From Bacteroidota bacterium (GTDB taxonomy: Bacteria; Bacteroidota; Ignavibacteria; Ignavibacteriales; Ignavibacteriaceae), in assembly GCA_022562275.1 (NCBI GenBank), contig JADFPP010000001.1, forward strand, positions 1 through 64,000: a stretch of 64,000 bases of DNA, written 5' to 3'. Made by a program: the position numbers and the translations under genes. Positions 1-64,000 of this stretch are shown here, piece after piece (positions within the stretch are counted from its first letter, which is position 1; every line of letters begins with the position of its first letter). The notes under the pieces are model-generated. The model ran no database searches and was not told the origin of the DNA. It saw nothing but the letters and a program-made list of their open reading frames with translations.

Positions 1-520
1 GAGAATCTTAATAATACCAATTATGATTTCTCTCTTTTAGCTTTTTATCCGATTTTTCTTGATTATTTTATCAATAATTTTAATTTTTCTTTGCCTATTA
101 CTGGATACCATGTTCATATATCAGTCACCATTATCAGACGTTTAACGATTTAGTGTTTTTTACTCGTCAACTGTAGTTCATTTCTGAGAACGGATAACAA
201 AAATGTTAGAGATTAAGTTTAACAGAAGCAAATGTGGTTAAAACCATCTGTTACTCTTTGTTCTTTTCATCTCCGTCAGCTTAAGCTGACGGGTAGTGAT
301 AGATGGGAGAGAAATTTATTTTTAATAAATATTTCTAAAACAATCCTAATTATCACTTGCCGTTTGCTTAAGCAAACGGAATAAAAGCAAAACAAAATAA
401 TCCGGGCTTCTCCGCGAAGGAGTCCTTTGGACAGCCCAAAAATTATCTGCACAATGTATTCCTGCTTACAAAACATTTTTTTATCCTTGAACAAAGAATA
501 CATATCAGTACCTACCGAAT
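1..520. other. Non-coding stretch downstream of the aminotransferase
   Basis: I see no convincing gene here. The open frames are short, have no recognisable composition, and overlap palindromic repeats. The stretch is AT-rich and holds at least two perfect 20-base palindromes, listed separately, and a GC-richer patch at about 407-432 with a CTCC...GGAG hairpin. It lies at the 3' side of the minus-strand aminotransferase, so it may contain that gene's terminator, but no clear stem followed by a T run was found. Confidence 0.6.
273..379. repeat. Pair of CTTAAG-centred palindromes
   Basis: Two perfect 20-base palindromes lie at 273-292 (CCGTCAGCTTAAGCTGACGG) and 360-379 (CCGTTTGCTTAAGCAAACGG). 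Both follow the pattern CCGTnnGCTTAAGCnnACGG, so they look like members of one family. The longer palindrome between narG and narH (23053-23080) has the same CTTAAG centre. Such elements are typical of REP-like or MITE-like repeats. Their function is unknown from the sequence. Confidence 0.6.
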
Positions 521-1741
521 TTAAGCTTCTGTCTTTTCCGGAAATTTCTCTAAATATTTTTGAAAGAAATTGCCAATTGCTTTATATGCTTTTTCAAGGA
601 TCTGTTCATTAGGTAAAAAAACTACTCTAAAATGCTGTGTACCCGGCACTTGCCCGAAGCCGCTTCCCGGAACAACTACAACACCTGTTTCCTTAATTAA
701 TTCAGCTACAAAATGATTATCGGGCTGATTCATATGAAGCTGCGGGAAAGCATAGAATGCACCTTCGGGTTTTACACATGAGATTCCATCAATGGCATTT
801 AACATTTCCACTGTTATATCGCGTCTTTTAGTCAGCTTTTCCATCGCAATAACAAGGTGCTCCTGAGTTTCTTCCAATGATGGTTTAATTCCGTATTGCT
901 CAGGATGATTTGCTGAGAGACGAGCTCTTAATATTTTATTTATTGCCTCTGTGTAATCGGAGAGTACTTCTTTTCTGCCGCTCATAATTCCCCACCCTAT
1001 TCTAAAACCCGGGACCATATAATTTTTTGATAAGCCGCCGAATGTAATGCAAGAAACATCTTTATTTAAGGAAGCTATTGAAACATGTTTTTTACCATCA
1101 AATAAAAGTTTATCATAAATCTCATCTGCAAATATCACAAGGTGGTGTTCAAGAGCCAGATCAATTATTTGCAATAGATTATCCTGAGTATAGATAGTGC
1201 CGGTTGGATTGTTTGGATTAATTAAAATTATTGCTTTTGTTTTATCATTTATCTTTTGCTTTATATCATCAACATCCGGCGCCCAGGCATTATCTTCATC
1301 CAAATAATATGGATTGCTTATCATCCCCAGCTTACTTTCTATTGCGGTGTACAGCGGATAGCCCGGTGAAGGTGTAAGGACATTTTCACCATCGTTTACC
1401 AGCGCAGTTAAACAAATATCAATTGCTTCGCTTGCACCGGTTGTAACAAATATATCGTGTACGTTTGTAATTCCTTTTCTTTCGGCTTCCCGCTCTATTG
1501 CATCAACGGCTTCTTTTATACCGGAGGAAGGAGCATAGCCATTTTTGTTTTCCACCATTGCTTTATACGTTGCTTCAACAAGATGCTTTGGTGGTTCAAA
1601 ATCATAAAGGTTTGGGTCACCGATGTTGAGGTATAACATTTCTTTTCCGCTTTTTGCAACTTCATTTGCAAGCACAACAATATCCCGAACTGCATACGTT
1701 ATATTTTTTGTTCTTTTTGCTGGAGTAATTTTATTGCTCAT
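521..1741 (-). CDS. Class I/II pyridoxal-phosphate aminotransferase
   Basis: A 406-residue fold-type I aminotransferase, close in length and motifs to the alanine/aspartate aminotransferases of the AlaA/AspC type. Visible motifs are the NPNNPTGTIY substrate/PLP loop, the DEIYDKL segment with the PLP aspartate, and GGLSKNY with the likely Schiff-base lysine near residue 238, followed by GFRIGW. It would transfer an amino group between an amino acid and a 2-oxo acid in the cytoplasm. Substrate choice (alanine, aspartate or branched-chain) cannot be read from the sequence. It starts at ATG 1741. No co-directional partner is close, so it is probably transcribed alone. Confidence 0.85.
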   Translation of the reverse strand: MSNKITPAKRTKNITYAVRDIVVLANEVAKSGKEMLYLNIGDPNLYDFEPPKHLVEATYKAMVENKNGYAPSSGIKEAVDAIEREAERKGITNVHDIFVTTGASEAIDICLTALVNDGENVLTPSPGYPLYTAIESKLGMISNPYYLDEDNAWAPDVDDIKQKINDKTKAIILINPNNPTGTIYTQDNLLQIIDLALEHHLVIFADEIYDKLLFDGKKHVSIASLNKDVSCITFGGLSKNYMVPGFRIGWGIMSGRKEVLSDYTEAINKILRARLSANHPEQYGIKPSLEETQEHLVIAMEKLTKRRDITVEMLNAIDGISCVKPEGAFYAFPQLHMNQPDNHFVAELIKETGVVVVPGSGFGQVPGTQHFRVVFLPNEQILEKAYKAIGNFFQKYLEKFPEKTEA

Positions 1742-1795
1742 TATTTTTTCCGGAATTCAATCAATAAATTTTTATTGCTAAGGCAAATTTAATAA

Positions 1796-1821
1796 AAAAG
1801 GCAGCAATTTCGCTGCCTTTT
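1796..1821 (-). terminator. Intrinsic terminator-like hairpin (minus strand)
   Basis: AAAAGGCAGC at 1796-1805 pairs with GCTGCCTTTT at 1812-1821 around a six-base loop, a 10-bp stem. On the minus strand it is followed by a run of Ts just before the aminotransferase leader. It sits about 55 bases upstream of that gene's start. It most simply ended the transcript of the decayed minus-strand gene at 1844-1914. An attenuator role for the aminotransferase is an alternative. Confidence 0.55.
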
Positions 1822-1843
1822 CATAACTGAAAGTAATTCAATT

Positions 1844-1914
1844 TTACTTAGTTAAAATTATTTTTTTTATTTCAATATAGCTTCTTTCTTAAACTGATAG
1901 AAATAAGTAACCAA
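1844..1914 (-). pseudogene. Remnant of a T9SS C-terminal sorting domain
   Basis: Reading the minus strand gives YFYQFKKEAILK, then a stop, then in the next frame a KKIILTK-like end with its own stop at 1844-1846. This resembles the tail of the type IX sorting domain seen in the two complete proteins nearby (GVYFYQIKAG...TKKIVLLR). The frame is broken at least once, and nothing recognisable remains upstream. A terminator-like hairpin follows immediately, as expected for the 3' end of a dead gene. The call rests on a short similarity. Confidence 0.4.
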
Positions 1915-1991
1915 AAATATTGTGTGCTGCATTTTGCTATTGCTTGTTTCAGATAATAGTTGTTATTTGCATTAAATAATCAGGAGGAACT

Positions 1992-2921
1992 ATGAAAAAG
2001 GGCAATTACCTTCCGTTCTATATTTTATTTATTTTCTTCTCTTTTTTTCATACTACACATATGCTGGCTCAACAGGATTCTGCTGAAGTTAAAGATCAGA
2101 AATTTGTTTTTCCCCATACACTAAATAGAATTTTTTCAGTACCAAGTTCAAAAATTATGAACTCGCTCGATTTAAGCTTTTTTCTGGGAGGATCGTTCGG
2201 TTTTGCGGATAATACCGGAGTTCTGGGTAATATAGGTCTTGGTCTTGGCGGATATGGCGATGTTGAAATAAGCAGTGAATCCTTATTAGGATCGATGATT
2301 GATTCGAAAGAAAGTTTTACTAACATCGGTATGAAAGTTAAGATATTAAGTGAAGGTGAAAAGTTTCCGGCTTTGGCAATAGGTATAAAAACAAACAACG
2401 AGTGGAATTCTTCCAGAAACGATAGTGAACTTATCAGAACACATCAGGGAGGGCTTTACGCTAGTGGTTTAAGAACTGCAAACTATGATTCGAGAATGAC
2501 TTCCGTTTATGCTGCAATTGGGAAAACATTTATTAGTGGTTTAACACTCAATGCCGGAATTAATCTTTCCGATTTACGATATAAAAATGTTTATGTTGTT
2601 TTCAATGAAGGGAACTCATCTTTTGTACAGGAAGACCAAGAGAGAGAAACAGTTATTAATTTCTTTGGCGGATTTGAATACCCTTTGAATGAGAGAACTA
2701 TATTGATGTTTGAGCTTCAGTCTTATCCCTATTTAAAAGTGAATACCCTTGATGGAACTTTGAGTTCTTCGAGAAGAATTGTATCCGTTGCGGGATTACG
2801 ATTTTTTATTTCAAACTGGCTCCTGGTTGATTCCGGAATACGTTACCAGGATAATTACAGCGGGCTGGCAGAAGCTGAAATCCGGTTAGGGCTAAATGGA
2901 ATGTGGAATTTGGGATTCTGA
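1992..2921 (+). CDS. Predicted outer-membrane beta-barrel protein
   Basis: This 309-residue protein has a hydrophobic N-terminal signal peptide (about residues 1-26, ending near MLAQQD). The rest is rich in alternating aromatic and polar stretches with glycine turns, and it ends with a terminal aromatic residue (WNLGF), as many outer-membrane beta-barrels do. A strong ribosome-binding site (AGGAGG) precedes ATG 1992. I do not recognise a specific family. The intergenic region is divergent from the upstream aminotransferase, so it is likely a single-gene unit. A role as a small barrel or surface protein is inference only. Confidence 0.6.
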   Translation: MKKGNYLPFYILFIFFSFFHTTHMLAQQDSAEVKDQKFVFPHTLNRIFSVPSSKIMNSLDLSFFLGGSFGFADNTGVLGNIGLGLGGYGDVEISSESLLGSMIDSKESFTNIGMKVKILSEGEKFPALAIGIKTNNEWNSSRNDSELIRTHQGGLYASGLRTANYDSRMTSVYAAIGKTFISGLTLNAGINLSDLRYKNVYVVFNEGNSSFVQEDQERETVINFFGGFEYPLNERTILMFELQSYPYLKVNTLDGTLSSSRRIVSVAGLRFFISNWLLVDSGIRYQDNYSGLAEAEIRLGLNGMWNLGF

Positions 2922-2927
2922 ATATAG

Positions 2928-4325
2928 TTATCTCAATAAAACAATTTTCTTGGTTTGAATAAAACTTCCTGCTTTAATCTGATAGAAATACACACCACTT
3001 GGAAGGGAGAATGCATCTCCGCCTGAGGAGCCACCTATGGCGGAAAACTCAACCTCATAACTCCCTGCAGGTTTTTCTTCGTTAACCAATGTTGCGATTT
3101 CATTTCCCAATACATCGTAAACTTTTAAACTTACAAATTGCCTACTGCTTAATGCATACTTAATCCTTGTACTTGGATTAAACGGGTTTGGGTAGTTTTG
3201 GTATAACCGGAATTGATCCGGTATTAGTTCGTTTGTTTCCTCATCAATAAATGTAATCTGTGTTTTATACAGGAAAACACCATTGCCTAGGGTTCCTATG
3301 TAAACAGAGAATTCATTATTACTTATGTCGGCAATCATGCTGGATATCCCAGGTAGTGATGAAATAGGTTGGATCTCGTGCCAGTTCGAACCACCATTAT
3401 CGCTTTCGTATAAGATAAAATTATTTTCTCCTGTCGTACCTCCAACAAGTAAATGTTTAGAATTAGTAGGATTGATTATGATGCTGGTAAACGTAGCAGT
3501 TTGATTTTGGAGTTCTGTTGGAAACCATTCTTCTCCTCCATTTGTTGTTTTTATAAGTTCACCCCCGAGTGCAACATATACAATATCATTATCAATAGGA
3601 TCAATCTCTATTGCTGTGCAATTGCTCTGATAACCACCCGGTAAAAAGAATTCCCACGAACTACCAAAATTCAGTGATTTTGCGAACACCAGTTCCGTAT
3701 TTGCAGTTTCACCTCCAACCCATATAACTTCCGGCCAGTGATTTTGAGAAATTGCTAATACATTCCATTCATTATTTGATAGAATTAACTGCCATTCCGT
3801 TAAAAATGGATATAATTTGTAAACATCAAATGAATATAGTAGTATGATTGGCAGCAAAGGTGCATGCGCATGGTAATGAAAACTTTTTAATGATTGAGCT
3901 ATGGAAGATTGATTTAATATTAAACCACTATCAATATGTTTCCAGGTTGTATCGAATCCCGAAAAAAAATCACGTTCAAAGAGAACCGTTGAATCTCCAG
4001 ATATATAATCCGGCTGAACACCTGCAAAGATTGTATTAAATCCTGCAGGTCCCGTTTCTCTATGTTGAACGGTCAGTGAAGTAATTATTCTTCCTCTTAA
4101 GCCCAGGCAAATCCAATTTGTATCTGGCAAATCGAATTTTTTACTAAAAACACCATTTCCGTTGGTGCCTGCACAAATAATTAACTCCCCAAAATTATAA
4201 TCTCGGGGAACAGCGGAAAACGAAGTGATAGTTTGTCCCTGTAATCCAAAGGGTTCTACCTGCGCTATGCAAATTTTTGAACTTACTACAAAAAGAAAAA
4301 ATGCTGAGAAAAAATAATTTTTCAT
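2928..4325 (-). CDS. Secreted T9SS protein with BNR/propeller-like repeats
   Basis: A 465-residue protein with an N-terminal signal peptide (about residues 1-21, ending SSKICIAQ). The body resembles sialidase/Vps10-type propellers, with segments such as IKTTNGGEEWFPTEL and YESDNGGSNWHEI carrying the Asp/Asn-Gly-Gly-x-x-Trp signature. The C-terminal ~85 residues are a type IX sorting domain: LYQNYPNPFNPSTRIKYAL, a VKVYDVLGNEIATLVNE-like strand, then GVYFYQIKAGSF and a TKKIVLLR end. It should cross the outer membrane by T9SS and be released or surface-bound. It overlaps the upstream gene by four bases, so the two are co-transcribed. Its ligand is unknown. Confidence 0.8.
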   Translation of the reverse strand: MKNYFFSAFFLFVVSSKICIAQVEPFGLQGQTITSFSAVPRDYNFGELIICAGTNGNGVFSKKFDLPDTNWICLGLRGRIITSLTVQHRETGPAGFNTIFAGVQPDYISGDSTVLFERDFFSGFDTTWKHIDSGLILNQSSIAQSLKSFHYHAHAPLLPIILLYSFDVYKLYPFLTEWQLILSNNEWNVLAISQNHWPEVIWVGGETANTELVFAKSLNFGSSWEFFLPGGYQSNCTAIEIDPIDNDIVYVALGGELIKTTNGGEEWFPTELQNQTATFTSIIINPTNSKHLLVGGTTGENNFILYESDNGGSNWHEIQPISSLPGISSMIADISNNEFSVYIGTLGNGVFLYKTQITFIDEETNELIPDQFRLYQNYPNPFNPSTRIKYALSSRQFVSLKVYDVLGNEIATLVNEEKPAGSYEVEFSAIGGSSGGDAFSLPSGVYFYQIKAGSFIQTKKIVLLR

Positions 4326-6268
4326 TTTAAAAGTATCATCTTCTTTGTTTGAACAAAACCCTGTCCTGAGCTTGACGAAGGATCTTCTGCGCGTAATTGG
4401 TAGAAATAGATGCCTGATACGAGATTCCGGATTCCGGATGCTGGATTAAATTCCACTTCGTATTCTCCGGCAGGTTTTTCTTCGTTAACTAAAGTTGCAA
4501 CTTCGTTTCCGAGAACATCGTAAACTTTAAGTGTAATTAACCTCTCCCTTTTTCCCTCTCCTTGGTAAGGAGAGGGATTTAAGTGTGAGGTCGGAATGGT
4601 GAATCTAATTTTTGTTGCTGGATTAAACGGGTTTGGGTAGTTTTGTGAAAGCGAATACTCTGTTGGCAAATTTGGTATATCATCATCTACAGAAACAACT
4701 GTTGTATCTCCGTAAACTACTCCGTTTATTATTGCTCCATTGAGATTGTAGAATTTATTTCCGTTGTCATCAGAATAATTTATTGACAGTAATCCAACTT
4801 TTCCGGCTAGAAAGTAACCAGCAGTAAAGAGACCATTATTTACAAATTCCTTTTTGATACTAGTTATACCCCATTGATTAAAAGATTGCTCTGAAAGAAA
4901 ATTTGTAGGTTGCTGTGCGATACAATGACCAAATCTTGTAGAATACAATAAATCACCAACTTCAGCAAGCAAGTCATCAATTATTTGTTCTAAGTCAGTG
5001 CAAAACTCATCGAATCTGTAAATCTTTGCTGTAACTGAGTCAATTCTTTCATAAACAGTATTGTATCCTCCCAAATAAATATATTTTTCTTCAATTTCGT
5101 AATAAGTATTTCCATTCTCTTTTACTATTTTATCAACAATGGTTCTGGTAAAAATATCAGAATAACTTGTTACTGGGGAAGTAAAATGTATATAATCATA
5201 TACCCAGGTATTCCCTATTTGCAGAGGATAATAAGAAAAAATTTCTTCAGGTATCGGCAAGCTTTTAATTACGTACATCGAATCCGGAGTGATTTCGTAT
5301 ATGCGAAACATAGTGGATGCGTAAAGAATATCTGTATTACTCTTTTTATACAAACCCGTAACTTTCTGTTCAAGTTCTTTGTATAAAAAAAACGAGTTGC
5401 CAAAATCTGTTGATTTGTAAATACTCTTATTATATGAATAGTAAATCTCTCCTTGATATTGTTCATCCAGGGTAAACCAAATCTTACCAGGTGTGGTAAG
5501 TTTTAAATTCCAGGTAAACGGATCACCATTACCATCGGAAACGAGTAAAGCACTTTCATTTGATGATGTCGCAATACCGTAGATATGCTGTCCGTCTGCA
5601 TCGTAGTACAATTCATTCTCATAATTCCAGCTCCAATGGGAATCATCATCAACAATAATGTAGCTATATCCTTCATCCTCAGAACGTACAAGTTTGTTCT
5701 GATCTATACCGTAAATTTGCGAATCATTATTTATACTGAGGGAAATCATGGAATTGTAAATAAATGTCATACTGTCTAAGAATACAAAATCATACCCACC
5801 ATCAGTGGATTTGTATAATCTTCCACCAAGTGCCGCATAAACAAGACTATCGTTCTGTGCAGAAATCTCTATCTCGGTAATACCACCAACTGCTAGAATT
5901 TCTATCTCACCATCGTACCTGATTAAAATAGGTACTGGATCAATCGATTGATTGTAACCACCATAAATGTATTTAGCAGGATCATTCTCAAAAAATTCAT
6001 AGTCGAAGATATAATTGCCTTGGCACCATCCACCCGGTTCTACTATATAACCAAAATCAGGAATGAAAAGGGTGTCAATATTATTAATCAGATCAAAGTG
6101 GTAAATATTTTTATTCCAACAAATTGTGTTCGTACCACCAAAGCGATAAAAAAGATGTGTGTTTCCCAATGAATCCTCCAGTCCCTTTAGCTCAAACAAG
6201 TGAGGAACGTTTTGAGAAAACGTATTAGATGTGAAAATGAAAAGAACAAATAATATAAATGCTTTCAT
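4322..6268 (-). CDS. Secreted T9SS protein, larger paralogue
   Basis: This 648-residue protein starts with a signal peptide (MKAFILFVLFIFTSNTFSQN) and carries repeated YKSTDGGYDF and YKSTDFGNSF motifs of a BNR/propeller type. A middle region contains the NTWVYDYIHF segment common in related secreted proteins. The C-terminal sorting domain (SLSQNYPNPFNPATKIRF, then VYDVLGNEVATLVNE, then TKKMILLK) is interrupted by two in-frame repeat insertions. One gives a proline-rich NPSPYQGEGKRER linker (4541-4592) and the other PSSSSGQGF (about 4359-4384). It is the first gene of a two-gene unit. Function beyond export is unknown. Confidence 0.8.
   Translation of the reverse strand: MKAFILFVLFIFTSNTFSQNVPHLFELKGLEDSLGNTHLFYRFGGTNTICWNKNIYHFDLINNIDTLFIPDFGYIVEPGGWCQGNYIFDYEFFENDPAKYIYGGYNQSIDPVPILIRYDGEIEILAVGGITEIEISAQNDSLVYAALGGRLYKSTDGGYDFVFLDSMTFIYNSMISLSINNDSQIYGIDQNKLVRSEDEGYSYIIVDDDSHWSWNYENELYYDADGQHIYGIATSSNESALLVSDGNGDPFTWNLKLTTPGKIWFTLDEQYQGEIYYSYNKSIYKSTDFGNSFFLYKELEQKVTGLYKKSNTDILYASTMFRIYEITPDSMYVIKSLPIPEEIFSYYPLQIGNTWVYDYIHFTSPVTSYSDIFTRTIVDKIVKENGNTYYEIEEKYIYLGGYNTVYERIDSVTAKIYRFDEFCTDLEQIIDDLLAEVGDLLYSTRFGHCIAQQPTNFLSEQSFNQWGITSIKKEFVNNGLFTAGYFLAGKVGLLSINYSDDNGNKFYNLNGAIINGVVYGDTTVVSVDDDIPNLPTEYSLSQNYPNPFNPATKIRFTIPTSHLNPSPYQGEGKRERLITLKVYDVLGNEVATLVNEEKPAGEYEVEFNPASGIRNLVSGIYFYQLRAEDPSSSSGQGFVQTKKMILLK
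4358..4592. repeat. Two palindromic repeats inserted in frame in a T9SS gene
   Basis: CCCTCTCCTT at 4554-4563 and AAGGAGAGGG at 4567-4576 form a 10-bp stem with a three-base loop, inside a 50-base GC-rich insertion. A second motif, CCTGTCCTGAGCTTGACGAA, lies at 4360-4379. Both keep the reading frame open and add low-complexity residues within otherwise conserved sorting-domain strands. The first belongs to the same type as the hairpins flanking the DUF559 gene at 44.2-44.7 kb. Confidence 0.65.
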
Positions 6269-6339
6269 AACCCCTCCTAGATATTGTTATTAAACGTAAA
6301 GAATTAAGGAGTGGGAATCAACTTATTAATTCCTAAAAA

Positions 6340-6485
6340 AGGCGTTTGTTTATGTCATTCCCGCAATCCCGCTACCGGCGGGAATGTCGGGAATCTGATT
6401 ACTATTGTGCGGTCAGATTCCGGACAAGTTCGTCGGAACTCCGTTCCACCGGAACGAGCCGGAATGACAAGAGAAGTTGGAGTGA
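6340..6485. repeat. Long imperfect palindrome upstream of a T9SS gene and beside rlmB
   Basis: The segment begins GTCATTCCCGC near 6354 and ends CCGGAATGAC near 6469. Internal inverted pieces include CCCGC...GCGGG, TTCCACCGGAA and a GTCGGAACTCCGTTCC stretch. It is much GC-richer than its surroundings. This is a composite REP-like element between rlmB and the divergent-side gene start at 6268. The open frames within it are repeat-derived and are not genes. Confidence 0.5.
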
Positions 6486-6494
6486 CAAGAAAAT

Positions 6495-7268
6495 TTATTT
6501 TGGCTGGCGCTGGCGGAGGATTTCGAACAGAAGAATACCCGTAGCAACAGAAACGTTTAGAGATTGAAGCTTACCTGTCATCGGTATCTGTACAAGAAAA
6601 TCACATTTATCTGCGGTTAGCTTTCTTATTCCTTTTTCTTCGTTGCCAACAATAAGCGCAATGGGAACGCTGTAATCTATTTCAGTATAAGATTTAGCAT
6701 TCCTGCCTGCCGGCGAGGCAGGTTCTAAAGATGTACCGACAATCCAGAATCCATTTTCTTTCAAAATTTCTATCGTATTTGCGAGATTATTTACCTGCAC
6801 AATTTTAACATGCCCGGTGGCGCCTGCAGAGGTTTTTACAACGGTTGCATTAATCGGTGCACTGTTATGCTTTGTTACTATTATTCCGTTTACACCACTG
6901 CATTCTGCAGTTCTTAAAATTGCACCAACGTTGTGTGTGTCCTGGATAGAATCTAAAATCAGCAGCAATGGATTTGATGAGGATTTCGCCCTGCCTACCG
7001 GCAGGCAGGCTTCCGAGATTATTTCATCCAAAGAATAAAACTTATAAGCAGGTTTAAGTGCGGCAACACCTTGCGTGTTTCCATCTTTAACAATTGTTCT
7101 AAATTTTTCCGGGGGAATTTGGTTACATTTAATTCCGTGTTTTTTTGCTGCAACACGGATGGCATTAATTATATTTCCCTTTTGCCCATAAAGGATATAA
7201 ACCTGCTCAAGCTCCTCACCAGAGTTGATTGCTTCAAGTACTGGTTTTCTACCGATTATTAAGTTCAT
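6495..7268 (-). CDS. rlmB: 23S rRNA (guanosine-2'-O-)methyltransferase, TrmH/RlmB family
   Basis: This 257-residue SPOUT methyltransferase would methylate a 23S rRNA guanosine (Gm2251 in E. coli) with S-adenosylmethionine. An N-terminal substrate-binding domain (residues about 1-80) is followed by the knotted catalytic domain with LLILDSIQDTHNVGAILRTA, IVGNEEKGIR and the IPMTGKLQSLNVSVATGI knot. Two palindromic repeats sit inside the gene without breaking it. One yields ACLPVGRA (near residue 90) and the other EPASPAGRNA (near residue 187). Both fall in loops. It starts at ATG 7268. Related tRNA-acting TrmH enzymes are the alternative, but the N-terminal domain favours RlmB. Confidence 0.88.
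   Translation of the reverse strand: MNLIIGRKPVLEAINSGEELEQVYILYGQKGNIINAIRVAAKKHGIKCNQIPPEKFRTIVKDGNTQGVAALKPAYKFYSLDEIISEACLPVGRAKSSSNPLLLILDSIQDTHNVGAILRTAECSGVNGIIVTKHNSAPINATVVKTSAGATGHVKIVQVNNLANTIEILKENGFWIVGTSLEPASPAGRNAKSYTEIDYSVPIALIVGNEEKGIRKLTADKCDFLVQIPMTGKLQSLNVSVATGILLFEILRQRQPK
6702..6722. repeat. CCTGCC-type palindrome inside rlmB (copy 1)
   Basis: CCTGCCTGCCGGCGAGGCAGG is an inverted repeat with arms CCTGCC and GGCAGG. It lies inside the rlmB reading frame and encodes the PASPAG residues of the protein. Related copies are at 6990-7007 (same gene), 32401-32423 and 61908-61923. Confidence 0.75.
6988..7010. repeat. CCTGCC-type palindrome inside rlmB (copy 2)
   Basis: CCTGCCTACCGGCAGGCAGG overlaps 6990-7009 and encodes the CLPVGRA stretch of RlmB on the minus strand. 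The insertion keeps the frame. It falls in the linker between the N-terminal and SPOUT domains, where extra residues are likely to be tolerated. Confidence 0.75.
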
Positions 7269-7399
7269 ATTATAATTCTAATTTATTGATTTCCCGTTTT
7301 CCCTTAATAATTATGGCAGGTAGTGAGAATTCTTAATGTTAAGTAATTCGCAGTAAAAAAAATAATTCTGAGAATATCTAACTGTCTTTTTATAAATGA

Positions 7400-7496
7400 A
7401 ACTTTCGTCATTCAGAAGAAAACCTGTTAATGAAAAGGAAAATAAAAATAAATTAAATTCACTAAATACTAAAAAGATTCTTTCTGAATGACAAAT
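7400..7496. repeat. Inverted repeat GTCATTCAGAA / TTCTGAATGAC
   Basis: GTCATTCAGAA near 7409 and TTCTGAATGAC near 7482 face each other about 60 bases apart in the hisS-rlmB gap. A related GTCATTCAGCAGGAATC / CATTCTGAATGAAAG pair lies near 46015-46100. It is a dispersed repeat family of unknown function. No gene is seen in this 256-base gap. Confidence 0.5.
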
Positions 7497-7524
7497 GTCC
7501 CAATTTAAAAAGAACCGGAAACAT

Positions 7525-8784
7525 TTAAATTTTTATATTGTCGATAACTTCGGAAATATTATCAATCGGAATTAATTTCTGTTCGCTCGTTTTCATATCC
7601 TTTAAATTCATTTTACCTTCTTCATATTCACCTCCACCAATAAATAACGCAAACCTGGCATTAAATTTATTTGCCTCACGCATTTGCGCTTTTACGCTTC
7701 TCTGTAAATAATCATATTCAACTCTTAGTCCTTTTCTCCTTAACTCCGATGCTAATTCGCTTACTTTTAATTCAAGTTCTTTATCAATTCTTATCAAATA
7801 AATATCTATGGAAAGTTCATCAACCTTAAAGCTGTTTTCGTTCTCGCAGGCAAGAAGGATACGTTCTATCCCTGCAGCAAAGCCAACAGCAGGAGTGGGT
7901 TTGCCTCCAAGCTGTTCTGCCAGCAAATCGTATCTGCCCCCGCCGAGCAATGCATCTTGTGCACCTACTTTTCCACTTATAATTTCAAATGTGGTTTTGG
8001 AATAGTAGTCTAATCCTCTTACAAGGTGAGGATCGATTTCAAAAGGAATATTAATCTTAGTCAGATATTCTTTAACCAAATCAAAATCATTCTTACTTTC
8101 ATCATCAAGCTGATCAATCAGCGCTGGAGCATCTGCAAGCAATTTCTGATCAATTTCGATCTTACTGTCAAAAATCCTTAGAATATTGTTATCAAATCTT
8201 TTCTTGCTGTCTTCAGAAAGTTTATCTTTTTTATCATTAAGAAATTCCCTTAATAAATTCTTAAAATTCTCTCTTGTTTCAGTTGTACCTAATGAATTTA
8301 TTTTTACGGTTAGATCTTTCAATCCAAGTGATTTCAATATATCAAATGCAATTTGTATCATCTCAGCATCGAGTATTGGAGAAGCACTTCCGATTGCCTC
8401 TCCCCCAAATTGATGAAATTGTCTGAGTCTTCCTGCCTGTGGTTTTTCCTGCCGGAACATTGGCGAGATATAGTATAATTTTGTTAACTGCTGTTGTGCC
8501 CCAAGAGAGTGTTCAATAAATGCTCTAACAACACCGGCGGTCATTTCGGGTTTTAATGTTATACTTGCGCCACTCATATCTTCAAACGTGTACATCTCCT
8601 TGCCAACAATATCCGTTTCTTCACCAATGCTGCGTGCAAAGAGTGAGGTCAGTTCAAAAATTGGTGTTCTGATTTCTTTATAATTAAAATTTGTGAAGAT
8701 TTTTTTAACAATATCTTCAAGGTAATGCCAGCGAGGTACATCAGAGGGAAGTAAGTCTTTAGTACCTTTAATTGCTTTTATCAT
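7525..8784 (-). CDS. hisS: Histidine--tRNA ligase
   Basis: A 419-residue class II aminoacyl-tRNA synthetase that charges tRNA-His with histidine using ATP. It has motif 1 near the N-terminus (IRTPIFELTSLFARSIGEET), motif 2 (LYYISPMFRQEKPQAGRLRQ) and the histidine-specific LVRGLDYYSKTTFE and GGGRYDLLAEQLGG segments. Motif 3 is VGFAAGIERIL, and a C-terminal anticodon-binding domain follows from about residue 325. The length is normal for the family. Start ATG 8784 opens the typical IKAIKGTKDLLP sequence. It appears monocistronic. Confidence 0.96.
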   Translation of the reverse strand: MIKAIKGTKDLLPSDVPRWHYLEDIVKKIFTNFNYKEIRTPIFELTSLFARSIGEETDIVGKEMYTFEDMSGASITLKPEMTAGVVRAFIEHSLGAQQQLTKLYYISPMFRQEKPQAGRLRQFHQFGGEAIGSASPILDAEMIQIAFDILKSLGLKDLTVKINSLGTTETRENFKNLLREFLNDKKDKLSEDSKKRFDNNILRIFDSKIEIDQKLLADAPALIDQLDDESKNDFDLVKEYLTKINIPFEIDPHLVRGLDYYSKTTFEIISGKVGAQDALLGGGRYDLLAEQLGGKPTPAVGFAAGIERILLACENENSFKVDELSIDIYLIRIDKELELKVSELASELRRKGLRVEYDYLQRSVKAQMREANKFNARFALFIGGGEYEEGKMNLKDMKTSEQKLIPIDNISEVIDNIKI

Positions 8785-8859
8785 CGCATTAGTAAAATTA
8801 AAAGGTTTTGCATAAACAAAATAGCATAGTTCAGAATTTTTTTAAAAAGACATTAACTT

Positions 8860-9028
8860 TATTTGAGGGTGACCAAACAGTAAAATTCTTAGTAATTCTT
8901 GGAGTCTTTGTGTTTTCGTGGCAAATAAAAATTTTGTTAATCAAATAAATTAAATACATCCGCCACAAAGTCTCTAAGGTTCACAAAGAACTTATTGGTC
9001 AATTTTATGTCACGAAGTGGCAGAGGGG
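8860..9028. repeat. Dispersed TTCGTGGC/GCCAC-type repeat between hisS and ptsN-like gene
   Basis: The 244-base gap between hisS and the EIIA-like gene holds a repeat with TCTTGGAGTCTTTGTG near 8897, TTTCGTGGC near 8913, CCACAAAGTC near 8961 and GTCACGAAGTGGC near 9009. These pieces are mutually inverted. A similar GCGCTCTCTGCGTTTAAG stretch follows the hydrolase gene at 60213. No gene is seen here. Confidence 0.45.
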
Positions 9029-9499
9029 TTAAACATCGAAATATTGTTTTTCTTCTTCCTTAAAAATATTAATTATCTCATCCTTTGTTTTTGCGTTTAG
9101 CAATTTATCCCTAAAATCATCTTTGTTCATCACTCGTGAGATTCTGCTTAACAGTTTTATATACTTACTCACTAAATCAACTTTACCAACTAACAGAAAC
9201 ACAAGATGAACAGGATTTCCATCCAGTGCTTCATAATCAATATCACTGGTAGTTTTTCCAAATGAAACAATTACATCATTAACAGCATTTGTTTTACCAT
9301 GTGGAATAGCAAATCCTTTTCCTATACCCGTAGACATTTCCTTCTCCCTATCGTGAATAGCTGTTCTTACTTTTTCAAGATCATTAACATTATTATCTTC
9401 TTTATGAAGATCGATCAGTTCATTGATAATATCTTTCTTATCATCACTCTTAAAATCGGTAAGAATGAATCTCTCTTCAAGTAACTCAGATACTTTCAT
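9029..9499 (-). CDS. PTS EIIA domain protein (PtsN/fructose type)
   Basis: This 156-residue protein is a single EIIA type-2 domain. The phospho-acceptor histidine is in GKGFAIPHGKTNAVND (about residue 67), within the family signature. The surrounding fold, VSFGKTTSDIDYEALDGNPVHLVFLLVG, is the typical core. Without a neighbouring sugar permease it resembles PtsN-like regulatory EIIA proteins, which sense phosphorylation state rather than carry sugar. No HPr or EI gene is in the window. It starts at ATG 9499. An orphan sugar-specific EIIA is possible. Confidence 0.8.
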   Translation of the reverse strand: MKVSELLEERFILTDFKSDDKKDIINELIDLHKEDNNVNDLEKVRTAIHDREKEMSTGIGKGFAIPHGKTNAVNDVIVSFGKTTSDIDYEALDGNPVHLVFLLVGKVDLVSKYIKLLSRISRVMNKDDFRDKLLNAKTKDEIINIFKEEEKQYFDV

Positions 9500-9589
9500 T
9501 TATGTAATCCCAAAGTTTCTACGTAAACAATTTTATTATTAATAAGTGAGAATTTAACAATACGATAATCCTTAATCAATTTAGCTGGA

Positions 9590-10921
9590 CTATAATTGCG
9601 GTTTTTTTACGGGATGATTCTCATAAAACTTTTTTAATCTGTACTCAAGATCAGGAAACTGATCTCTCTGCACCGAAGATACGCATGCTCTTATTCCTTC
9701 AGTCCTCTCACTGCCTGTAATTGCAAGTGAGATAGCACTCACTCCAAAATATATCAATTCATTCATCAGCTCTTCTCCGGTGAGACCGGGATATGCAATA
9801 GTAAAATAGAAACCATCGGCAATCGGCTCATCAACATCAGTTTTATAAACAATATAAAAACCGTTATCAGTAAAAAGTTTTTTCATAACTTTTGCTTTTT
9901 CGCCGTACTCTTTAACAATATCGACAAAATTAAACTTTCCATTATTTGCGGCTTTATACATTGCAGTAAGAGCATGTTGTGCAGAATGAGTTACTCCTGC
10001 ACTCAATGGATATATCGTTCCAAATATCATTGCATAACCAAATTTATCTGAACTATAGTATTTATTAAGATCTGGACACTTTCTGTTAAATAGCTTATCT
10101 GAAATAACCATCATGCCAATCCTCTGCCCTGCATAACTAAATGCTTTGGAACTTGAAATAAAAAGAATATAGTTATCAGTATATCTGGCAACAGTTGCCT
10201 GGAAAGGAGGTCTGCCCGGTGTATAAAGATCTTTACGAAAATCCATACCAACATAAGCCAGGTCTTCTAAAACAACTGCATTATATTTATCAGCCGCCTC
10301 CGCAATAATTTTTAATTCATCTTCTGTAAAGCATATCCACGATGGATTATTTGGGTTGGAATAAAGTATTGAAGAAATATTTCCTTTAGAAAGAACCTCT
10401 TCAAGTTTTACTCTTAATTTATCTGCCCTGTAATCGTAAATATCAAAAGTTTCCCATTTCTGTCCGAGTACATTTAACTGCTGCTTGTGAACAGGAAATC
10501 CCGGATCAAGGAAAAGAACTGTATTTTTCTTTTCATACATTCTATTTAGAATAATAAATGCCGCGAAACTCCCCTGCATCGAGCCAACTGTCGGAACGCA
10601 TCCTTCAGGATCAACTTCAACATTTAAAAATAGTTTAACGAATCGTGACGATTCTTTTTTTAATTCATGTATGCCCTGTATATCCGGATATATTGATGCT
10701 ACACCTTTTTTAAGTGCAGCGATCTCGGCATCAACACCAACCTTTGCGGGAGGCAAACCGGGGATACCCATTTCCATCCTGATATATTTTTCACCGGTGG
10801 CTTTTTCAATTTTATCAATTAACTTTTTTATTTCCCGTATTGTTGCCTTACTTAAGCTAATAAGATTGCTTTCTTCAATTTTTCTTTTTACAATTTTGTA
10901 ATCGATTGGTGTGTCATTCAT
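9590..10921 (-). CDS. Pyridoxal-phosphate-dependent aminotransferase
   Basis: A 443-residue fold-type I aminotransferase. It shows SILYSNPNNPSWICF, the VVLEDLAYVGMDFR aspartate segment, and the SSSKAFSYAGQRIGMM site with the Schiff-base lysine. The N-terminal EMGIPGLPPAKVGVDAE stretch and the DIQGIHELKKESSRFV segment are characteristic of a subgroup common in Bacteroidota and Ignavibacteria. The substrate is unknown. It lies upstream of the EIIA-like gene on the same strand with a 90-base gap. The start at ATG 10921 is the only good in-frame choice near the conserved N-terminus. Confidence 0.82.
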   Translation of the reverse strand: MNDTPIDYKIVKRKIEESNLISLSKATIREIKKLIDKIEKATGEKYIRMEMGIPGLPPAKVGVDAEIAALKKGVASIYPDIQGIHELKKESSRFVKLFLNVEVDPEGCVPTVGSMQGSFAAFIILNRMYEKKNTVLFLDPGFPVHKQQLNVLGQKWETFDIYDYRADKLRVKLEEVLSKGNISSILYSNPNNPSWICFTEDELKIIAEAADKYNAVVLEDLAYVGMDFRKDLYTPGRPPFQATVARYTDNYILFISSSKAFSYAGQRIGMMVISDKLFNRKCPDLNKYYSSDKFGYAMIFGTIYPLSAGVTHSAQHALTAMYKAANNGKFNFVDIVKEYGEKAKVMKKLFTDNGFYIVYKTDVDEPIADGFYFTIAYPGLTGEELMNELIYFGVSAISLAITGSERTEGIRACVSSVQRDQFPDLEYRLKKFYENHPVKKPQL

Positions 10922-10983
10922 AGAAGATACTCCGTAGATTTTCAGAACATTCTTTATTCAAATTTAAGGATAAAAAAGTAAAG

Positions 10984-11036
10984 TCAAGTGCCAGTCACCT
11001 CTAACTCAGCTTGGTTCAAAGGTGACTGGCACTTGA
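10984..11036. repeat. Perfect 17-bp inverted repeat, possible terminator
   Basis: TCAAGTGCCAGTCACCT at 10984-11000 is the exact reverse complement of AGGTGACTGGCACTTGA at 11019-11035, separated by 18 bases. It lies between the TPR gene and the aminotransferase. The stem would be very stable and could end transcription from the TPR gene, although no T run follows. The AGGTGACTGGCACTT core looks like a dispersed REP-type sequence. Confidence 0.7.
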
Positions 11037-11040
11037 ACTT

Positions 11041-11526
11041 TTAATTCATCAATGCAGTTAATCTGAGCAGTGCGGATTTAGCAATGTCGTAATCAGGGTT
11101 AATATTGAGAGCATCTTCATAGTATTTCATCGCAGTAACCCAGTCGCCCTTTTTCTCATAAATTCTGCCGAGGTTAAAGTGCGGATAATGGCGCGGCTCA
11201 TAATCTTCTGCTTCACTTGCTTTTTCGAGCCAGATGATCGCTTCATCAAATCTTCCCAGGTTTATAAGATACGATCCAATATCGTTATATGGATTTCCGT
11301 AATCAGTGTCTAATTCAACAGCAATCTCACATTCCTCTATAGCATCTTCGTACTTGCCGTGCAAGCTATATGCCCAGCCAAGGTAGGTGTGTGCCTTTGC
11401 AGTAGGATAATATTTTATCGACATCTTATAATTTTTTATGGCATCATCTATTTTTCCTTTTAGATGAAGATCATAAGCTTTGTTAAAATATTCCGATGCG
11501 AACGATATTTTGTTATTTGCTTCCAT
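11041..11526 (-). CDS. Tetratricopeptide repeat protein
   Basis: This 161-residue protein is almost entirely TPR. Repeats begin near residues 11 (FNKAYDLHLKGKIDDAIKNY), 45 (LGWAYSLHGKYEDAIEECE), 79 (IGSYLINLGRFDEAIIWLE) and 117 (NLGRIYEKKGDWVTAMKYYE). There is no signal peptide or membrane segment, so it should be cytoplasmic. TPRs bind partner proteins, and the partner cannot be inferred. It starts at ATG 11526 and has no close co-directional neighbour. Confidence 0.85.
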   Translation of the reverse strand: MEANNKISFASEYFNKAYDLHLKGKIDDAIKNYKMSIKYYPTAKAHTYLGWAYSLHGKYEDAIEECEIAVELDTDYGNPYNDIGSYLINLGRFDEAIIWLEKASEAEDYEPRHYPHFNLGRIYEKKGDWVTAMKYYEDALNINPDYDIAKSALLRLTALMN

Positions 11527-11671
11527 ATTTCAAAATAATTATACAGCAAATTTATATTAGAAGCCTAATAATAGCAATTGAATTAATAGTACTGTCAGCA
11601 AAGTTTACTTTGAAGGACAGTTGAGATTTTAGATAACTCTTTCAGCAGAAATTTATAAAATTTTAGCTTCA

Positions 11672-12958
11672 TCATAAATTAGCAGTTATCATTAAATATG
11701 TCCAATAAGCAACATCTGCTCTCGGTGCAAATATGTACTTCATTAAGTTTCCCGGAAAGAAAACACTTCCTCCCCATACCAAGGTTGTACCTTTAATAAA
11801 AGCATACTTAATAGTTAGATCTACTTCCTGCCCGAAAATATTTTCTTCTGTTGCTGATATATTGTCTCCAACCGTAATGTTGGCAGATTGATTGGACATG
11901 AAGTGATGTATGTTAGCACCAAATCCCCATTTCGAATTTTTAGGTTTAAAGAATGAAGTAATGTAAAAATCATTTAACCCAAAATTCATTGTATTTCCCG
12001 GTACATTTATAAAGTAATCCATAAATCCGTAAAACTTATGGTTAGTGCCGTAAGTTGCCTGAAAAGAATTCATCTTAGTTGATGCATCATCAGGATTTGT
12101 TCCGGAAAGAAGATCGATACCCAAACCGAGTTTAGTGTTGCCAACTTTGTAAAATGCGATTGCTGAAATAAGGTAAGCCGAAATATCTTTACCAGCCATA
12201 TCACCAAATTGATATGCAGCTTCACCTATTACAGAAATCTTGCCAAAAGTTCCCCAATAAGAGGTACCAACTGTAGGCATATTTAATTTGGATGTATCTT
12301 CTCGGACCTTTTCCCTATTTATTTCCCAATATCCAAAAACATCCAGTTTGTTATTATCGTTTAATTTTGTTTCCTTCCAAAAGCCATAAATGCTTTGTGA
12401 AGGTGTTGCTTCCTGCGGATAAGGATAGATGTCTGGTTTTGCATTCCCAATATAGCTTACAGACTCTTTTACCGTTAAACCAAATAAGTGCAGGTTGAAA
12501 CTTTTTGAAGCAATTACAAAACGGATTCCATCAAACGATCTTCCAATGTAGTGCCAGCCAACAGGACCAATAAATCTTTCGGTGCCGTAGTTCATTTCAA
12601 AACGCCCTGCCTGAATAGTCCAATCCCAGTTAAACAGTTTGATTAACTTTACGAATCCCTGATGAAGATCGAGATTTTTTGAATTTGAAAGTGTGCTTGA
12701 TTCAGAACCGAAAACTCTGGAGTCCTGTATCTGAATAAACAATGTAAGCTTCTTTACAAAAGTTTTTTGCACACCCAATCTTATTTTGCTGCTAGAAAAA
12801 GTTAATGGGTGAGTGCTGTTTGAAAAATCCCTTCCATCTAATTCAGTTCTTAAACGAACCTGCCCGTTGATGCTCCACCCGTTACCCAAATCCTGTTGGG
12901 CAAGAACAGGAAGGGTACTAAATCCGCAAAACAAAATTAATATAATTAATTTTTTCAT
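11672..12958 (-). CDS. Alginate-export-type outer-membrane porin
   Basis: This 428-residue protein has a signal peptide (about residues 1-20, ending PVLAQQ). Its beta-rich body resembles the alginate_exp/OprE-like porin family: QAGRFEMNYGTERFIGPVGW, FDGIRFV, GLGIDLLSGTNPDD and a YGTNHKFYGFMDYF segment near the C-terminus. It follows nrfA on the same strand with a gap of about 50 bases, so it is probably in the same transcription unit. In this context it could admit nitrite or nitrate through the outer membrane. That role is inferred from position, not from sequence. Confidence 0.7.
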   Translation of the reverse strand: MKKLIILILFCGFSTLPVLAQQDLGNGWSINGQVRLRTELDGRDFSNSTHPLTFSSSKIRLGVQKTFVKKLTLFIQIQDSRVFGSESSTLSNSKNLDLHQGFVKLIKLFNWDWTIQAGRFEMNYGTERFIGPVGWHYIGRSFDGIRFVIASKSFNLHLFGLTVKESVSYIGNAKPDIYPYPQEATPSQSIYGFWKETKLNDNNKLDVFGYWEINREKVREDTSKLNMPTVGTSYWGTFGKISVIGEAAYQFGDMAGKDISAYLISAIAFYKVGNTKLGLGIDLLSGTNPDDASTKMNSFQATYGTNHKFYGFMDYFINVPGNTMNFGLNDFYITSFFKPKNSKWGFGANIHHFMSNQSANITVGDNISATEENIFGQEVDLTIKYAFIKGTTLVWGGSVFFPGNLMKYIFAPRADVAYWTYLMITANL

Positions 12959-13010
12959 TTTTCTAACTCATTTAAAATATAACTTTAATAGCAGTATTTA
13001 AGAATTGCTC

Positions 13011-14510
13011 TTACTGTTTTTTATATTCCTTTAAAGTACCCTGCCTTTTTTTTGCTTCTTCGTCCCATTTAACAGCAGTAGTATTTAGGAAATTCTGTTT
13101 GTCTTTTTCAAGGAATTCCATATCCAACCCGATAAATTCCTGGGCTTTTTGTTTTGTTGAAATGTCATGTAATTCAACCGGGTAATTAACGCCTAGTTTT
13201 ATTAAGAGTACGGCAAGATGTCTTCTTGCTTCTTCGCCTTTTTGAATAGCTGTTCCGAGAACTCTTAATGCTTCAACAGGAGAATGAAATCCTAATCCGT
13301 TAGATGCAGCTACCCAATCCCATCTCCACTGAGCATGCCTAATAAGGGTTAAAATCTTTTTCATCTGTCCTTCTACAGCATTGTTATCCCATGCAATTTT
13401 GGCTTCGATATGTGCAGCAGCAATTGTCTTTTCTGCAATTCTTCTTAACTCTTCAATTCTGTCCTGTCTATCATAAACATCACGGAAGAGCGTTTCTTTT
13501 TCTTCCCTATGGCAAACCTGGCAGGAATTTGCAACATTATTCAACGGAGATTGAATGTGGTGATCAGTATACTTCACGCCGCCTTCACTTTTATAAGGCA
13601 TATGGCAATCTGCACACGAAACCCCGCGCTTAGCATGAATTCCGGTCATGAATAATTCATAATCGGGATGCTGGGCTTTTAACATAGGAGCTCTACTTAG
13701 TTTATGTGTCCAGTCAACAAAATCAATGTTATCGTAATACTCTTCCATTTCATCAGCACTAAAACCGTTATCCCAGGGGAGGGTTAAATATTTTTCCTTT
13801 TTACCTTTGAAGTAATATTCAACATGGCATTGTGCACAAACAAGTGAACGCATCTCCTGCCTTGAGAAACTATTAATATCTTTACCCTGTCTTTCAAATG
13901 CTTCTATCAAAGCAGGACGGGTAATTTTAAGATCCATTGTTTTATTATCGTGGCAATCCTGACAGCCGATCGGATTAATAATCTGTGAGCCAAGATCAAT
14001 CCATTTACCCTGGTAAAATTTTGCAGGACTTATATCTTTCATCACACGCGGCACGTCCGTACTCTTGCAAGTCCAGCAAGTAGCAGGCATTGGGCTTATT
14101 TCATTACCTCCGGTTCTTAAAGTGTTTCTTATGTCTTCGATTGCGTTACCGTGACCTCTGCCCTGTTTGTAATCTTTTGAAAACCCGTATCCGGCCCAAA
14201 GAACAACTAACTCGGGATATTTTTCAAGATAGTCGATCATTCCGGAACCGCCATGTTTGCTGTAGAAATCAGTATCTAAAGTCTTAAGATACGATTCATA
14301 TTCCCGTGGAAAATTTTGACCCCAAATTTCATTACGCGGTTCCCAATCTTCAATTGGTCTAATCATCTGTAAAGTATAGATGCTTTCTGCCTTTCTTTCA
14401 ATAATTGAAGAAGCCAGCATTCCTAATAAAAAAACAACCACTATTGTAGCAAGAAATATTAACCATGCGAATCCTGGTTTTTCTTTAATTACTTCTCTGA
14501 TAGGTTTCAT
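13011..14510 (-). CDS. nrfA: Cytochrome c nitrite reductase, ammonia-forming (NrfA)
   Basis: This 499-residue pentahaem enzyme reduces nitrite to ammonium outside the cytoplasmic membrane. The catalytic haem site is CWTCK at residues 145-149, where lysine replaces histidine as expected. Four normal CxxCH sites follow: CQDCH, CAQCH, CADCH (inside GVSCADCHMPYKSEGG) and CQVCH. Distal histidines are present (ARHxxAxWRWD-like HAQWRWDWVAASNG segment). The N-terminus has one uncleaved-looking hydrophobic segment (residues about 14-36). It lies 24 bases after nrfH, its quinol-linked electron donor, and before the porin. The length is normal for the family. Confidence 0.95.
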   Translation of the reverse strand: MKPIREVIKEKPGFAWLIFLATIVVVFLLGMLASSIIERKAESIYTLQMIRPIEDWEPRNEIWGQNFPREYESYLKTLDTDFYSKHGGSGMIDYLEKYPELVVLWAGYGFSKDYKQGRGHGNAIEDIRNTLRTGGNEISPMPATCWTCKSTDVPRVMKDISPAKFYQGKWIDLGSQIINPIGCQDCHDNKTMDLKITRPALIEAFERQGKDINSFSRQEMRSLVCAQCHVEYYFKGKKEKYLTLPWDNGFSADEMEEYYDNIDFVDWTHKLSRAPMLKAQHPDYELFMTGIHAKRGVSCADCHMPYKSEGGVKYTDHHIQSPLNNVANSCQVCHREEKETLFRDVYDRQDRIEELRRIAEKTIAAAHIEAKIAWDNNAVEGQMKKILTLIRHAQWRWDWVAASNGLGFHSPVEALRVLGTAIQKGEEARRHLAVLLIKLGVNYPVELHDISTKQKAQEFIGLDMEFLEKDKQNFLNTTAVKWDEEAKKRQGTLKEYKKQ

Positions 14511-14534
14511 TTTTTATCCTCACAATTTTTTACA

Positions 14535-15080
14535 TTAATCTACTTTAGCAAAAGGTGTCGAACTAAGGCTATGGACTTTTCCGTGAGGAACCTCACGGTG
14601 GCAATCCCAGCAAACAGCGTCCGTATCTTCATAGATGGATTTGTTTGAAATCGATCTTAAAGATATCGGGTGAAGAAGATTCAAATGGCAGCGAATACAG
14701 TTTTCCTGTACAACCCGCCTGCCAGCTTCCTTTATCCTTATCACCTGCGGCTCTAACCTGAAAGTAAACATATACGAATGACGTAATCCATCGCTCGCTT
14801 TAAATAAAAACTTACGAATAACATTATCATTTGGCACATGGCAATCGTTACAGGTTGAAACACGTCCGTGGCTTCCTCTTTCCCAAGTTGCATATTGTGG
14901 AATCATTACATGACAATTTGTACATGCTTTCGGGTTGTCGGAGAGGTAGGATGTAGCGTTTCCAACATACATAATTAAAAAAAATAAGCCCACTAAAACT
15001 CCAACCAGAATTACAACAGGAAATCTCCATGCTGTAGGAGGTGCAAGGAATTTTAATAAATTATTTTTTTTCATAATCAT
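14535..15080 (-). CDS. nrfH: NrfH tetrahaem cytochrome c, quinol dehydrogenase subunit
   Basis: This 181-residue NapC/NirT-family protein anchors NrfA in the membrane and passes electrons to it from the quinol pool. One N-terminal membrane helix (about residues 17-41) is followed by four haem sites: CTNCH, CNDCH, CIRCH and CWDCH. The spacing and small size match NrfH rather than the longer NapC. The start may be ATG 15080 or ATG 15074 (MIMKKN), and the choice has no functional consequence. It is immediately upstream of nrfA. Confidence 0.93.
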   Translation of the reverse strand: MIMKKNNLLKFLAPPTAWRFPVVILVGVLVGLFFLIMYVGNATSYLSDNPKACTNCHVMIPQYATWERGSHGRVSTCNDCHVPNDNVIRKFLFKASDGLRHSYMFTFRLEPQVIRIKEAGRRVVQENCIRCHLNLLHPISLRSISNKSIYEDTDAVCWDCHREVPHGKVHSLSSTPFAKVD

Positions 15081-15192
15081 TATTTGATTACTTGATCTTT
15101 CGGCTGAATACTTAAGTTGGTTTTTTACAAAAAATAATCATTTGGATTATTTTTAAAAGCTTGAGCATAATATAAACTGTTATTGACCATAT

Positions 15193-15660
15193 TTAAAGTT
15201 GTCTCGTTCCGATCAGTTGTTTTTCAAGAGTAGTTAATTCGTCTTTTGTTAATATTGCCTGTATCTTCATAAATAAATCTCTTTCCTCTTTTCTTATATG
15301 CGATTCTAATATTCTGCCAAGTTCATCTAAAGTGCTTTCAACATCTTCATCTGATTCAAGCTGGTTGATTAATAGTTTTATCTTTTTATGCTCGATTATT
15401 ATCTCTTCAATTAAATTATCAATTTCATCATTTTTACCATTTACAACAGGAAATAAAATTTTTTCCTCATCTTCAAAATGTTTTATGAGTTTATAGTTAT
15501 AAAATCTTATTGAATAATCTTTCTTTCCTTCCGTAGTATTCGGCAGGTTTTTGTATTGCGGGCTGCCCTTTTTTATAAGCTGTGCAAGTATCAACCCGTG
15601 ATGATGATCGTGGGAAAGAGAATGTAGTGCTTTATGTCGTTCCATCATTTTTGTTTCCAC
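15193..15660 (-). CDS. Hemerythrin-domain protein
   Basis: This 155-residue protein is a single HHE cation-binding domain. Metal-ligand positions are visible as HSLSHDHHHGL near the N-terminus, FEDEEKILFPVV, EHKKIKLLINQLE and a C-terminal HIRKEERDLFMKIQ. The di-iron site of such proteins binds oxygen or nitric oxide. It sits between ric and nrfH on the same strand, so a role in NO protection during nitrite reduction is likely. The signal-free N-terminus places it in the cytoplasm. Confidence 0.85.
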   Translation of the reverse strand: METKMMERHKALHSLSHDHHHGLILAQLIKKGSPQYKNLPNTTEGKKDYSIRFYNYKLIKHFEDEEKILFPVVNGKNDEIDNLIEEIIIEHKKIKLLINQLESDEDVESTLDELGRILESHIRKEERDLFMKIQAILTKDELTTLEKQLIGTRQL

Positions 15661-15695
15661 AAGAATTATTTAACACACGAAATTGTTGTCTAAAT

Positions 15696-16445
15696 TTATA
15701 GCATTTTATTCTCTAATGCTATTGCCTTTGGAAATAAAATATTGTTTTCTAAGTGAATATGTTTATGAAGATCTTTTTCAAATTCAATTAGTGCATTATA
15801 GAATGCAGAATAAGTGGGGCAAGCATCTGCAGGAATTTTATAATTCTTGCTGAGCCGCCTTATTTCATTAAATCCATCACCGGCATTCTCATGCTCGGCT
15901 TCCAACATTCGTATCGGGTGTTGAACACTGCCGAAATATGGTTTCTCGGTATCACCATTATTTTTCTTGGCTTGAACAATTTGTTTAATAAATGGAAAGA
16001 GGATTTGCTCCTCTTTAAGCATGTGCTGTCTAAGATCTTTATAGATGATAGCAAATATCTCTGAGATTTTTAGCAGCTCAGGATGATTCTCACTATGTGC
16101 CACAGCTGCTTTCTCGCCATGATCAGCTATTATCGGTATCATTCTTCTAATATACTGGTGATGATTGTTTACAATATAATCTATCAGAAAATCCAGTTCC
16201 CAATCATCATAATTCTGTTCGTTAACAACTGCATTTTTATTAACTTTTTCCAAATCATTTAATACTAAGTTTGGATCGATGTTATTTTCCTTACAAACAT
16301 CTTCAAATTGTTTTTTACCTTTGCAGCAATAGTCCAGATTATATTTTTCGAACACTACTGCAGTATGAAAATTATCAGTTACTATTTCCGATAATGTTCT
16401 GGTTTTATATTCATTAATATTTTTTTTGTTAGTCTGAGAAGTCAT
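15696..16445 (-). CDS. ric: Iron-sulfur cluster repair di-iron protein (RIC/ScdA/YtfE)
   Basis: This 249-residue protein begins with the ScdA_N domain, whose conserved DYCCKGKKQF motif is near residue 37, followed by a hemerythrin-like di-iron domain. Ligand stretches are NHHQYIRRMIPIIADHGEKA, HMLKEEQILFPFI, EAEHENAGDGFNEIR and the final DLHKHIHLENNILFPKA. RIC proteins repair Fe-S clusters damaged by nitric oxide or oxidants. It follows the NapH-like gene and has a strong GGAGGGA site ahead of ATG 16445. The neighbouring Rrf2 gene may control it. Confidence 0.93.
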   Translation of the reverse strand: MTSQTNKKNINEYKTRTLSEIVTDNFHTAVVFEKYNLDYCCKGKKQFEDVCKENNIDPNLVLNDLEKVNKNAVVNEQNYDDWELDFLIDYIVNNHHQYIRRMIPIIADHGEKAAVAHSENHPELLKISEIFAIIYKDLRQHMLKEEQILFPFIKQIVQAKKNNGDTEKPYFGSVQHPIRMLEAEHENAGDGFNEIRRLSKNYKIPADACPTYSAFYNALIEFEKDLHKHIHLENNILFPKAIALENKML

Positions 16446-16553
16446 ACATCCCTCCGGATATTTTTAATTTCAGTACCGATTCCATATTGTAATAAATCCA
16501 GTCTCAATTTCCCCTTTGTAGATTTAAGTCGTACTTTTTATTAATTATGTTAT

Positions 16554-17624
16554 TTAATTTTTATTTGCTTCATTGTTAAATTTTTCAACAGATGTCGTGC
16601 TGGTTGGATGTCCATAAGTATTTAACTGTTTATAATGAAGTAAGTATTCCTCTTTGCTTACATTATTTTGCCAATTACCTGTTACCATACCGGCACTGGT
16701 AATTATCATAAATATAGCAACGATTGCTATTGCTACATATCTTTTATTGATTTTTTTCTCTGCACCTACCAATCTCAACTGAAGTGTATCATCAACCGGG
16801 CAAACATCAACACAATTCAAGCAGGTTGTGCATTCATCTGATATAACAGTTTTTATTTTATCCACTTTAATTGAAGATGGACATGCCATGTTGCATAAAC
16901 CACAATCAATACAGTTAATAGAGTCTCTTCTAATCTTTGTAGGACTAAACAAAGCAGCGATACCCAATAGTGCACCGTAGGGGCAAAGATACCTGCACCA
17001 GAATCCGCGTATAGGAATAGAAAGTATAAACAGGCCCCCTATTACTATAATTGAAAATTGTGACAGGTCTGTAAAGAACTGCCACATTTTAATATCGGAG
17101 ACAAGATTGTAGGGACTATCCAGGAATGCTTTAACTGCAACAAGATTCATAATAAAAAAGACTGAGTATACAAGAAAGCCAAGAAGTAAATATTTTATAC
17201 TTCGCAGAGGATAATCCAACCATTTTGGGAGTTGAATATTTTTTTTAAAAACCTTTTTCCAAACATCTGCAATAATTTCTGAAAGGAATCCTATCGGACA
17301 GAGCCAGCTGCAGAATGCTTTTCCAAAAACCAAGGAGATAAATACTATAACAAAAAATATGAACAAACCTGCAGGGTGAGCCTGGTGAATTACGCCCGTT
17401 GCTGCGAACAGATAGAAACTCATAAAGGAACTGATTGGAAGAAAACCATCAACGCCGTGGGGCCTTCCGTAATAAGCAATAGTGCCGCCTGATTCAAGAT
17501 ATTGTATAAAATGAAAAAACTCTATTCCAATCCATATACAAAGAAGGGCAAACAATGATTGAATTATGAATCTATATTTTTGTATCCCTTTTTCTTCATT
17601 ACGTATTATTTTCTTTTTAATCAT
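16554..17624 (-). CDS. NapH/NosR-like membrane 4Fe-4S ferredoxin protein
   Basis: This 356-residue membrane protein has about five hydrophobic segments, two CxxxCP motifs in membrane-proximal loops (CSWLCPIGFLSE and CRYLCPYGALLG), and a ferredoxin-type pair: CIDCGLCNMACPSSIK and CTTCLNCVDVCP. This layout is that of the NapH/MauN family, which passes electrons from quinol to periplasmic partners or helps cofactor maturation. One hydrophobic segment follows the clusters near residue 297. It lies between the Rrf2 regulator and ric. Its exact partner here is not evident. Confidence 0.82.
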   Translation of the reverse strand: MIKKKIIRNEEKGIQKYRFIIQSLFALLCIWIGIEFFHFIQYLESGGTIAYYGRPHGVDGFLPISSFMSFYLFAATGVIHQAHPAGLFIFFVIVFISLVFGKAFCSWLCPIGFLSEIIADVWKKVFKKNIQLPKWLDYPLRSIKYLLLGFLVYSVFFIMNLVAVKAFLDSPYNLVSDIKMWQFFTDLSQFSIIVIGGLFILSIPIRGFWCRYLCPYGALLGIAALFSPTKIRRDSINCIDCGLCNMACPSSIKVDKIKTVISDECTTCLNCVDVCPVDDTLQLRLVGAEKKINKRYVAIAIVAIFMIITSAGMVTGNWQNNVSKEEYLLHYKQLNTYGHPTSTTSVEKFNNEANKN

Positions 17625-17660
17625 AATCGGATCTATGCATCCGCTTTAATATTAAATTTT

Positions 17661-18092
17661 TTATATTGTTCTGATTTTATTTATTGTTTTATCCTTGAAA
17701 TTATCAAGCGTCTCTTCTGTAAGCATATTATAAGCTAATGTTCTTAACTCGCCCCATTTATCGTGTACCGGGCAAGGAGTTTCAGGTGAGCAATGAGGAA
17801 ACCCAATTACGCAGCTATTAAACATTTCAAGCCCATCAATTGCAGCGACAATATCTATCAATCTTATTTGAGCGGGATCTTTTGCAATTGAAAATCCACC
17901 GAACTTTCCTTTTTTTGAATAGACTATCCCGCTTGCTGTTAAGCTTTGTAAAATTTTAGAAACAAATTCTTTTGGAACTTTTAATGATGATGCAATATCT
18001 TCAGCGCGTATAACACCCTTTTCCATATATGCAGCAAGATAAAGGACTGCCTGCATACCGTATTCACATTTTTTCGAAAATATAACTGTCAT
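17661..18092 (-). CDS. Rrf2-family transcriptional regulator, NsrR-like
   Basis: This 143-residue protein has an N-terminal winged helix (YGMQAVLYLAAYMEKGVIRA, then VPKEFVSKILQSLTASGIV and KGKFGGFSIAKDP). A three-cysteine cluster-binding loop, CVIGFPHCSPETPC, has C-x6-C-x5-C spacing. That loop is typical of NsrR and IscR, which hold an Fe-S cluster. With ric, hemerythrin and nitrite reductase genes alongside, nitric-oxide sensing (NsrR) is more likely than cluster-assembly control. It is the first gene of the minus-strand cluster and is divergent from the cytochrome c-nar cluster. Possible sites are listed in the 18093-18416 gap. Confidence 0.85.
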   Translation of the reverse strand: MTVIFSKKCEYGMQAVLYLAAYMEKGVIRAEDIASSLKVPKEFVSKILQSLTASGIVYSKKGKFGGFSIAKDPAQIRLIDIVAAIDGLEMFNSCVIGFPHCSPETPCPVHDKWGELRTLAYNMLTEETLDNFKDKTINKIRTI

Positions 18093-18416
18093 AACATAAT
18101 CAGATTATTTTGTCCGAATAAATTTAAGTAATTCTATACTAATTGTCAATCAAAAATATAAAGGATTTTTTTTCATTTTTCTATACTGGCAATTTCAGCT
18201 GTAATTCATTTTTGATAAATATTTAACTTTTACAGGTTTTCCAATGTCAATAATATCAAATATTCTCATTAAAGTCATCTTTTTAAAAAATTGTTGATAA
18301 AATTAATAATTTTCTCTTGACAAGAGGAAAATATTTTATTAGATTTAATCAGACCTGAATATCTGATTATCAAATTAAGGACAAAATTTAATGTACATAA
18401 CAAAGAGGATTATCAC
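18093..18416. promoter_or_regulatory. Divergent control region for nrf and nar clusters
   Basis: The 324-base gap separates the Rrf2 gene (minus) from the cytochrome c gene (plus). At 18347-18368 AATCAGA and TCTGATT face each other across eight bases, a perfect 7+7 inverted repeat ending about 50 bases before the plus-strand start. At 18096-18108 an odd palindrome, ATAATCAGATTAT, shares the same half-site and lies a few bases from the Rrf2 start. These could be sites for one regulator, possibly the Rrf2 protein itself. No FNR-type TTGATnnnnATCAA was found. No gene fits in the gap. Confidence 0.45.
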
Positions 18417-19304
18417 ATGAAGGTCCTAAAAAATCTTTTTTACAAAATAAAGCTATCTTATATTCTCCTTGCCATTGCAATAATATACTTCTCTGAATTC
18501 TCCTATACCCAATACCAGGGCGAAACAATTTTTAAGAAAACCTGCATTGCCTGCCATACAATTGGCAGAGGTCGCTTAGTCGGTCCTGATCTTAAGGATA
18601 TTTTTGATAGACGCTCCGAAGAATGGATTCTCAGTTTTGTAAAATCATCACAAAGTATGATTAAGAGCGGAGATCCTGATGCAGTTGCAATCTTTAACGA
18701 GTATAACAAACTCGTTATGCTCGATCAAAACCTAACCGATGATCAGATAAAGGATATTATGCTTTACATTAAACAGCAATCTTCGGGCAGTGGGCAAACA
18801 ATTGCACTTACTGAGGATATTAAAAGCAGTACAGGGATGACAATAGATGAAGCTGGAGAGAATGAAGTTTCAGCCGGAAGAAATTTGTTTCTTGGAAAAG
18901 TACGGTTAAACAATGGAGGTCCGGCATGTATATCATGCCATAATGTAACCGGTGAAAATCTCATCGCAGGCGGACTGTTAGCTATGGATATAACAAATAC
19001 TTATTCAAGACTGAATGCCCCCGGGGTTTATTCAATTATGTTCAGTTCTCCGTTTCCAGTTATGAATGCTGCTTATAATAACAATAAGATCACCAAAGAT
19101 GAAGCATTTTATCTTATAGCTTTTCTAAAACAAGCAGATATCAATTCCGCAAATCAACAACCAGTTAATTATCAAAGTAATTTTATATTGATGGGACTGA
19201 TCGGTACGGTAATTCTCTTCGGAATATACGGAGGCATTTGGTGGAACAGGAAACGCAAACCCGTTAACGATAAAATTTTCAAAAGACAATTAAAAACATA
19301 CTAA
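18417..19304 (+). CDS. Diheme cytochrome c, membrane-bound
   Basis: This 295-residue protein has an N-terminal hydrophobic segment (residues about 13-30) and two cytochrome c domains. The haem sites are CIACH at residues 43-47 and CISCH near residue 173, with methionines available as sixth ligands. A second hydrophobic segment near residue 255 is followed by a basic tail (WWNRKRKP), so it should be anchored with haems outside the cytoplasm. It directly precedes narG. Some nar operons carry a similar cytochrome (NarC in Thermus), and electron transfer with the nitrate reductase is likely but inferred. Confidence 0.85.
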   Translation: MKVLKNLFYKIKLSYILLAIAIIYFSEFSYTQYQGETIFKKTCIACHTIGRGRLVGPDLKDIFDRRSEEWILSFVKSSQSMIKSGDPDAVAIFNEYNKLVMLDQNLTDDQIKDIMLYIKQQSSGSGQTIALTEDIKSSTGMTIDEAGENEVSAGRNLFLGKVRLNNGGPACISCHNVTGENLIAGGLLAMDITNTYSRLNAPGVYSIMFSSPFPVMNAAYNNNKITKDEAFYLIAFLKQADINSANQQPVNYQSNFILMGLIGTVILFGIYGGIWWNRKRKPVNDKIFKRQLKTY

Positions 19305-19338
19305 TTCAAAAACCATTTAATTTTTTAAGATCAATATT

Positions 19339-22300
19339 ATGAGTTGGATAAAAGATTTAATATCACCTGAAACCCGCGAGTGGGAAGAGTTTTACAGAAA
19401 CCGCTTTCAGCATGATAAAGTTGTAAGAAGTACACACGGTGTTAACTGTACAGGAGGATGTTCCTGGCAGATTCATGTTAAGGATGGAATCGTTGTTTGG
19501 GAAACCCAGCAATTAGATTACCCTTTACTTGAAAGCAGTCTGCCTCCTTACGAACCGCGCGGCTGCCAGAGAGGAATTTCATTTTCATGGTATCTATATA
19601 GTCCGTTAAGAATTAAGTACCCATTAATAAGAGGTAAACTGCTTGATGCTTATCGCGAAGAAAAAGAAAAAACCGGAGATTCTTTACAAGCCTGGGAAAA
19701 TCTTCAAAACAATAAAGAGAAGAGAAAAGAATATCAAACAGCAAGAGGTAAAGGCGGGTTTAGAAGGACTACCTGGGATGAAGTGCTTGAGATTATGGCG
19801 GCTGCAAATATTTACACAGCAAAAAAATATGGTCCTGATCGATTAGTCGGCTTCTCCCCAATTCCTGCAATGTCTATGTTAAGTTACGCAGCTGGAAGTA
19901 GATTTCTACAATTGTTTGGTGGAGTGAACCTTAGTTTTTATGATTGGTATTGCGATCTTCCAAATGCTTCACCGGAAATATGGGGTGAGCAGACAGATGT
20001 TTGCGAAAGTGCTGATTGGTATAATTCAAAGTTTATTGCAGTTATGGGTGCAAACCTGAATATGACCAGAACACCTGATTGTCACTTCTTCGCGGAGTCC
20101 CGGCATAACGGTACCAAAGCTGTGGTATTCTCACCTGATTTTAGTCAGGTTTCAAAGTATGCTGATCAATGGATTCCATTGCACGCAGGCAGCGACGGAG
20201 CTTACTGGATGGCTGTTACTCATGTAATATTAAAAGAATTTCATCATGAGAAACAAACTCCCTACTTCATCGATTATGTGAAGAAATATACCGACTCACC
20301 CTATTTAGTTGAAGTTGTAAAAGATGGTAATACTTACAAGCCGGGAAGATTAGTTCGTGCCAATCAAATATCAAAATATAAAAATGTAGAAAACGGTGAT
20401 TGGAAGTTCCTTAATATTGATGAGAAGAGCGGCGATCTTGTAATGCCTAAAGGAAGTATGGGGCACCGCTGGGATGAAAAAGGCGGCAACTGGAATATGA
20501 AACATGAAGATGCTGAAGATAACAAACAGTATAATCCTTTACTCACTCTTCTTAATAATAATGATGAAGTGTTACAGGTTGAGTTTACTGAATTTGGTTT
20601 AGATAATAAAAGAATGCGTGGAGTGCCGGTAAAAAATATTGAAACGATTGATGGAAAGAAGATTACAGTTACAACTGTTTACGATTTAACAATGGCTCAG
20701 TATGGCGTCAGCAGGGGTCTCAAAGGAGATTACCCTGAAGATTACAATGACAAAGATGCTGCATACACACCGGCGTGGCAGGAAATATTCACGGGTGTAG
20801 ATAAAAAAACAGTTGTACAATTTGCAAGAGAGTGGGCAAAAACAGCTGAAGTAACTGAAGGTAAATGTATGATCATTATCGGTGCGGGAGTAAACCACTG
20901 GTATCATAATAATCTCATTTACCGTGCAGGCATTATGGCGCTTATGCTATCCGGCTGCATTGGCAAGAATGGCGGCGGATTGAATCACTATGTTGGACAG
21001 GAAAAATTAGCTCCAATGGATTCTTGGAGTACTATTGCTTTTGCCAAAGATTGGCAGGATGCTGTGAGGTTACAGCAGGCGCCTATCTGGCATTATATTA
21101 ACACATGCCAGTACCGTTACGATGGTCATTTTTCAGAATATAACAAAGTGCCTGATAATGAATGGACAAAGGGGCATCTCGCAGATCATATTTATAGATC
21201 TGTAAGGATGGGCTGGATGCCTTTCTATCCGCAGTTTAACAAAAACACTTTTGAGTTAAGTAAGGAAGCCATAAACAACGGCGCCAAAAACGATGACGAA
21301 ATTAAAAAGTATGTTCTTGAAAAATTAAAATCAAAAGAACTTCATTATTCTATCAGTGATCCTGAGGCAGAGGAGAACTTCCCAAGAACCTGGTACATCT
21401 GGCGTGGTAACGCAATAATGGGAAGTATGAAAGGTCACGAATATCTTTTAAAACATTACCTCGGTACTCATTCAAACGCAATTGGAAAAGATATAACCGA
21501 TCAGAAAACTGAAGAAGTTAAGTGGCATGATATTGCACCAAAAGGAAAAATGGATCTTGTTGTAGATCTTAACTTCCGGATGGATTCCTCAGCGCTCTAT
21601 TCCGATATTATATTGCCTGCAGCTTCATGGTATGAAAAAGCAGATCTTAACAGTACCGATATGCATTCATTTATTCATCCTTTATCTGCAGCAATCGCAC
21701 CTGTTTGGGAATCAAAAACCGATTGGGATATATTCAAACTTATTGCCTTTGCAACAAGTGAGCTTGCTAAGAAACATTTTTCTGAACCGCTTAAAGATAT
21801 TGTAATTGCTCCTCTTGCACACGATACTGCTGATGAAATAACCCAGCCGACTGTTAAAGATTGGTATAAAGGTGAATGCGAAGCCATCCCTGGAAAAACA
21901 ATGCACAAGATTGCAATCGTGGAGAGAGATTATACAAAACTATATGATAAGTTTATCACTTTAGGTGAGAAAATTAAAACAAACGGACTCGGTGCGCATG
22001 GTAATCATTATATGTGTGAAGATTTTTATGATGAAATGATTGAATCCGCACATTTTCCGGTAGAAAAACTTAACGGTAAAACTTATCCTTCTCTTAAAGA
22101 AGATGTTTCGGCTGCTAATGCCGTATTGTTCCTTTCATCTTTAACAAACGGTGAGCTTACTGTTCGTGCATATAAAAATGCAGAAAAGAAAACAGGACTC
22201 GTTCTTGCCGATTTAGGTGAAGGAAGCAGGGATGTTAAAATTGATTACAAAGATTTGCAAGCACAACCAAGAAGATATAACTCTTCACCCTTATGGTCAG

Positions 22301-22959
22301 GGCTTATGCATAACGGCAGAGCGTACTCAGCATTTACCTACAATGTTGAAAGATTAGTTCCCTGGAGAACATTAACAGGTCGCCAGCATTTCTATTTAGA
22401 TCACGAGATGTACTTAGCTTTTGGTGAAAACCTTCCAACTTATAAGCCATCACCCAAACCTGAAGTTTACGGTGATTTAAGAGAGACTTTAAAAGAAGGT
22501 AAAGCAAAAATATTCAACTGCCTTACACCTCATGGTAAGTGGCATATACATTCAACTTACGGCGATACGCTTAGGATGTTAACCCTTTCCCGTGGATGTG
22601 AACCTTGCTGGATAAATGAAGAAGATGCAAAAGATCTCGGTATTAATGATAATGATTTTGTAGAAGTTTATAACGATCACGGTGTTTATTGCACGCGTGC
22701 CTGCGTAAGCAGCAGGATTCCAAAAGGAGTTACAATTGTTTACCACGTACCGGAACGAACAGTAGGTATTGTCAAATCTCAGGTAAGAGGGAATAAACGT
22801 GCCGGCGGACATAACAGCTTTACCCGCATTCATTTAAAACCAAACCTGCTTGCTGGCGGTTACGGACAGTTCACTTATCACTTTAATTACTGGGGTCCAA
22901 CTGCTGTAAACAGGGATACACACGTTGTAATTAAAAAGATGACTAAAGTCGTTTATTAA
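19339..22959 (+). CDS. narG: Respiratory nitrate reductase alpha subunit
   Basis: A 1206-residue molybdopterin enzyme that reduces nitrate to nitrite. The FS0 cluster motif is present as H33-x3-C37-x3-C41-x34-C76, with histidine replacing the first cysteine, as in E. coli NarG. The segment [20 protein letters not shown] contains the aspartate that binds molybdenum in this family. There is no twin-arginine export signal, so it should stay in the cytoplasm like classic Nar. The C-terminal dinucleotide-binding domain is complete. It lies 34 bases after the cytochrome gene and is separated from narH by an unusual 275-base gap. It needs the cofactor made by the moa/moe/mob operon. Confidence 0.97.
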
Positions 22960-23234
22960 TTTATCCCGCATTTTGCGGGATGATTTAATAGATATGAATT
23001 ATTAAAATAATTATAAACCGTTAAAACGGTTAGAAATATTGTTAAGTTATTCTTAACCCACGACTTAAGTCGTGGGTTAATGAAAACCAAAAAAGACTCG
23101 AACCGTTTTAACGGTTTTCATTAAGTTTTTAAGTGAACTTATTTATGATTTTTAATAATGGATAAAGAAGAACTTAAGAAACGGACAGAAAAAACAATAG
23201 TAAATAATCAATAATAAATAGAAAATTAAAAATT
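22960..23234. repeat. Nested palindromes in the narG-narH gap
   Basis: A short hairpin (ATCCCGC, five-base loop, GCGGGAT) lies at 22963-22981, right after the narG stop. Two copies of an AACCGTT-type palindrome follow in mirror order: AACCGTTAAAACGGTT at 23016-23031 and AACCGTTTTAACGGTT at 23101-23116. They flank a perfect 28-base palindrome centred on CTTAAG at 23053-23080. The whole unit looks like a composite REP/MITE-type element. At 23158 an 18-residue open frame (MDKEELKKRTEKTIVNNQ) precedes narH. It may be the stump of a four-helix-bundle gene. Confidence 0.75.
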
Positions 23235-24785
23235 ATGGATGTCAGATCACAAGTTTCAATGCTTTTTCATCTTGATAAATGTATTGGCTGCCACACATGC
23301 TCTATTGCATGTAAAAATATTTGGACCGATAGAAAAGGTGCAGAATATATGTGGTGGAATAATGTCGAGACAAAACCTGGTACTGGCTACCCTACTAAAT
23401 GGGAAGACCAGGATATTTATAAAGGCGGATGGGAAAAGAACGGTAAAAGTGTATCACTAAAAGGTTCAGGAAAATTAAAAGGATTGGTTAACATATTTCA
23501 CAATCCCCATCTTCCTGTTATAGATGATTACTACGAACCGTGGACGTACAAGTATTCAGATCTAATTGAAGCACCTGCACAGGATGACCAGCCGACTGCA
23601 AGACCAATATCACTTATCACAGGCAAACCAATTGAAATAAAAGCCGGACCAAACTGGGATGATGATTTAAGCGGTACACCAGATTATGCAAGGAAAGATC
23701 CAAACCTGCAAAACCTCTCCCCTGCTGAACAGGAAGCAATGTTCCAGCTTGAAAAGATGGCATTCTTTTATCTTCCAAGAATTTGTAATCATTGTCTTAA
23801 TCCAGCTTGCGTTGCCTCTTGTCCATCAGGTGCAATTTACAAACGCGGCGAAGATGGAGTAGTTCTTATAAACCAGAAAGTATGCCGTGCGTGGAGAATG
23901 TGTGTTACAGCATGTCCCTATAAAAAATCATACTACAACTGGAGCACAGGAAAATCTGAAAAATGTATTTTATGCTATCCAAGAATTGAATCGGGAATTG
24001 CTCCTGCTTGTATGCATTCCTGCGTAGGAAGAATAAGGTACCTGGGTGTTATGCTTTACGATGCTGACAGGATCAACGAAGTTGCCTCCGCAGATATAAA
24101 CAATCTCGTCAACAGCCAGTTAGATATTATCCTCGATCCGTTTGATGAAGACGTAATTGCTTCAGCGAAGGAAAACGGCGTTGCAGATTCCACAATAAAA
24201 GCTGCACAAGATTCTCCCGTTTACAAGTTCGTAAAAGAATGGGGCATTGCATTACCGTTGCATCCTGAGTTTAGAACTTTACCGATGTTGTTTTATGTTC
24301 CACCAATGTTGCCCGTTATGGCATCTTTAAGCGAACAGAGAAATAAAGAACAGCTTGATAAGCTTGATCCTATTGCAAAAAAATGGGATGATGATTGGCT
24401 TTACGATACCAGCACAGAAGAATTATGGGGAACAATTGAAGAGGCAAGGTTCCCGCTTCAGTATATGGCAAATCTATTTAGTGCCGGCGATACTTGCAAA
24501 ATAAAAGATATTATGAAAAAGCTTATGGCTGTAAGAATTCACCGCAGGGACAAAACCGTTGGCGATCTTGATAAAGAAAATGTTAAAAAAACATTAAAAG
24601 ATGTTAATCTAAGCACCGACGAAGCAGATGACATTTACTATTTAACTTCTCTTGCAAAATTTGATGACCGTTTTGTTATACCTCCTGCACACCGCGAACA
24701 AGCTATTGAGATGATTGAAAATACAGGTGATGTAAAAGGTTCAAGCGGTTTTGGTTTTATAGAAAAACCTGCAAGAGGAATTTGA
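23235..24785 (+). CDS. narH: Respiratory nitrate reductase beta subunit
   Basis: This 516-residue electron-transfer subunit carries one 3Fe-4S and three 4Fe-4S clusters. The cysteine groups are CIGCHTCSIACKNIW near residue 16, CNHCLNPACVASCPSG near 186, CRAWRMCVTACPYKK near 219 (tryptophan in place of one cysteine, the mark of the 3Fe-4S site) and CILCYPRIESGIAPACMHSC near 246. These match NarH of E. coli in order. It moves electrons from NarI haem to NarG. Start ATG 23235 opens the conserved MDVRSQVSM. It is followed closely by narJ. Confidence 0.97.
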   Translation: MDVRSQVSMLFHLDKCIGCHTCSIACKNIWTDRKGAEYMWWNNVETKPGTGYPTKWEDQDIYKGGWEKNGKSVSLKGSGKLKGLVNIFHNPHLPVIDDYYEPWTYKYSDLIEAPAQDDQPTARPISLITGKPIEIKAGPNWDDDLSGTPDYARKDPNLQNLSPAEQEAMFQLEKMAFFYLPRICNHCLNPACVASCPSGAIYKRGEDGVVLINQKVCRAWRMCVTACPYKKSYYNWSTGKSEKCILCYPRIESGIAPACMHSCVGRIRYLGVMLYDADRINEVASADINNLVNSQLDIILDPFDEDVIASAKENGVADSTIKAAQDSPVYKFVKEWGIALPLHPEFRTLPMLFYVPPMLPVMASLSEQRNKEQLDKLDPIAKKWDDDWLYDTSTEELWGTIEEARFPLQYMANLFSAGDTCKIKDIMKKLMAVRIHRRDKTVGDLDKENVKKTLKDVNLSTDEADDIYYLTSLAKFDDRFVIPPAHREQAIEMIENTGDVKGSSGFGFIEKPARGI

Positions 24786-24815
24786 TTAACAAAATTATAA
24801 ACGAAAAAACTATCA

Positions 24816-25478
24816 ATGACAAATAAAAATATAAATCACTACGAAAAATTAGCTCAACTGTTTCAATATCCTAAAGCTAATTACAAGGAAAAAGTAGAGG
24901 TGGCTGAAACTGTTTTAAGTGAACTATATCCTGAAACTCTTAAAACTTTTAAACAATTTTCCGATTTTGTTTCCAATAGTTCGCTCGATGAAATTACAGA
25001 GATCTTTACTCGGACTTTTGATGTTCAGGCAATAACTACCCTTGATGTAGGTTATGTACTTTTTGGTGATGATTACAAAAGAGGTGAATTGCTTGTAAAC
25101 CTGAACCGCGAACATCGTGAAGCAGCTAATGAATGTACTGACGAACTGGCAGATAATTTTTCAAACCTTTTATCGCTACTTCCGAAGATGCAAAACCACG
25201 ATATAAGGGATGAGCTTGTTGAGATGATTATCATGCCCGGTCTTATAAAAATCATTAACGAATTTGATACTAAAAACATAAACTTAAAGAATAAAGTTTA
25301 CCAAAAGCAGTATAAAACTATAATTGAACAATCAGAAGATTATGGAAGAATATTTCTTATACCGCTAATGGTTGTTTATAAAATTATTGAAAGTGATTTT
25401 GGATACATCAAACCAATAGAAGAGAATAATAAAAACAATTTTACAGATGCAATAACATCTGAAATTGAGATAGATTAA
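24816..25478 (+). CDS. narJ: Nitrate reductase assembly chaperone
   Basis: A 220-residue all-helical protein of the NarJ/TorD chaperone family, which helps insert the molybdenum cofactor into NarG and then dissociates. The conserved stretch FTRTFDVQAITTLDVGYVLF, then GDDYKRGELLVNLNREHREA, is the NarJ signature. It sits between narH and narI, the usual place. There are no membrane segments. The length is close to family norm (about 200-240). Confidence 0.92.
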   Translation: MTNKNINHYEKLAQLFQYPKANYKEKVEVAETVLSELYPETLKTFKQFSDFVSNSSLDEITEIFTRTFDVQAITTLDVGYVLFGDDYKRGELLVNLNREHREAANECTDELADNFSNLLSLLPKMQNHDIRDELVEMIIMPGLIKIINEFDTKNINLKNKVYQKQYKTIIEQSEDYGRIFLIPLMVVYKIIESDFGYIKPIEENNKNNFTDAITSEIEID

Positions 25479-25498
25479 TAATTAAATAATTAAGAACC

Positions 25499-26227
25499 AT
25501 GGACTTACTTAATAACTTTCTTTTTATCGCTTTGCCTTATGTTGCTTTAACGGTTTTCCTTATTGGAACTATTTATCGCTACAAAGGCACTAAGTTTAAA
25601 TTTTCATCTTTATCCTCCCAATTTCTGGAAGGTAAAAAACTATTCTGGGGTTCAGTTCCTTTCCATTATGGAATCATGGTTTTATTCTTCGGACATTTAA
25701 TAGCATTCTTGCTGCCGGATGTGATCCTCTCGTGGAACAGCAGTCCGTTACGATTGATGATTTTGGAAGTATCAGCATTTATTTTTGGTTTAAGTGCATT
25801 AGTTGGAATGTTTAACCTTTTATTAAGGCGTAAGACCAATCCAAGAATTGAGATGCTCACAACCAAGATGGATCTGCTTATTGAGTTAATTCTGTTAGTG
25901 CAGATATTTTTTGGTCTGTGGATCGCTTACGAATACCGCTGGGGTTCTTCGTGGTTTGCATCAGTTATGTCACCATACTTAAAATCAATATTCACACTTA
26001 ATCCTCAGATTGATGCGGTATCGAGTATGCCGTGGGTAATTAAAATACATGTATCACTTGCGTATGTTATTTTACTGCTTATTCCTTTCACCAGGTTAGT
26101 TCATTTATTAGTATTTCCTTTAAGCTATCTATGGCGTCCATATCAAAAAGTAATTTGGTATTGGAACAGAAAAAAAATACGTGACCCGAAAACATTATGG
26201 AATGTAACGCGTTCAAAAAACAATTAA
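25499..26227 (+). CDS. narI: Respiratory nitrate reductase gamma subunit (cytochrome b)
   Basis: This 242-residue membrane protein has five hydrophobic helices. Histidines in the helices that bind the two b haems are visible in YGIMVLFFGHLIAFL and, near the C-terminus, in IHVSLAYVILLLIPFTRLVH. NarI oxidises quinol and passes electrons to NarH. It ends the narGHJI set and begins 20 bases after narJ. The length (about 225-245) fits the family. Confidence 0.93.
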   Translation: MDLLNNFLFIALPYVALTVFLIGTIYRYKGTKFKFSSLSSQFLEGKKLFWGSVPFHYGIMVLFFGHLIAFLLPDVILSWNSSPLRLMILEVSAFIFGLSALVGMFNLLLRRKTNPRIEMLTTKMDLLIELILLVQIFFGLWIAYEYRWGSSWFASVMSPYLKSIFTLNPQIDAVSSMPWVIKIHVSLAYVILLLIPFTRLVHLLVFPLSYLWRPYQKVIWYWNRKKIRDPKTLWNVTRSKNN

Positions 26228-26296
26228 ATAAGTCCAGTAGTTTATTTAGAATAGTAAAATAAATCACTTTATCAATAATGTTTATTTTTAGGATTT

Positions 26297-27793
26297 ATGG
26301 AAGAAACAGTTACAAAAAAAGCTCATAAAATTCTATTCTTTAATACACTGGCATTTACAATTTGCTTTGCAGCATGGATGTTGAACGGTGTACTGGTAAC
26401 TTTTTTAGTTGATAACCAGGTTTTTGATTGGGGACCAATCGAGATTGGCTGGTTAATGGGTATCCCTGTTCTTACGGGTGCTTTATTTCGTCTGCCCGCT
26501 GGCATATTAACAGATAAATTCGGTGGCAAACCGGTGTATGGTATTTTACTCTTCATAAGTGCTATTCCTATGTTTCTACTTTCTTATGCGGATAGCTTTT
26601 TCGGGTTTGCATTAGCAAGTTTCGGTTTTGGACTTACTGGAGTAAGCTTCGCCATTGGAATTGCTTTTACTTCGGTTTGGTATCCTAAACATTGGCAGGG
26701 AAGAGCATTGGGAATATTTGGCGCCGGGAATGCAGGCGCTGCAATAACTACATTGTTTGCTCCAACCTTATTAAACAATCTAACAGATAACGGTGCAAAC
26801 ATTGAAGGATGGAGGTATTTACCAGTCATTTACGCCGCCGCATTAATTGTAATGGGAATTATATTCCTGATCTTCACCGAAAATAAGAAGCCTCCCGCTA
26901 AAAATAAATCTTTAAAAGGAATACTGGCACCATTAAAAGATAAAAGAGTGTGGAGATTTGGGCTTTACTATTTTCTTGTATTCGGATGTTTTGTTGCATT
27001 CTCACAATGGTTAGTTCCTTATTTTGTTAATGTTTACTACTTACCGCTTGTTACCGCCGGAATTTTCGCTGCTTTATTCAGTTTCCCATCTGGTGTTATT
27101 CGTGCAGTTGGCGGCTGGATGTCCGATCACTGGGGAGCGAGAAAAGTTATGTTCTGGGTCCTTGCTTCTTCAGTTCTGATTAGTATTATGCTTACTATCC
27201 CGAGAATGGAAGTTTACTCCCCTGGAAGAGGAATAATGAATAAAAGAAGTGGTGAAGTTACCTTTGTTTCGGATTCACTTATCCAGGTTGGAGATATAAA
27301 TTATTCAGTCATTTCAAAATCAAACAAGACTGATATTATAGATGATCAGCTCCTTGTTTTACCAACCAAAGAAGTATGGCAGGAAACAGTTGTAAAGGTT
27401 GGAGACAAAGTTTCAAAAAAACAATTGCTGGCTAAAGGAGTTACAAGAATATATTTTCAGGCAAACGTATGGATATTCGCAGTTTTAATTATTCTTATCG
27501 GCAGTATATGGGGAATAGGCAAAGCAGGTGTCTATAAATTAATTCCAGACCATTTCCCGGATGAAGTAGGAGTAGTTGGCGGAATGGTAGGTGTTTTAGG
27601 AGGACTTGGAGGATTTTTCTGTCCAATTATTTTTGGTTATTTATTGGAGGGAACCGGTTTATGGACAAGCTGCTGGATGTTCATGCTTCTGCTATCAGTT
27701 ATTTGCCTGATTTGGTTGAATAAATCTAATAAAGAGGAGGCAACTTATAAAGCGGAGCACATTGAACTTATTGCTAAGCACGATAATAATTGA
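26297..27793 (+). CDS. narK: NarK-type nitrate/nitrite MFS transporter (first)
   Basis: This 498-residue MFS transporter has about 12 membrane helices. The NarK signatures GFGLTGVSFAIGIAFTSVWY and GKAGVYKLIPDHFPDEVGVV are present, along with MFS loops (GILTDKFGGKPVYG; GWMSDHWGARK). Between helices 9 and 10 there is an extra hydrophilic segment of roughly 85 residues (about 302-388), with PGRGIMNKRSGEVTF and VVKVGDKVSKKQLLAKGVT, which looks like a small beta-rich domain. It lies 69 bases after narI, so it is probably in the nar transcript. Whether it moves nitrate in or nitrite out is not decided by sequence. Confidence 0.9.
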   Translation: MEETVTKKAHKILFFNTLAFTICFAAWMLNGVLVTFLVDNQVFDWGPIEIGWLMGIPVLTGALFRLPAGILTDKFGGKPVYGILLFISAIPMFLLSYADSFFGFALASFGFGLTGVSFAIGIAFTSVWYPKHWQGRALGIFGAGNAGAAITTLFAPTLLNNLTDNGANIEGWRYLPVIYAAALIVMGIIFLIFTENKKPPAKNKSLKGILAPLKDKRVWRFGLYYFLVFGCFVAFSQWLVPYFVNVYYLPLVTAGIFAALFSFPSGVIRAVGGWMSDHWGARKVMFWVLASSVLISIMLTIPRMEVYSPGRGIMNKRSGEVTFVSDSLIQVGDINYSVISKSNKTDIIDDQLLVLPTKEVWQETVVKVGDKVSKKQLLAKGVTRIYFQANVWIFAVLIILIGSIWGIGKAGVYKLIPDHFPDEVGVVGGMVGVLGGLGGFFCPIIFGYLLEGTGLWTSCWMFMLLLSVICLIWLNKSNKEEATYKAEHIELIAKHDNN

Positions 27794-27820
27794 ATCTAAA
27801 AAAATTAATAGGTGTTAATA

Positions 27821-29440
27821 GTGCCACATGTAAATATTAAAGAGTGGAGAGTAGAAGATGAAGATTTTTGGAACTCCACCGGAAAAAAGATAGCCAACCG
27901 GAATTTATGGATATCTATTCCAAGCTTGCTTTGCGGGTTTGCTGTTTGGCTTATGTGGGGAATTATAACAGTTCAGATGCTGAACTTAGGATTTCCATTT
28001 GAACAAAGCGAATTATTCACACTTGCTGCTATTGCAGGTTTAACCGGTGCAACTCTCAGAATTCCAAGTACATTCTTCATAAGAATAGCCGGTGGAAGAA
28101 ATACAATCTTTTTCACCACTGCCCTTCTTATGATTCCTGCATTAGGAACAGGGTTGGCATTAATGGATAAAGATACTCCTCTCTGGGTATTTCAACTTCT
28201 TGCTTTATTATCAGGTTTGGGCGGCGGAAATTTTGCTTCTTCCATGTCCAACATAAGTTTCTTCTTTCCCAAAAGAGTTCAGGGAACTTCGCTTGGATTA
28301 AATGCCGGTCTCGGAAACTTCGGGGTTACAACAATGCAGGTACTCATTCCTTTAGCTATGACCATCGGGTTGTTTGGTGTTTTGGCTGGCGAATCATCGG
28401 AGTTGATAAATACAAGCGGTACACTGATTGGCAAAATACCTGCCGGCTCGGAAACCTGGATTCAAAATTCCGGTTTTATATGGCTGCTGTTTTTAATACC
28501 ATTAGCTTTTGCCGGCTGGTTTGGGATGAATAATTTAGCAACTGAATCCGTTACACCAAATCCCGGTAACCCGGTTAGTGCATTTACCAAAATATCCGGG
28601 CTTCTTTTTATCGGCTTTGTTACTGCGGTAGCCGGATTGTATCTCTTATTACCACCTCCCTTAGGTATCGGTTTGTTAAGCAAATGGGTTGTGCTTCCAA
28701 TAATAATTGGTGCAACTGTTTTGTTAATGAGATACTTAACCAGGGGCGAACTGCAGCAGAATCTCAAACGTCAGTACAAGATATTCAACAATAAACATAC
28801 CTGGGCAATGACCATCATCTATACTATGACCTTTGGTTCTTTCATAGGTTTTTCAGCAGCATTTCCTCTTGCAATAAAGGTAATATTTGGTTTCAGTCAT
28901 GTTCCTGGTGCTGATGGAAATATGACGCATGATATTATAAACCCCAATGGACCAAGTGCTTTAACTTATGCCTGGATGGGACCATTTATTGGTGCATTGA
29001 TAAGACCCATTGGTGGATGGTTCTCGGATAAAGTTGGTGGTGCTAAAGTAACACAGATTGTTTCCATTGTTATGATAGTTTCTACATTAGGTGTTGCTTA
29101 TTTTATGGCAGCGGCTTATCAGTCTGCTACTCCCGAACAATATTTCCTCCCATTTTTTATTTTATTTATTGTTTTATTCACTGCAACAGGAGTCGGTAAT
29201 GGTTCCACATTCAGAACTATTGCAATGGTGTTTAATAAAGAACAAGCCGGTCCTGTTCTTGGATGGACGTCTGCTGTTGCAGCTTACGGCGCATTTATAA
29301 TTCCAAAAGTTTTAGGCGAAGAAATAAAAGCTACTACTCCAGAATATGCTTTATATGGTTTTGCAATTTTCTATTTTGTTTGTTTAGCGCTTAACTGGTG
29401 GTTTTATTTAAGACCAAATGCTTATGTTAAAAATCCTTAA
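27821..29440 (+). CDS. narK: NarK-type nitrate/nitrite MFS transporter (second)
   Basis: This 539-residue protein (from GTG 27821) belongs to the NarK family. It has GLGGGNFASSMSNISFFFPK, a nitrate-signature loop near residue 140, and FMGPFIGALIRPIGGWFSDK late in the protein. It has about 12 helices with a moderate insertion and an N-terminal soluble tail (VPHVNIKEWRVEDEDFW). A GTG at 27812 is also possible, but an AGGTG site at 27810-27814 fits GTG 27821. Together with the preceding gene it resembles tandem NarK1/NarK2 pairs, in which the two copies may favour symport and antiport. The direction cannot be read here. Confidence 0.88.
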   Translation: MPHVNIKEWRVEDEDFWNSTGKKIANRNLWISIPSLLCGFAVWLMWGIITVQMLNLGFPFEQSELFTLAAIAGLTGATLRIPSTFFIRIAGGRNTIFFTTALLMIPALGTGLALMDKDTPLWVFQLLALLSGLGGGNFASSMSNISFFFPKRVQGTSLGLNAGLGNFGVTTMQVLIPLAMTIGLFGVLAGESSELINTSGTLIGKIPAGSETWIQNSGFIWLLFLIPLAFAGWFGMNNLATESVTPNPGNPVSAFTKISGLLFIGFVTAVAGLYLLLPPPLGIGLLSKWVVLPIIIGATVLLMRYLTRGELQQNLKRQYKIFNNKHTWAMTIIYTMTFGSFIGFSAAFPLAIKVIFGFSHVPGADGNMTHDIINPNGPSALTYAWMGPFIGALIRPIGGWFSDKVGGAKVTQIVSIVMIVSTLGVAYFMAAAYQSATPEQYFLPFFILFIVLFTATGVGNGSTFRTIAMVFNKEQAGPVLGWTSAVAAYGAFIIPKVLGEEIKATTPEYALYGFAIFYFVCLALNWWFYLRPNAYVKNP

Positions 29441-29464
29441 TAATAAAAGTAGTAGGTTTAGTAT

Positions 29465-30118
29465 ATGAATGAGAAACAATTAAATACAGAAGACCCTATT
29501 AAAAGATTTGTAGAAAAAGAGACTGAAATGGATGAGATGTCTCCAATGAATCCTCCTGAAGCATTTGCTCCTTCAACCGCTGAGCCGGTTGCTTACAATG
29601 ATATGGCACCATTTCTTCAAAAATTAATGGATGAGCATAAAATATTTATTGAAGTACTAAATAAATTTGAATCGGCATTGATTAGCTGGAAGAAAAATGA
29701 TTGGGCTTTCAATGATGAAATCGACAATGGCTTAAAAGAATTGTTTTCATTTATTGATAAAAATACTCCTGTGCATAACAGGAAAGAAGAAAAAGAATTA
29801 TTTCCACTTCTGCACAAAAGATTATTGGAATCAGGTGAACACAGTACTGCAGATAATCCCAGAACAGCAATTGATATTATGGAAGATGAACACATTAAAG
29901 TTGCTCAGCTTGGTGCATTGTGTTTGAACTTTTTAGGATTGGGATCAAGAATAGAGGATAACAAATCCCGTGAAATTATTTTTGAACTTGCTTTTGATCA
30001 GGGAAAAGCTATCGTGGATACAATGAGGCTTCATATATTCAGGGAAGATGAAACACTCTTCCCTCTTGCGATGAAACTCATATCGAAAGAAGAATTTGAA
30101 GAGATGGATACTTCATAA
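29465..30118 (+). CDS. Hemerythrin-domain protein at the end of the nar cluster
   Basis: This 217-residue protein has a low-complexity N-terminal tail (residues 1-45) and one HHE di-iron domain. The ligand pattern includes LMDEHKIFIEVL, VHNRKEEKELFPLL, MEDEHIKVAQLG and LHIFREDETLFPLAMKL. It follows the second NarK gene with a 24-base gap, so it is probably in the same transcript. Oxygen or nitric-oxide binding is the usual role of the family. Its last 16 codons are duplicated at 31124-31171. Confidence 0.82.
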   Translation: MNEKQLNTEDPIKRFVEKETEMDEMSPMNPPEAFAPSTAEPVAYNDMAPFLQKLMDEHKIFIEVLNKFESALISWKKNDWAFNDEIDNGLKELFSFIDKNTPVHNRKEEKELFPLLHKRLLESGEHSTADNPRTAIDIMEDEHIKVAQLGALCLNFLGLGSRIEDNKSREIIFELAFDQGKAIVDTMRLHIFREDETLFPLAMKLISKEEFEEMDTS

Positions 30119-30179
30119 ATATAATTTCTTTGGAAACGAATTGAATATGTAAATGTAATAAAGTGAAATTATTTTCTGC

Positions 30180-30279
30180 TCATTCCCAGACCATTCTGTT
30201 ATGTCTGATAAAATTCTTTAAAGTTAGCCCGAAGATTGCTTCATAATTTTCAACTGCCCTATTGATTTCGTAGTATCAT
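30180..30279 (-). pseudogene. Unidentified minus-strand gene tail
   Basis: On the minus strand an open stretch (YYEINRAVENYEAIFG, then LTLKNFIRHNRMVWE and a stop at 30180-30182) reads like the C-terminal end of a protein, with no upstream part. I cannot assign a family. It is cut off by a stop just upstream, near the repeats ahead of hicA. It may be a decayed gene or a chance open frame. Confidence 0.25.
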
Positions 30280-30291
30280 TTTAGTATCATT
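30271..30291. promoter_or_regulatory. Direct repeats ahead of hicA, possible HicB operator
   Basis: TAGTATCATT occurs at 30271-30280 and again at 30282-30291, four bases before the hicA start. Paired repeats in this position are common autoregulatory sites for HicB-type antitoxins. The role is inferred from position only. Confidence 0.4.
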
Positions 30292-30295
30292 CAAT

Positions 30296-30490
30296 ATGCC
30301 AAGAAAAATAAGAGAATTGATCAAAGATTTAGAAAAAGCTGGCTTTATCAATCGTGGTGGTAAAGGAAGTCATAGAAATTATATACATCCATCTGGTGTG
30401 GTTCTAACGATTTCAGGAAAACTTGGAGATGATGCCAAACATTATCAGGAAAAAATAATTAAACAAAAAATTCAGGAAGTAACAAAATGA
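30296..30490 (+). CDS. hicA: HicA-type mRNA interferase toxin
   Basis: This 64-residue protein shows the HicA double-stranded-RNA-binding fold. It has RELIKDLEKAGFINRGGKGSH with the conserved glycine and catalytic histidine (GSHRNY), then a beta hairpin (VVLTISGKLGDD). HicA cleaves mRNA when free of HicB. It starts at ATG 30296 and overlaps hicB by four bases (ATGA). The direct repeats just before it may be its operator. Confidence 0.9.
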   Translation: MPRKIRELIKDLEKAGFINRGGKGSHRNYIHPSGVVLTISGKLGDDAKHYQEKIIKQKIQEVTK

Positions 30491-30822
30491 GAGAGAAAGA
30501 CAAATATTTAAAAATAGTAGAATGGTCAGCGGAAGATAATTGTTATGTTGGGTCAATTCCAGGATGGATTGGCAAATGCTGTCATGGTAATGATGAATTG
30601 AAAGTTTATCAAGAACTTTCTAAAATTCTTAATAAGTGGATCGAAACTTATAAAAAAGACAAACGTCCATTACCGCATCCTACTCATAAGAAGTATTCTG
30701 GAAAATTTGTCTTACGTACGGGTCCAGAATTACATCAAGCTCTTGCTCTTAAAGCGTTAAATGAGGGTGAAAGTCTGAATAAGTATTTAGTCAAAAGATT
30801 AAAATCAGTTGTTTCGGGCTAA
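30487..30822 (+). CDS. hicB: HicB-type antitoxin
   Basis: This 111-residue partner of HicA has an N-terminal HicB fold (YLKIVEWSAEDNCYVGSIPG, the usual E/D-rich strand). A C-terminal ribbon-helix-helix-like DNA-binding segment (RTGPELHQALALKALNEGE, then SLNKYLVKRLKS) follows. HicB neutralises HicA and represses the operon. It overlaps the hicA end by four bases, as in most such pairs. Both genes look intact, unlike the other toxin-antitoxin loci of this window. Confidence 0.9.
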   Translation: MREKDKYLKIVEWSAEDNCYVGSIPGWIGKCCHGNDELKVYQELSKILNKWIETYKKDKRPLPHPTHKKYSGKFVLRTGPELHQALALKALNEGESLNKYLVKRLKSVVSG

Positions 30823-30870
30823 CGATTCGTTGCGGCTGAAATTCACTCAGAGTTAGTTCATTCTTCAGCC

Positions 30871-30963
30871 GAATTAAAATTTATTATCTCCTGCAACATT
30901 CCATTTATAGCCCCGGAGATGATAAAATATCTAATTGAATTTAAAACAAATAAATTGGAATAA
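30871..30963 (+). pseudogene. mobA-like fragment
   Basis: An uninterrupted 30-codon piece reads ELKFIISCNIPFIAPEMIKY, then LIEFKTNKLE and stop. It aligns with MobA of this window (residues about 88-118, INFIISCDLPLMTKEMINYL, then MEYKTDKL). It is a diverged homologue rather than a recent copy, since roughly half the residues differ. No start or downstream part is present, so this is a relic of a second mobA-type gene. Confidence 0.6.
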
Positions 30964-30967
30964 ATAT

Positions 30968-31109
30968 TTACAGCCCGCTGTTTTCTTTCACTTTCGAAAG
31001 AATATATTCAGCAACTGTTTTTAACCTCGTTAGGTCTTAATCCCGGTTTAGGAATAGACGGATTATTAGGATCGATTTTAGAAGGATTCTTAATATAAGC
31101 GATTAACAT
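30968..31109 (-). pseudogene. Cytochrome c C-terminal fragment
   Basis: The minus strand reads LIAYIKNPSKIDPNNPSIPK, then PGLRPNEVK. After a one-base frame change it continues TVAEYILSKVKENSGL and stop (30968-30970). This resembles the end of a class I cytochrome c, where a Met/Pro-rich loop is followed by a final helix (PGLSxxEVxxLAxYI). Only the tail remains, and it faces the opposite way to the nar cluster. Confidence 0.55.
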
Positions 31110-31171
31110 TTTTTCCGTTAGTGATGAAACTCATATCCAAAGAAGAATTTGAGGAAATGGAAACTATTTAG
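31106..31171 (+). pseudogene. Duplicate of the hemerythrin gene 3' end
   Basis: The plus strand reads TFFPLVMKLISKEEFEEMET, then I and stop, nearly identical to the last residues of the hemerythrin protein at 29465-30118 (TLFPLAMKLISKEEFEEMDT). At DNA level most of the 48 bases from ATG 31124 match. The 5' part of the copy is missing. It is about 1.05 kb downstream of the original, so the HicAB genes and other fragments lie between the two copies. Confidence 0.8.
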
Positions 31172-31335
31172 AATTATTATAATATTTGTAAATTATATTC
31201 ATTAATAACCTATATTTTGCATTGGTCATTTATATAGAGTTTTTTAAAATTAAAAGAAAAGCCCGAAAATTTATTTAATATAATATAACCGGAGTTCTAT
31301 CCAAAAAAATATTTGAATTAATAATATAATTACTA

Positions 31336-31451
31336 TCTCCGAGTTACCGATTCTCTAAGTCTTCAAATTGATACGAGCGGTAACCGATAGGGTTGATTTA
31401 GAAATGAGTTAGCCTGCCAGTCCGTTTCAAACGGACCGCTTGCAAAGGAGA
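31336..31451 (+). ncRNA. Predicted molybdenum-cofactor (Moco) riboswitch aptamer
   Basis: The leader of the molybdopterin operon folds into a compact multi-stem element. An outer stem pairs TCTCC (31336-31340) with GGAGA (31447-31451). GTTACCG (31343-31349) pairs with CGGTAAC (31378-31384), and a hairpin GTCCGTTT/AAACGGAC covers 31420-31436. Between them the strand reads AGGG...AGAAATGAGTTAGCCTGCC and later GCAAAGGAG. From memory this matches the Moco RNA motif ahead of E. coli moaA (CTCCtAG, GAAATGA, GCCTcCC, AAAGG). The terminator and antiterminator downstream support a riboswitch. A Rfam covariance search would settle it. A tungsten-cofactor variant is possible. Confidence 0.75.
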
Positions 31452-31513
31452 AAAATTTGAAATTTTCTTTATTAAATTTCAATCAACCCTGTATGCAATG
31501 CGGGGTTTTTTTT
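31389..31513 (+). terminator. Terminator with competing antiterminator in the Moco-operon leader
   Basis: AACCCTG (31485-31491) and CGGGGTT (31501-31507) form a stem, which eight Ts (31506-31513) overlap and extend, an intrinsic terminator 22 bases before the first gene. AATCAACCCT (31481-31490), which includes its left arm, is exactly complementary to AGGGTTGATT at 31389-31398 inside the aptamer. Pairing there would break the terminator. Cofactor binding to the aptamer could hide the antiterminator strand and stop transcription when Moco is plentiful. Confidence 0.7.
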
Positions 31514-31535
31514 ATAACTAAAAAGGAGCAGAGCA

Positions 31536-31850
31536 ATGAACCAGATACCAAAAAGATATACGAAGTTCAAAGAAGATTATCCTGATGCAGCATCTGCGTA
31601 TGAATCAATGGGTGATGCTGTGCATAAAGCAGGACCATTGGATGACAAAACAAGAGCTTTAATAAAACTGGCAATTTCAACCGGCGCACGTCTGGAAGGT
31701 GCTGTTCATTCACACGTAAGGAAGGCAATTAGAGAAGGAGCAACGAAGGAAGAAATGCACCAGGTAGCCTTACTTTCATTACCTACTGTCGGATTGCCTT
31801 CAATGATGGCTGCATTATCGTGGATTGATGATATAATTGAGGATAAATAA
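31536..31850 (+). CDS. Carboxymuconolactone decarboxylase (CMD/AhpD)-family protein
   Basis: This 104-residue protein is one CMD domain: LDDKTRALIKLAISTGARLE, then GAVHSHVRKAIREGATKEEM and a final helix. The CxxC motif of AhpD-type peroxidase partners is absent (EGAVHSHV), so redox activity of that type is not expected. It is the first gene after the predicted riboswitch, with a good site (AAGGAG). Its stop touches the start of the next gene. Its role in a molybdopterin operon is unknown. Confidence 0.8.
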   Translation: MNQIPKRYTKFKEDYPDAASAYESMGDAVHKAGPLDDKTRALIKLAISTGARLEGAVHSHVRKAIREGATKEEMHQVALLSLPTVGLPSMMAALSWIDDIIEDK

Positions 31851-32372
31851 ATGATCCAGCTATTTGAATTACTGCTATCATTTATTAAAGTCGGTTCGTT
31901 TTCATTTGGCGGAGCTTACTCTTTAATCCCATTAATTGAAAGGGAAGTAGTCCAAAATCATAGCTGGCTTACACAGGATGAATTCTTAAAAGTTTTAGGA
32001 ATGGTTGAAGTTTTCCCCGGTGCTATTTCTATTAAGTTTGCCACCTATACCGGTTACAAAGTTGCCGGAATTCCGGGAGCGTTGGTGGCAAATTTAGGTA
32101 ATTTTATTATGCCTGCTACAATAATTATGATTGCCGCTTATTTCTATACTCAATATGAAAAGAATGAAATAGTAACAAAGATATTTACCGGAGTTAAATT
32201 TGCAATAGTTGGAATGATAGTCGCAATAATGTATCAATATGCCGTTAAAAATTTTGCAGATGCAAGAAGTCTGATCTTCATTCTGATTGGTGCTGCACTT
32301 ATAATTTTATTCAAACTCCATCCTGCATTTGTAGTTATAATTGCCGGAATATTAGCCGTTATTATTTTATAA
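31851..32372 (+). CDS. Half-size chromate transporter (ChrA/CHR family)
   Basis: This 173-residue membrane protein has about five hydrophobic segments and a single CHR domain: GSFSFGGAYSLIPLIEREVV and the LGMVEVFPGAISIKFATYTG stretch with the conserved proline-glycine. Full ChrA has two such domains. Half-size ones usually work as pairs, but no second copy is adjacent here. It begins directly after the CMD gene stop. Family members move chromate or sulfate-like oxyanions. In this operon molybdate handling is conceivable but unproven. Confidence 0.82.
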   Translation: MIQLFELLLSFIKVGSFSFGGAYSLIPLIEREVVQNHSWLTQDEFLKVLGMVEVFPGAISIKFATYTGYKVAGIPGALVANLGNFIMPATIIMIAAYFYTQYEKNEIVTKIFTGVKFAIVGMIVAIMYQYAVKNFADARSLIFILIGAALIILFKLHPAFVVIIAGILAVIIL

Positions 32373-32380
32373 TTAATTAT

Positions 32381-32438
32381 GATGAAACGAGTCCCGATGA
32401 ACCTGCCTGTCCGGTAGGCAGGTCGGGACGAGTTCCAT
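32381..32438. repeat. CCTGCC-type palindrome between chrA and moaA
   Basis: ACCTGCCT (32401-32408) pairs with AGGCAGGT (32416-32423) in a nested inverted repeat whose outer arms are GAGTCCCGA and TCGGGACGAG. It ends in GAGTTCCATATG. That last piece recurs upstream of the XRE gene (CGAGTTCCATATG near 56340). The moaA upstream ATG lies inside this repeat. Confidence 0.65.
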
Positions 32439-33464
32439 ATGACCAAAACAAGAAAATATAAACAGATGAAACTAATAGACAATTTTAACAGGGTCCATGA
32501 TTATCTTCGCATATCATTAACCGATAAGTGCAATCTTAACTGTATTTATTGTAACCCTGATCATCACATTCATTTTGGTTTTAACAACGATAAAATTTTA
32601 TCCTACGAAGAAATCTTGAAGATCATCCGCATTTTTGCTGGCTCTTTGCAATTTAAAAAAATTAGATTCACAGGCGGAGAGCCGCTTGTACGCAGGGGTG
32701 TTTTTGATCTTTTTGAAAAAGTAAAGAAAATTAAGGATGAGTTTGATATTCAATTTGGAATTACTACAAATGGAACTTTATTAAAAGGGAATGCACTCCG
32801 GCTAAAGAATTCCGGGATAGAAAAGTTAAATATAAGTCTTGATTCTTTGCAACGGGAAAAATTCTTAAAAATAACAGGCAGGGATAACTTACAAGATGTA
32901 CTTGATGCCATAAATGAATCTGAAGCGGCGGGATTCAATCCTGTAAAGATAAACGTGGTAGTGATACGAAATATAAACGATAATGAAATACTTGATTTTG
33001 TAGAATTTGTAAAAGACCGTAATCTCAATATTCGCTTTATCGAATTTATGCCGTTCGGTAATAATCAATGGCAGCGCGATGGATTTATTAGCTATAAAGA
33101 GATGAAAGATATTATTGAATCAGAATATATTCTGAATCCTCTTTATTCTGATGTTAGCGACGTTGCAAAAGATTTTTCAATCTCCGGGTTTAAAGGAAAA
33201 GTAAGTTTTGTTACTTCAATGTCCGAGCATTTTTGCAACACCTGCAGCCGTTTGCGTATATCTGCAGATGGAAAAATGAGAGTGTGTCTATTCTCAACTG
33301 GTAAAGAGGAGATCAATTTTAAAACTCTTTTAAGAAACAATTACTCTGAAACAGAAATAATTGAACTTGTACATAGCGCAATTAAATATAAATGGGAGAA
33401 ACATCCCGAACCGGAAGAATTGGCAAAACTGGAACAGAACAATATGTTAACAATAGGCGGATGA
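32439..33464 (+). CDS. moaA: GTP 3',8-cyclase MoaA
   Basis: This 341-residue radical-SAM enzyme makes the first intermediate of the molybdenum cofactor from GTP. The N-terminal CNLNCIYC cluster site (in RISLTDKCNLNCIYCNPDHH), the RFTGGEPLVRRGV segment, the C-terminal CNTCSRLRISADGKMRVC site (C-x2-C-x13-C) and a final GG tail are all present. The first ATG (32439) is inside a repeat. ATG 32466 (MKLIDNFNRVHDYL) fits the usual family start better, though either has only a weak ribosome-binding site. It overlaps moaC by a few bases. Confidence 0.95.
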   Translation: MTKTRKYKQMKLIDNFNRVHDYLRISLTDKCNLNCIYCNPDHHIHFGFNNDKILSYEEILKIIRIFAGSLQFKKIRFTGGEPLVRRGVFDLFEKVKKIKDEFDIQFGITTNGTLLKGNALRLKNSGIEKLNISLDSLQREKFLKITGRDNLQDVLDAINESEAAGFNPVKINVVVIRNINDNEILDFVEFVKDRNLNIRFIEFMPFGNNQWQRDGFISYKEMKDIIESEYILNPLYSDVSDVAKDFSISGFKGKVSFVTSMSEHFCNTCSRLRISADGKMRVCLFSTGKEEINFKTLLRNNYSETEIIELVHSAIKYKWEKHPEPEELAKLEQNNMLTIGG

Positions 33465-33937
33465 TGAAAGATTTTTCTCACATCGATAAAAATGGTAAAG
33501 CAGCAATGGTTGATGTTAGCGAAAAGAATATCACCGAAAGAACCGCAGAAGCTTACGCAGAGGTTAATGTTTCAGAAAAGGTTTTCAGCAAAATTAAATT
33601 GAATGAAGTAGCCAAAGGTGATGTATTAACGGTTGCGAAAATTGCCGGTATTCAGGCAGCAAAAAAAACATCGGAACTTATTCCGCTTTGTCATAATATT
33701 TTCATTTCAAAAATTGATCTGAATTTTGAATTGAATGAGGAATCAAACACAATTGAAATTTATTCTTTTGCAAAAACAAATTCTGTTACAGGAGTTGAAA
33801 TGGAAGCACTTACCGCTGTAAATATTGCTGCCATTACAATTTATGATATGTGCAAATCAATTGATAAATCAATTAAGATTAATAACATTCATCTTCTCTC
33901 TAAAACCGGGGGGAAGAGTGGCAATTACTCTGCGTGA
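33461..33937 (+). CDS. moaC: Cyclic pyranopterin monophosphate synthase
   Basis: A 158-residue protein that converts the MoaA product to cyclic pyranopterin phosphate. The conserved FSHIDKNGKAAMVDVS start, TSELIPLCHNIFIS core and GVEMEALTAVNIAAITIYDM stretch are present. The longer upstream open frame is an overlap into moaA. The ATG 33461 start (overlapping the moaA stop, ATGA) opens the true family N-terminus, with ATG 33464 as an alternative. Confidence 0.95.
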   Translation: MMKDFSHIDKNGKAAMVDVSEKNITERTAEAYAEVNVSEKVFSKIKLNEVAKGDVLTVAKIAGIQAAKKTSELIPLCHNIFISKIDLNFELNEESNTIEIYSFAKTNSVTGVEMEALTAVNIAAITIYDMCKSIDKSIKINNIHLLSKTGGKSGNYSA

Positions 33938-33962
33938 GACAAATAAATCCGGATTAAAATAA

Positions 33963-35171
33963 ATGCTTAGCTATTTACAAGCACGTGAATTAATTGATAA
34001 AGAGTTTGATAATCTTGATCTGAAAATTGAAGAAGCAGAACTTGAAACCGCACTTAACAGAACCCTTGCTGAAGATGTTTATGCTGATGTAAATCTCCCG
34101 TCCTTTAATAATTCCGCTGTTGATGGAATAGCAATAAAATTCAATGACCCAATTAAAGAATGGAATATTATTGGAGAGATTTCTGCGGGGAATTATTCTG
34201 AATTAAATATTGTTGACACCTCGGCTGTAACAATAATGACAGGTGCAAAAGTGCCAGATTTTTGTGATACTGTAATTCCTCTTGAGAATTATGTTATGAG
34301 TAAAGATAAAGTTTCTTTAAGTGAAGGTGTAAAGTTTAAAAGAGGAATGAACATTCGCAAACAAGGAAGCGATGTTAATGAAGGTGAATTGATATTAGGT
34401 AAAAGTTTACAATTAAATCCGCGAAACATTGCTGCGGCAGCTTCATGCGGTAAAAGCAGGTTGAAAGTCTATTCAAAATTAAAGTTTGCCGTTCTTGCAA
34501 CAGGCGATGAACTGATTGATGTAAATGAAAAGCCCTCCGGTGATAAGATCCGTATTTCAAATACGTATGGACTTTGCTCTGCTATTGAAGAATTATGGCA
34601 AACTTCCGTTAACCTTAGTTTCATTACTGATGATAGAGAAACACTTACCCGGAAAATTAAAGACATCCTGAACTCTGATATTAATATTTTAATTACAACC
34701 GGCGGTGTTTCTGTCGGTAAGTTTGATTATCTAAAAGATGTATTTGCCGAATTAGGTGTAAAAGAAATATTCTGGCGTGCAAATATCAAGCCTGGCAAAC
34801 CTGCTTTCCTTGGTAAGTATGAAAACAACGGTAAATCAATTTTAGTTTTTGGTCTGCCCGGTAATCCTGTTTCGTGTATGGTAAATTTTGATGTTTACAT
34901 TCGTCCGAATATTATCACCAAATATGGTCTTGCAGAAACAGAATGTATTTCCGCAAAGCTGGAAAATGATATTCGTAAGAATGATAAGAAAAGACATTTC
35001 ATTCGTGGAAACATCCAGAAAGATAATGGTGGCAAGTATTTAGTAACTTCTAAAAAATCTCAATCATCAGGTAATCTTGTTGGATTCAGCTCATCGAACT
35101 GTTTGATTGTAATCGAAGAAGAAAAACTATCACCAAAAAAAGGAGAGATTGTTAAATGCATAAGGATGTAA
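33963..35171 (+). CDS. moeA: Molybdopterin molybdenumtransferase
   Basis: A 402-residue enzyme that inserts molybdenum into molybdopterin. The SFNNSAVDGIAIKF motif near residue 49 and the MTGAKVPDFCDTVIPLE stretch are in the N-terminal half. ITTGGVSVGKFDYLKDVFAE and GLPGNPVSCMVNF mark the MoeA catalytic domain. A C-terminal domain IV follows (about residues 325-402). Length is typical. It overlaps mobA by 16 bases. Confidence 0.95.
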   Translation: MLSYLQARELIDKEFDNLDLKIEEAELETALNRTLAEDVYADVNLPSFNNSAVDGIAIKFNDPIKEWNIIGEISAGNYSELNIVDTSAVTIMTGAKVPDFCDTVIPLENYVMSKDKVSLSEGVKFKRGMNIRKQGSDVNEGELILGKSLQLNPRNIAAAASCGKSRLKVYSKLKFAVLATGDELIDVNEKPSGDKIRISNTYGLCSAIEELWQTSVNLSFITDDRETLTRKIKDILNSDINILITTGGVSVGKFDYLKDVFAELGVKEIFWRANIKPGKPAFLGKYENNGKSILVFGLPGNPVSCMVNFDVYIRPNIITKYGLAETECISAKLENDIRKNDKKRHFIRGNIQKDNGGKYLVTSKKSQSSGNLVGFSSSNCLIVIEEEKLSPKKGEIVKCIRM

Positions 35172-35791
35172 CGGGAATAATTCTCTCAGGCGGCAAGAGC
35201 AGCCGAATGGGTCAAAATAAATCTTTAATGAAAATTGGAGGGACAACAATAATAGAGGGTGTAGTTGATTTAATGTTGTCTCTATTCCCGGAGGTAATTC
35301 TTATAACAAACGAACCCGATGATTATAAATTTCTCGGTCTTCCAACTTATGAAGACGTCTTCAGACACAGAGGTCCTTTAGCAGGGATTCACTCAGGACT
35401 TAAACATTCCAAAACAAATATAAATTTTATTATCTCCTGCGATCTGCCTTTAATGACAAAGGAAATGATAAATTATTTGATGGAATATAAAACCGATAAA
35501 TTAATAACCGTTGCAAAAGCAGATGGATTTATTCAACAATTAGCAGGCAAGTATTCCAAAGAATGCCTTTCCCCTTCTGAAAATATATTAAAAGAAGTGG
35601 TAAATAATGAAAACAGAGATGCAGTTCAGAAAAAGAGAAAATGCAATGTGTTAAGTTTAATTGATTTACTTGGTGCTGAAATTATTTCCGCAGAATCCCT
35701 GCCGTTTTATAATGAAGACTTATATTTTAATATGAACCGTACCGAAGATTATAATTTGCTGCTGAATAAATTGAGATTAAAAGAGAAATAA
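35156..35791 (+). CDS. mobA: Molybdenum cofactor guanylyltransferase
   Basis: This 211-residue nucleotidyltransferase adds GMP to molybdenum cofactor to form MGD, the form NarG needs. It has GIILSGGKSSRMGQNKSLMK at the N-terminus, the RHRGPLAGIHSGL motif and ISCDLPLMT with the metal aspartate. It starts at ATG 35156 inside the moeA end. moaD, moaE and moaB/mog are not in the window. A diverged relic of a second mobA-type gene is at 30871. Confidence 0.92.
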   Translation: MHKDVTGIILSGGKSSRMGQNKSLMKIGGTTIIEGVVDLMLSLFPEVILITNEPDDYKFLGLPTYEDVFRHRGPLAGIHSGLKHSKTNINFIISCDLPLMTKEMINYLMEYKTDKLITVAKADGFIQQLAGKYSKECLSPSENILKEVVNNENRDAVQKKRKCNVLSLIDLLGAEIISAESLPFYNEDLYFNMNRTEDYNLLLNKLRLKEK

Positions 35792-35829
35792 GCTAAGTTA
35801 CAAATGAAAAGATGAAAACACCTCTGGAA

Positions 35830-35975
35830 TGATTGTAACATAACGAATTTATATTGGCGAATTGCCTCATAAAAAATGTAACCGAGTGTAACAAAATTAC
35901 TATTCGTCGAGTCATAATAAATATTAACAAAATAAGCTTCATCAAAATTTTACTTGTAACATTTTAGTACAAAAT
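35830..35975. repeat. Cluster of TGTAAC motifs
   Basis: TGTAAC occurs four times in an AT-rich 242-base gap: TTGTAACATAA (35836), ATGTAACCGAG (35877), GTGTAACAAAA (35885) and TTGTAACATTT (35955). They could be a small operator array or leftover repeats. No gene is visible in the gap. Confidence 0.35.
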
Positions 35976-36033
35976 AAATTGAGAAAATCTTGCTACTTAA
36001 AACATTAAAAAATAAAACAAAGGAGTTTATGCC

Positions 36034-36684
36034 ATGCGACTAACAATCTCTCTGATTACTTTCCTAGCTTTCCTCGGAATGTCAAAGGTAGCGTTGCACG
36101 CTCAGGATGATGAGCCAGGTCGTTACGAGTTGCCTCCGGCACACGATTTTAGCCTGCCACCCACTTCACCGGCGGATATCCCCAATGTATTCCACGGTCT
36201 CCCCCTCTCGTTGGACGGCATTGGCGTGGCGTGTGTTGGATCACGTAAAGTAATTAATATACCGGTGTTGATGAACGAACCGGATCTCCCGATCGACATC
36301 GAAGCTGTCACTTTAGATCCAATGAACTGGCACAAACGTGAGGTTTTTAGCAAGAAGTTGGGGCGTCGCTCGCTCTATTTCGTGGAGCCCGGCACGACGA
36401 TGCTCTATAGCGTAATTATCGATCCGGCTGATCTTCAAGGTCAAAACATCGGCGTGGGCCTAGTCGTCGTAAAACGCGTGAATGAGAAGACTTACGAAGT
36501 GCTCATCGAAAGCAATAACGGGGACGTGTTGGCAGCCGCGCGGGGTGAACTTCAGGTGCTCGATCCATCCATTGGCATGGGAACGCTAAAGGCAATTGGC
36601 AACCAGGAAGAGATTCGGAAGAAGTATGGTGCACGCTGGGATCTTGACCCAAATGAGCACTGTTATCCCATGTTCAGCCGCTGA
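36034..36684 (+). CDS. Secreted protein of unknown function, GC-rich orphan
   Basis: A 216-residue protein with a clear signal peptide (MRLTISLITFLAFLGMSKVALHAQ). I do not recognise the family. The mature part begins with a proline-rich stretch (LPPAHDFSLPPTSPADIP) and has a single CVGSRK cysteine and one near the C-terminus (EHCYPMF). It has no transmembrane segments besides the signal. The gene and the sequence after it are clearly GC-richer than neighbours and use different codons, which points to horizontal gain. A good ribosome-binding site (AAAGGAG) precedes ATG 36034. Confidence 0.7.
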   Translation: MRLTISLITFLAFLGMSKVALHAQDDEPGRYELPPAHDFSLPPTSPADIPNVFHGLPLSLDGIGVACVGSRKVINIPVLMNEPDLPIDIEAVTLDPMNWHKREVFSKKLGRRSLYFVEPGTTMLYSVIIDPADLQGQNIGVGLVVVKRVNEKTYEVLIESNNGDVLAAARGELQVLDPSIGMGTLKAIGNQEEIRKKYGARWDLDPNEHCYPMFSR

Positions 36685-37002
36685 AGGCGTGCCGTGTCCG
36701 AATAAACTGCCTCACAGATACTGCTTAGTTTAGGGCCATACTTCAGCAGGGTCGCCAACAAGCCCAACGCCCACTAACGTTATAAAGTGCTCATCTCGAA
36801 TCCAGCGGTTGCCGGACGAGAGAAAATCAAGTGCTGGACTAAGGCCCTCCATCGTTCTGCGAACTATGGCGGGCAAGCTGGGCGGACACGGGTGAAAAGC
36901 CACGCCGTTATACTGTTTGATATTTTTTTGAAATCTATTTCAGTTCTTTAGTCAAAATTATGTTAAATTTATAGAAAAGATAAGAATATTATAGGATTTG
37001 AA
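36685..37002. other. GC-rich non-coding segment, possibly an integron attC-like site
   Basis: No gene is seen. The 5' two-thirds (to about 36915) is GC-rich and full of inverted pieces: GTTCTGCGAAC near 36854, TCCAGC/GCTGGA at 36801 and 36833, and TCTCG/CGAGA. GCCCAAC at 36762-36768 and GTTATAC at 36907-36913 resemble the boundary boxes of an attC site (RYYYAAC ... GTTRRRY, the second with one mismatch), about 150 bases apart. The remaining bases to 37002 are AT-rich and carry the methyltransferase promoter. Confidence 0.35.
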
Positions 37003-38442
37003 ATGTCTGAATCAAGTGTAAGTTATGTTAGCAAAAATAAACTTTTCCCAAACGAAAGAGAAAAACTCTTCGACATATACAAAGATCTAATTGAAACTGA
37101 ATATAATTTGAATAGAACCTTAGTCAGTTTTCAAGCAAATAAAAAAGAACCGTTCTATAGATGGTTCAAGTACAAAGAAGGTTTTTCTAGAAAACTAATC
37201 GATTATTTTATCGAAAAATATCATCCATCTAAAGGGAATATTTTAGACCCATTTGCTGGATCGGGGGCGACCTTATTTTCAGCAAGAGAAAAAGGCTGGA
37301 AATCTACTGGTGTGGAGCTTCTTCCGATTGGTATTTATAATATACAAGCAAGATTAACTGCTGAAAAAATTTCTATTAATGAATTTAAGAAGGAAGTTAT
37401 TACTTTCTGGGAAGTATTTAATAGTACTTCGGAAGTTGGTACTATTATTCAACACATTTCTATTACACGGGGTGCATTCCCTGACGAAAATGAAAATAAT
37501 CTAAATCGCTACTTAACTACTTGTAAAAAAGTAAAGAATGATGCTACTAGGTTTCTTCTAGAATTTGCTGCTTTTTCCATTTTGGAAGAAATTAGTTTTA
37601 CAAGAAAAGATGGTCAATATTTACGTTGGGATTCACGTGCAAACCGATCTTATGGGAGTACAGAATTTAACAAGGGTGAGATATATGATTTTGTTAAAAT
37701 CGTAAAAGAAAAGATAGAAGAAATTATTGATGATCTTTCTCCAACTCAAAATTATGAACTGTTTGCTACAGTGAAAAATAATGCTGCTTTATACGACCCC
37801 AATATTTTAAAAGGTTCTTCACTTGAAGTCTTGCCTTCCTTGGAAGAGAATACATTTGATTTTGTTATGACTTCACCACCGTATTGCAATCGATATGATT
37901 ATACTCGAACATACGCTTTAGAGTTAATATTTCTAAATAACAATGACGAAGATGTTAAAAAACTTCGCCAAACAATGTTGACTTGCACTGTCGAGAATAA
38001 AGAGAAATTGGATTACTTGAAAAATCTTTATGCGGTATTAAACAGGTCTTCTGATTTTGATTTCATCAATTCATTATACTTTTCACATCCAGCAATGTCC
38101 GAAATCAATGATGTTCTTTCCAAATTAAATAAATTAGGCAAGCTAAATAATTCAAACATTCCAAGAATGGTAAAGAATTATTTTTATGAAATGCTTTTTA
38201 TTATTTATGAACTTTATCGTCTATTAAAATATAGTGGAATAGTTGTAATGGTGAATGACAACGTACGATACGGTGGAGAGGAAATTCCTGTTGATCTTAT
38301 ATTATCTGATTTCGCAAAAATAATAGGATTTAAAATAAACAAAATATGGACTTTACCAGTCGGTAAGGGTAACAGTAGTCAACAAATGGGATTACACGGT
38401 CGTTCAGAACTCCGCAAATGCGTCTACATCTGGGAGAAATAG
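37003..38442 (+). CDS. DNA methyltransferase, probably N4-cytosine (AvaI/BsoBI-type)
   Basis: A 479-residue amino-methyltransferase. The AdoMet-binding motif NILDPFAGSGATLFSAREKG is near residue 78. The catalytic SPPY motif (MTSPPYCNRYDYTRTYALEL) comes late, near residue 289, with a long segment between, probably the recognition domain. SPPY points to N4-cytosine or N6-adenine modification. The gene is followed one base later by remains of an AvaI/BsoBI-type endonuclease (CYCGRG). The M.AvaI protein, from memory, has a similar length. It looks intact, so it may act as an orphan methyltransferase. Codon use fits its AT-rich neighbours. Confidence 0.85.
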   Translation: MSESSVSYVSKNKLFPNEREKLFDIYKDLIETEYNLNRTLVSFQANKKEPFYRWFKYKEGFSRKLIDYFIEKYHPSKGNILDPFAGSGATLFSAREKGWKSTGVELLPIGIYNIQARLTAEKISINEFKKEVITFWEVFNSTSEVGTIIQHISITRGAFPDENENNLNRYLTTCKKVKNDATRFLLEFAAFSILEEISFTRKDGQYLRWDSRANRSYGSTEFNKGEIYDFVKIVKEKIEEIIDDLSPTQNYELFATVKNNAALYDPNILKGSSLEVLPSLEENTFDFVMTSPPYCNRYDYTRTYALELIFLNNNDEDVKKLRQTMLTCTVENKEKLDYLKNLYAVLNRSSDFDFINSLYFSHPAMSEINDVLSKLNKLGKLNNSNIPRMVKNYFYEMLFIIYELYRLLKYSGIVVMVNDNVRYGGEEIPVDLILSDFAKIIGFKINKIWTLPVGKGNSSQQMGLHGRSELRKCVYIWEK

Positions 38443-38443
38443 T

Positions 38444-39404
38444 ATGCCGTATAATGAACATATTGAAAAATGGGAAGATTTAGTAACAACTCAACAAGCT
38501 ACTAGGAAAGGATTTATTGCGATTGCTTTTGAAAAGAATATTAAAGGAACTCCATTTATTGAAGAAGCAAAAAGTTTAAAAATACTTGCCGCCAAGGCAA
38601 AAAAGCCAAAAGACTTATTGCGCCTTACAGACATTTATCCATCTTTGTTAACCGCATCTAGTTTAAGTGAAAAAGCACTCGGTCATTTGACAGATAATGA
38701 TAAAAAAGAAGCAATTTCGGACTTAATAGAAAAGTTTTTAGAACCCGCTGGAAAAGATTTCGTTGATATGAGCTCGTATACAGGTTTCTACTAACGAAGG
38801 GCGATGCACTGGGTGGTATATGCGTAATCTTGCTGGTAGTCTTGGTGAGAAGAAATTAATTCGTAGTTTAATATCATCTCTTTCGCTAAAAGGTATAAAA
38901 TTCAAATATCTCCATAAACAATCAAAGACTTGGATAGATGGAATTCATACTGATACTACGATTGAAGAAAACACAAAAGGATTGTATTGGCAAATAAAAA
39001 AGAATAATAGAACCCTCCTCCTAAATCTCACCCCACCATTCATTTCAAAAAATGTTGATCTATGCTTATTCGATGGAGAATTTTCAGAATTCAACAATGA
39101 CAATGGTTCATCAATTCATAAAACACCAGCCAAATATATTGCGCTTGGAGAATTGAAGGGCGGAATTGATCCCGCTGGAGCAGATGAACATTGGAAAACC
39201 GCAAATACAGCTTTAGATAGGATTCGATCAGCTTTTGTTGAACATAAACTTAACCCACATACATTTTTTATCGGTGCTGCAATTGAAAAAAGTATGGCAC
39301 GAGAAATTTATGCCCAACTTGAGTCAAAAACTTTAACAAATGCAGCAAACTTAACAGTTGATGAACAACTTGTATCAATTTGTGATTGGATATGCAGTTT
39401 ATAA
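38444..39404 (+). pseudogene. AvaI/BsoBI-type restriction endonuclease, two frameshifts
   Basis: The N-terminal half (38444-38794, 116 residues, IEKWEDLVTTQQATRKGFIA) and C-terminal half (38820-39404, 194 residues, with ALGELKGGIDPAGADEHWKT) read as two frames of one gene. Between them LTKGDALGG reads in the third frame (38791-38817), followed by MRNLAGSLGEKK in the second half. The KGDALGG-MRN block is continuous in this type of enzyme, so two single-base deletions about 25 bases apart best explain it. Joined, it would be about 320 residues, the size of AvaI or BsoBI. The cognate methyltransferase upstream is intact. Confidence 0.8.
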
Positions 39405-39573
39405 TTTGATAAAAATAAACGCGTGTTTACAAAACTAAGTTGCTTTATAGGTTATATTGGTCTAAAATTTTCGAAATTCAAAAAAATTTAATTGTTTTAC
39501 AGTTCAGTAAGTTTGAAATGAAAACTTGCTAAAAGAAATTATAATTGGTAATAGCATAATTAAAACCGCCCGA

Positions 39574-40563
39574 TCACCGGGTAATTTCGGTTATATCAAG
39601 CCATTCCGTAGATTTATGTTTTTTATCAAGCCGCTCATCGAACAACTTTCCTATCTCAGCCCCGATAATAAAAACAACGGCAGTGTAATAAATCCAAAAC
39701 GCCACAACAATACCTAATGCATAAGCACCGTAAATCCTGCTAAATGTTTTGAAATTTGCTAAATACATTCCGAACAGCACCTTTGCACCAACCCACATAA
39801 ATGCAGCCCACAAAGCTCCGATTAAAACAGATCGTTTACGGATTTTTACAATCGGCATAAATTTATACATCAACGAAAAAATTATGTACATAAGTACAAA
39901 TGAGATCGATGCTGAAATTACACTGTGAAATAATGGCTGGTTAAAAAATTGTAAGTACGGTGTTGACTGAGCAAATGAACTTAAAAAATCTAATAATGGC
40001 AATAACATAGTTGTTATAAAAAAGGCAAGCACTACGATAAGAATTACTACAAAATCTCTTAGCTTACCGAGAAATATGTTCATGTCAATATCGGTTCCGA
40101 ATACTTTATTAAGGACCGTTCTGAGACTGCTGGCAAAACCGCTCGCAGCAAAAAACAATCCTACGATACCGATAAACCCGGCAAGATTTCTAAATTCTAC
40201 TACCTCATGAACTCTGGCAAATATTATATCCTTCGCAAAATTTGCATAAGTTTCATAGGGAATTAATGTATCGATAAGGGTAACGATTTGCAATTCAACT
40301 TCGGTAGAGTTTAAGAACTTGCCAAGCAGCCAGAAGATGATAAGTGTAAATGGGATAATACAAACAAAAAGAGAAAATGCTAAACCACCTGATAGAAGAA
40401 AAACATGATGACGGTCAACCCGATCATATAACCCGCCGAAGTAATGGAAGAAAAAAGATTTAAATTTATGCCACGATGGTTTTAAATGAAGAGAAAAACG
40501 TATTTTCCTGAACAGTGAATACGTTTTAGACGACCTTATTTTATTTAGAATCTTATTCTTCAC
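39574..40563 (-). CDS. YihY/BrkB-family inner-membrane protein
   Basis: This 329-residue membrane protein has about six hydrophobic helices and the family segments [20 protein letters not shown] near the N-terminus, [20 protein letters not shown] in the middle and [20 protein letters not shown] near the end. The family was once called RNase BN by error. Its function (possible transport or envelope role) is not firmly known. It overlaps the end of purL by 11 bases, so both lie in one unit. Confidence 0.85.
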
Positions 40564-42781
40564 TATTCATAATGATTGGAATTGTGTTAAAATATAATTC
40601 AGCTAATATTCTTAGTTCCAAATCAATCTTATCGTTTATATTCAACCTGCCTCCGCCGGTCTTTCCAAGATAAGTATACGGTTGTTTATACTTTACCAGT
40701 AATGATTCAAATTCCCGCTTATTATCTTTACTGATTGACACGATAATTCTTGATTGACTTTCAGAAAATAAGGTAAAGTCCTCTCTCGATTTTACAGGAA
40801 CAGTTACCTCTGCACCAATTAATTTTTCATGATTTATAATACAGCATTCGGCTAAACAACAAGTAATCCCCCCTTCTGATACATCATGTGCCGATTTAAC
40901 AAGATCATTTTTAATTAATGATAGTAAAGAATTGTGTAATAATTTTTCAGTTGGCAGATCAAGCTGAGGTGATTCGCCTGTAACTTTATTATGAATAACT
41001 TTTAAATATTCACTGCCGCCAAGCTCTTCATTATCTTCACCCAATAAATAGATAAGATCATCATCATCTTTAAAATAAGATGTGGTAATATTTTCTAATT
41101 TTTCAATCAAGCCAACCATACCTATCGTTGGAGTTGGATACACTGCAGTATCAGGAGATTCGTTGTAAAAACTTACATTGCCGCCGGTAACGGGTGTATC
41201 AAAAAACCTGCATGCTTCTCCCATGCCTTTAATAGCTTGTGCAAACTGCCAGTAAACTTCCGGATTGTATGGATTGCCGAAGTTCAAACAATTAGTTATA
41301 GCAAGTGGCACTCCACCGGAGCAAACAATATTTCGTGCAGATTCGGCAACCGCTATCTTTGCTCCCTCTTTTGGATTGAGATAGACATAACGTGCATTGC
41401 AATCGGTTTTCATCGCAAGCGCTTTATTGGTTCCTTTTATCAATACAACTGCTGCATCACATCCGGGACCCACAATAGTGTTTGTCCTTACCATAGTATC
41501 GTATTGCTCATAGACCCATTTTTTAGATACGATGTTTGGTGATGAAAAAACTTTTAGAAATATTTCCTGAATATTTTCAGGTTTGGAAAGTGAAGAAAAA
41601 TCAAACGCTCTTGTTTCTTTTAAATACGAAGGTTCTTTTTGTTCTCTCGTATAAACAGGTGCACCTCCGCCAAGAACAAGATCAAAGGGAGGAAGAACTG
41701 CTTTCATTTCTCCATCATATTCTACTTCAAGTTTTCCATTCTTAGTTACTTCACCAATAATTTCGCAATTAAGATCCCATTTTTCAAAAACTTTTTTTAC
41801 GCGGTCTTCATAACCATTTTTAACAACACAAAGCATCCTTTCCTGGCTTTCAGAAAGCATAATTTCATAGGCACTCATTCCATCTTCACGAAGTGGAACT
41901 TTATTAAGATTAATTTTCATCCCGGAGTTTCCCTTTTCACTCATCTCAGCAGTTGAACAGGAAATTCCGGCTGCACCCATATCTTGTATTCCGATTAACC
42001 AGCCATTTTTAATTATTTCTAATGATGCTTCTAATAAAAGTTTTTCCGTAAATGGATCTCCAACCTGAACCGAGGCTCGTTTAGCTTCAGATTTTTCTGA
42101 AAGTTCTTCCGAAGCAAATGTAGCGCCGTGTATTCCGTCTCTTCCCGTTGATGAACCAACAATCATAACAGGATTTCCTTCGCCTTTGGCAATTGCACTC
42201 GCATACTGCTTCTTTTTCACAATACCAACAGCCATTGCGTTTACAACAGGATTACCCTGGTACGATTCATCAAAGTAAACCTCGCCTGCAACTGTAGGCA
42301 CACCAAAACTGTTTCCGTAATCACCAATGCCTTTTACTACCCCTGCAAATAAATATCTAGTTCTTGCATTGTTTAGTGAACCAAATCGTAATGAATTGAG
42401 AGAAGCGATTGGACGGGCACCCATAGTAAAGATATCACGCATTATTCCCCCAACACCGGTTGCCGCACCTTGGTAAGGCTCAACTGCAGATGGGTGATTG
42501 TGACTTTCAATTTTAAATGCAACTGCAAGATTATCACCGATATCAACTAATCCTGCATTTTCCTCTCCTGCTCCTACTAATAATCTGCTGCCTTCTCTCG
42601 GTAATGTTTTTAATTGAGCAATTGAATTTTTATAACTGCAATGCTCACTCCACATTACACTAAAAATGCCCAGTTCAGTATAAGTGGGCGTTCTGCCTAA
42701 AATTTTTAATATTCTTTCGTATTCTTCTTCGTTTAATCCGTGTTCTAATGCAAGTTTGAGATTAACTTTGGGTTCTTTCAT
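40553..42781 (-). CDS. purL: Phosphoribosylformylglycinamidine synthase, large subunit (PurL)
   Basis: A 742-residue small-type PurL, which makes FGAM from FGAR, ATP and ammonia, and works with PurQ and PurS. The conserved [12 protein letters not shown] near residue 43, the [20 protein letters not shown] segment with the metal/ATP site, and SHDVSEGG (AHDVSEGG here) late in the protein are present. Neither PurQ nor PurS is in the window. It starts at ATG 42781. It precedes the YihY gene, with an 11-base overlap. Confidence 0.95.
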
Positions 42782-42839
42782 AAATAAATTCTAAAATCTT
42801 TAATGTGAAAAGAGAAATATGAATTTTGAATACTAAGAA

Positions 42840-43268
42840 TCAGGTTTTTTTCAACTTCAATCCGTCTTCGATAAATTTATTTCTAACATATAGTCTAACC
42901 ATTTCGGAAAGTTTAATAGAGCTTAGAGCCTCCGATTTCCTTAGTTTGCCATATTCGCCAGGGTATCTACTTGCAGTTGCATAACTTGTCAGTATTTCAG
43001 CTTTCCTTAATCTCTCAAACGATTTATCTATTTCACTACATAAATCAAGAAGAGTGGTGATATTATGAGTGTGTGGGAAATCAATACCGTGAAATAATAA
43101 AAAGGCTTTTAAATATTTTTCTACACATTGCTGTGAATGAAATGTAATAATACGATATGAGACACCTGAGGAAATTGATAAACCATGCTTAGCGAACTTT
43201 AAATCTTCTTCGGCTATATCAATCCATTGATTTACAATTCTTATTACTTCGTTGTATTTATCTTTCAT
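42840..43268 (-). CDS. HEPN-domain protein, toxin of an MNT/HEPN pair
   Basis: A 142-residue protein from ATG 43268 (KDKYNEVIRIVNQWIDIAEE). It has the Rx4H motif (RIITFH) and the SQQCVEKYLKAFLLFHGIDF helix of HEPN proteins. HEPN domains of this kind are RNases and are usually held in check by a neighbouring nucleotidyltransferase. An upstream ATG at 43340 would add 24 residues over the partner gene and is less likely. It overlaps the partner by 11 bases. Confidence 0.85.
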   Translation of the reverse strand: MKDKYNEVIRIVNQWIDIAEEDLKFAKHGLSISSGVSYRIITFHSQQCVEKYLKAFLLFHGIDFPHTHNITTLLDLCSEIDKSFERLRKAEILTSYATASRYPGEYGKLRKSEALSSIKLSEMVRLYVRNKFIEDGLKLKKT

Positions 43269-43572
43269 AAAGAATTTTACCATCTTTAAATGCATACCTG
43301 GCAACTGTTCCAGGAATATTTTTATGCTTTTCAAATTCATCCGATGTCAGGATTATTACATCAAAAGCAAATTCCATCCTTCCTAATGAGCGTAAAACAT
43401 CGGTCATCATTTTATACCTGTTATACTTTACCTTGCCGATTAAAAGCAAATCAATATCACTTGTTTTATTTTCCGTGCCCTTTGCCTGCGAACCGAAAAG
43501 AATAATCTTTTCAAGATCAAACTTTGAGGTAAGTCTCTTCTTTATTTCTTCTTTTAATTTTCCGGATAACAT
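43258..43572 (-). CDS. MNT-domain nucleotidyltransferase, antitoxin of an MNT/HEPN pair
   Basis: A 104-residue minimal nucleotidyltransferase with IILFGSQAKGTENKTSDIDL (GS...DxD, near residue 26) and a second acidic strand (FAFDVIIL). Proteins of this type can modify the HEPN partner with AMP to block it. It is immediately upstream of the HEPN gene on the same strand with overlapping ends. Both genes look intact. Confidence 0.87.
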   Translation of the reverse strand: MLSGKLKEEIKKRLTSKFDLEKIILFGSQAKGTENKTSDIDLLLIGKVKYNRYKMMTDVLRSLGRMEFAFDVIILTSDEFEKHKNIPGTVARYAFKDGKILYER

Positions 43573-43845
43573 TTGTCTTCCACTTGTTTATACAAATATA
43601 AGAGTTACAAAATTTATAAATATGTTTATAACGGTTTAAAATTTATAGCGTGAAATTACTTCCGGTTCTTTCATCAAAAATTGATTTATAGCTAAATTGT
43701 GATTTTTAAGATGTGAAATATAATAGATTTGGAGTCCACTCCCCAACTCTCTCGCAAAGGGGATTGCAGGCATTGCAATAATTAGTGGAGATATATACTT
43801 TATGCGTAAGCAAATGTGTAAAAAATTGTGTGAAAGGAGAAGAAT

Positions 43846-44042
43846 ATACCAACCAATTTAGACATAGACGATAAACTAATAAAAGATGCTGTAAAAATCG
43901 GTAAGCATAAAAAAAAGCAGCAGTAAACGAAGCTTTGCAGGAGTATATATTCAAACGCAAACAGATGATGATTCGTGAGGTATTTGGTAAGATTAAATAC
44001 GATGAAAAATATAACTATAAAAAGCAAAGGAAGGTAAAGTGA
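43846..44042 (+). pseudogene. vapB antitoxin relic
   Basis: The sequence reads PTNLDIDDKLIKDAVKIGKH, then KKKQQ and a stop at 43924. In the next frame it continues AVNEALQEYIFKRKQMMIRE, then VFGKIKYDEKYNYKKQRKVK and stop at 44042. This matches VapB (DUF2191-type) antitoxins along the whole length. A one-base frameshift in an A-run splits it, and the expected start codon reads ATA instead of ATG. It has a ribosome-binding site (AGGAG). The gene is therefore dead. Confidence 0.8.
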
Positions 44043-44101
44043 ACTTAATTACAGATAGCACTATTTGGTCTTTAATTCTAAAAAGAAGAAAAAGACAATA
44101 A
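44039..44101 (+). pseudogene. vapC toxin relic, N-terminal stub
   Basis: Overlapping the vapB stop (GTGA) a GTG start opens VNLITDSTIWSLILKRRKRQ and a stop. The first strand with its aspartate (ITDSTIWSL) is the start of a PIN-domain VapC. A frame change near 44090 would continue RRKKTINQDE, but the rest is gone and a repeat begins near 44140. Only the first ~20 of about 130 residues remain. Confidence 0.7.
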
Positions 44102-44159
44102 ACCAAGACGAGTGATAAAATTATAAAATTAAAGAGGCAACATTCATTACGTAAAGAAA

Positions 44160-44240
44160 TCCTCTTGTATTCTCCCCTTCCAAGAAGTGGAGAATTTAAA
44201 AGTCCCTCCCTTTAAGAAAGGAAGGGATTTAATGTGGGTT
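44160..44240. repeat. Direct repeat, left copy, beside DUF559 gene
   Basis: About 80 bases (CCTCTTGTATTCTCCCC ... GGGATTTAATGTGGGTTT) closely match the copy at 44660-44755. The element contains two hairpins, CTCCCCTT/AAGTGGAG-type and TCCCTCCCTTT/AAAGGAAGGGA. Its end supplies the last residues and stop of the DUF559 protein (SNPH). Confidence 0.75.
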
Positions 44241-44612
44241 TGATAACTGCATCTCCTTAACCTTTACCTCTGTCATTATCATTACACCCTCCAAATCTTC
44301 AAACACCTGATCATTCATAAATCTTAAAAACTCAATTCCAAGTGATTCAATATACTCTTGTCTATCTAAATCATATTGAATTACATCTTCATCAGCAAAG
44401 TGATAACGACCATCTATTTCAACAGCAAGTCTTAACCGCGGACAATAAAAATCGAGAACAAACTGTTTTATACTAAACTGCCTCAAAAATCTTTCATTAC
44501 AAATCTGTCTTTTCCTTAAATACATCCATACTCGTTTTTCCGCCTCCGTTGTGTTTTTTCTCAGTAGTCTTCTTTTTTCTAGTTCAGTCTTTCGGTTGAA
44601 TAGTTGAGTCAT
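44229..44612 (-). CDS. DUF559-domain endonuclease-like protein
   Basis: This 127-residue protein has the DUF559 fold, related to Vsr-type very-short-patch repair nucleases: LRKNTTEAEKRVWMYLRKRQ, FVLDFYCPRLRLAVEIDGRY and a final YIESLGIEFLRFMNDQVFED. The EID residues and preceding FYCP...E are candidate metal ligands of a PD-(D/E)XK nuclease. The gene lies between two direct copies of a hairpin repeat, and its last codons run into the left copy. A role in DNA nicking is inferred. The substrate is unknown. Confidence 0.82.
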   Translation of the reverse strand: MTQLFNRKTELEKRRLLRKNTTEAEKRVWMYLRKRQICNERFLRQFSIKQFVLDFYCPRLRLAVEIDGRYHFADEDVIQYDLDRQEYIESLGIEFLRFMNDQVFEDLEGVMIMTEVKVKEMQLSNPH

Positions 44613-44659
44613 AGTTATAAATTAAAAACCCATTAATATTAAAAATACTAATTGCACTA

Positions 44660-44755
44660 AGAACCCCTCTTATATTCTCCCCTTCAAGAAAGGGAGATTT
44701 TAAAAGTCCCTCCCTTTTTGAAAGGGAGGGATTTAGGGTGGGTTCAACTTAGTTT
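44660..44755. repeat. Direct repeat, right copy, beside DUF559 gene
   Basis: The second copy (CCTCTTATATTCTCCCC ... GGGATTTAGGGTGGGTTC) lies after the DUF559 start region. It aligns with the left copy at most positions, including AATTTAAAAGTCCCTCCCTTT-like core and both hairpins. It ends beside the exonuclease gene stop at 44749. Confidence 0.75.
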
Positions 44756-45435
44756 AAATATTCCTCCCAAATTTTATAAAGCTGGTAAGTAGCATAAATA
44801 TCTCTTGAACAGTAAGTAGCGATGTCTTTTAATCGACCTGCTTCGTACAGGTTTCTTACTTCCATTCCGGATATTTCCTTTGTTTTTGGTGATTCAATAC
44901 CAAATGCGTTACAGTAAAAATCCAGATTGAATTTTCTTGTTAATCCATAAAAGGTGAATTGTTCAAGAAGATCAATGTGAAATTTTTTATCGTACCTGCT
45001 CTTAATCAGATTTTTACTCGGCTTTACTTTCAACATTGCAGAGCGTATCATCAAAAAGGGTATATCAAAATTTCTTCCGTTAAAAGTTACAACCTGATCG
45101 GTTACCTTTACAATTTTCCAAAATGATTTTAACATCTCCGGTTCGGTTAATCCTTTATAATGAACTTGCTCATCTTCAGAAGACCATTCCTCAGACTTAT
45201 CACTTTCATAATAAACAAAGGATTTACTTTTATCTATATCATAAATACCGATCGCAATACACTTTGCTGTTAACGGATATAAACTTGTATAACGGATCGC
45301 CTGATCAGTTTGTTCCTGTTTTTTACCAGGATCAGTTTCCTTTTCGGCGTAGCGCAACAGATATTCCTGCTGGCTTTCGGAGAGTGATTCAAAAGGATAT
45401 GCACAGGTTTCGATATCCAGAACTATTTTTCGCAT
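44749..45435 (-). CDS. Predicted 3'-5' exonuclease, RNase H-like (DEDD type)
   Basis: A 228-residue protein with the DEDD exonuclease residues: VLDIETCAYPF (DxE), VVTFNGRNFDIPFLMIRS (middle D) and the C-terminal YCSRDIYATYQLYKIW (tyrosine-type motif III: Y...D). It lacks polymerase or binding domains, as in the YprB/PolB-exonuclease-like group. The likely role is DNA or RNA 3'-end trimming in the cytoplasm. It starts at ATG 45435. Confidence 0.8.
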   Translation of the reverse strand: MRKIVLDIETCAYPFESLSESQQEYLLRYAEKETDPGKKQEQTDQAIRYTSLYPLTAKCIAIGIYDIDKSKSFVYYESDKSEEWSSEDEQVHYKGLTEPEMLKSFWKIVKVTDQVVTFNGRNFDIPFLMIRSAMLKVKPSKNLIKSRYDKKFHIDLLEQFTFYGLTRKFNLDFYCNAFGIESPKTKEISGMEVRNLYEAGRLKDIATYCSRDIYATYQLYKIWEEYLN

Positions 45436-45463
45436 AAAAACATCTGAACTTATTAATTAATAT

Positions 45464-45922
45464 TTATGGTCTTAATATCTTTACTGAAGGTTCAAATGTT
45501 TTTACTTTCTCTATAACCTCATCTGATATTGGAGAAGATTTTTTCGAAACAGGATTAACATGAACTGAAACTCCGCCACCTTCAGCAATTATTTTTTTGG
45601 ATTTCGAATTTTCAACAATATGTTCAAATCCGAAACTTGAATGTTTAATATAGGATATTCTTGTATAAATATTAAGATCATCATCAAAAAAAGCGGGTTT
45701 AAGATAATTTATTTCGTTATGAACCATATAATACAAACTCTCTTCGGAAAAGATATTATCATCAGGCAATAATCCCGCATCCTTTGCATATTGGATTCTC
45801 GCCTGTTCAAAATAAGTGAAGTAAACAGCATTGTTCACAATATGCAGCATATCAACTTCGTTAAATTTTACTTTTACTTTATAGATGTGATGAAAATCTG
45901 ATATGTTTTTAGTTATCTGCAA
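45464..45922 (-). CDS. Acyl-CoA thioesterase, 4HBT family
   Basis: A 152-residue hot-dog-fold protein. The conserved NEVDMLHIVNNAVYFTYFEQ stretch carries the catalytic-type aspartate (in place of the D in DxxGHxNN). Members hydrolyse acyl-CoA or acyl-ACP thioesters. It ends with ILRP. It is one of two 4HBT genes in the window, the other being at 57890. Specific substrate is not evident. Confidence 0.82.
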   Translation of the reverse strand: MQITKNISDFHHIYKVKVKFNEVDMLHIVNNAVYFTYFEQARIQYAKDAGLLPDDNIFSEESLYYMVHNEINYLKPAFFDDDLNIYTRISYIKHSSFGFEHIVENSKSKKIIAEGGGVSVHVNPVSKKSSPISDEVIEKVKTFEPSVKILRP

Positions 45923-46014
45923 AGATTAATTGATTATTCTTTAATTACGATTTATAATTTTCTGTGGATGTTTATTATTTATAGAATGATTTAAAACAAA
46001 GATAACTTTAATTG

Positions 46015-46100
46015 TCATTCAGCAGGAATCTTTTTAACATATTGTACATCTTATTTTTTTATGTTTTCCATTGCAAAAACTAGTTTCATTCTGAATGAAA
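46015..46100. repeat. GTCATTCAG-type repeat
   Basis: GTCATTCAGCAGGAATC near 46015 and CATTCTGAATGAAAGATG near 46088 face each other and match the family seen near 7409-7492. No gene is visible in the 188-base gap between the thioesterase and dehydrogenase genes. Confidence 0.5.
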
Positions 46101-46110
46101 GATGCTTGCG

Positions 46111-46998
46111 TCAACTTCCTTTTGCTTTCTTTACCATCTTTTCAATTTCATCCCACATTTCCTGCGGAACCATTTCAAGCATGTTAAACTGTCCTGCACC
46201 CTTTAACCATTCACCGCCATCGATAGTGATAACTTCACCATTTATGTATGCAGAAAAATCAGAAACCAGGTAAGCCGCTAAGTTTGCAAGTTCCTGGTGT
46301 TCACCAACTCTTTTTAATGGAACTTTTTTTGCAAGATCGAATTTATCTTTCATATTTCCAGGGAGTAATCTATCCCAGGCACCTTTTGTGGGAAATGGTC
46401 CAGGTGCAATTGCGTTAAATCTTATTCTATATTTTGCCCACTCAACTGCAAGCGAGCGGGTTAATGCCAACACCCCGGCTTTTGCTGCGGCGGATGGAAC
46501 CACGTAAGCAGAACCTGTAAAAGCATACGTGGTAACAATATTTAAAACAGTTGCTTTCTGTTTTTCTTTAATCCAATGCTTCCCGAATGCAAGTGTGCAG
46601 TTGTAAGTTCCTTTCAACACAATATTTATAATTACATCAAAAGCACGATGGGAAAGACGTTCGGTTGGACTTATAAAATTTCCCGCAGCATTATTCAAAA
46701 GCACATCAACTCTACCAAATTTATCAATGGATGTTTTTAACAAATTTTCTACCGAACTATAATCAGTTACATCACATTGAACAGGCAGGACATTTCCATC
46801 ACAACTTTCTGATAATTCTTTTGCAGTTACTTCAAGTACATCCATCTTTCTGCTTGCAATAATAAGATCGGCACCAAGTTCGACAAAGTATTTTCCCATC
46901 GCTTTGCCGAGTCCTGTACCGCCGCCCGTTATAACAATTACTTTATCTTTAAGTGAATCTTCCCTTAACATTGGATGGTTGTAAGAGTGTTGTGACAT
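46111..46998 (-). CDS. Short-chain dehydrogenase, 2,4-dienoyl-CoA reductase-like
   Basis: A 295-residue SDR with the NADPH-binding VIVITGGGTGLGKAMGKYF start (residues about 20-40) and VLLNNAAGNFISPTERLS near 105. The remainder (YAFTGSAYVVPSAAAKAGVL and FNAIAPGPFPTKGAWDRL) resembles peroxisomal or bacterial 2,4-dienoyl-CoA reductase, which helps degrade unsaturated fatty acids. Nearby beta-oxidation genes fit that role. The active-site tyrosine of classic SDRs is not in the usual YxxxK form, as in the dienoyl-CoA reductase group. Confidence 0.78.
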   Translation of the reverse strand: MSQHSYNHPMLREDSLKDKVIVITGGGTGLGKAMGKYFVELGADLIIASRKMDVLEVTAKELSESCDGNVLPVQCDVTDYSSVENLLKTSIDKFGRVDVLLNNAAGNFISPTERLSHRAFDVIINIVLKGTYNCTLAFGKHWIKEKQKATVLNIVTTYAFTGSAYVVPSAAAKAGVLALTRSLAVEWAKYRIRFNAIAPGPFPTKGAWDRLLPGNMKDKFDLAKKVPLKRVGEHQELANLAAYLVSDFSAYINGEVITIDGGEWLKGAGQFNMLEMVPQEMWDEIEKMVKKAKGS

Positions 46999-47194
46999 AA
47001 CTTCCTATGGTTTAATCAGGGTAATTTTCTAACTATGCTGGCTTATTAAACTTATTGATAATTTTTTGTTTGTTAATACTTAAAGGTTTGATTTACGTAA
47101 TAAACATAGAGTAACTTAATCTATATTCGTTATAAATGCAACGAGTTTTGCGATACGTCATCCGTAATTTAAAAAAAGATTGTATCTTTAAAAT

Positions 47195-47491
47195 ATGAAA
47201 GATGAACCGCTAAAAAATAAAAGTCTCTTTTGGGATATTGATATCAATATGCTGGATTATGATAAGCACACCAGGTTCATAATCGAACGTGTCTTATTAA
47301 AAGGTGATTTGCCGGACTGGTTTGAACTAAAAAAAATATACGGGATAGAACGAATTAAAAAAGAAATTTTGCAAATAAGATATCTTGATAAAAAAACTTT
47401 ATCATTTTTAAGTTTAATTTTTGATATACCAAAAGAAAAATTCAGATGTTACAATATAAAGCAATACACCCGGTCATACTGGAATTACTAA
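47195..47491 (+). CDS. Small protein upstream of AbiEii-type toxin (DUF6922-like)
   Basis: A 98-residue protein with LFWDIDINMLDYDKHTRFII and IERVLLKGDLPDWFELKKIY, a pattern I know from small proteins that precede AbiEii/nucleotidyltransferase toxins. It overlaps the next gene by 46 bases. It is likely the antitoxin or partner, but this rests on position and family memory. It has a normal ATG start, and a possible TA..TTT promoter element lies just upstream. It looks intact. Confidence 0.6.
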   Translation: MKDEPLKNKSLFWDIDINMLDYDKHTRFIIERVLLKGDLPDWFELKKIYGIERIKKEILQIRYLDKKTLSFLSLIFDIPKEKFRCYNIKQYTRSYWNY

Positions 47492-48075
47492 AAGATTTAA
47501 TGACCGAACAAATATATAAAGATTTCTTTTTAGTCGGGGGAACAGTAACAGCACTACATTTAGGGCATAGAATTTCTATTGATTTGGATTTATTTTCACA
47601 AAAAAATTTTGATGCCGAAAGATTAAAAAAACATCTCACTGAAAAGTATAATATTTCATCAACAACTACTACTACAAACACTTTAAGTACTTTTATTAAT
47701 TTTAAAGACACCGATATTAAAGTTGAGTTTATCTCTTATAAGTATAAACTTCTTAAACCAATTAAAATTATAGATGGAATCAAACTGTTAGAGTTAGACG
47801 ATTTAATACCGATGTAATTATCTGCAATAGCAGGACGTGGCTCAAAAAAAGATTTTTTCGATATTTATTTTTTACTTAGAATATTTAACCTTTCTAAAAT
47901 GTTAGATTTTTATAAACAAAAATTTGATACCGAAAATTTATTTCATATTCTTAAATGTTTAACTTTTTTTGACGATGCTGAAAACGATCCTGAACCAATC
48001 TTATTAGAAAAAGTAAATTGGGACGAGGTAAAAACCAGAATAATTAAAGAAGTTAATCTTATATTAGAAAAGTAA
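47446..48075 (+). pseudogene. AbiEii/AbiGii-type nucleotidyltransferase toxin, nonsense mutation
   Basis: The first 123 codons (FFLVGGTVTALHLGHRISID, then LDLFSQKNFDAERL and so on, LELDDLIPM) end at TAA 47815-47817. The same frame then continues LSAIAGRGSKKDFFDIYFLL to a natural stop at 48073-48075. In the family the break reads M-K-LSAIAGRGSKKDF, so a single change of a lysine codon to TAA explains it. The full protein would be about 209 residues. The partner gene upstream is still intact. Confidence 0.82.
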
Positions 48076-48109
48076 TTTTTACAGTACTGAACTTTTCAGT
48101 TAACAGAGT

Positions 48110-48150
48110 TTGATGAGGGACTATAGGACATTTGGGACTTTGGGTGGTTG
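48110..48150. repeat. GGGACTTTGGG repeat, outer end of four-helix-bundle gene
   Basis: GATGAGGGACTATAGGACAT, then TTGGGACTTTGGG lies next to the four-helix-bundle relic. An inverted counterpart (AAAGTCTCAAAGTCC, CCCAAAGTCATT) lies at about 48590-48650 on the other side. Such flanking inverted repeats commonly travel with this gene family. Confidence 0.55.
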
Positions 48151-48173
48151 CGATGATGAGAGTTTGCAATTTT

Positions 48174-48545
48174 TTATACTGTCCGGTTTTCTGATTGATT
48201 TTCCATTGTTACCAGTTTTCCAATTATATTATCGTATTCTACAGATAAACGATTCGCTATATTTTTTTCGATATGTTCACATTCAAAAGAAAATTGAAGC
48301 CAGGTTTGTGTTTAAGCACTTTCGCCTTCAGAATCAACTAATTTTGCAATGAAGGATTTTGGATATCTCCTTTTTCTAAATGCTTCCCCAATATTTGCGC
48401 AAACTGATCTTGATGATCTTCTGATTTGATCGGTTAAAGAATATATTTCTTCTTTAGGAAAAGATTTTGAGATCTCGAAAATTTCCATTGCACATTTAAA
48501 TGCCAGTTTATAAACCTCCAATTCACGATGGTCGCGCATCTTCAA
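48174..48545 (-). pseudogene. Four-helix-bundle (23S rRNA IVS-type) protein, nonsense mutation
   Basis: The first 77 residues (RDHRELEVYKLAFKCAMEIF, then EISKSFPKEE and SSRSVCANIGEAFRKRRYPK) match the S23/four-helix-bundle family. They end in GESA followed by TAA (minus strand, near 48312). The same frame continues TQTWLQFSFECEHIEKNIAN to a stop at 48174-48176, giving the usual ~120 residues. A single change of a glutamate codon (GAA to TAA) explains the break. Repeats flank it on both sides. Confidence 0.75.
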
Positions 48546-48574
48546 ATAATCTCCTCCAATATTTATAAATTAAA

Positions 48575-48660
48575 ATACTTAAAATCTCATCTTCCCATAG
48601 ACTTATAGACTCATCATTTCAAAGTCTCAAAGTCCAATTTCCCAAAGTCATTTCCTGCCA
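48575..48660. repeat. Inverted counterpart of the 48110 repeat
   Basis: CATCTTCCCATAGACTTATA and TTTCAAAGTCTCAAAGTCCA, then CCCAAAGTCATT lie upstream of the four-helix-bundle gene. The reverse complement shares GACTTTG/GGACTTT and GATGAG pieces with the repeat at 48110-48150. The two enclose the relic gene like the ends of a mobile or intervening element. Confidence 0.5.
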
Positions 48661-48696
48661 GAGTCTTCAACTATAAATTCCAACCACTATAAAACA

Positions 48697-50490
48697 CTAA
48701 AAGCAATACATATCAGCTTCAATCAGCTTACCGGCAATTTCTCTTCTTAACTTTGTTGTGTTAACAAGTTCGTGCTTTGTAAAGCGTTTTAATCCGAGCA
48801 TCAGCATTTTCAAATCATCGCCTTCGGCAAAAGCAGTTATTGCATGTTTACCGTAAAGATTTATCCTTTCCACTGCATCGCTTATATAAACTCTGGTCAT
48901 ATTGATATATGGCTGCAATTCAGTTTCGCTTTTTAAACCGGAGAGTTTCATTGTTCTTAAGTATGCGGATTCACAAGCAAACACTTCAATCATCATATCT
49001 GTTATGTTCATAATTATTTCTTGCTCATCCTTTAAGTTTTCCATCAGCTTTTGAACTGCACCACCTGCAATAATCAATATCGCCTTTTTAACATTCTGAA
49101 TTGCCTTTAACTCAGCCGCGAGAAGTTCATCTGATTCTTCACCAAATTCCGGGATAGACATTAATTCTTTTTGAACAGCAAGAGCCGCTCCCATAAAATC
49201 AATTCTGCCTTTCATAGAACGCTTAACAAGCATATCAAATGTTAAAAGGCGATTGATCTCATTAGTTCCTTCAAATATTCTGTTTATTCTTGCATCCCGG
49301 TACGCTCTTGCAGCAGGATATTCTTCTGAATAACCATAGCCCCCAAGTACCTGCACTGCTTCATCAACAACGTAATCAAGCATTTCAGAACCATATACTT
49401 TAAGCATTGCACATTCAATAGCGTATTCTTCAGCAGCTTTAAGCGCTGCTTCTTCATACTTCATTCCCTCTCCCTGTAAATACTGAATTTTACTATAGAT
49501 CATATCACTCACTCTAAATGTTGCAGATTCCGCGACAAAAATTCTTGCTGCCTGTTCTGCTAATTTATATTTGATTGCACCAAAATTTGATATCGGCTGA
49601 TTAAATTGTTCCCTTTCGTTTGCATAAGCAATATTCATTGTGGCAATTTTTTTCGCACTGCCGGTTGTCATTGCACATAATTTAAACCTGCCGATGTTAA
49701 GAATATTAAAAGCAATGTAATGTCCTTTACCAATTTCACCTAATATATTTTCAACCGGAACTTTTACGTTATCAAGAAAAAGTGCACGTGTGGATGAACC
49801 TTTAATTCCCAATTTATTTTCTTCTTTACCGCGGTTAAATCCTTCCGAATCGGCATTAATAATAAAGCAGGTAAATTTATCACCATCTACCTGTGCAAAG
49901 GTTATAAGGATATCTGCAAATCCACCGTTGGTAATCCACATCTTTTGTCCGTTAAGAATATAGAACTTACCATCATCTGTTAATGCAGCGGTTGTTTTTG
50001 CAGAAAGTGCATCGGAGCCGGATGTGGGTTCGGTTAAGCAATAAGCTGATTTCAACTCGCCGCTTGCTAATTTGGGAAGATATTTTTTCTTCTGTTCTTC
50101 AGTTCCGTAATAAAGGATTGGAAGCATACCAATTCCGGTATGAGCAGCAAATGCAACACTGAATGAATAGCTTGCACCCATCTCCATTAATAGTGCGGTA
50201 ATTGTATTAAAACTTCCACCGAGTCCGCCATATTCTTCCGGAACGGCAGCACCAAGCAAGCCAAGTTCGCCTGATTTATCCAACAGCGCTACCATTAATC
50301 CTTCTTCCTGTTTATCGATGGCATCTAATTTGGGCAGGATTTCCTTTTCAACAAAATCATTTGCCGCCTCTGCTATCATTCTTTGTTCTTCATTCAACTC
50401 TTCGGGAATGAAAACTGTTTGCGGATCAGTATCTTTTATCAGGAATTCTCCGCCTTTTAATCCAACTTCAGTTTTTGTTTCTTCTAACAT
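48697..50490 (-). CDS. fadE: Acyl-CoA dehydrogenase, FadE type with C-terminal extension
   Basis: A 597-residue flavoprotein that oxidises acyl-CoA to trans-2-enoyl-CoA. Motifs are SAYCLTEPTSGSDALSAKTT with the FAD region near 150, NGQKMWITNGGFADI, and EAVQVLGGYGYSEEYPAARA followed by YRDARINRIFEGTNEINRLL with the catalytic glutamate. The extra C-terminal ~170 residues match the YngJ/FadE (B. subtilis) type. It is the last gene of the ligase-fadN-fadA-fadE run. It starts at ATG 50490. Confidence 0.93.
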   Translation of the reverse strand: MLEETKTEVGLKGGEFLIKDTDPQTVFIPEELNEEQRMIAEAANDFVEKEILPKLDAIDKQEEGLMVALLDKSGELGLLGAAVPEEYGGLGGSFNTITALLMEMGASYSFSVAFAAHTGIGMLPILYYGTEEQKKKYLPKLASGELKSAYCLTEPTSGSDALSAKTTAALTDDGKFYILNGQKMWITNGGFADILITFAQVDGDKFTCFIINADSEGFNRGKEENKLGIKGSSTRALFLDNVKVPVENILGEIGKGHYIAFNILNIGRFKLCAMTTGSAKKIATMNIAYANEREQFNQPISNFGAIKYKLAEQAARIFVAESATFRVSDMIYSKIQYLQGEGMKYEEAALKAAEEYAIECAMLKVYGSEMLDYVVDEAVQVLGGYGYSEEYPAARAYRDARINRIFEGTNEINRLLTFDMLVKRSMKGRIDFMGAALAVQKELMSIPEFGEESDELLAAELKAIQNVKKAILIIAGGAVQKLMENLKDEQEIIMNITDMMIEVFACESAYLRTMKLSGLKSETELQPYINMTRVYISDAVERINLYGKHAITAFAEGDDLKMLMLGLKRFTKHELVNTTKLRREIAGKLIEADMYCF

Positions 50491-50536
50491 TTTACCCGCC
50501 TTTATTTTTAATTATAGAATTTCTTTTTACAATTTT

Positions 50537-51712
50537 TTAGTTTAACAATTCATAAATGCCGGCAACACCTTGTCCACCACCGACACAAGCTGTAACCATT
50601 CCATATTTTTTATTTCTTCGTTTTAACTCGTTAAGAATTTGTACTGATAGCTTTGCGCCTGTACAACCAAGCGGGTGTCCTAATGCTATTGCACCGCCGT
50701 TAACATTTACAACTTCCTGGTTTAATCCGAGTGTACGAATAACAGCTAAAGATTGTGATGCAAATGCTTCGTTCAATTCAATCAGGTCTATATCATCCAA
50801 TTTCATATTTGCTTTTCTTAATGCTTTCGGAACAGCTTCAATCGGACCGATACCCATTAATGTAGGATCGACTCCCGCTAACGCATAAGAAACTAATCTT
50901 GCTATTGGTTTTAAATTAAGTTCTTTCACCATATCTTCAGACATAACCAAAACAAATGCAGCACCATCGGAAGTTTGTGAAGAGTTTCCAGCTGTAACCG
51001 TACCACCTTCGGCAAATACCGGTTTTAATTTTGAAAGAGCTTCAATTGTAGTATCGGTACGCGGTCCTTCATCAACATCTACAACAAACTTACTTACTTT
51101 TCTCTTTCCATTTTCAAGATGAACATCTTCAACTTCAACAGGCACAATCTGATCTTTATAGAATCCTTCTTTCAGTGCATTAAGCGCTTTCATGTGTGAG
51201 TTATATGCAAACTCATCCTGGTCTTCACGCGAAATTTTATATTCCTGTACAACCTTTTCCGCAGTTAAGCCCATTCCCATATAATAACCGGGAAAATCTT
51301 TTGCAGTTGTATAATTCGGGGCAAGTTTCCAGCCGGTCATCGGAACCATAGACATTGATTCGATTCCTCCGGCAATAACGCAATCCATCATACCTGATCG
51401 AATACGTGCAACTGCCATGGAAATGGTCTCAATTCCCGAAGCACAAAATCTGTTTACTGTAACACCGGGAACTTCCATCGGTAAACAATTTAATGCAATC
51501 ATTCTGCCTACCTGAAGTCCTTGTTCAGCTTCAGGGAATGCATTTCCAACTATCAGATCATCAACTCTGTGCGGGTCTAATTCGGGAACAGATTTCAGCA
51601 AATGTTTAATAACGTCAGCGGCTAAATCATCCGGTCTGTAAAAACGAAATCCGCCTTTTTTAGCTTTCGCAACAGCCGTACGATAACCTGTTACTATATA
51701 TGCTTCTTTCAT
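50537..51712 (-). CDS. fadA: Acetyl-CoA C-acyltransferase (thiolase)
   Basis: A 391-residue thiolase that cleaves 3-oxoacyl-CoA. The nucleophile is in VTVNRFCASGIETISMAVAR (C near residue 90). GGAIALGHPLGCTGAKLSVQ and the final CVGGGQGVAGIYE hold the remaining active-site residues (His and Cys). It lies between fadE and fadN with short gaps and is likely translated from a common transcript. Length fits the family. Confidence 0.94.
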   Translation of the reverse strand: MKEAYIVTGYRTAVAKAKKGGFRFYRPDDLAADVIKHLLKSVPELDPHRVDDLIVGNAFPEAEQGLQVGRMIALNCLPMEVPGVTVNRFCASGIETISMAVARIRSGMMDCVIAGGIESMSMVPMTGWKLAPNYTTAKDFPGYYMGMGLTAEKVVQEYKISREDQDEFAYNSHMKALNALKEGFYKDQIVPVEVEDVHLENGKRKVSKFVVDVDEGPRTDTTIEALSKLKPVFAEGGTVTAGNSSQTSDGAAFVLVMSEDMVKELNLKPIARLVSYALAGVDPTLMGIGPIEAVPKALRKANMKLDDIDLIELNEAFASQSLAVIRTLGLNQEVVNVNGGAIALGHPLGCTGAKLSVQILNELKRRNKKYGMVTACVGGGQGVAGIYELLN

Positions 51713-51720
51713 AATTTTAT

Positions 51721-51820
51721 TCTTTTAATTTTATTGAAAATATTTCTTTATTACTCTTATCAATTTTTTCGCAAGCTGAAGCTTGTAGCTACAGTTTGCA
51801 CCTACAGCAAATTTTATTTC
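51721..51820. repeat. AAGCTTG-type hairpin between fadN and fadA
   Basis: CAAGCTGAAGCTTG near 51773 is a palindrome, followed by TAGCTACAG and CACCTACAG. The rest of the 108-base gap is AT-rich. It may act as an mRNA stability or REP-type element between the two genes. Confidence 0.4.
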
Positions 51821-54226
51821 TTAATTGCGTAATGGTTTACCGGTTGTTAGAATACTTTGAATTCTTTCCAAAGTTTTCTTTTCACCAATAAGACTTAAGA
51901 ATGCTTCACGTTCGAGATCAAGTAAATACTGTTCTGAAACTAATGTGCTTGCAGAAAGATCCCCGCCGCTCATTATATAAGCTAATTTTTCAACGATCTT
52001 TTTATCGTGATCGGAAATGTATCTGCCGGCATGAAATGAATATGCTCCAAGAAGCATTACAGATAAAGCTGATCTTCCCAGCACTTTAATATCTTCTCTT
52101 GGAATCGGCTGAGAGTATCCTCTGTCTGCAATATCAATAACAGATTTTTTTGCCTGAGCAATTAAACGGTTTGGATTAACAACAATATTATCTCTTCCTT
52201 TAATAAAAATATTCATATCAAAAGCTTCGTGTGCAGAGGTAGAAACAGTTGCCATAGCAATGTTTAAAAACCGCCATTGCAGCTCTGTCATTTCCACAGC
52301 GTTTTTAATATAACTGTCCGAAGCACGGAGTGTCATTTCTTTCGTGCCGCCGCCGGCAGGAATAATTCCAACACCAACTTCAACTAAACCGATGTATGTT
52401 TCGGCAGAAGCTTCAACTTTATCGGCATGTAAACAAACCTCGCAGCCGCCGCCTAAAGCTAATGCGTGAGGTGCTACCACAACCGGAATGTTTGAATACC
52501 GAATGTGCATTGTCGCTTTCTGAAACTGCCGAACTGCCATATCAATTTCATCGTATTCCTGCTCGGTTGCAAGCATAAACATCATTGCCAGATTTGCACC
52601 GGCTGAAAAATGCTGACCATCGTTTCCGATAATCAATCCTTTAAAATCTTTCTCAGCAATTTCTATTGATTTATTTATTGCCTCTAATATCTCAGAACCG
52701 ATTGAATTCATTTTAGTTTGGAATTCAAGATTCAGAACCCCGTCACCGATATCGTGCAAAGTTGCACCAACATTTTTCCAAACAGGTTTTTTCGAACGAA
52801 TGTTTTCCAGAATTAAAAAATCACTTTTACCGGGAATTTCTTTAAATGAATGAGATGTGATATCATAAAATTGTTTTTTCCCATCTTCGATATTATAAAA
52901 TGAAGTGAAACCTTTATCCAGCATATCGTAAACCCATTGCGCTGGTTTAAGATTTTCTTCTTCCATTTTTTTTACCGACTTTTCTAAACCAATTACATCC
53001 CATGTTTCAAAAGGTCCGAGTTCCCAACCAAATCCAGCTCGTATTGCGTCATCAATCCTATAAATCTCATCAGATATTTCAGGAATTCGATTTGAAGAAT
53101 ATTGAAATATCATGAAATTAAGTGTCTTCAGAAATTCGCCTGCTTTATCTTTTGAAAGAACAAGTGCTTTAAGACGTTCACGTAAATCATCAATCTGTTT
53201 TGCCGCAGCTACCGATGCAAACTTTGGTTTCTCCGATGGTAGATATTCAAAGGTTTCTGTATTTAGTTCAAGTATTACCCGCTCGCCTTTTTCATCCCTG
53301 GATTTTTTATAAAAACCCTGTCCGGTTTTATCGCCGAGCCAGTTATTCTCTACGAGTTTTTTAACATAATCAGGAATTTCAAATAAATTCCGTGCTTCAT
53401 CATTGGGACAATCTTCGTAAATATTTTCAGCAACTTTTACAAGAGTATCCAAACCTACAACGTCAGCTGTTCTGAATGTAGCAGATTTTGGTTTACCTGT
53501 AAGCGGTCCGGTTAATGAATCGATCTCCTTTATTTTTAGTTTCATCTCAGTCATCAAATTGAAAACTGCCATTATGCTGAAAACACCAATCCTGTTAGCG
53601 ATGAATGCAGGTGTATCTTTGCAAAGTACCGTGGTCTTACCGAGGAACAGATCTCCATAATGCATTAAGAAATCGATAACACTTTGATCTGTTTCAGGTG
53701 ATGGAATGACCTCCATCAATTGCAGGTAGCGCGGAGGATTGAAAAAGTGCACGCCGCAAAAGTGCTTTTGAAAATCTTCACTCCTTCCTTCAAGCATTTT
53801 ATGAATTGGAATGCCGGATGTATTTGTTGTAATTAATGTACCGGGCTTGCGAAACTTCTCAACTTTTTCAAATACAATTTTCTTTATATCTAGATTCTCA
53901 ACTACAACCTCGATTGTCCAATCAACATTTTTAAGCCAATCCATGTTGTCATCAAAGTTTCCGGTTGCAATTCGTGATGAAAAAGACTTACTGTAAAGTG
54001 AATCGGGTTTTGCCTTTAGAATATCTTTAAGATTTTTATCAACAATCCGGTTTCTAACTGCTTTATCCTCAAGAGTTAAACCCTTTTTCTGTTCCTCTTC
54101 GGTTAACTCTTTCGGTACGATATCTAATAAATACACTTTGCAGCCAATGTTTGCAAAGTGGGCAGCGATTCGTGAACCCATTACACCCGAACCCAAAACC
54201 GCGACTTCTTTAATTATTCTTTTCAT
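51821..54226 (-). CDS. fadN: 3-hydroxyacyl-CoA dehydrogenase/enoyl-CoA hydratase fusion (FadN type)
   Basis: An 801-residue bifunctional beta-oxidation protein. The NAD-binding domain comes first (VLGSGVMGSRIAAHFANIGC at residue about 10, CGVHFFNPPRYLQLMEVI near 155, FIANRIGVFS). The crotonase-like hydratase domain follows (FKGLIIGNDGQHFSAGANLA near 545 and GGGCEVCLHADKVEASAETY). This order is that of FadN of Bacillus subtilis (YusL) and is opposite to E. coli FadB. The fadN-fadA-fadE order also matches that operon. It starts at ATG 54226. Confidence 0.93.
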   Translation of the reverse strand: MKRIIKEVAVLGSGVMGSRIAAHFANIGCKVYLLDIVPKELTEEEQKKGLTLEDKAVRNRIVDKNLKDILKAKPDSLYSKSFSSRIATGNFDDNMDWLKNVDWTIEVVVENLDIKKIVFEKVEKFRKPGTLITTNTSGIPIHKMLEGRSEDFQKHFCGVHFFNPPRYLQLMEVIPSPETDQSVIDFLMHYGDLFLGKTTVLCKDTPAFIANRIGVFSIMAVFNLMTEMKLKIKEIDSLTGPLTGKPKSATFRTADVVGLDTLVKVAENIYEDCPNDEARNLFEIPDYVKKLVENNWLGDKTGQGFYKKSRDEKGERVILELNTETFEYLPSEKPKFASVAAAKQIDDLRERLKALVLSKDKAGEFLKTLNFMIFQYSSNRIPEISDEIYRIDDAIRAGFGWELGPFETWDVIGLEKSVKKMEEENLKPAQWVYDMLDKGFTSFYNIEDGKKQFYDITSHSFKEIPGKSDFLILENIRSKKPVWKNVGATLHDIGDGVLNLEFQTKMNSIGSEILEAINKSIEIAEKDFKGLIIGNDGQHFSAGANLAMMFMLATEQEYDEIDMAVRQFQKATMHIRYSNIPVVVAPHALALGGGCEVCLHADKVEASAETYIGLVEVGVGIIPAGGGTKEMTLRASDSYIKNAVEMTELQWRFLNIAMATVSTSAHEAFDMNIFIKGRDNIVVNPNRLIAQAKKSVIDIADRGYSQPIPREDIKVLGRSALSVMLLGAYSFHAGRYISDHDKKIVEKLAYIMSGGDLSASTLVSEQYLLDLEREAFLSLIGEKKTLERIQSILTTGKPLRN

Positions 54227-54279
54227 ATTTTTTGTTGTTTTTTTGATTAATAAATAACTCCCTGATTGAAAAACTATTT

Positions 54280-56091
54280 TTATACAAAATGTTTTGTTTC
54301 CGATTCGCTGTAAATCTTTTCAAAAAGATTCTGGTATTTGTCTCTAATTATTCTTCTTTTAAGTTTTGATGTTGGTGTAAGTTCACCAGTTTCAACAGAC
54401 CACTCATCTTCAATTAAAGCAAACTTTTTAATTTGCTGTATTTTACCAAATCGTTCATTATAATGACTAACATCTTCCCATATCCTGTTTTTAACATCCG
54501 CCGAATTAACAATTTCTTTTTTAGTGAAGAGATTTAACTCTTTCTTCTTTGCCCAATATTTTATGAATTTAAAATTTGGGATGACCAGCGCTGCTGTAAA
54601 ATTCCTGTTTTCACCAATAACCATTATCTGCTCGATGAATAATGATTCCTTCATCTTATTTTCGATTGGCTGCGGAGCAATAAATTTTCCACCGGATAGT
54701 TTAAATATTTCTTTAATTCTGTCAGTTATTTTTAGAAATTTTCCATCTACCAACTCACCTACATCGCCTGTATGGAACCATCCCTCTTCATCGATTGCTT
54801 CCTTAGTAAAATCAGGTCTTTTGTAATATCCTTTTGTAACATTAGGTCCTTTACAAAGAATTTCATTGTTTACACCTATTTTAACTTCAACGTTCGGTAA
54901 AGTAGGACCTACAGTCCCAATATAATTTCCCCCTTTTTCAAATCGATTACTTGTTATACCGGGTGAGGTCTCTGTAAGTCCGTATGCTTCAACTATTGGA
55001 ATTCCGGCAGCGTTAAATATTCTGCACAAACGGGGTTGAAGAGCAGCCGCACCACTCATAATTCCTATAATATTTCCCCCAAGGGCTTCTTTCCATTTTG
55101 AAAAAACTAATTTACGTGCTACACCAAGTCTTAAATTGTACAGCAAACTATTTTTCCCCTGAGGATGAAAATGATTTGCAAGATTTAAAGCCCAGCCGAA
55201 AATTGCTTTTTTCGCGACGGGTAATTCCCTGCCTTTAGCCATAATATTATCGTAGACCTTTTCGAGAACACGTGGTACGGTAACAAAAAAATTTGGTTTT
55301 ACATCTAAAAGATATTCACCAATTTTATCGGTACTCTCTACATAATAAACTGATGTTCCATTTGTCAAATAATAATAGGTTGCGGTTCGTTCGAAGATAT
55401 GACAAAGAGGTAAGAAACTAATTACTTTATGATTGAAATTAATCGGTAAAATATGAGTTAACGATTTAACATTACTTACAATATTTTTATGAGTAAGCAT
55501 TACACCTTTAGGTATGCCTGTTGTACCGGATGTATAAACAATTGTTGCAAGGTCTTCTTCGTCTATAGAATCTTTTATGCTATTTAACTTAGAAAGTAAG
55601 GATTGGTCTGCCAGACCAGATACTTCAGTCCAATGCGGTGCTCCGGCAACTTCATCAAAGGTATATACATCAATTTTCCAACTGATTCTTTTCTTTACTC
55701 TTCCAACCTTTTCCCAGAGTTCATTATCGCCAACAAATACCATTTTCACTTCTGAGTCTTCAAATATAAATTGGTAATTATCCTCACTCATATTGGGATA
55801 AAGTGGAACAACTACTCCGCCAACCTGTAATGTACCAAGATCGACTAAATTCCATTCGGCTCTGTTCCCGGAAATAATTGCAATCTTATCATCCTTTTTG
55901 ATCCCGATTTTAAGCAAGCCAAGACTAAAATTATCCACAATTTCTTTACACTCATTTATACTATGCTTACGCCATTCTCCTGTGGCTTTATCGCAGAGTG
56001 CATCCTCTTTAGGATAGGTTTTTTGCTGGTAAGGTATAATATCAATTAACCTCTTGATATCAGGAATTTTGGATTCCATTTCATACTCCAT
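54280..56091 (-). CDS. Long-chain acyl-CoA synthetase (AMP-forming)
   Basis: A 603-residue adenylate-forming ligase that makes fatty acyl-CoA from fatty acid, ATP and CoA. The P-loop motif TIVYTSGTTGIPKGVMLTHK, the adenylation motif GLTETSPGITSN and the hinge with GWFHTGDVGELVDGKFLKIT are in order. It heads the beta-oxidation run with a 53-base gap to fadN, and so likely activates its substrates. It starts at ATG 56091, with an ATG at 56079 as a minor alternative. Confidence 0.93.
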   Translation of the reverse strand: MEYEMESKIPDIKRLIDIIPYQQKTYPKEDALCDKATGEWRKHSINECKEIVDNFSLGLLKIGIKKDDKIAIISGNRAEWNLVDLGTLQVGGVVVPLYPNMSEDNYQFIFEDSEVKMVFVGDNELWEKVGRVKKRISWKIDVYTFDEVAGAPHWTEVSGLADQSLLSKLNSIKDSIDEEDLATIVYTSGTTGIPKGVMLTHKNIVSNVKSLTHILPINFNHKVISFLPLCHIFERTATYYYLTNGTSVYYVESTDKIGEYLLDVKPNFFVTVPRVLEKVYDNIMAKGRELPVAKKAIFGWALNLANHFHPQGKNSLLYNLRLGVARKLVFSKWKEALGGNIIGIMSGAAALQPRLCRIFNAAGIPIVEAYGLTETSPGITSNRFEKGGNYIGTVGPTLPNVEVKIGVNNEILCKGPNVTKGYYKRPDFTKEAIDEEGWFHTGDVGELVDGKFLKITDRIKEIFKLSGGKFIAPQPIENKMKESLFIEQIMVIGENRNFTAALVIPNFKFIKYWAKKKELNLFTKKEIVNSADVKNRIWEDVSHYNERFGKIQQIKKFALIEDEWSVETGELTPTSKLKRRIIRDKYQNLFEKIYSESETKHFV

Positions 56092-56374
56092 CTTCTCACT
56101 AAAATATTGACTTGAAAATATAAATTTAATTCGTAAATTGCAAGCGAAAATTCGCTATTAAAGAATATTTGCTGTAATTTAGGTTGCAAATAATTTGAAT
56201 ATTCTGATAAAACTAATTTGTTGATTTATATCACAAAACCCACTATATGAAACGAGCATGAAAAAAAATTTACACACTTCCGAAGGTTAGAAGAACTCCT
56301 TCGGAGAATACCTTTGGCAAAGAGAATGATTATAATGCGAGTTCCATATGTCCTTAATTTAAAATTATAAATAT
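56092..56374. promoter_or_regulatory. Divergent promoter region of ligase operon and XRE gene
   Basis: A 283-base gap separates the two divergent genes. GCGAAAATTCGC at 56144-56155 is a 12-base palindrome, about 50 bases from the ligase start, and could be an operator. A repeat lies at about 56275-56345: CTTCCGAAGG and CTCCTTCGGAG, then CGAGTTCCATATG, which recurs ahead of moaA. No gene is visible. Confidence 0.4.
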
Positions 56375-57880
56375 ATGAAGCCAACAAAAAATAACATAAA
56401 AATAATTTTTGGCTTAAAAGTTAAGCAGTTACGGCAGGAGAAAAGTCTCTCACTTTCTGCACTTGCAAAAAAAAGTGGTTTATCAGTTTCATATTTAAAT
56501 GAAATTGAAAGTGGTAAAAAATATCCAAAAGCTGATAAGATTGCAGAACTAGCATATGCACTTAAGGTTACTTACGATAAACTTGTCTCTCTTAAACTAA
56601 CAAGAAATCTTGCTCCGCTTGGTGAACTTCTCGAATCTAATATTTTTGAGCAGCTTCCACTCGTTCATTACGGTATAGATATTAACAAGCTGATTGTTAT
56701 AATGGCAAATGCGCCGCTCCAATTAAGTGCACTTGTTACTACACTTATTGATATGGCGAAAAGTTCGGAATTAAGTCGGAATAATTTTTCAAGAACTGCT
56801 TTAAGAACATATAAAGAATTTAATGAGAATTACTTCCCTGATTTGGAAAAAGCAGTGGAAATGTTTTCGCAAAAATATAATCTTAAATCAGACTTTCCCA
56901 TAAATTCATCAGAGCTTTTTAAGATACTGGAAGACAAGTTTGAATATAAAGTGGATATGAAAAAATTGAGTGAGCATCCTGAACTTTCGGAAGTGCGCGG
57001 TTTGTTTGTACCAGGGCAAAAGAATGTTCTGCTGCTAAATAAAAAACTTTCTGATCCACAAAAAACTTTTATTTTGGGAAAAGAATTGGCGTACAAATTC
57101 CTCAAAATCAGCGATCGTTCATACGCATATACTGGTTCAAGAGTTGATTCTTTCGATCAGCTTCTTAATAATCTTAATGCTTCATACTTTTCCACAGCAT
57201 TGATTATTAATAAAGATAAACTGATTAAAGACCTCAAATCATTTTTCGGCAAAGGTAAATGGGATGGCAGAGAATTTCTTAAATTAATTAAAGTATACAA
57301 TTCCACACCGGAAATGTTCATTCAAAGATTAGCCAGTCTTTCTTCAAAGTTTCTTGATCTTCACCAGTTTTTCTTTTTAAGATTTAACACAGCTATTGGT
57401 ACAAACAAATACAGTTTAACAAAGGAGCTTCGGCTAAACACAAACGAAAACCCCGGCGGCTACCAGAGTGTAGAACATTACTGCCGCAGATGGATTTCAA
57501 TCGGTGTGCTTAAAGAACTTGAGGAAAAAATAAACAAAAATAAAAAGTATGATAAGCCGGTAATAGGAATTCGGAAATCTCAGTTTTATAATTCGGGGGA
57601 CCAGTATCTCACTATTTCTATTGCACGAATAAATAAAATGATTGATGATAATTTATCGAGTGTAACAATTGGTTTTTTAGTAAACGATAAACTTAAACAG
57701 ATTATTAAATTCTGGAATGACCCGAAGATAAAGGTTAAAGTAGTAAATGATACTTGCGAGAGATGCGTGATTGCTGATTGCAAAGAACGGATTGCACCGC
57801 CCGTTGCTGCGGAAGAAAAAACTAAATTTGATAACATCAAAACTGCGTTAGAAAAGTTGATGAATGAATTGCAGAACTAG
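56375..57880 (+). CDS. XRE-family regulator with ImmA/IrrE-like and short-chain acyl-CoA-type C-terminal domain
   Basis: A 501-residue protein. The N-terminal HTH (LRQEKSLSLSALAKKSGLSV and SYLNEIESGKKYPKADKIAE, residues about 16-60) is followed by an IrrE/ImmA-like region with FILGKELAYKFL near residue 230, where the usual HExxH zinc site is degenerate. The C-terminal domain has a cysteine cluster CERCVIADCKE. Regulators of this build control short-chain acyl-CoA and acetate metabolism. Here it is divergent from the fad operon and probably controls it, perhaps in response to acyl-CoA. That role is inferred. Confidence 0.78.
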   Translation: MKPTKNNIKIIFGLKVKQLRQEKSLSLSALAKKSGLSVSYLNEIESGKKYPKADKIAELAYALKVTYDKLVSLKLTRNLAPLGELLESNIFEQLPLVHYGIDINKLIVIMANAPLQLSALVTTLIDMAKSSELSRNNFSRTALRTYKEFNENYFPDLEKAVEMFSQKYNLKSDFPINSSELFKILEDKFEYKVDMKKLSEHPELSEVRGLFVPGQKNVLLLNKKLSDPQKTFILGKELAYKFLKISDRSYAYTGSRVDSFDQLLNNLNASYFSTALIINKDKLIKDLKSFFGKGKWDGREFLKLIKVYNSTPEMFIQRLASLSSKFLDLHQFFFLRFNTAIGTNKYSLTKELRLNTNENPGGYQSVEHYCRRWISIGVLKELEEKINKNKKYDKPVIGIRKSQFYNSGDQYLTISIARINKMIDDNLSSVTIGFLVNDKLKQIIKFWNDPKIKVKVVNDTCERCVIADCKERIAPPVAAEEKTKFDNIKTALEKLMNELQN

Positions 57881-57889
57881 TTCAATTAA

Positions 57890-58318
57890 TTACATTTTTT
57901 CATAATCTACTAATGCTTTCCTCACATCATCAGGAATAGGAACGGAAATACCGTGTTTATAATCGAAAGTTACCAATTTAGATAAGGCAGAAGCAGCAAT
58001 TTTATTTTCGTTTCCTTCTTCAATTACAATTAGGTTTTCGATATCACCACTTTTTTCTCCTATCCGGGGACAGCGTGTGTAAACAACAACTTTATCGCCA
58101 AGACAAATCTGATTTTTGTAATCAATCTCAATGCGCGCTATAATTGCCTCGAAATTTAAGTTATCTCGATCCCTCTTTAAAACCGCCCTAAAGTATGCAA
58201 ACCTTGCCTCTTCCAAAAAAGTTAAAAAGATTGCATTATTTACATGACCCATCGCATCAAGATCAGAAAATCTTACAGTAATATTTACTTTATGTTTGTA
58301 TAGTGATAACTCATCCAT
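57890..58318 (-). CDS. Acyl-CoA thioesterase, 4HBT family
   Basis: A 142-residue hot-dog protein with VRFSDLDAMGHVNNAIFLTF (aspartate in the DxxGHVNN motif) and ARIEIDYKNQICLGDKVVVY in the beta sheet. It converges on the regulator gene with a 9-base gap. Its substrates are acyl-CoAs or acyl-ACPs. Together with the fad genes it may release acyl-CoA products. Confidence 0.82.
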   Translation of the reverse strand: MDELSLYKHKVNITVRFSDLDAMGHVNNAIFLTFLEEARFAYFRAVLKRDRDNLNFEAIIARIEIDYKNQICLGDKVVVYTRCPRIGEKSGDIENLIVIEEGNENKIAASALSKLVTFDYKHGISVPIPDDVRKALVDYEKM

Positions 58319-58460
58319 AATAGTATTACTAAATTTTTATAAATATTTTTCTATAACACAAAATATAAACACATAAAATACAAAGTCACTAGTTTGTAAC
58401 TTTTAAATCAAGTTTCTCTTATATTAAAATAAACAATAGAATTTAATTCAATTACATACA

Positions 58461-59219
58461 ATGCAGAATAGAGAATTTCTTATTATTGCACATCGCGGGG
58501 AATCTTACGAAGCTCCTGAAAATACACTCGGTTCCGTAAAATTAGCCTGGGAAAGGGATGATGATGCTGTTGAAATTGATGTACAGTTAACAAAAGATGA
58601 GAAGATTATTGTAATTCACGACAGGACTACTTTACGAACAGGTGGTAAGTATAAAAGAATTGCTTCAAATAATTACGATGAGCTGTTAAAGATTGATGTC
58701 GGAAAATTTAAGGACGCTAAATGGAAAAATGAAAGAATCCCTTTATTAGATGAGGTGATTGATACTATTCCAAAAAATAAAATTCTATTTATTGAAATTA
58801 AAAATGATGAAAATATTCTTAAACCTTTAAAAAAACTTATCAAACAAAAAAATATGGAACCTGTTCAAATTAAGTTTATAGGCTTTGATATAAATACTAT
58901 GAAATTAATAAAAGATTCTTTGCCTAAATTTGAATCTTACTGGATAGTAGAAGGGAAATATTATAGGGGGAAATCTAATCTTGAAGAAACGATAGCAAAG
59001 TGTAAATCAGCCGGACTAGATGGCTTGGATGTTCAAGCAAAAATAATTTTAAGTAAAGAGGTAATCCAAACCGTGAAGAAATCTGATCTAAAAATATATA
59101 CCTGGACAGTTGACAATCCTGTGAGAGCAAAACAGTTATATCTGGATGGCATAGATGGGATTACTACTAACAGAGCTTCCTGGTTAAAAAATGAATTAAA
59201 AAAGAAAAATATTATTTAA
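58461..59219 (+). CDS. Glycerophosphodiester phosphodiesterase
   Basis: A 252-residue GDPD-type TIM barrel that cleaves glycerophosphodiesters to glycerol-3-phosphate and alcohol. Motifs are IAHRGESYEAPENTLGSVKL at residues 8-27 (HRG...ENT), VEIDVQLTKDEKIIVIHDRT with the metal glutamate, aspartate and histidine, and a final YTWTVDNPVRAKQLYLDGID. There is no signal peptide, so it acts in the cytoplasm. A single ATG start (58461) opens it. It is followed three bases later by the hydrolase gene region. Confidence 0.9.
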   Translation: MQNREFLIIAHRGESYEAPENTLGSVKLAWERDDDAVEIDVQLTKDEKIIVIHDRTTLRTGGKYKRIASNNYDELLKIDVGKFKDAKWKNERIPLLDEVIDTIPKNKILFIEIKNDENILKPLKKLIKQKNMEPVQIKFIGFDINTMKLIKDSLPKFESYWIVEGKYYRGKSNLEETIAKCKSAGLDGLDVQAKIILSKEVIQTVKKSDLKIYTWTVDNPVRAKQLYLDGIDGITTNRASWLKNELKKKNII

Positions 59220-59228
59220 GTTTTGGTT

Positions 59229-60209
59229 ATGGATAAAATAATAATAGGTGTGCACGGACTTGGGAATAAACCTCCGAGAGATATTTTAGAAAAGTGGTGG
59301 CAACAATCAATTGCGGAAGGACTAAAAAGAATTGGACATCCACGCAAAGAGTTTAATTTTGAGCTGGTTTATTGGGCAGATTCTCTACACCCAGTTCCCT
59401 TGAACCCGGATGAAACCGATAAGAGCAACGATTTATATTTAAGTGAGAGGTACGTACCTGCTTCTAAAAGAATAAAAAATAAGCCGAATGGCTTTAGAGA
59501 AAAATTTATGAATTTCTTCAAGAGACAGCGGGATAAGATTTTATTTAGTGAAAGGGTACATGTAAATTTTCCATCATTTACCGATCTGATTATCAAACAC
59601 TTTTTTAAAGACCTGGATATTTATTTTACACAAAAATGTGTTGAAGAAAATAAATCTGATTGTCTTGTAAAAGATATTATTCGTGAAATAATTACTAATG
59701 CGTTAAAAAAACACAAACGGAAGGATATATTATTAATTGCTCATTCAATGGGAACTATCGTTACCTATGATGTTTTAATTAATTCTGAACGTGATGTAAC
59801 TATTGATTCATTAGTTACAATTGGATCTCCCATTGGGGTTCCATTCATATTCGATAAATTAAAGAATGACTTTAATGTTGATCCGGATGATAATAGTAAA
59901 TTAAGAACTCCCGGGAATATTAAAACTGAGTGGATAAACATGGCAGATACTGAAGATAAAGTGGCAGGAAGTATGGATTTAAGTGAGTTATTTAAATTTA
60001 ATTCCAATAATGTTAAGCCTTCCTCGATGTTAGTTAATAATAATTACGAGAGTGAAGGCATTGAAAATCCGCACAAATCTTTTGGATACTTAAGGACACC
60101 TGAATTAGCTCAGATTATTGATGATTTCTTATGCCGCGGTAAGAGCAAAATTATCATCTGGATAAAAGGAAAGTTTGATACTATCAGATATAAGTTTTTA
60201 AGTTCCTAA
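59229..60209 (+). CDS. Alpha/beta hydrolase, lipase/esterase-like
   Basis: A 326-residue protein with LLIAHSMGTIVTYDVLINSE near residue 175, the serine nucleophile elbow (GxSxG variant AHSMG). The IIIGVHGLGNKPPRDILEKW start is a candidate oxyanion-hole strand. The catalytic histidine is not certain (HKSFGYLR near 282). A TTG at 59223 is possible, but ATG 59229 is the normal choice. It lies between GDPD and glpD, which suggests lipid breakdown to glycerol-3-phosphate. No signal peptide was seen. Confidence 0.65.
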   Translation: MDKIIIGVHGLGNKPPRDILEKWWQQSIAEGLKRIGHPRKEFNFELVYWADSLHPVPLNPDETDKSNDLYLSERYVPASKRIKNKPNGFREKFMNFFKRQRDKILFSERVHVNFPSFTDLIIKHFFKDLDIYFTQKCVEENKSDCLVKDIIREIITNALKKHKRKDILLIAHSMGTIVTYDVLINSERDVTIDSLVTIGSPIGVPFIFDKLKNDFNVDPDDNSKLRTPGNIKTEWINMADTEDKVAGSMDLSELFKFNSNNVKPSSMLVNNNYESEGIENPHKSFGYLRTPELAQIIDDFLCRGKSKIIIWIKGKFDTIRYKFLSS

Positions 60210-60325
60210 TTTCTTAGCGCTCTCTGCGTTTAAGATTTTGCGATCCCAGCCAACCGGCTGACAGGTTTGCGTGAAACAGAAACGCACTTATTCCTCGCAA
60301 AGCACGCATCAAAAAAAGTAAATAA
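60210..60325. repeat. GC-richer repeat between hydrolase and glpD
   Basis: TTCTTAGCGCTCTCTGCGTT near 60211 and AACCGGCTGACAGG near 60250 are repeat-like. The first resembles the TCTTGGAGTCTTTGTG family seen at 8897. No gene is visible in the 116 bases. Confidence 0.4.
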
Positions 60326-61885
60326 ATGTTAAATAGAGATAAAATAGTCCTGAAATTATCCGATAAATCCGAGCGATGGGATTTAATTATTATTGGCGGT
60401 GGTGCAACAGGAGTTGGTTCAGCCATAGATGCATCAGCACGAGGTTATAAGGTTTTATTATTAGAACAAAGTGATTTTGGTAAGGGCACATCAAGCAGAA
60501 GCACAAAACTAATTCACGGTGGTGTTCGATATTTAAAACAAGGCAACATCTCACTTGTGTTGGAAGCATTAAAAGAGCGTGGATTGCTCTGCCGGAATGC
60601 TCCACATCTTGTTCATAATATTGCTTTTGTTGTCCCGAATTATGAATGGTGGGAAGGAACATTTTATGGTGTAGGATTGAAGCTTTATGATATGCTTGCC
60701 GGCAAATATGGATTTGGTAAATCAGCATTACTTTCAATTGATGAAACTCTTGAACGCATTCCTACTTTAGAAACTGACGGTCTCAGAGGCGGGGTAGTAT
60801 ACTACGATGGTCAGTTTGATGATTCCCGGCTGCTTATAAATATGGTTCAAACTGCTGATGATCTTGGTGCTGATATTATTAATTACGTTAAGGTTACTTC
60901 GCTGATAAAACAGAACGATATAATAACAGGAGTTCTGACAAAAGATATTGAAACAGGAAATGAATTTGAACTGAAAGCCAAAGCGGTAATTAATGCAACC
61001 GGTGTTTTTTCTGATTCAGTTAGAAAAATGGATGAGAAAAATGTTAAACCTATTATCAGAGCGAGCCGGGGAACGCACATTGTATTAGATAAATCTTTCC
61101 TTCCCGGCGATAATGCAATTATGGTTCCGAACACTTCCGATGGACGAATACTTTTTGCGATTCCATGGCATAACAGGGTTGTGGTGGGAACAACAGACAT
61201 AGAAGTTGATACTGCAACACTTGAACCTGTTGCAACTGAAGACGAGATTGATTTTCTCTTAACAGCTGCATCAAAATACTTAGTGAAGGATCCATCACGA
61301 TTGGATATACTAAGTGTGTTTTCAGGTTTGCGACCCCTTGTTACTAATGGTGATGAAGAAAATACTGCCGCTATTTCAAGAGAACATACAGTTTTTATTT
61401 CACGAAGCGGATTGGTAACAATTGCAGGCGGCAAATGGACCACATACAGAAAAATGGCTGAAGACACAATTGATCAGGCGATAGAAGTTGCACAGTTAAA
61501 TTACAAACCACCGGTTACCGAAAATCTTCGTCTTCATGGAGCAACGACTAATAAAATAGAAAATGATGACTTTGCATTTTACGGTTCCGATGCCGGAAAA
61601 GTAGAAAAATTGTGCACTGATGAATCATTGAATAAAATACTTCATCCAAAGTTTAAAATAAGAGAAGGTGAAGTTGTGTGGAGCATAAGAAATGAAATGG
61701 CAAGAACCTTGGAAGATTTTTTAGCACGCCGTACCCGCACTTTGTTTTTAGATGCAAAGGCATCCATTGAAATGGCACCGAGAGTTGCAAAGTTGATGGC
61801 AAAGGAATTAAAAAAGAACCGCAAATGGGTGAAAGGACAAATTGATTCATATAACCTAATTGCAAAAGGGTATTTGGCTAATTAG
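60326..61885 (+). CDS. glpD: Glycerol-3-phosphate dehydrogenase, FAD-dependent
   Basis: A 519-residue flavoenzyme that oxidises glycerol-3-phosphate to dihydroxyacetone phosphate and donates electrons to quinones. The FAD-binding IIIGGGATGVGSAIDASARG near residue 20, the SSRSTKLIHGGVRYLKQGN motif, and a C-terminal domain (WSIRNEMARTLEDFLARRTR) are typical. It starts at ATG 60326. It follows the GDPD and hydrolase genes, which can feed it substrate. It ends just before a CCTGCC palindrome. Confidence 0.93.
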   Translation: MLNRDKIVLKLSDKSERWDLIIIGGGATGVGSAIDASARGYKVLLLEQSDFGKGTSSRSTKLIHGGVRYLKQGNISLVLEALKERGLLCRNAPHLVHNIAFVVPNYEWWEGTFYGVGLKLYDMLAGKYGFGKSALLSIDETLERIPTLETDGLRGGVVYYDGQFDDSRLLINMVQTADDLGADIINYVKVTSLIKQNDIITGVLTKDIETGNEFELKAKAVINATGVFSDSVRKMDEKNVKPIIRASRGTHIVLDKSFLPGDNAIMVPNTSDGRILFAIPWHNRVVVGTTDIEVDTATLEPVATEDEIDFLLTAASKYLVKDPSRLDILSVFSGLRPLVTNGDEENTAAISREHTVFISRSGLVTIAGGKWTTYRKMAEDTIDQAIEVAQLNYKPPVTENLRLHGATTNKIENDDFAFYGSDAGKVEKLCTDESLNKILHPKFKIREGEVVWSIRNEMARTLEDFLARRTRTLFLDAKASIEMAPRVAKLMAKELKKNRKWVKGQIDSYNLIAKGYLAN

Positions 61886-61907
61886 AAATAAGGAATTGCT
61901 GAACCGG

Positions 61908-61923
61908 CCTGCCTGCAGGCAGG
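61908..61923. repeat. CCTGCC palindrome after glpD, terminator-like
   Basis: CCTGCCTGCAGGCAGG, a perfect 16-base palindrome, is followed by TTGTTTTATTG. It can act as a terminator for glpD. It belongs to the family seen inside rlmB and ahead of moaA. Confidence 0.7.
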
Positions 61924-61992
61924 TTGTTTTATTGTTAAATTGTTGAAGGAAAACTATTTAAAAACAATTAAGCAATTCAACAATAAAATAAT

Positions 61993-63027
61993 TTAATTAT
62001 TAAACACTTCCCCTAATATATTAGCCGCTTTCTCTACATCGCTATCATCAACATCTAAATGAGTAATTGCTCTTAAAGTATCAACCGTTCCCTGCAAAAT
62101 CAGCAATCCGTTTTCTTTACATTTTATCATTGCTTCGCTTACCGTCATCGTTAATGGTTTGAAGAGTAAAATATTGGTATGAACCGAGTTCATATCTATT
62201 TCTAAATTATTAATATCATTAATTCTTTCCGCAAGAAATTTTGCACGGCGATGATCTTCTTTTAATCTTTCTATGTTATTCTGAAGTGCGTACAAACCCG
62301 CTGCAGCAAGAATTCCAACCTGTCTCATTCCCCCGCCCCAGGATTTACGTACTCTGTATGCCTCTTTTATAAATTCTTTTGTCCCGCCAATAATCGATCC
62401 GACTGGTGCACCTAAACCCTTTGAAAGACAACAGGAAATTGAATCGAAATGCGATGCGTATTCTTTTACGCTTATTCCTGTTTCAACCGAAGCATTCCAT
62501 AATCTTGCTCCATCTAAGTGAAAATAGAGATCATATTTTTTTGCAAGATTCTTCAACTCAATTATATTTTCCATCGGCAAGATTGTACCGCCTGCCCTGT
62601 TATGTGTATTTTCAACTTCAATTACTTTTGTGAGCGGCATATAGTACGCATCTTTTGGTCTGATGAGCGGTTCAACTTGTTCGGGATTCATAACTCCTAG
62701 ATTACCTTTTACCGTCATCAATTGAATTCCGCTTAACTTTGCAGGTGATCCGGATTCATAATTAAAAATATGTGAATCGATTTCACAAATAACCTCGTCG
62801 CCGGGATTAGTTAGCACATTTAAGCATATCTGATTCCCCATCATTCCGCTCGGAACATATAACGCGGCTTCTTTGCCGAGTAATTCTGCTGAATAATCTT
62901 CCAGCCTGTTAACGGTCGGGTCCTCCTTAAAAACATCATCGCCAACTTCGGCTTCATACATTGCTTTGCGCATTTCGGGAGATGGTTTTGTAACAGTATC
63001 GCTTCTTAAATCTATTATTTTATTCAT
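61993..63027 (-). CDS. ltaE: Low-specificity threonine aldolase
   Basis: A 344-residue PLP enzyme that splits threonine to glycine and acetaldehyde. Motifs are IDLRSDTVTKPSPEMRKAMY at the N-terminus, EVGDDVFKEDPTVNRLED, VENTHNRAGGTILPMENI, HLDGARLWNASVETGISVKE and SCCLSKGLGAPVGSIIGGTK with the PLP lysine. Length fits. It follows lnt on the same strand after a 13-base gap. Confidence 0.92.
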   Translation of the reverse strand: MNKIIDLRSDTVTKPSPEMRKAMYEAEVGDDVFKEDPTVNRLEDYSAELLGKEAALYVPSGMMGNQICLNVLTNPGDEVICEIDSHIFNYESGSPAKLSGIQLMTVKGNLGVMNPEQVEPLIRPKDAYYMPLTKVIEVENTHNRAGGTILPMENIIELKNLAKKYDLYFHLDGARLWNASVETGISVKEYASHFDSISCCLSKGLGAPVGSIIGGTKEFIKEAYRVRKSWGGGMRQVGILAAAGLYALQNNIERLKEDHRRAKFLAERINDINNLEIDMNSVHTNILLFKPLTMTVSEAMIKCKENGLLILQGTVDTLRAITHLDVDDSDVEKAANILGEVFNN

Positions 63028-63040
63028 AATGTTTTTTTTA

Positions 63041-64000
63041 TTATAGTTTAAATTTTCTCTTTAGGAATAAAAGAATACTTAACCCCACAATCCACAAAGA
63101 TAGTACAGAAATAATTGTAGTTATTACTGCAGGATGTTCTGTATAAAAGGTTTTCTCGTTTTGCAATGAAACATCACCAACGAGAACAGTTCGTGTAAAC
63201 ATTTTCGTTTCAGCTTCTGTAATTCCTAAGGGATTTATAATCGTACTGATCCCTCCGTTAGCACAACGCACTACTACTCTCCTGTTTTCTACTGCACGAA
63301 GAACAGCAAACTCCTTATGCTGATAAGGTCCGCTCGAATTGCCGTACCAGCTATCGTTTGTTACAACCGCAATAACTTCAGCTCCACGCTGAACAAAGTT
63401 TGATGCAAACAGGGGGAAAATTGATTCATAGCAAACTAATCCACTGATGTTTATCGAATCGGCTTTACCATTAATATTAATCCGTGCGTTAAAAACAACA
63501 GTATCTTTTCCAACATTCCAACCGCCTAATCCAACACCCCATTTAAATACATCTGCTAAAAATGAAAATTTATCTGCGAAAGGGACGTGCTCTCCTAGTG
63601 GAACAAGATGCATTTTACCATATTGCTGATACTCTCTCGTTCCCGGTTTTAATAATAGAATAGAGTTATAAGTTGTGTAACGATAGTTACCACCTTTATT
63701 CAATTTTGCGTCTGCGGGAGCTTTAGTGCTATCATAATAAAATTTGATATGAGGCATTCCTGTTAGAAGGGAAACATTATTCTCTTCTAAAAATTTATAG
63801 ATACTGTCCAATTCCGCCCTATAACCGCTGTTCATAATATAAACAGGCAACGCTGTTTCAGGCCAGATAATTATCTGCGCTCCGTCATCAGCAGCTTGCT
63901 GAGAAAGATCTAAATAATTATCAACCAAATCCTGTAAACTGCCAAGTTCCCATTTTTTCCAGGGATTTATATTTGGTTGAACAATACCAACTCTAACTAT
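63041..64000 (-). CDS. lnt: Apolipoprotein N-acyltransferase, C-terminal part (gene runs off the window)
   Basis: The visible frame continues from the window edge (VGIVQPNINPWKKWELGSLQ reads in the same frame above the first internal Met at 63928). This is therefore the C-terminal ~320 residues of a normally ~500-residue protein. The nitrilase-type triad is present: WPETALPVY (Glu), YGKMHLVPLGEHVPF (Lys) and VCYESIFP (Cys). A final membrane segment follows. Lnt adds the third acyl chain to lipoproteins in the inner membrane. The N-terminal membrane helices lie beyond base 64000. Confidence 0.92.
   Translation of the reverse strand: MVRVGIVQPNINPWKKWELGSLQDLVDNYLDLSQQAADDGAQIIIWPETALPVYIMNSGYRAELDSIYKFLEENNVSLLTGMPHIKFYYDSTKAPADAKLNKGGNYRYTTYNSILLLKPGTREYQQYGKMHLVPLGEHVPFADKFSFLADVFKWGVGLGGWNVGKDTVVFNARININGKADSINISGLVCYESIFPLFASNFVQRGAEVIAVVTNDSWYGNSSGPYQHKEFAVLRAVENRRVVVRCANGGISTIINPLGITEAETKMFTRTVLVGDVSLQNEKTFYTEHPAVITTIISVLSLWIVGLSILLFLKRKFKL

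Follow-up and report, generated by a model that had tools for sequence, protein, structure and literature searches.

A P3-less riboswitch of the Moco/Tuco class with a conserved predicted antiterminator upstream of a molybdenum cofactor operon in Ignavibacteriales

Introduction

The leader of the molybdenum cofactor (Moco) operon described here raises the question of which metal its RNA senses, as the shape of the aptamer predicts tungsten sensing, yet the genome seems to hold molybdenum enzymes only. Discrimination between molybdenum and tungsten by Moco RNAs has rested on correlation with a single stem, P3, which accompanied Moco and was absent with tungsten genes in 17 of 19 organisms (Regulski et al. 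2008, PMC2408646). Deletion of P3 from the E. coli Moco RNA merely broke the RNA (PMC2408646). The locus lies within a 64-kb stretch of an Ignavibacteriales genome (hereafter the window; its genome is G000), for which an initial annotation had proposed a Moco riboswitch with terminator and antiterminator controlling a Moco operon that feeds NarG.

Results and discussion

The operon and its neighbourhood

The genes around the leader were assigned by profile matches:

18417-30118, forward strand: upstream cluster of cytochrome c, narG (19339-22959), narH, narJ, narI, two narK and a RIC-like gene
31536-31850, forward strand: CMD-family protein, 104 aa (PF02627), first gene of the operon
31851-32372, forward strand: CHR, single-domain 'chromate transporter', 173 aa (PF02417, 155.6 bits), candidate molybdate importer
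32439-33464, forward strand: moaA (TIGR02666, 334.5 bits, over cutoff)
33461-33937, forward strand: moaC (TIGR00581, 193.9 bits, domain from residue 28 of a long open reading frame)
33963-35171, forward strand: moeA (PF03453, PF00994, PF03454)
35156-35791, forward strand: mobA-like nucleotidyltransferase (PF12804, 108.2 bits; under the NCBIfam MobA cutoffs)

The moaA, moaC, moeA and mobA genes thus follow the RNA as the initial annotation had read them, although it had missed the CMD protein and the CHR transporter as the first two genes. The link to NarG also holds: narGHJI lies upstream, narG matches TIGR01580 with 1483.6 bits, and the nar cluster is a client of the cofactor. The moaC reading frame as listed begins at 33392 and overlaps moaA by 73 bases; its start is more likely the ATG at 33461, in an ATGA overlap with the moaA stop. 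A lone HicB-like reading frame (PF05534, 30487-30822) lies between the nar cluster and the riboswitch. The CMD protein is well conserved (GAVHSH.RKA) and lacks a CxxC motif, and its place at the head of the operon raises the question of its role in Moco supply.

An aptamer of the RF01055 class without P3

An Infernal search of the whole window with Rfam 15 returned a single match at the gathering threshold, to RF01055 (59.3 bits against a cutoff of 36, E 1.1e-11), which is also the only RF01055 match in the 3.4-Mb genome. This was the check that the initial annotation had suggested for its Moco motif call, and the call stands. The stems, the strong hairpin, the motifs, the terminator and the complementarity to P4 that it had described were all recovered where it had placed them. 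The parts of the aptamer are:

31325-31466, forward strand: Moco/Tuco riboswitch aptamer (RF01055), P3-less, matching model positions 1-135 with a gap at the P3 positions
31336-31451, forward strand: P1, TCTCC 31336-31340 with GGAGA 31447-31451, read from the sequence
31343-31384, forward strand: P2, GTTACCG 31343-31349 with CGGTAAC 31378-31384, with an inner CTAA region; inner pairs compensatory in 19 leaders
31390-31415, forward strand: P4, 31390-31400 with 31405-31415, GAAA tetraloop 31401-31404, from folding and compensatory changes
31416-31443, forward strand: P5, closing pairs G31416-C31443 and C31417-G31442 with inner hairpin GTCCGTTT/AAACGGAC, from the Rfam alignment

Together with the conserved junction bases, P1, P2, P4, P5 and the tetraloop make up the structure expected of RF01055, both the CCTGCC and the GCAAAGGAG motif are present, and genes of the kind expected beside this class (Moco/Tuco synthesis, transport or clients) adjoin the RNA. 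Only CGAUA stands between P2 and P4 in place of P3. This absence, which is the structural mark of the tungsten cofactor (Tuco) subclass, went unmentioned in the initial annotation. The leader folds well below its shuffles (z-score -5.1).

Among 164 genomes of the order, 38 have an RF01055 match at E ≤0.001 (36 above cutoff). The 39 leaders were divided by the first P5 pair into 26 with G-C, the subtype of the window (CCUGCC..GCAAAGGAG or close variants), and 13 with C-G or otherwise different, mostly CCUCCC..GGAAAGGAG and matching the Rfam consensus, which has C-G first. In three leaders (L026, L188 and L193) P2 is enlarged by over 100 inserted bases, which Infernal skips, giving aptamer lengths of 259-280. 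In 19 P3-less G-C leaders, 13 of 22 consensus pairs have changes on both sides, while the P1 pairs (invariant) and the base of P4 are too constant to give covariation. Loss of the paired bases in relatives that keep the operon had been named beforehand as grounds for refutation; instead the pairs are kept by compensation, and four relatives keep a CMD-CHR-moaA operon without a detected RNA, which takes nothing essential from the call but shows that the RNA is dispensable.

Those four operons, and a sigma-70 pattern search that gave no promoter match above chance, would suit a structured leader that has decayed or does not sense a ligand and resembles RF01055 by inheritance only. Such a leader is very improbable given the high RF01055 score, the covariation and the joint variation of terminator and aptamer (see below). 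Judged by its sequence, the Ignavibacteriales leader is a genuine member of the RF01055 Moco/Tuco riboswitch class.

Two leader subtypes in the order

Within the order the P5 swap separates gene contexts fully. Each of the 26 G-C leaders stands ahead of a Moco operon that begins with CMD, mostly CMD-CHR-moaA-moaC-(MOSC)-moeA-mobA, compared with 0 of the 13 others; three genes intervene between leader and operon in L176, and the operons of L194 and L179 run off their contigs. Ten of the 13 precede genes for a pair of ECF-like permeases and a TonB receptor (L020, L021, L024, L025, L027, L187, L189, L190, L196 and, on a contig cut after the first gene, L181), one heads a fused permease-NTPase with a TonB receptor (L172), and two directly precede moaA. 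The paired permeases have about 200 and 183 aa and often lie alongside an NTPase_1 protein; this system looks made for uptake of a cofactor or of a metal chelate. The related fused permease of L049 has an ECF S-component as its top Foldseek match (E 0.11, low-confidence model). Other bis-MGD-type enzymes often precede the Moco operon, such as TtrA-like (L026) and PhsA-like (L032) proteins, both below curated cutoffs. On one contig of G148, L030 (G-C, CMD operon) and L020 (C-G, TonB system) lie about 20 kb apart and form a natural pair for ligand comparison.

The P5 swap was also considered as a code for molybdenum or tungsten and was rejected as a simple one, since G-C RNAs outside the order precede genes of several kinds (AOR genes, TonB receptors, ModA-like proteins and Moco operons).

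Terminator, antiterminator and the proposed switch

Downstream of the aptamer the following elements were placed:

31485-31513, forward strand: intrinsic terminator, AACCCTG 31485-31491 with CGGGGTT 31501-31507 plus T run, from terminator search and sequence
31436-31444, forward strand: antiterminator 5' part CCGCTTGCA, in the conserved register
31494-31503, forward strand: antiterminator 3' part TGCAATGCGG, comprising the terminator loop and the start of its 3' arm, complementary to 31436-31444
31389-31398, forward strand: alternative strand AGGGTTGATT of the initial annotation, complementary to AATCAACCCT at 31481-31490, possible additional antiterminator of this species

The terminator is the single terminator-like site in 31150-31560 and stands between the aptamer and the first gene, in agreement with the termination platform proposed at the outset. 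As the CMD start codon (31536) lies beyond it and is unpaired with the aptamer, this anatomy suggests control at transcription. The transcriptional part of the initial annotation is thereby upheld, although such control is not novel, since terminator-type and P3-less Moco RNAs were already described (Regulski et al. 2008, PMC2408646) and E. coli moaA is itself subject to Rho-dependent termination (PMC7815308).

Intrinsic terminators were found by script behind most leaders of the order and by eye behind three more (L185, L191, L194). Complementary runs between terminator hairpin and aptamer 3' end average 8.6 in the 26 G-C leaders, compared with 5.3 in shuffled sequence, and p is below 0.05 in 20 of the 26. 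A hairpin pairs more strongly with the aptamer end of its own leader (-14.1 kcal/mol) than with those of other species (-12.3 kcal/mol); with one leader per genus p ranged from 0 to 0.001 over 20 draws, a result that is strong rather than absolute, as the permutation leaves some relatedness in. Both sides of the antiterminator have changed together in L180 and L186 (GCGAAG with CUUCGC) and in L182 (GUUUUGC with GCAAAAC). The register differs between leaders because the conserved aptamer end is palindromic (CUUUGCAAAG). That of the window joins CCGC-UUGCA (31436-31444) to UGCAA-U-GCGG (31494-31503) by nine pairs with one bulge, and a longer stretch of pairing between the 3' end and the terminator reaches -16.6 kcal/mol (p 0.012 against shuffles). 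By computed complementarity, the aptamer 3' end and the terminator thus share a conserved pairing that would exclude both the aptamer and the terminator.

The antiterminator of the initial annotation, the P4 5' strand with 31481-31490, is exact in the window (10 Watson-Crick pairs, p ~0.002 against shuffles), and was not the pairing conserved in relatives: runs between this strand and the terminator average 5.2, compared with 5.1 in shuffled sequence, and 0 of 22 leaders conserve it. As a general mechanism it was rejected on this ground. It could nevertheless be the working antiterminator at this locus with the riboswitch otherwise unchanged, as transcripts that stop at 31492 and at 31499 are predicted to have the P4 form as their minimum-energy fold. 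Once the transcript reaches 31503, however, the 3'-end form takes over, and conservation lies with the 3'-end pairing, so that the P4 strand as the working antiterminator appears rather doubtful. By predicted energy, both forms are less stable than the aptamer combined with the terminator by about 5 kcal/mol (-51.5 and -51.0 compared with -55.9), and in the window the conserved form, bulge included, is no better than the P4 form (-51.5 compared with -51.0). Both pairings may act in turn; since the P4 form is favoured in the folds of the two shorter transcripts, it may add an extra early antiterminator step in the species of the window.

With the 3'-end pairing as the general antiterminator, scarce cofactor would leave the aptamer 3' end (31436-31444) free to pair with the terminator loop and 3' arm (31494-31503). 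This antiterminator would block the terminator and allow transcription of CMD-CHR-moaA-moaC-moeA-mobA, raising metal uptake and cofactor synthesis. Bound cofactor would instead lock P1, P4 and P5 and hold the 3' end within the aptamer, upon which the terminator (31485-31507) would form and transcription would stop. The ligand would here most likely be the molybdenum cofactor, destined for NarG and one xanthine-dehydrogenase-family (XDH) enzyme. Based on the RF01055 score, the compensatory pairs, the terminator, the conserved complementarity of hairpin and 3' end, the CMD-led operons and the genome content, we consider it probable that this molybdopterin-metal-cofactor riboswitch is a transcriptional OFF switch whose ligand is most likely the molybdenum cofactor.

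Molybdenum or tungsten

By the P3 rule the same RNA, with the same mechanism, could sense the tungsten cofactor or fail to tell the two metals apart. P3 is absent, as in the organisms behind that 17-of-19 correlation, and in a wider scan of the sequence collection for the G-C core, which gave at least 115 loci with a match and at least 76 with an aptamer-like P4, AOR genes follow at least 20 of the 76 aptamer-like loci listed. AOR genes were called by similarity to two Pfam-confirmed AORs (from Eubacterium aggregans and a Caldisericaceae MAG), and outside Ignavibacteriales these loci agree with the rule.

The genome of the window points the other way. No match to PF01314, PF13531 or PF12849 was found in it, AOR is absent from what is by estimate a 100% complete assembly, and searches for ModA/WtpA-type proteins, PBP_like_2/TupA-type binding proteins, MOT1 and sulfite-oxidase-type enzymes gave none. 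MoaE is present. Its PF00384 proteins are NarG and two that we take, from sequence and neighbours, to be a NuoG and a complex-III-like protein, which leaves NarG as the only Mo/W-type enzyme of that family, plus one XDH-family protein. P3 also comes and goes ahead of the same operon within the order, being clear in L178, L188 and L193; a clear P3 in L172 precedes a different operon. Contrary to the rule, two of the four clear-P3 genomes (G409, G416) have AOR, compared with 0 of the remaining 34, although this association (Fisher p 0.009) is small, post hoc and uncorrected for relatedness and serves as a lead only.

As AOR and ModA/WtpA- or TupA-type proteins are lacking and the Mo/W-pterin enzymes come down to NarG and one XDH-family protein, the P3 rule probably fails in G000. 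We judge molybdenum likelier than tungsten as the metal here, and a tungsten-sensing or non-discriminating RNA unlikely. As the same operon occurs in the order both with P3 and lacking it, and the genomes concerned either have a tungsten-type enzyme or do not, the rule becomes directly testable.

The CHR transporter

The second gene of the operon belongs to family PF02417 (155.6 bits against a gathering score of 28.6), which is named for chromate efflux, and could therefore encode an efflux pump for chromate or an excess oxyanion. It falls below the curated cutoffs of every matching NCBIfam chromate-efflux model (103.5/171.7, 91.6/250 and 80.3/250), although single-domain length lowers these scores, which taken alone are compatible with efflux. 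CHRs of Moco operons cluster together (support 100/98), separately from the order's two-domain CHRs, and four members of this clade lie in CMD-CHR-moaA operons without a detected RNA. A Foldseek search with the CHR model (pLDDT 77) gave no match, and no PDB relative was found by sequence.

The slot between CMD and moaA holds CHR behind most leaders. In G416 it is taken by a MOT1 molybdate transporter (PF16983, 180.9 bits), and in G140, which is of the same genus as the window and is the other genome with strong MOT1 matches, MOT1 follows a Moco RNA and CHR is lacking. TauE occupies the slot in L079 and L145 and an ECF-like permease in L115. Molybdate import is the simplest function common to these occupants, and because MOT1, TauE or an ECF-like permease takes the place of CHR in relatives, the single-domain CHR is probably a molybdate importer, as judged from context. 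An OFF switch that would raise the gene when cofactor is scarce also suits import, and together with the separate clade and the exchange with MOT1 this makes efflux unlikely. In this way the leader allows a function to be predicted for one single-domain clade within the 'chromate' transporter family.

The broader proposal, that the P3-less Moco RNAs of Ignavibacteriales sense the molybdenum cofactor, P3 absence being no determinant of tungsten, and that single-domain CHR represents a new type of importer for molybdate, interchangeable with MOT1, is tentative, as we give it slightly less than an even chance.

Comparison with known systems

Riboswitches of this class, their terminator platform and forms without P3 have been known since 2008. 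The novelty lies in the host group and the operon, in an antiterminator that is conserved, in a conflict with the P3 rule and in the function predicted for the transporter; Moco riboswitches are now placed in Ignavibacteriales. A literature search found no earlier report of them in this order, the only paper joining Ignavibacteria, riboswitch and molybdenum being that on the Caldithrix genome. It likewise found no paper joining 'chromate transporter', 'molybdate transport' and moaA; the paper with both the CHR family and molybdate deals with chromate resistance.

The E. coli moaA Moco RNA (PMC2408646) has the same aptamer class, with P1, P2, P4, P5, the GAAA tetraloop and a site ahead of moaA, and its repression by the cofactor would be shared by the RNA of the window. 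The latter differs in lacking P3, in having G-C rather than C-G as its first P5 pair, in using an intrinsic terminator where E. coli has a ribosome-binding-site platform, and in having CMD and CHR as the first genes controlled. The P3-less RNAs assigned to tungsten (Regulski et al. 2008) share the absence of P3 and in some cases, e.g. Syntrophomonas wolfei, an intrinsic terminator, whereas the window belongs to a genome without AOR, ModA/WtpA- or TupA-type proteins and its operon lies beside narGHJI. At the Caldithrix abyssi locus (PMC5317091) a Moco riboswitch, Moco genes and a molybdate transporter likewise occur together, but that transporter is of PF16983 (MOT1) rather than CHR and the RNA lies 1130 nt upstream of its gene. 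With the CHR family (PF02417), finally, the transporter of the window shares its sequence family, but it is single-domain, encoded by one gene within a Moco operon and placed in a clade of its own, and its predicted function is molybdate import.
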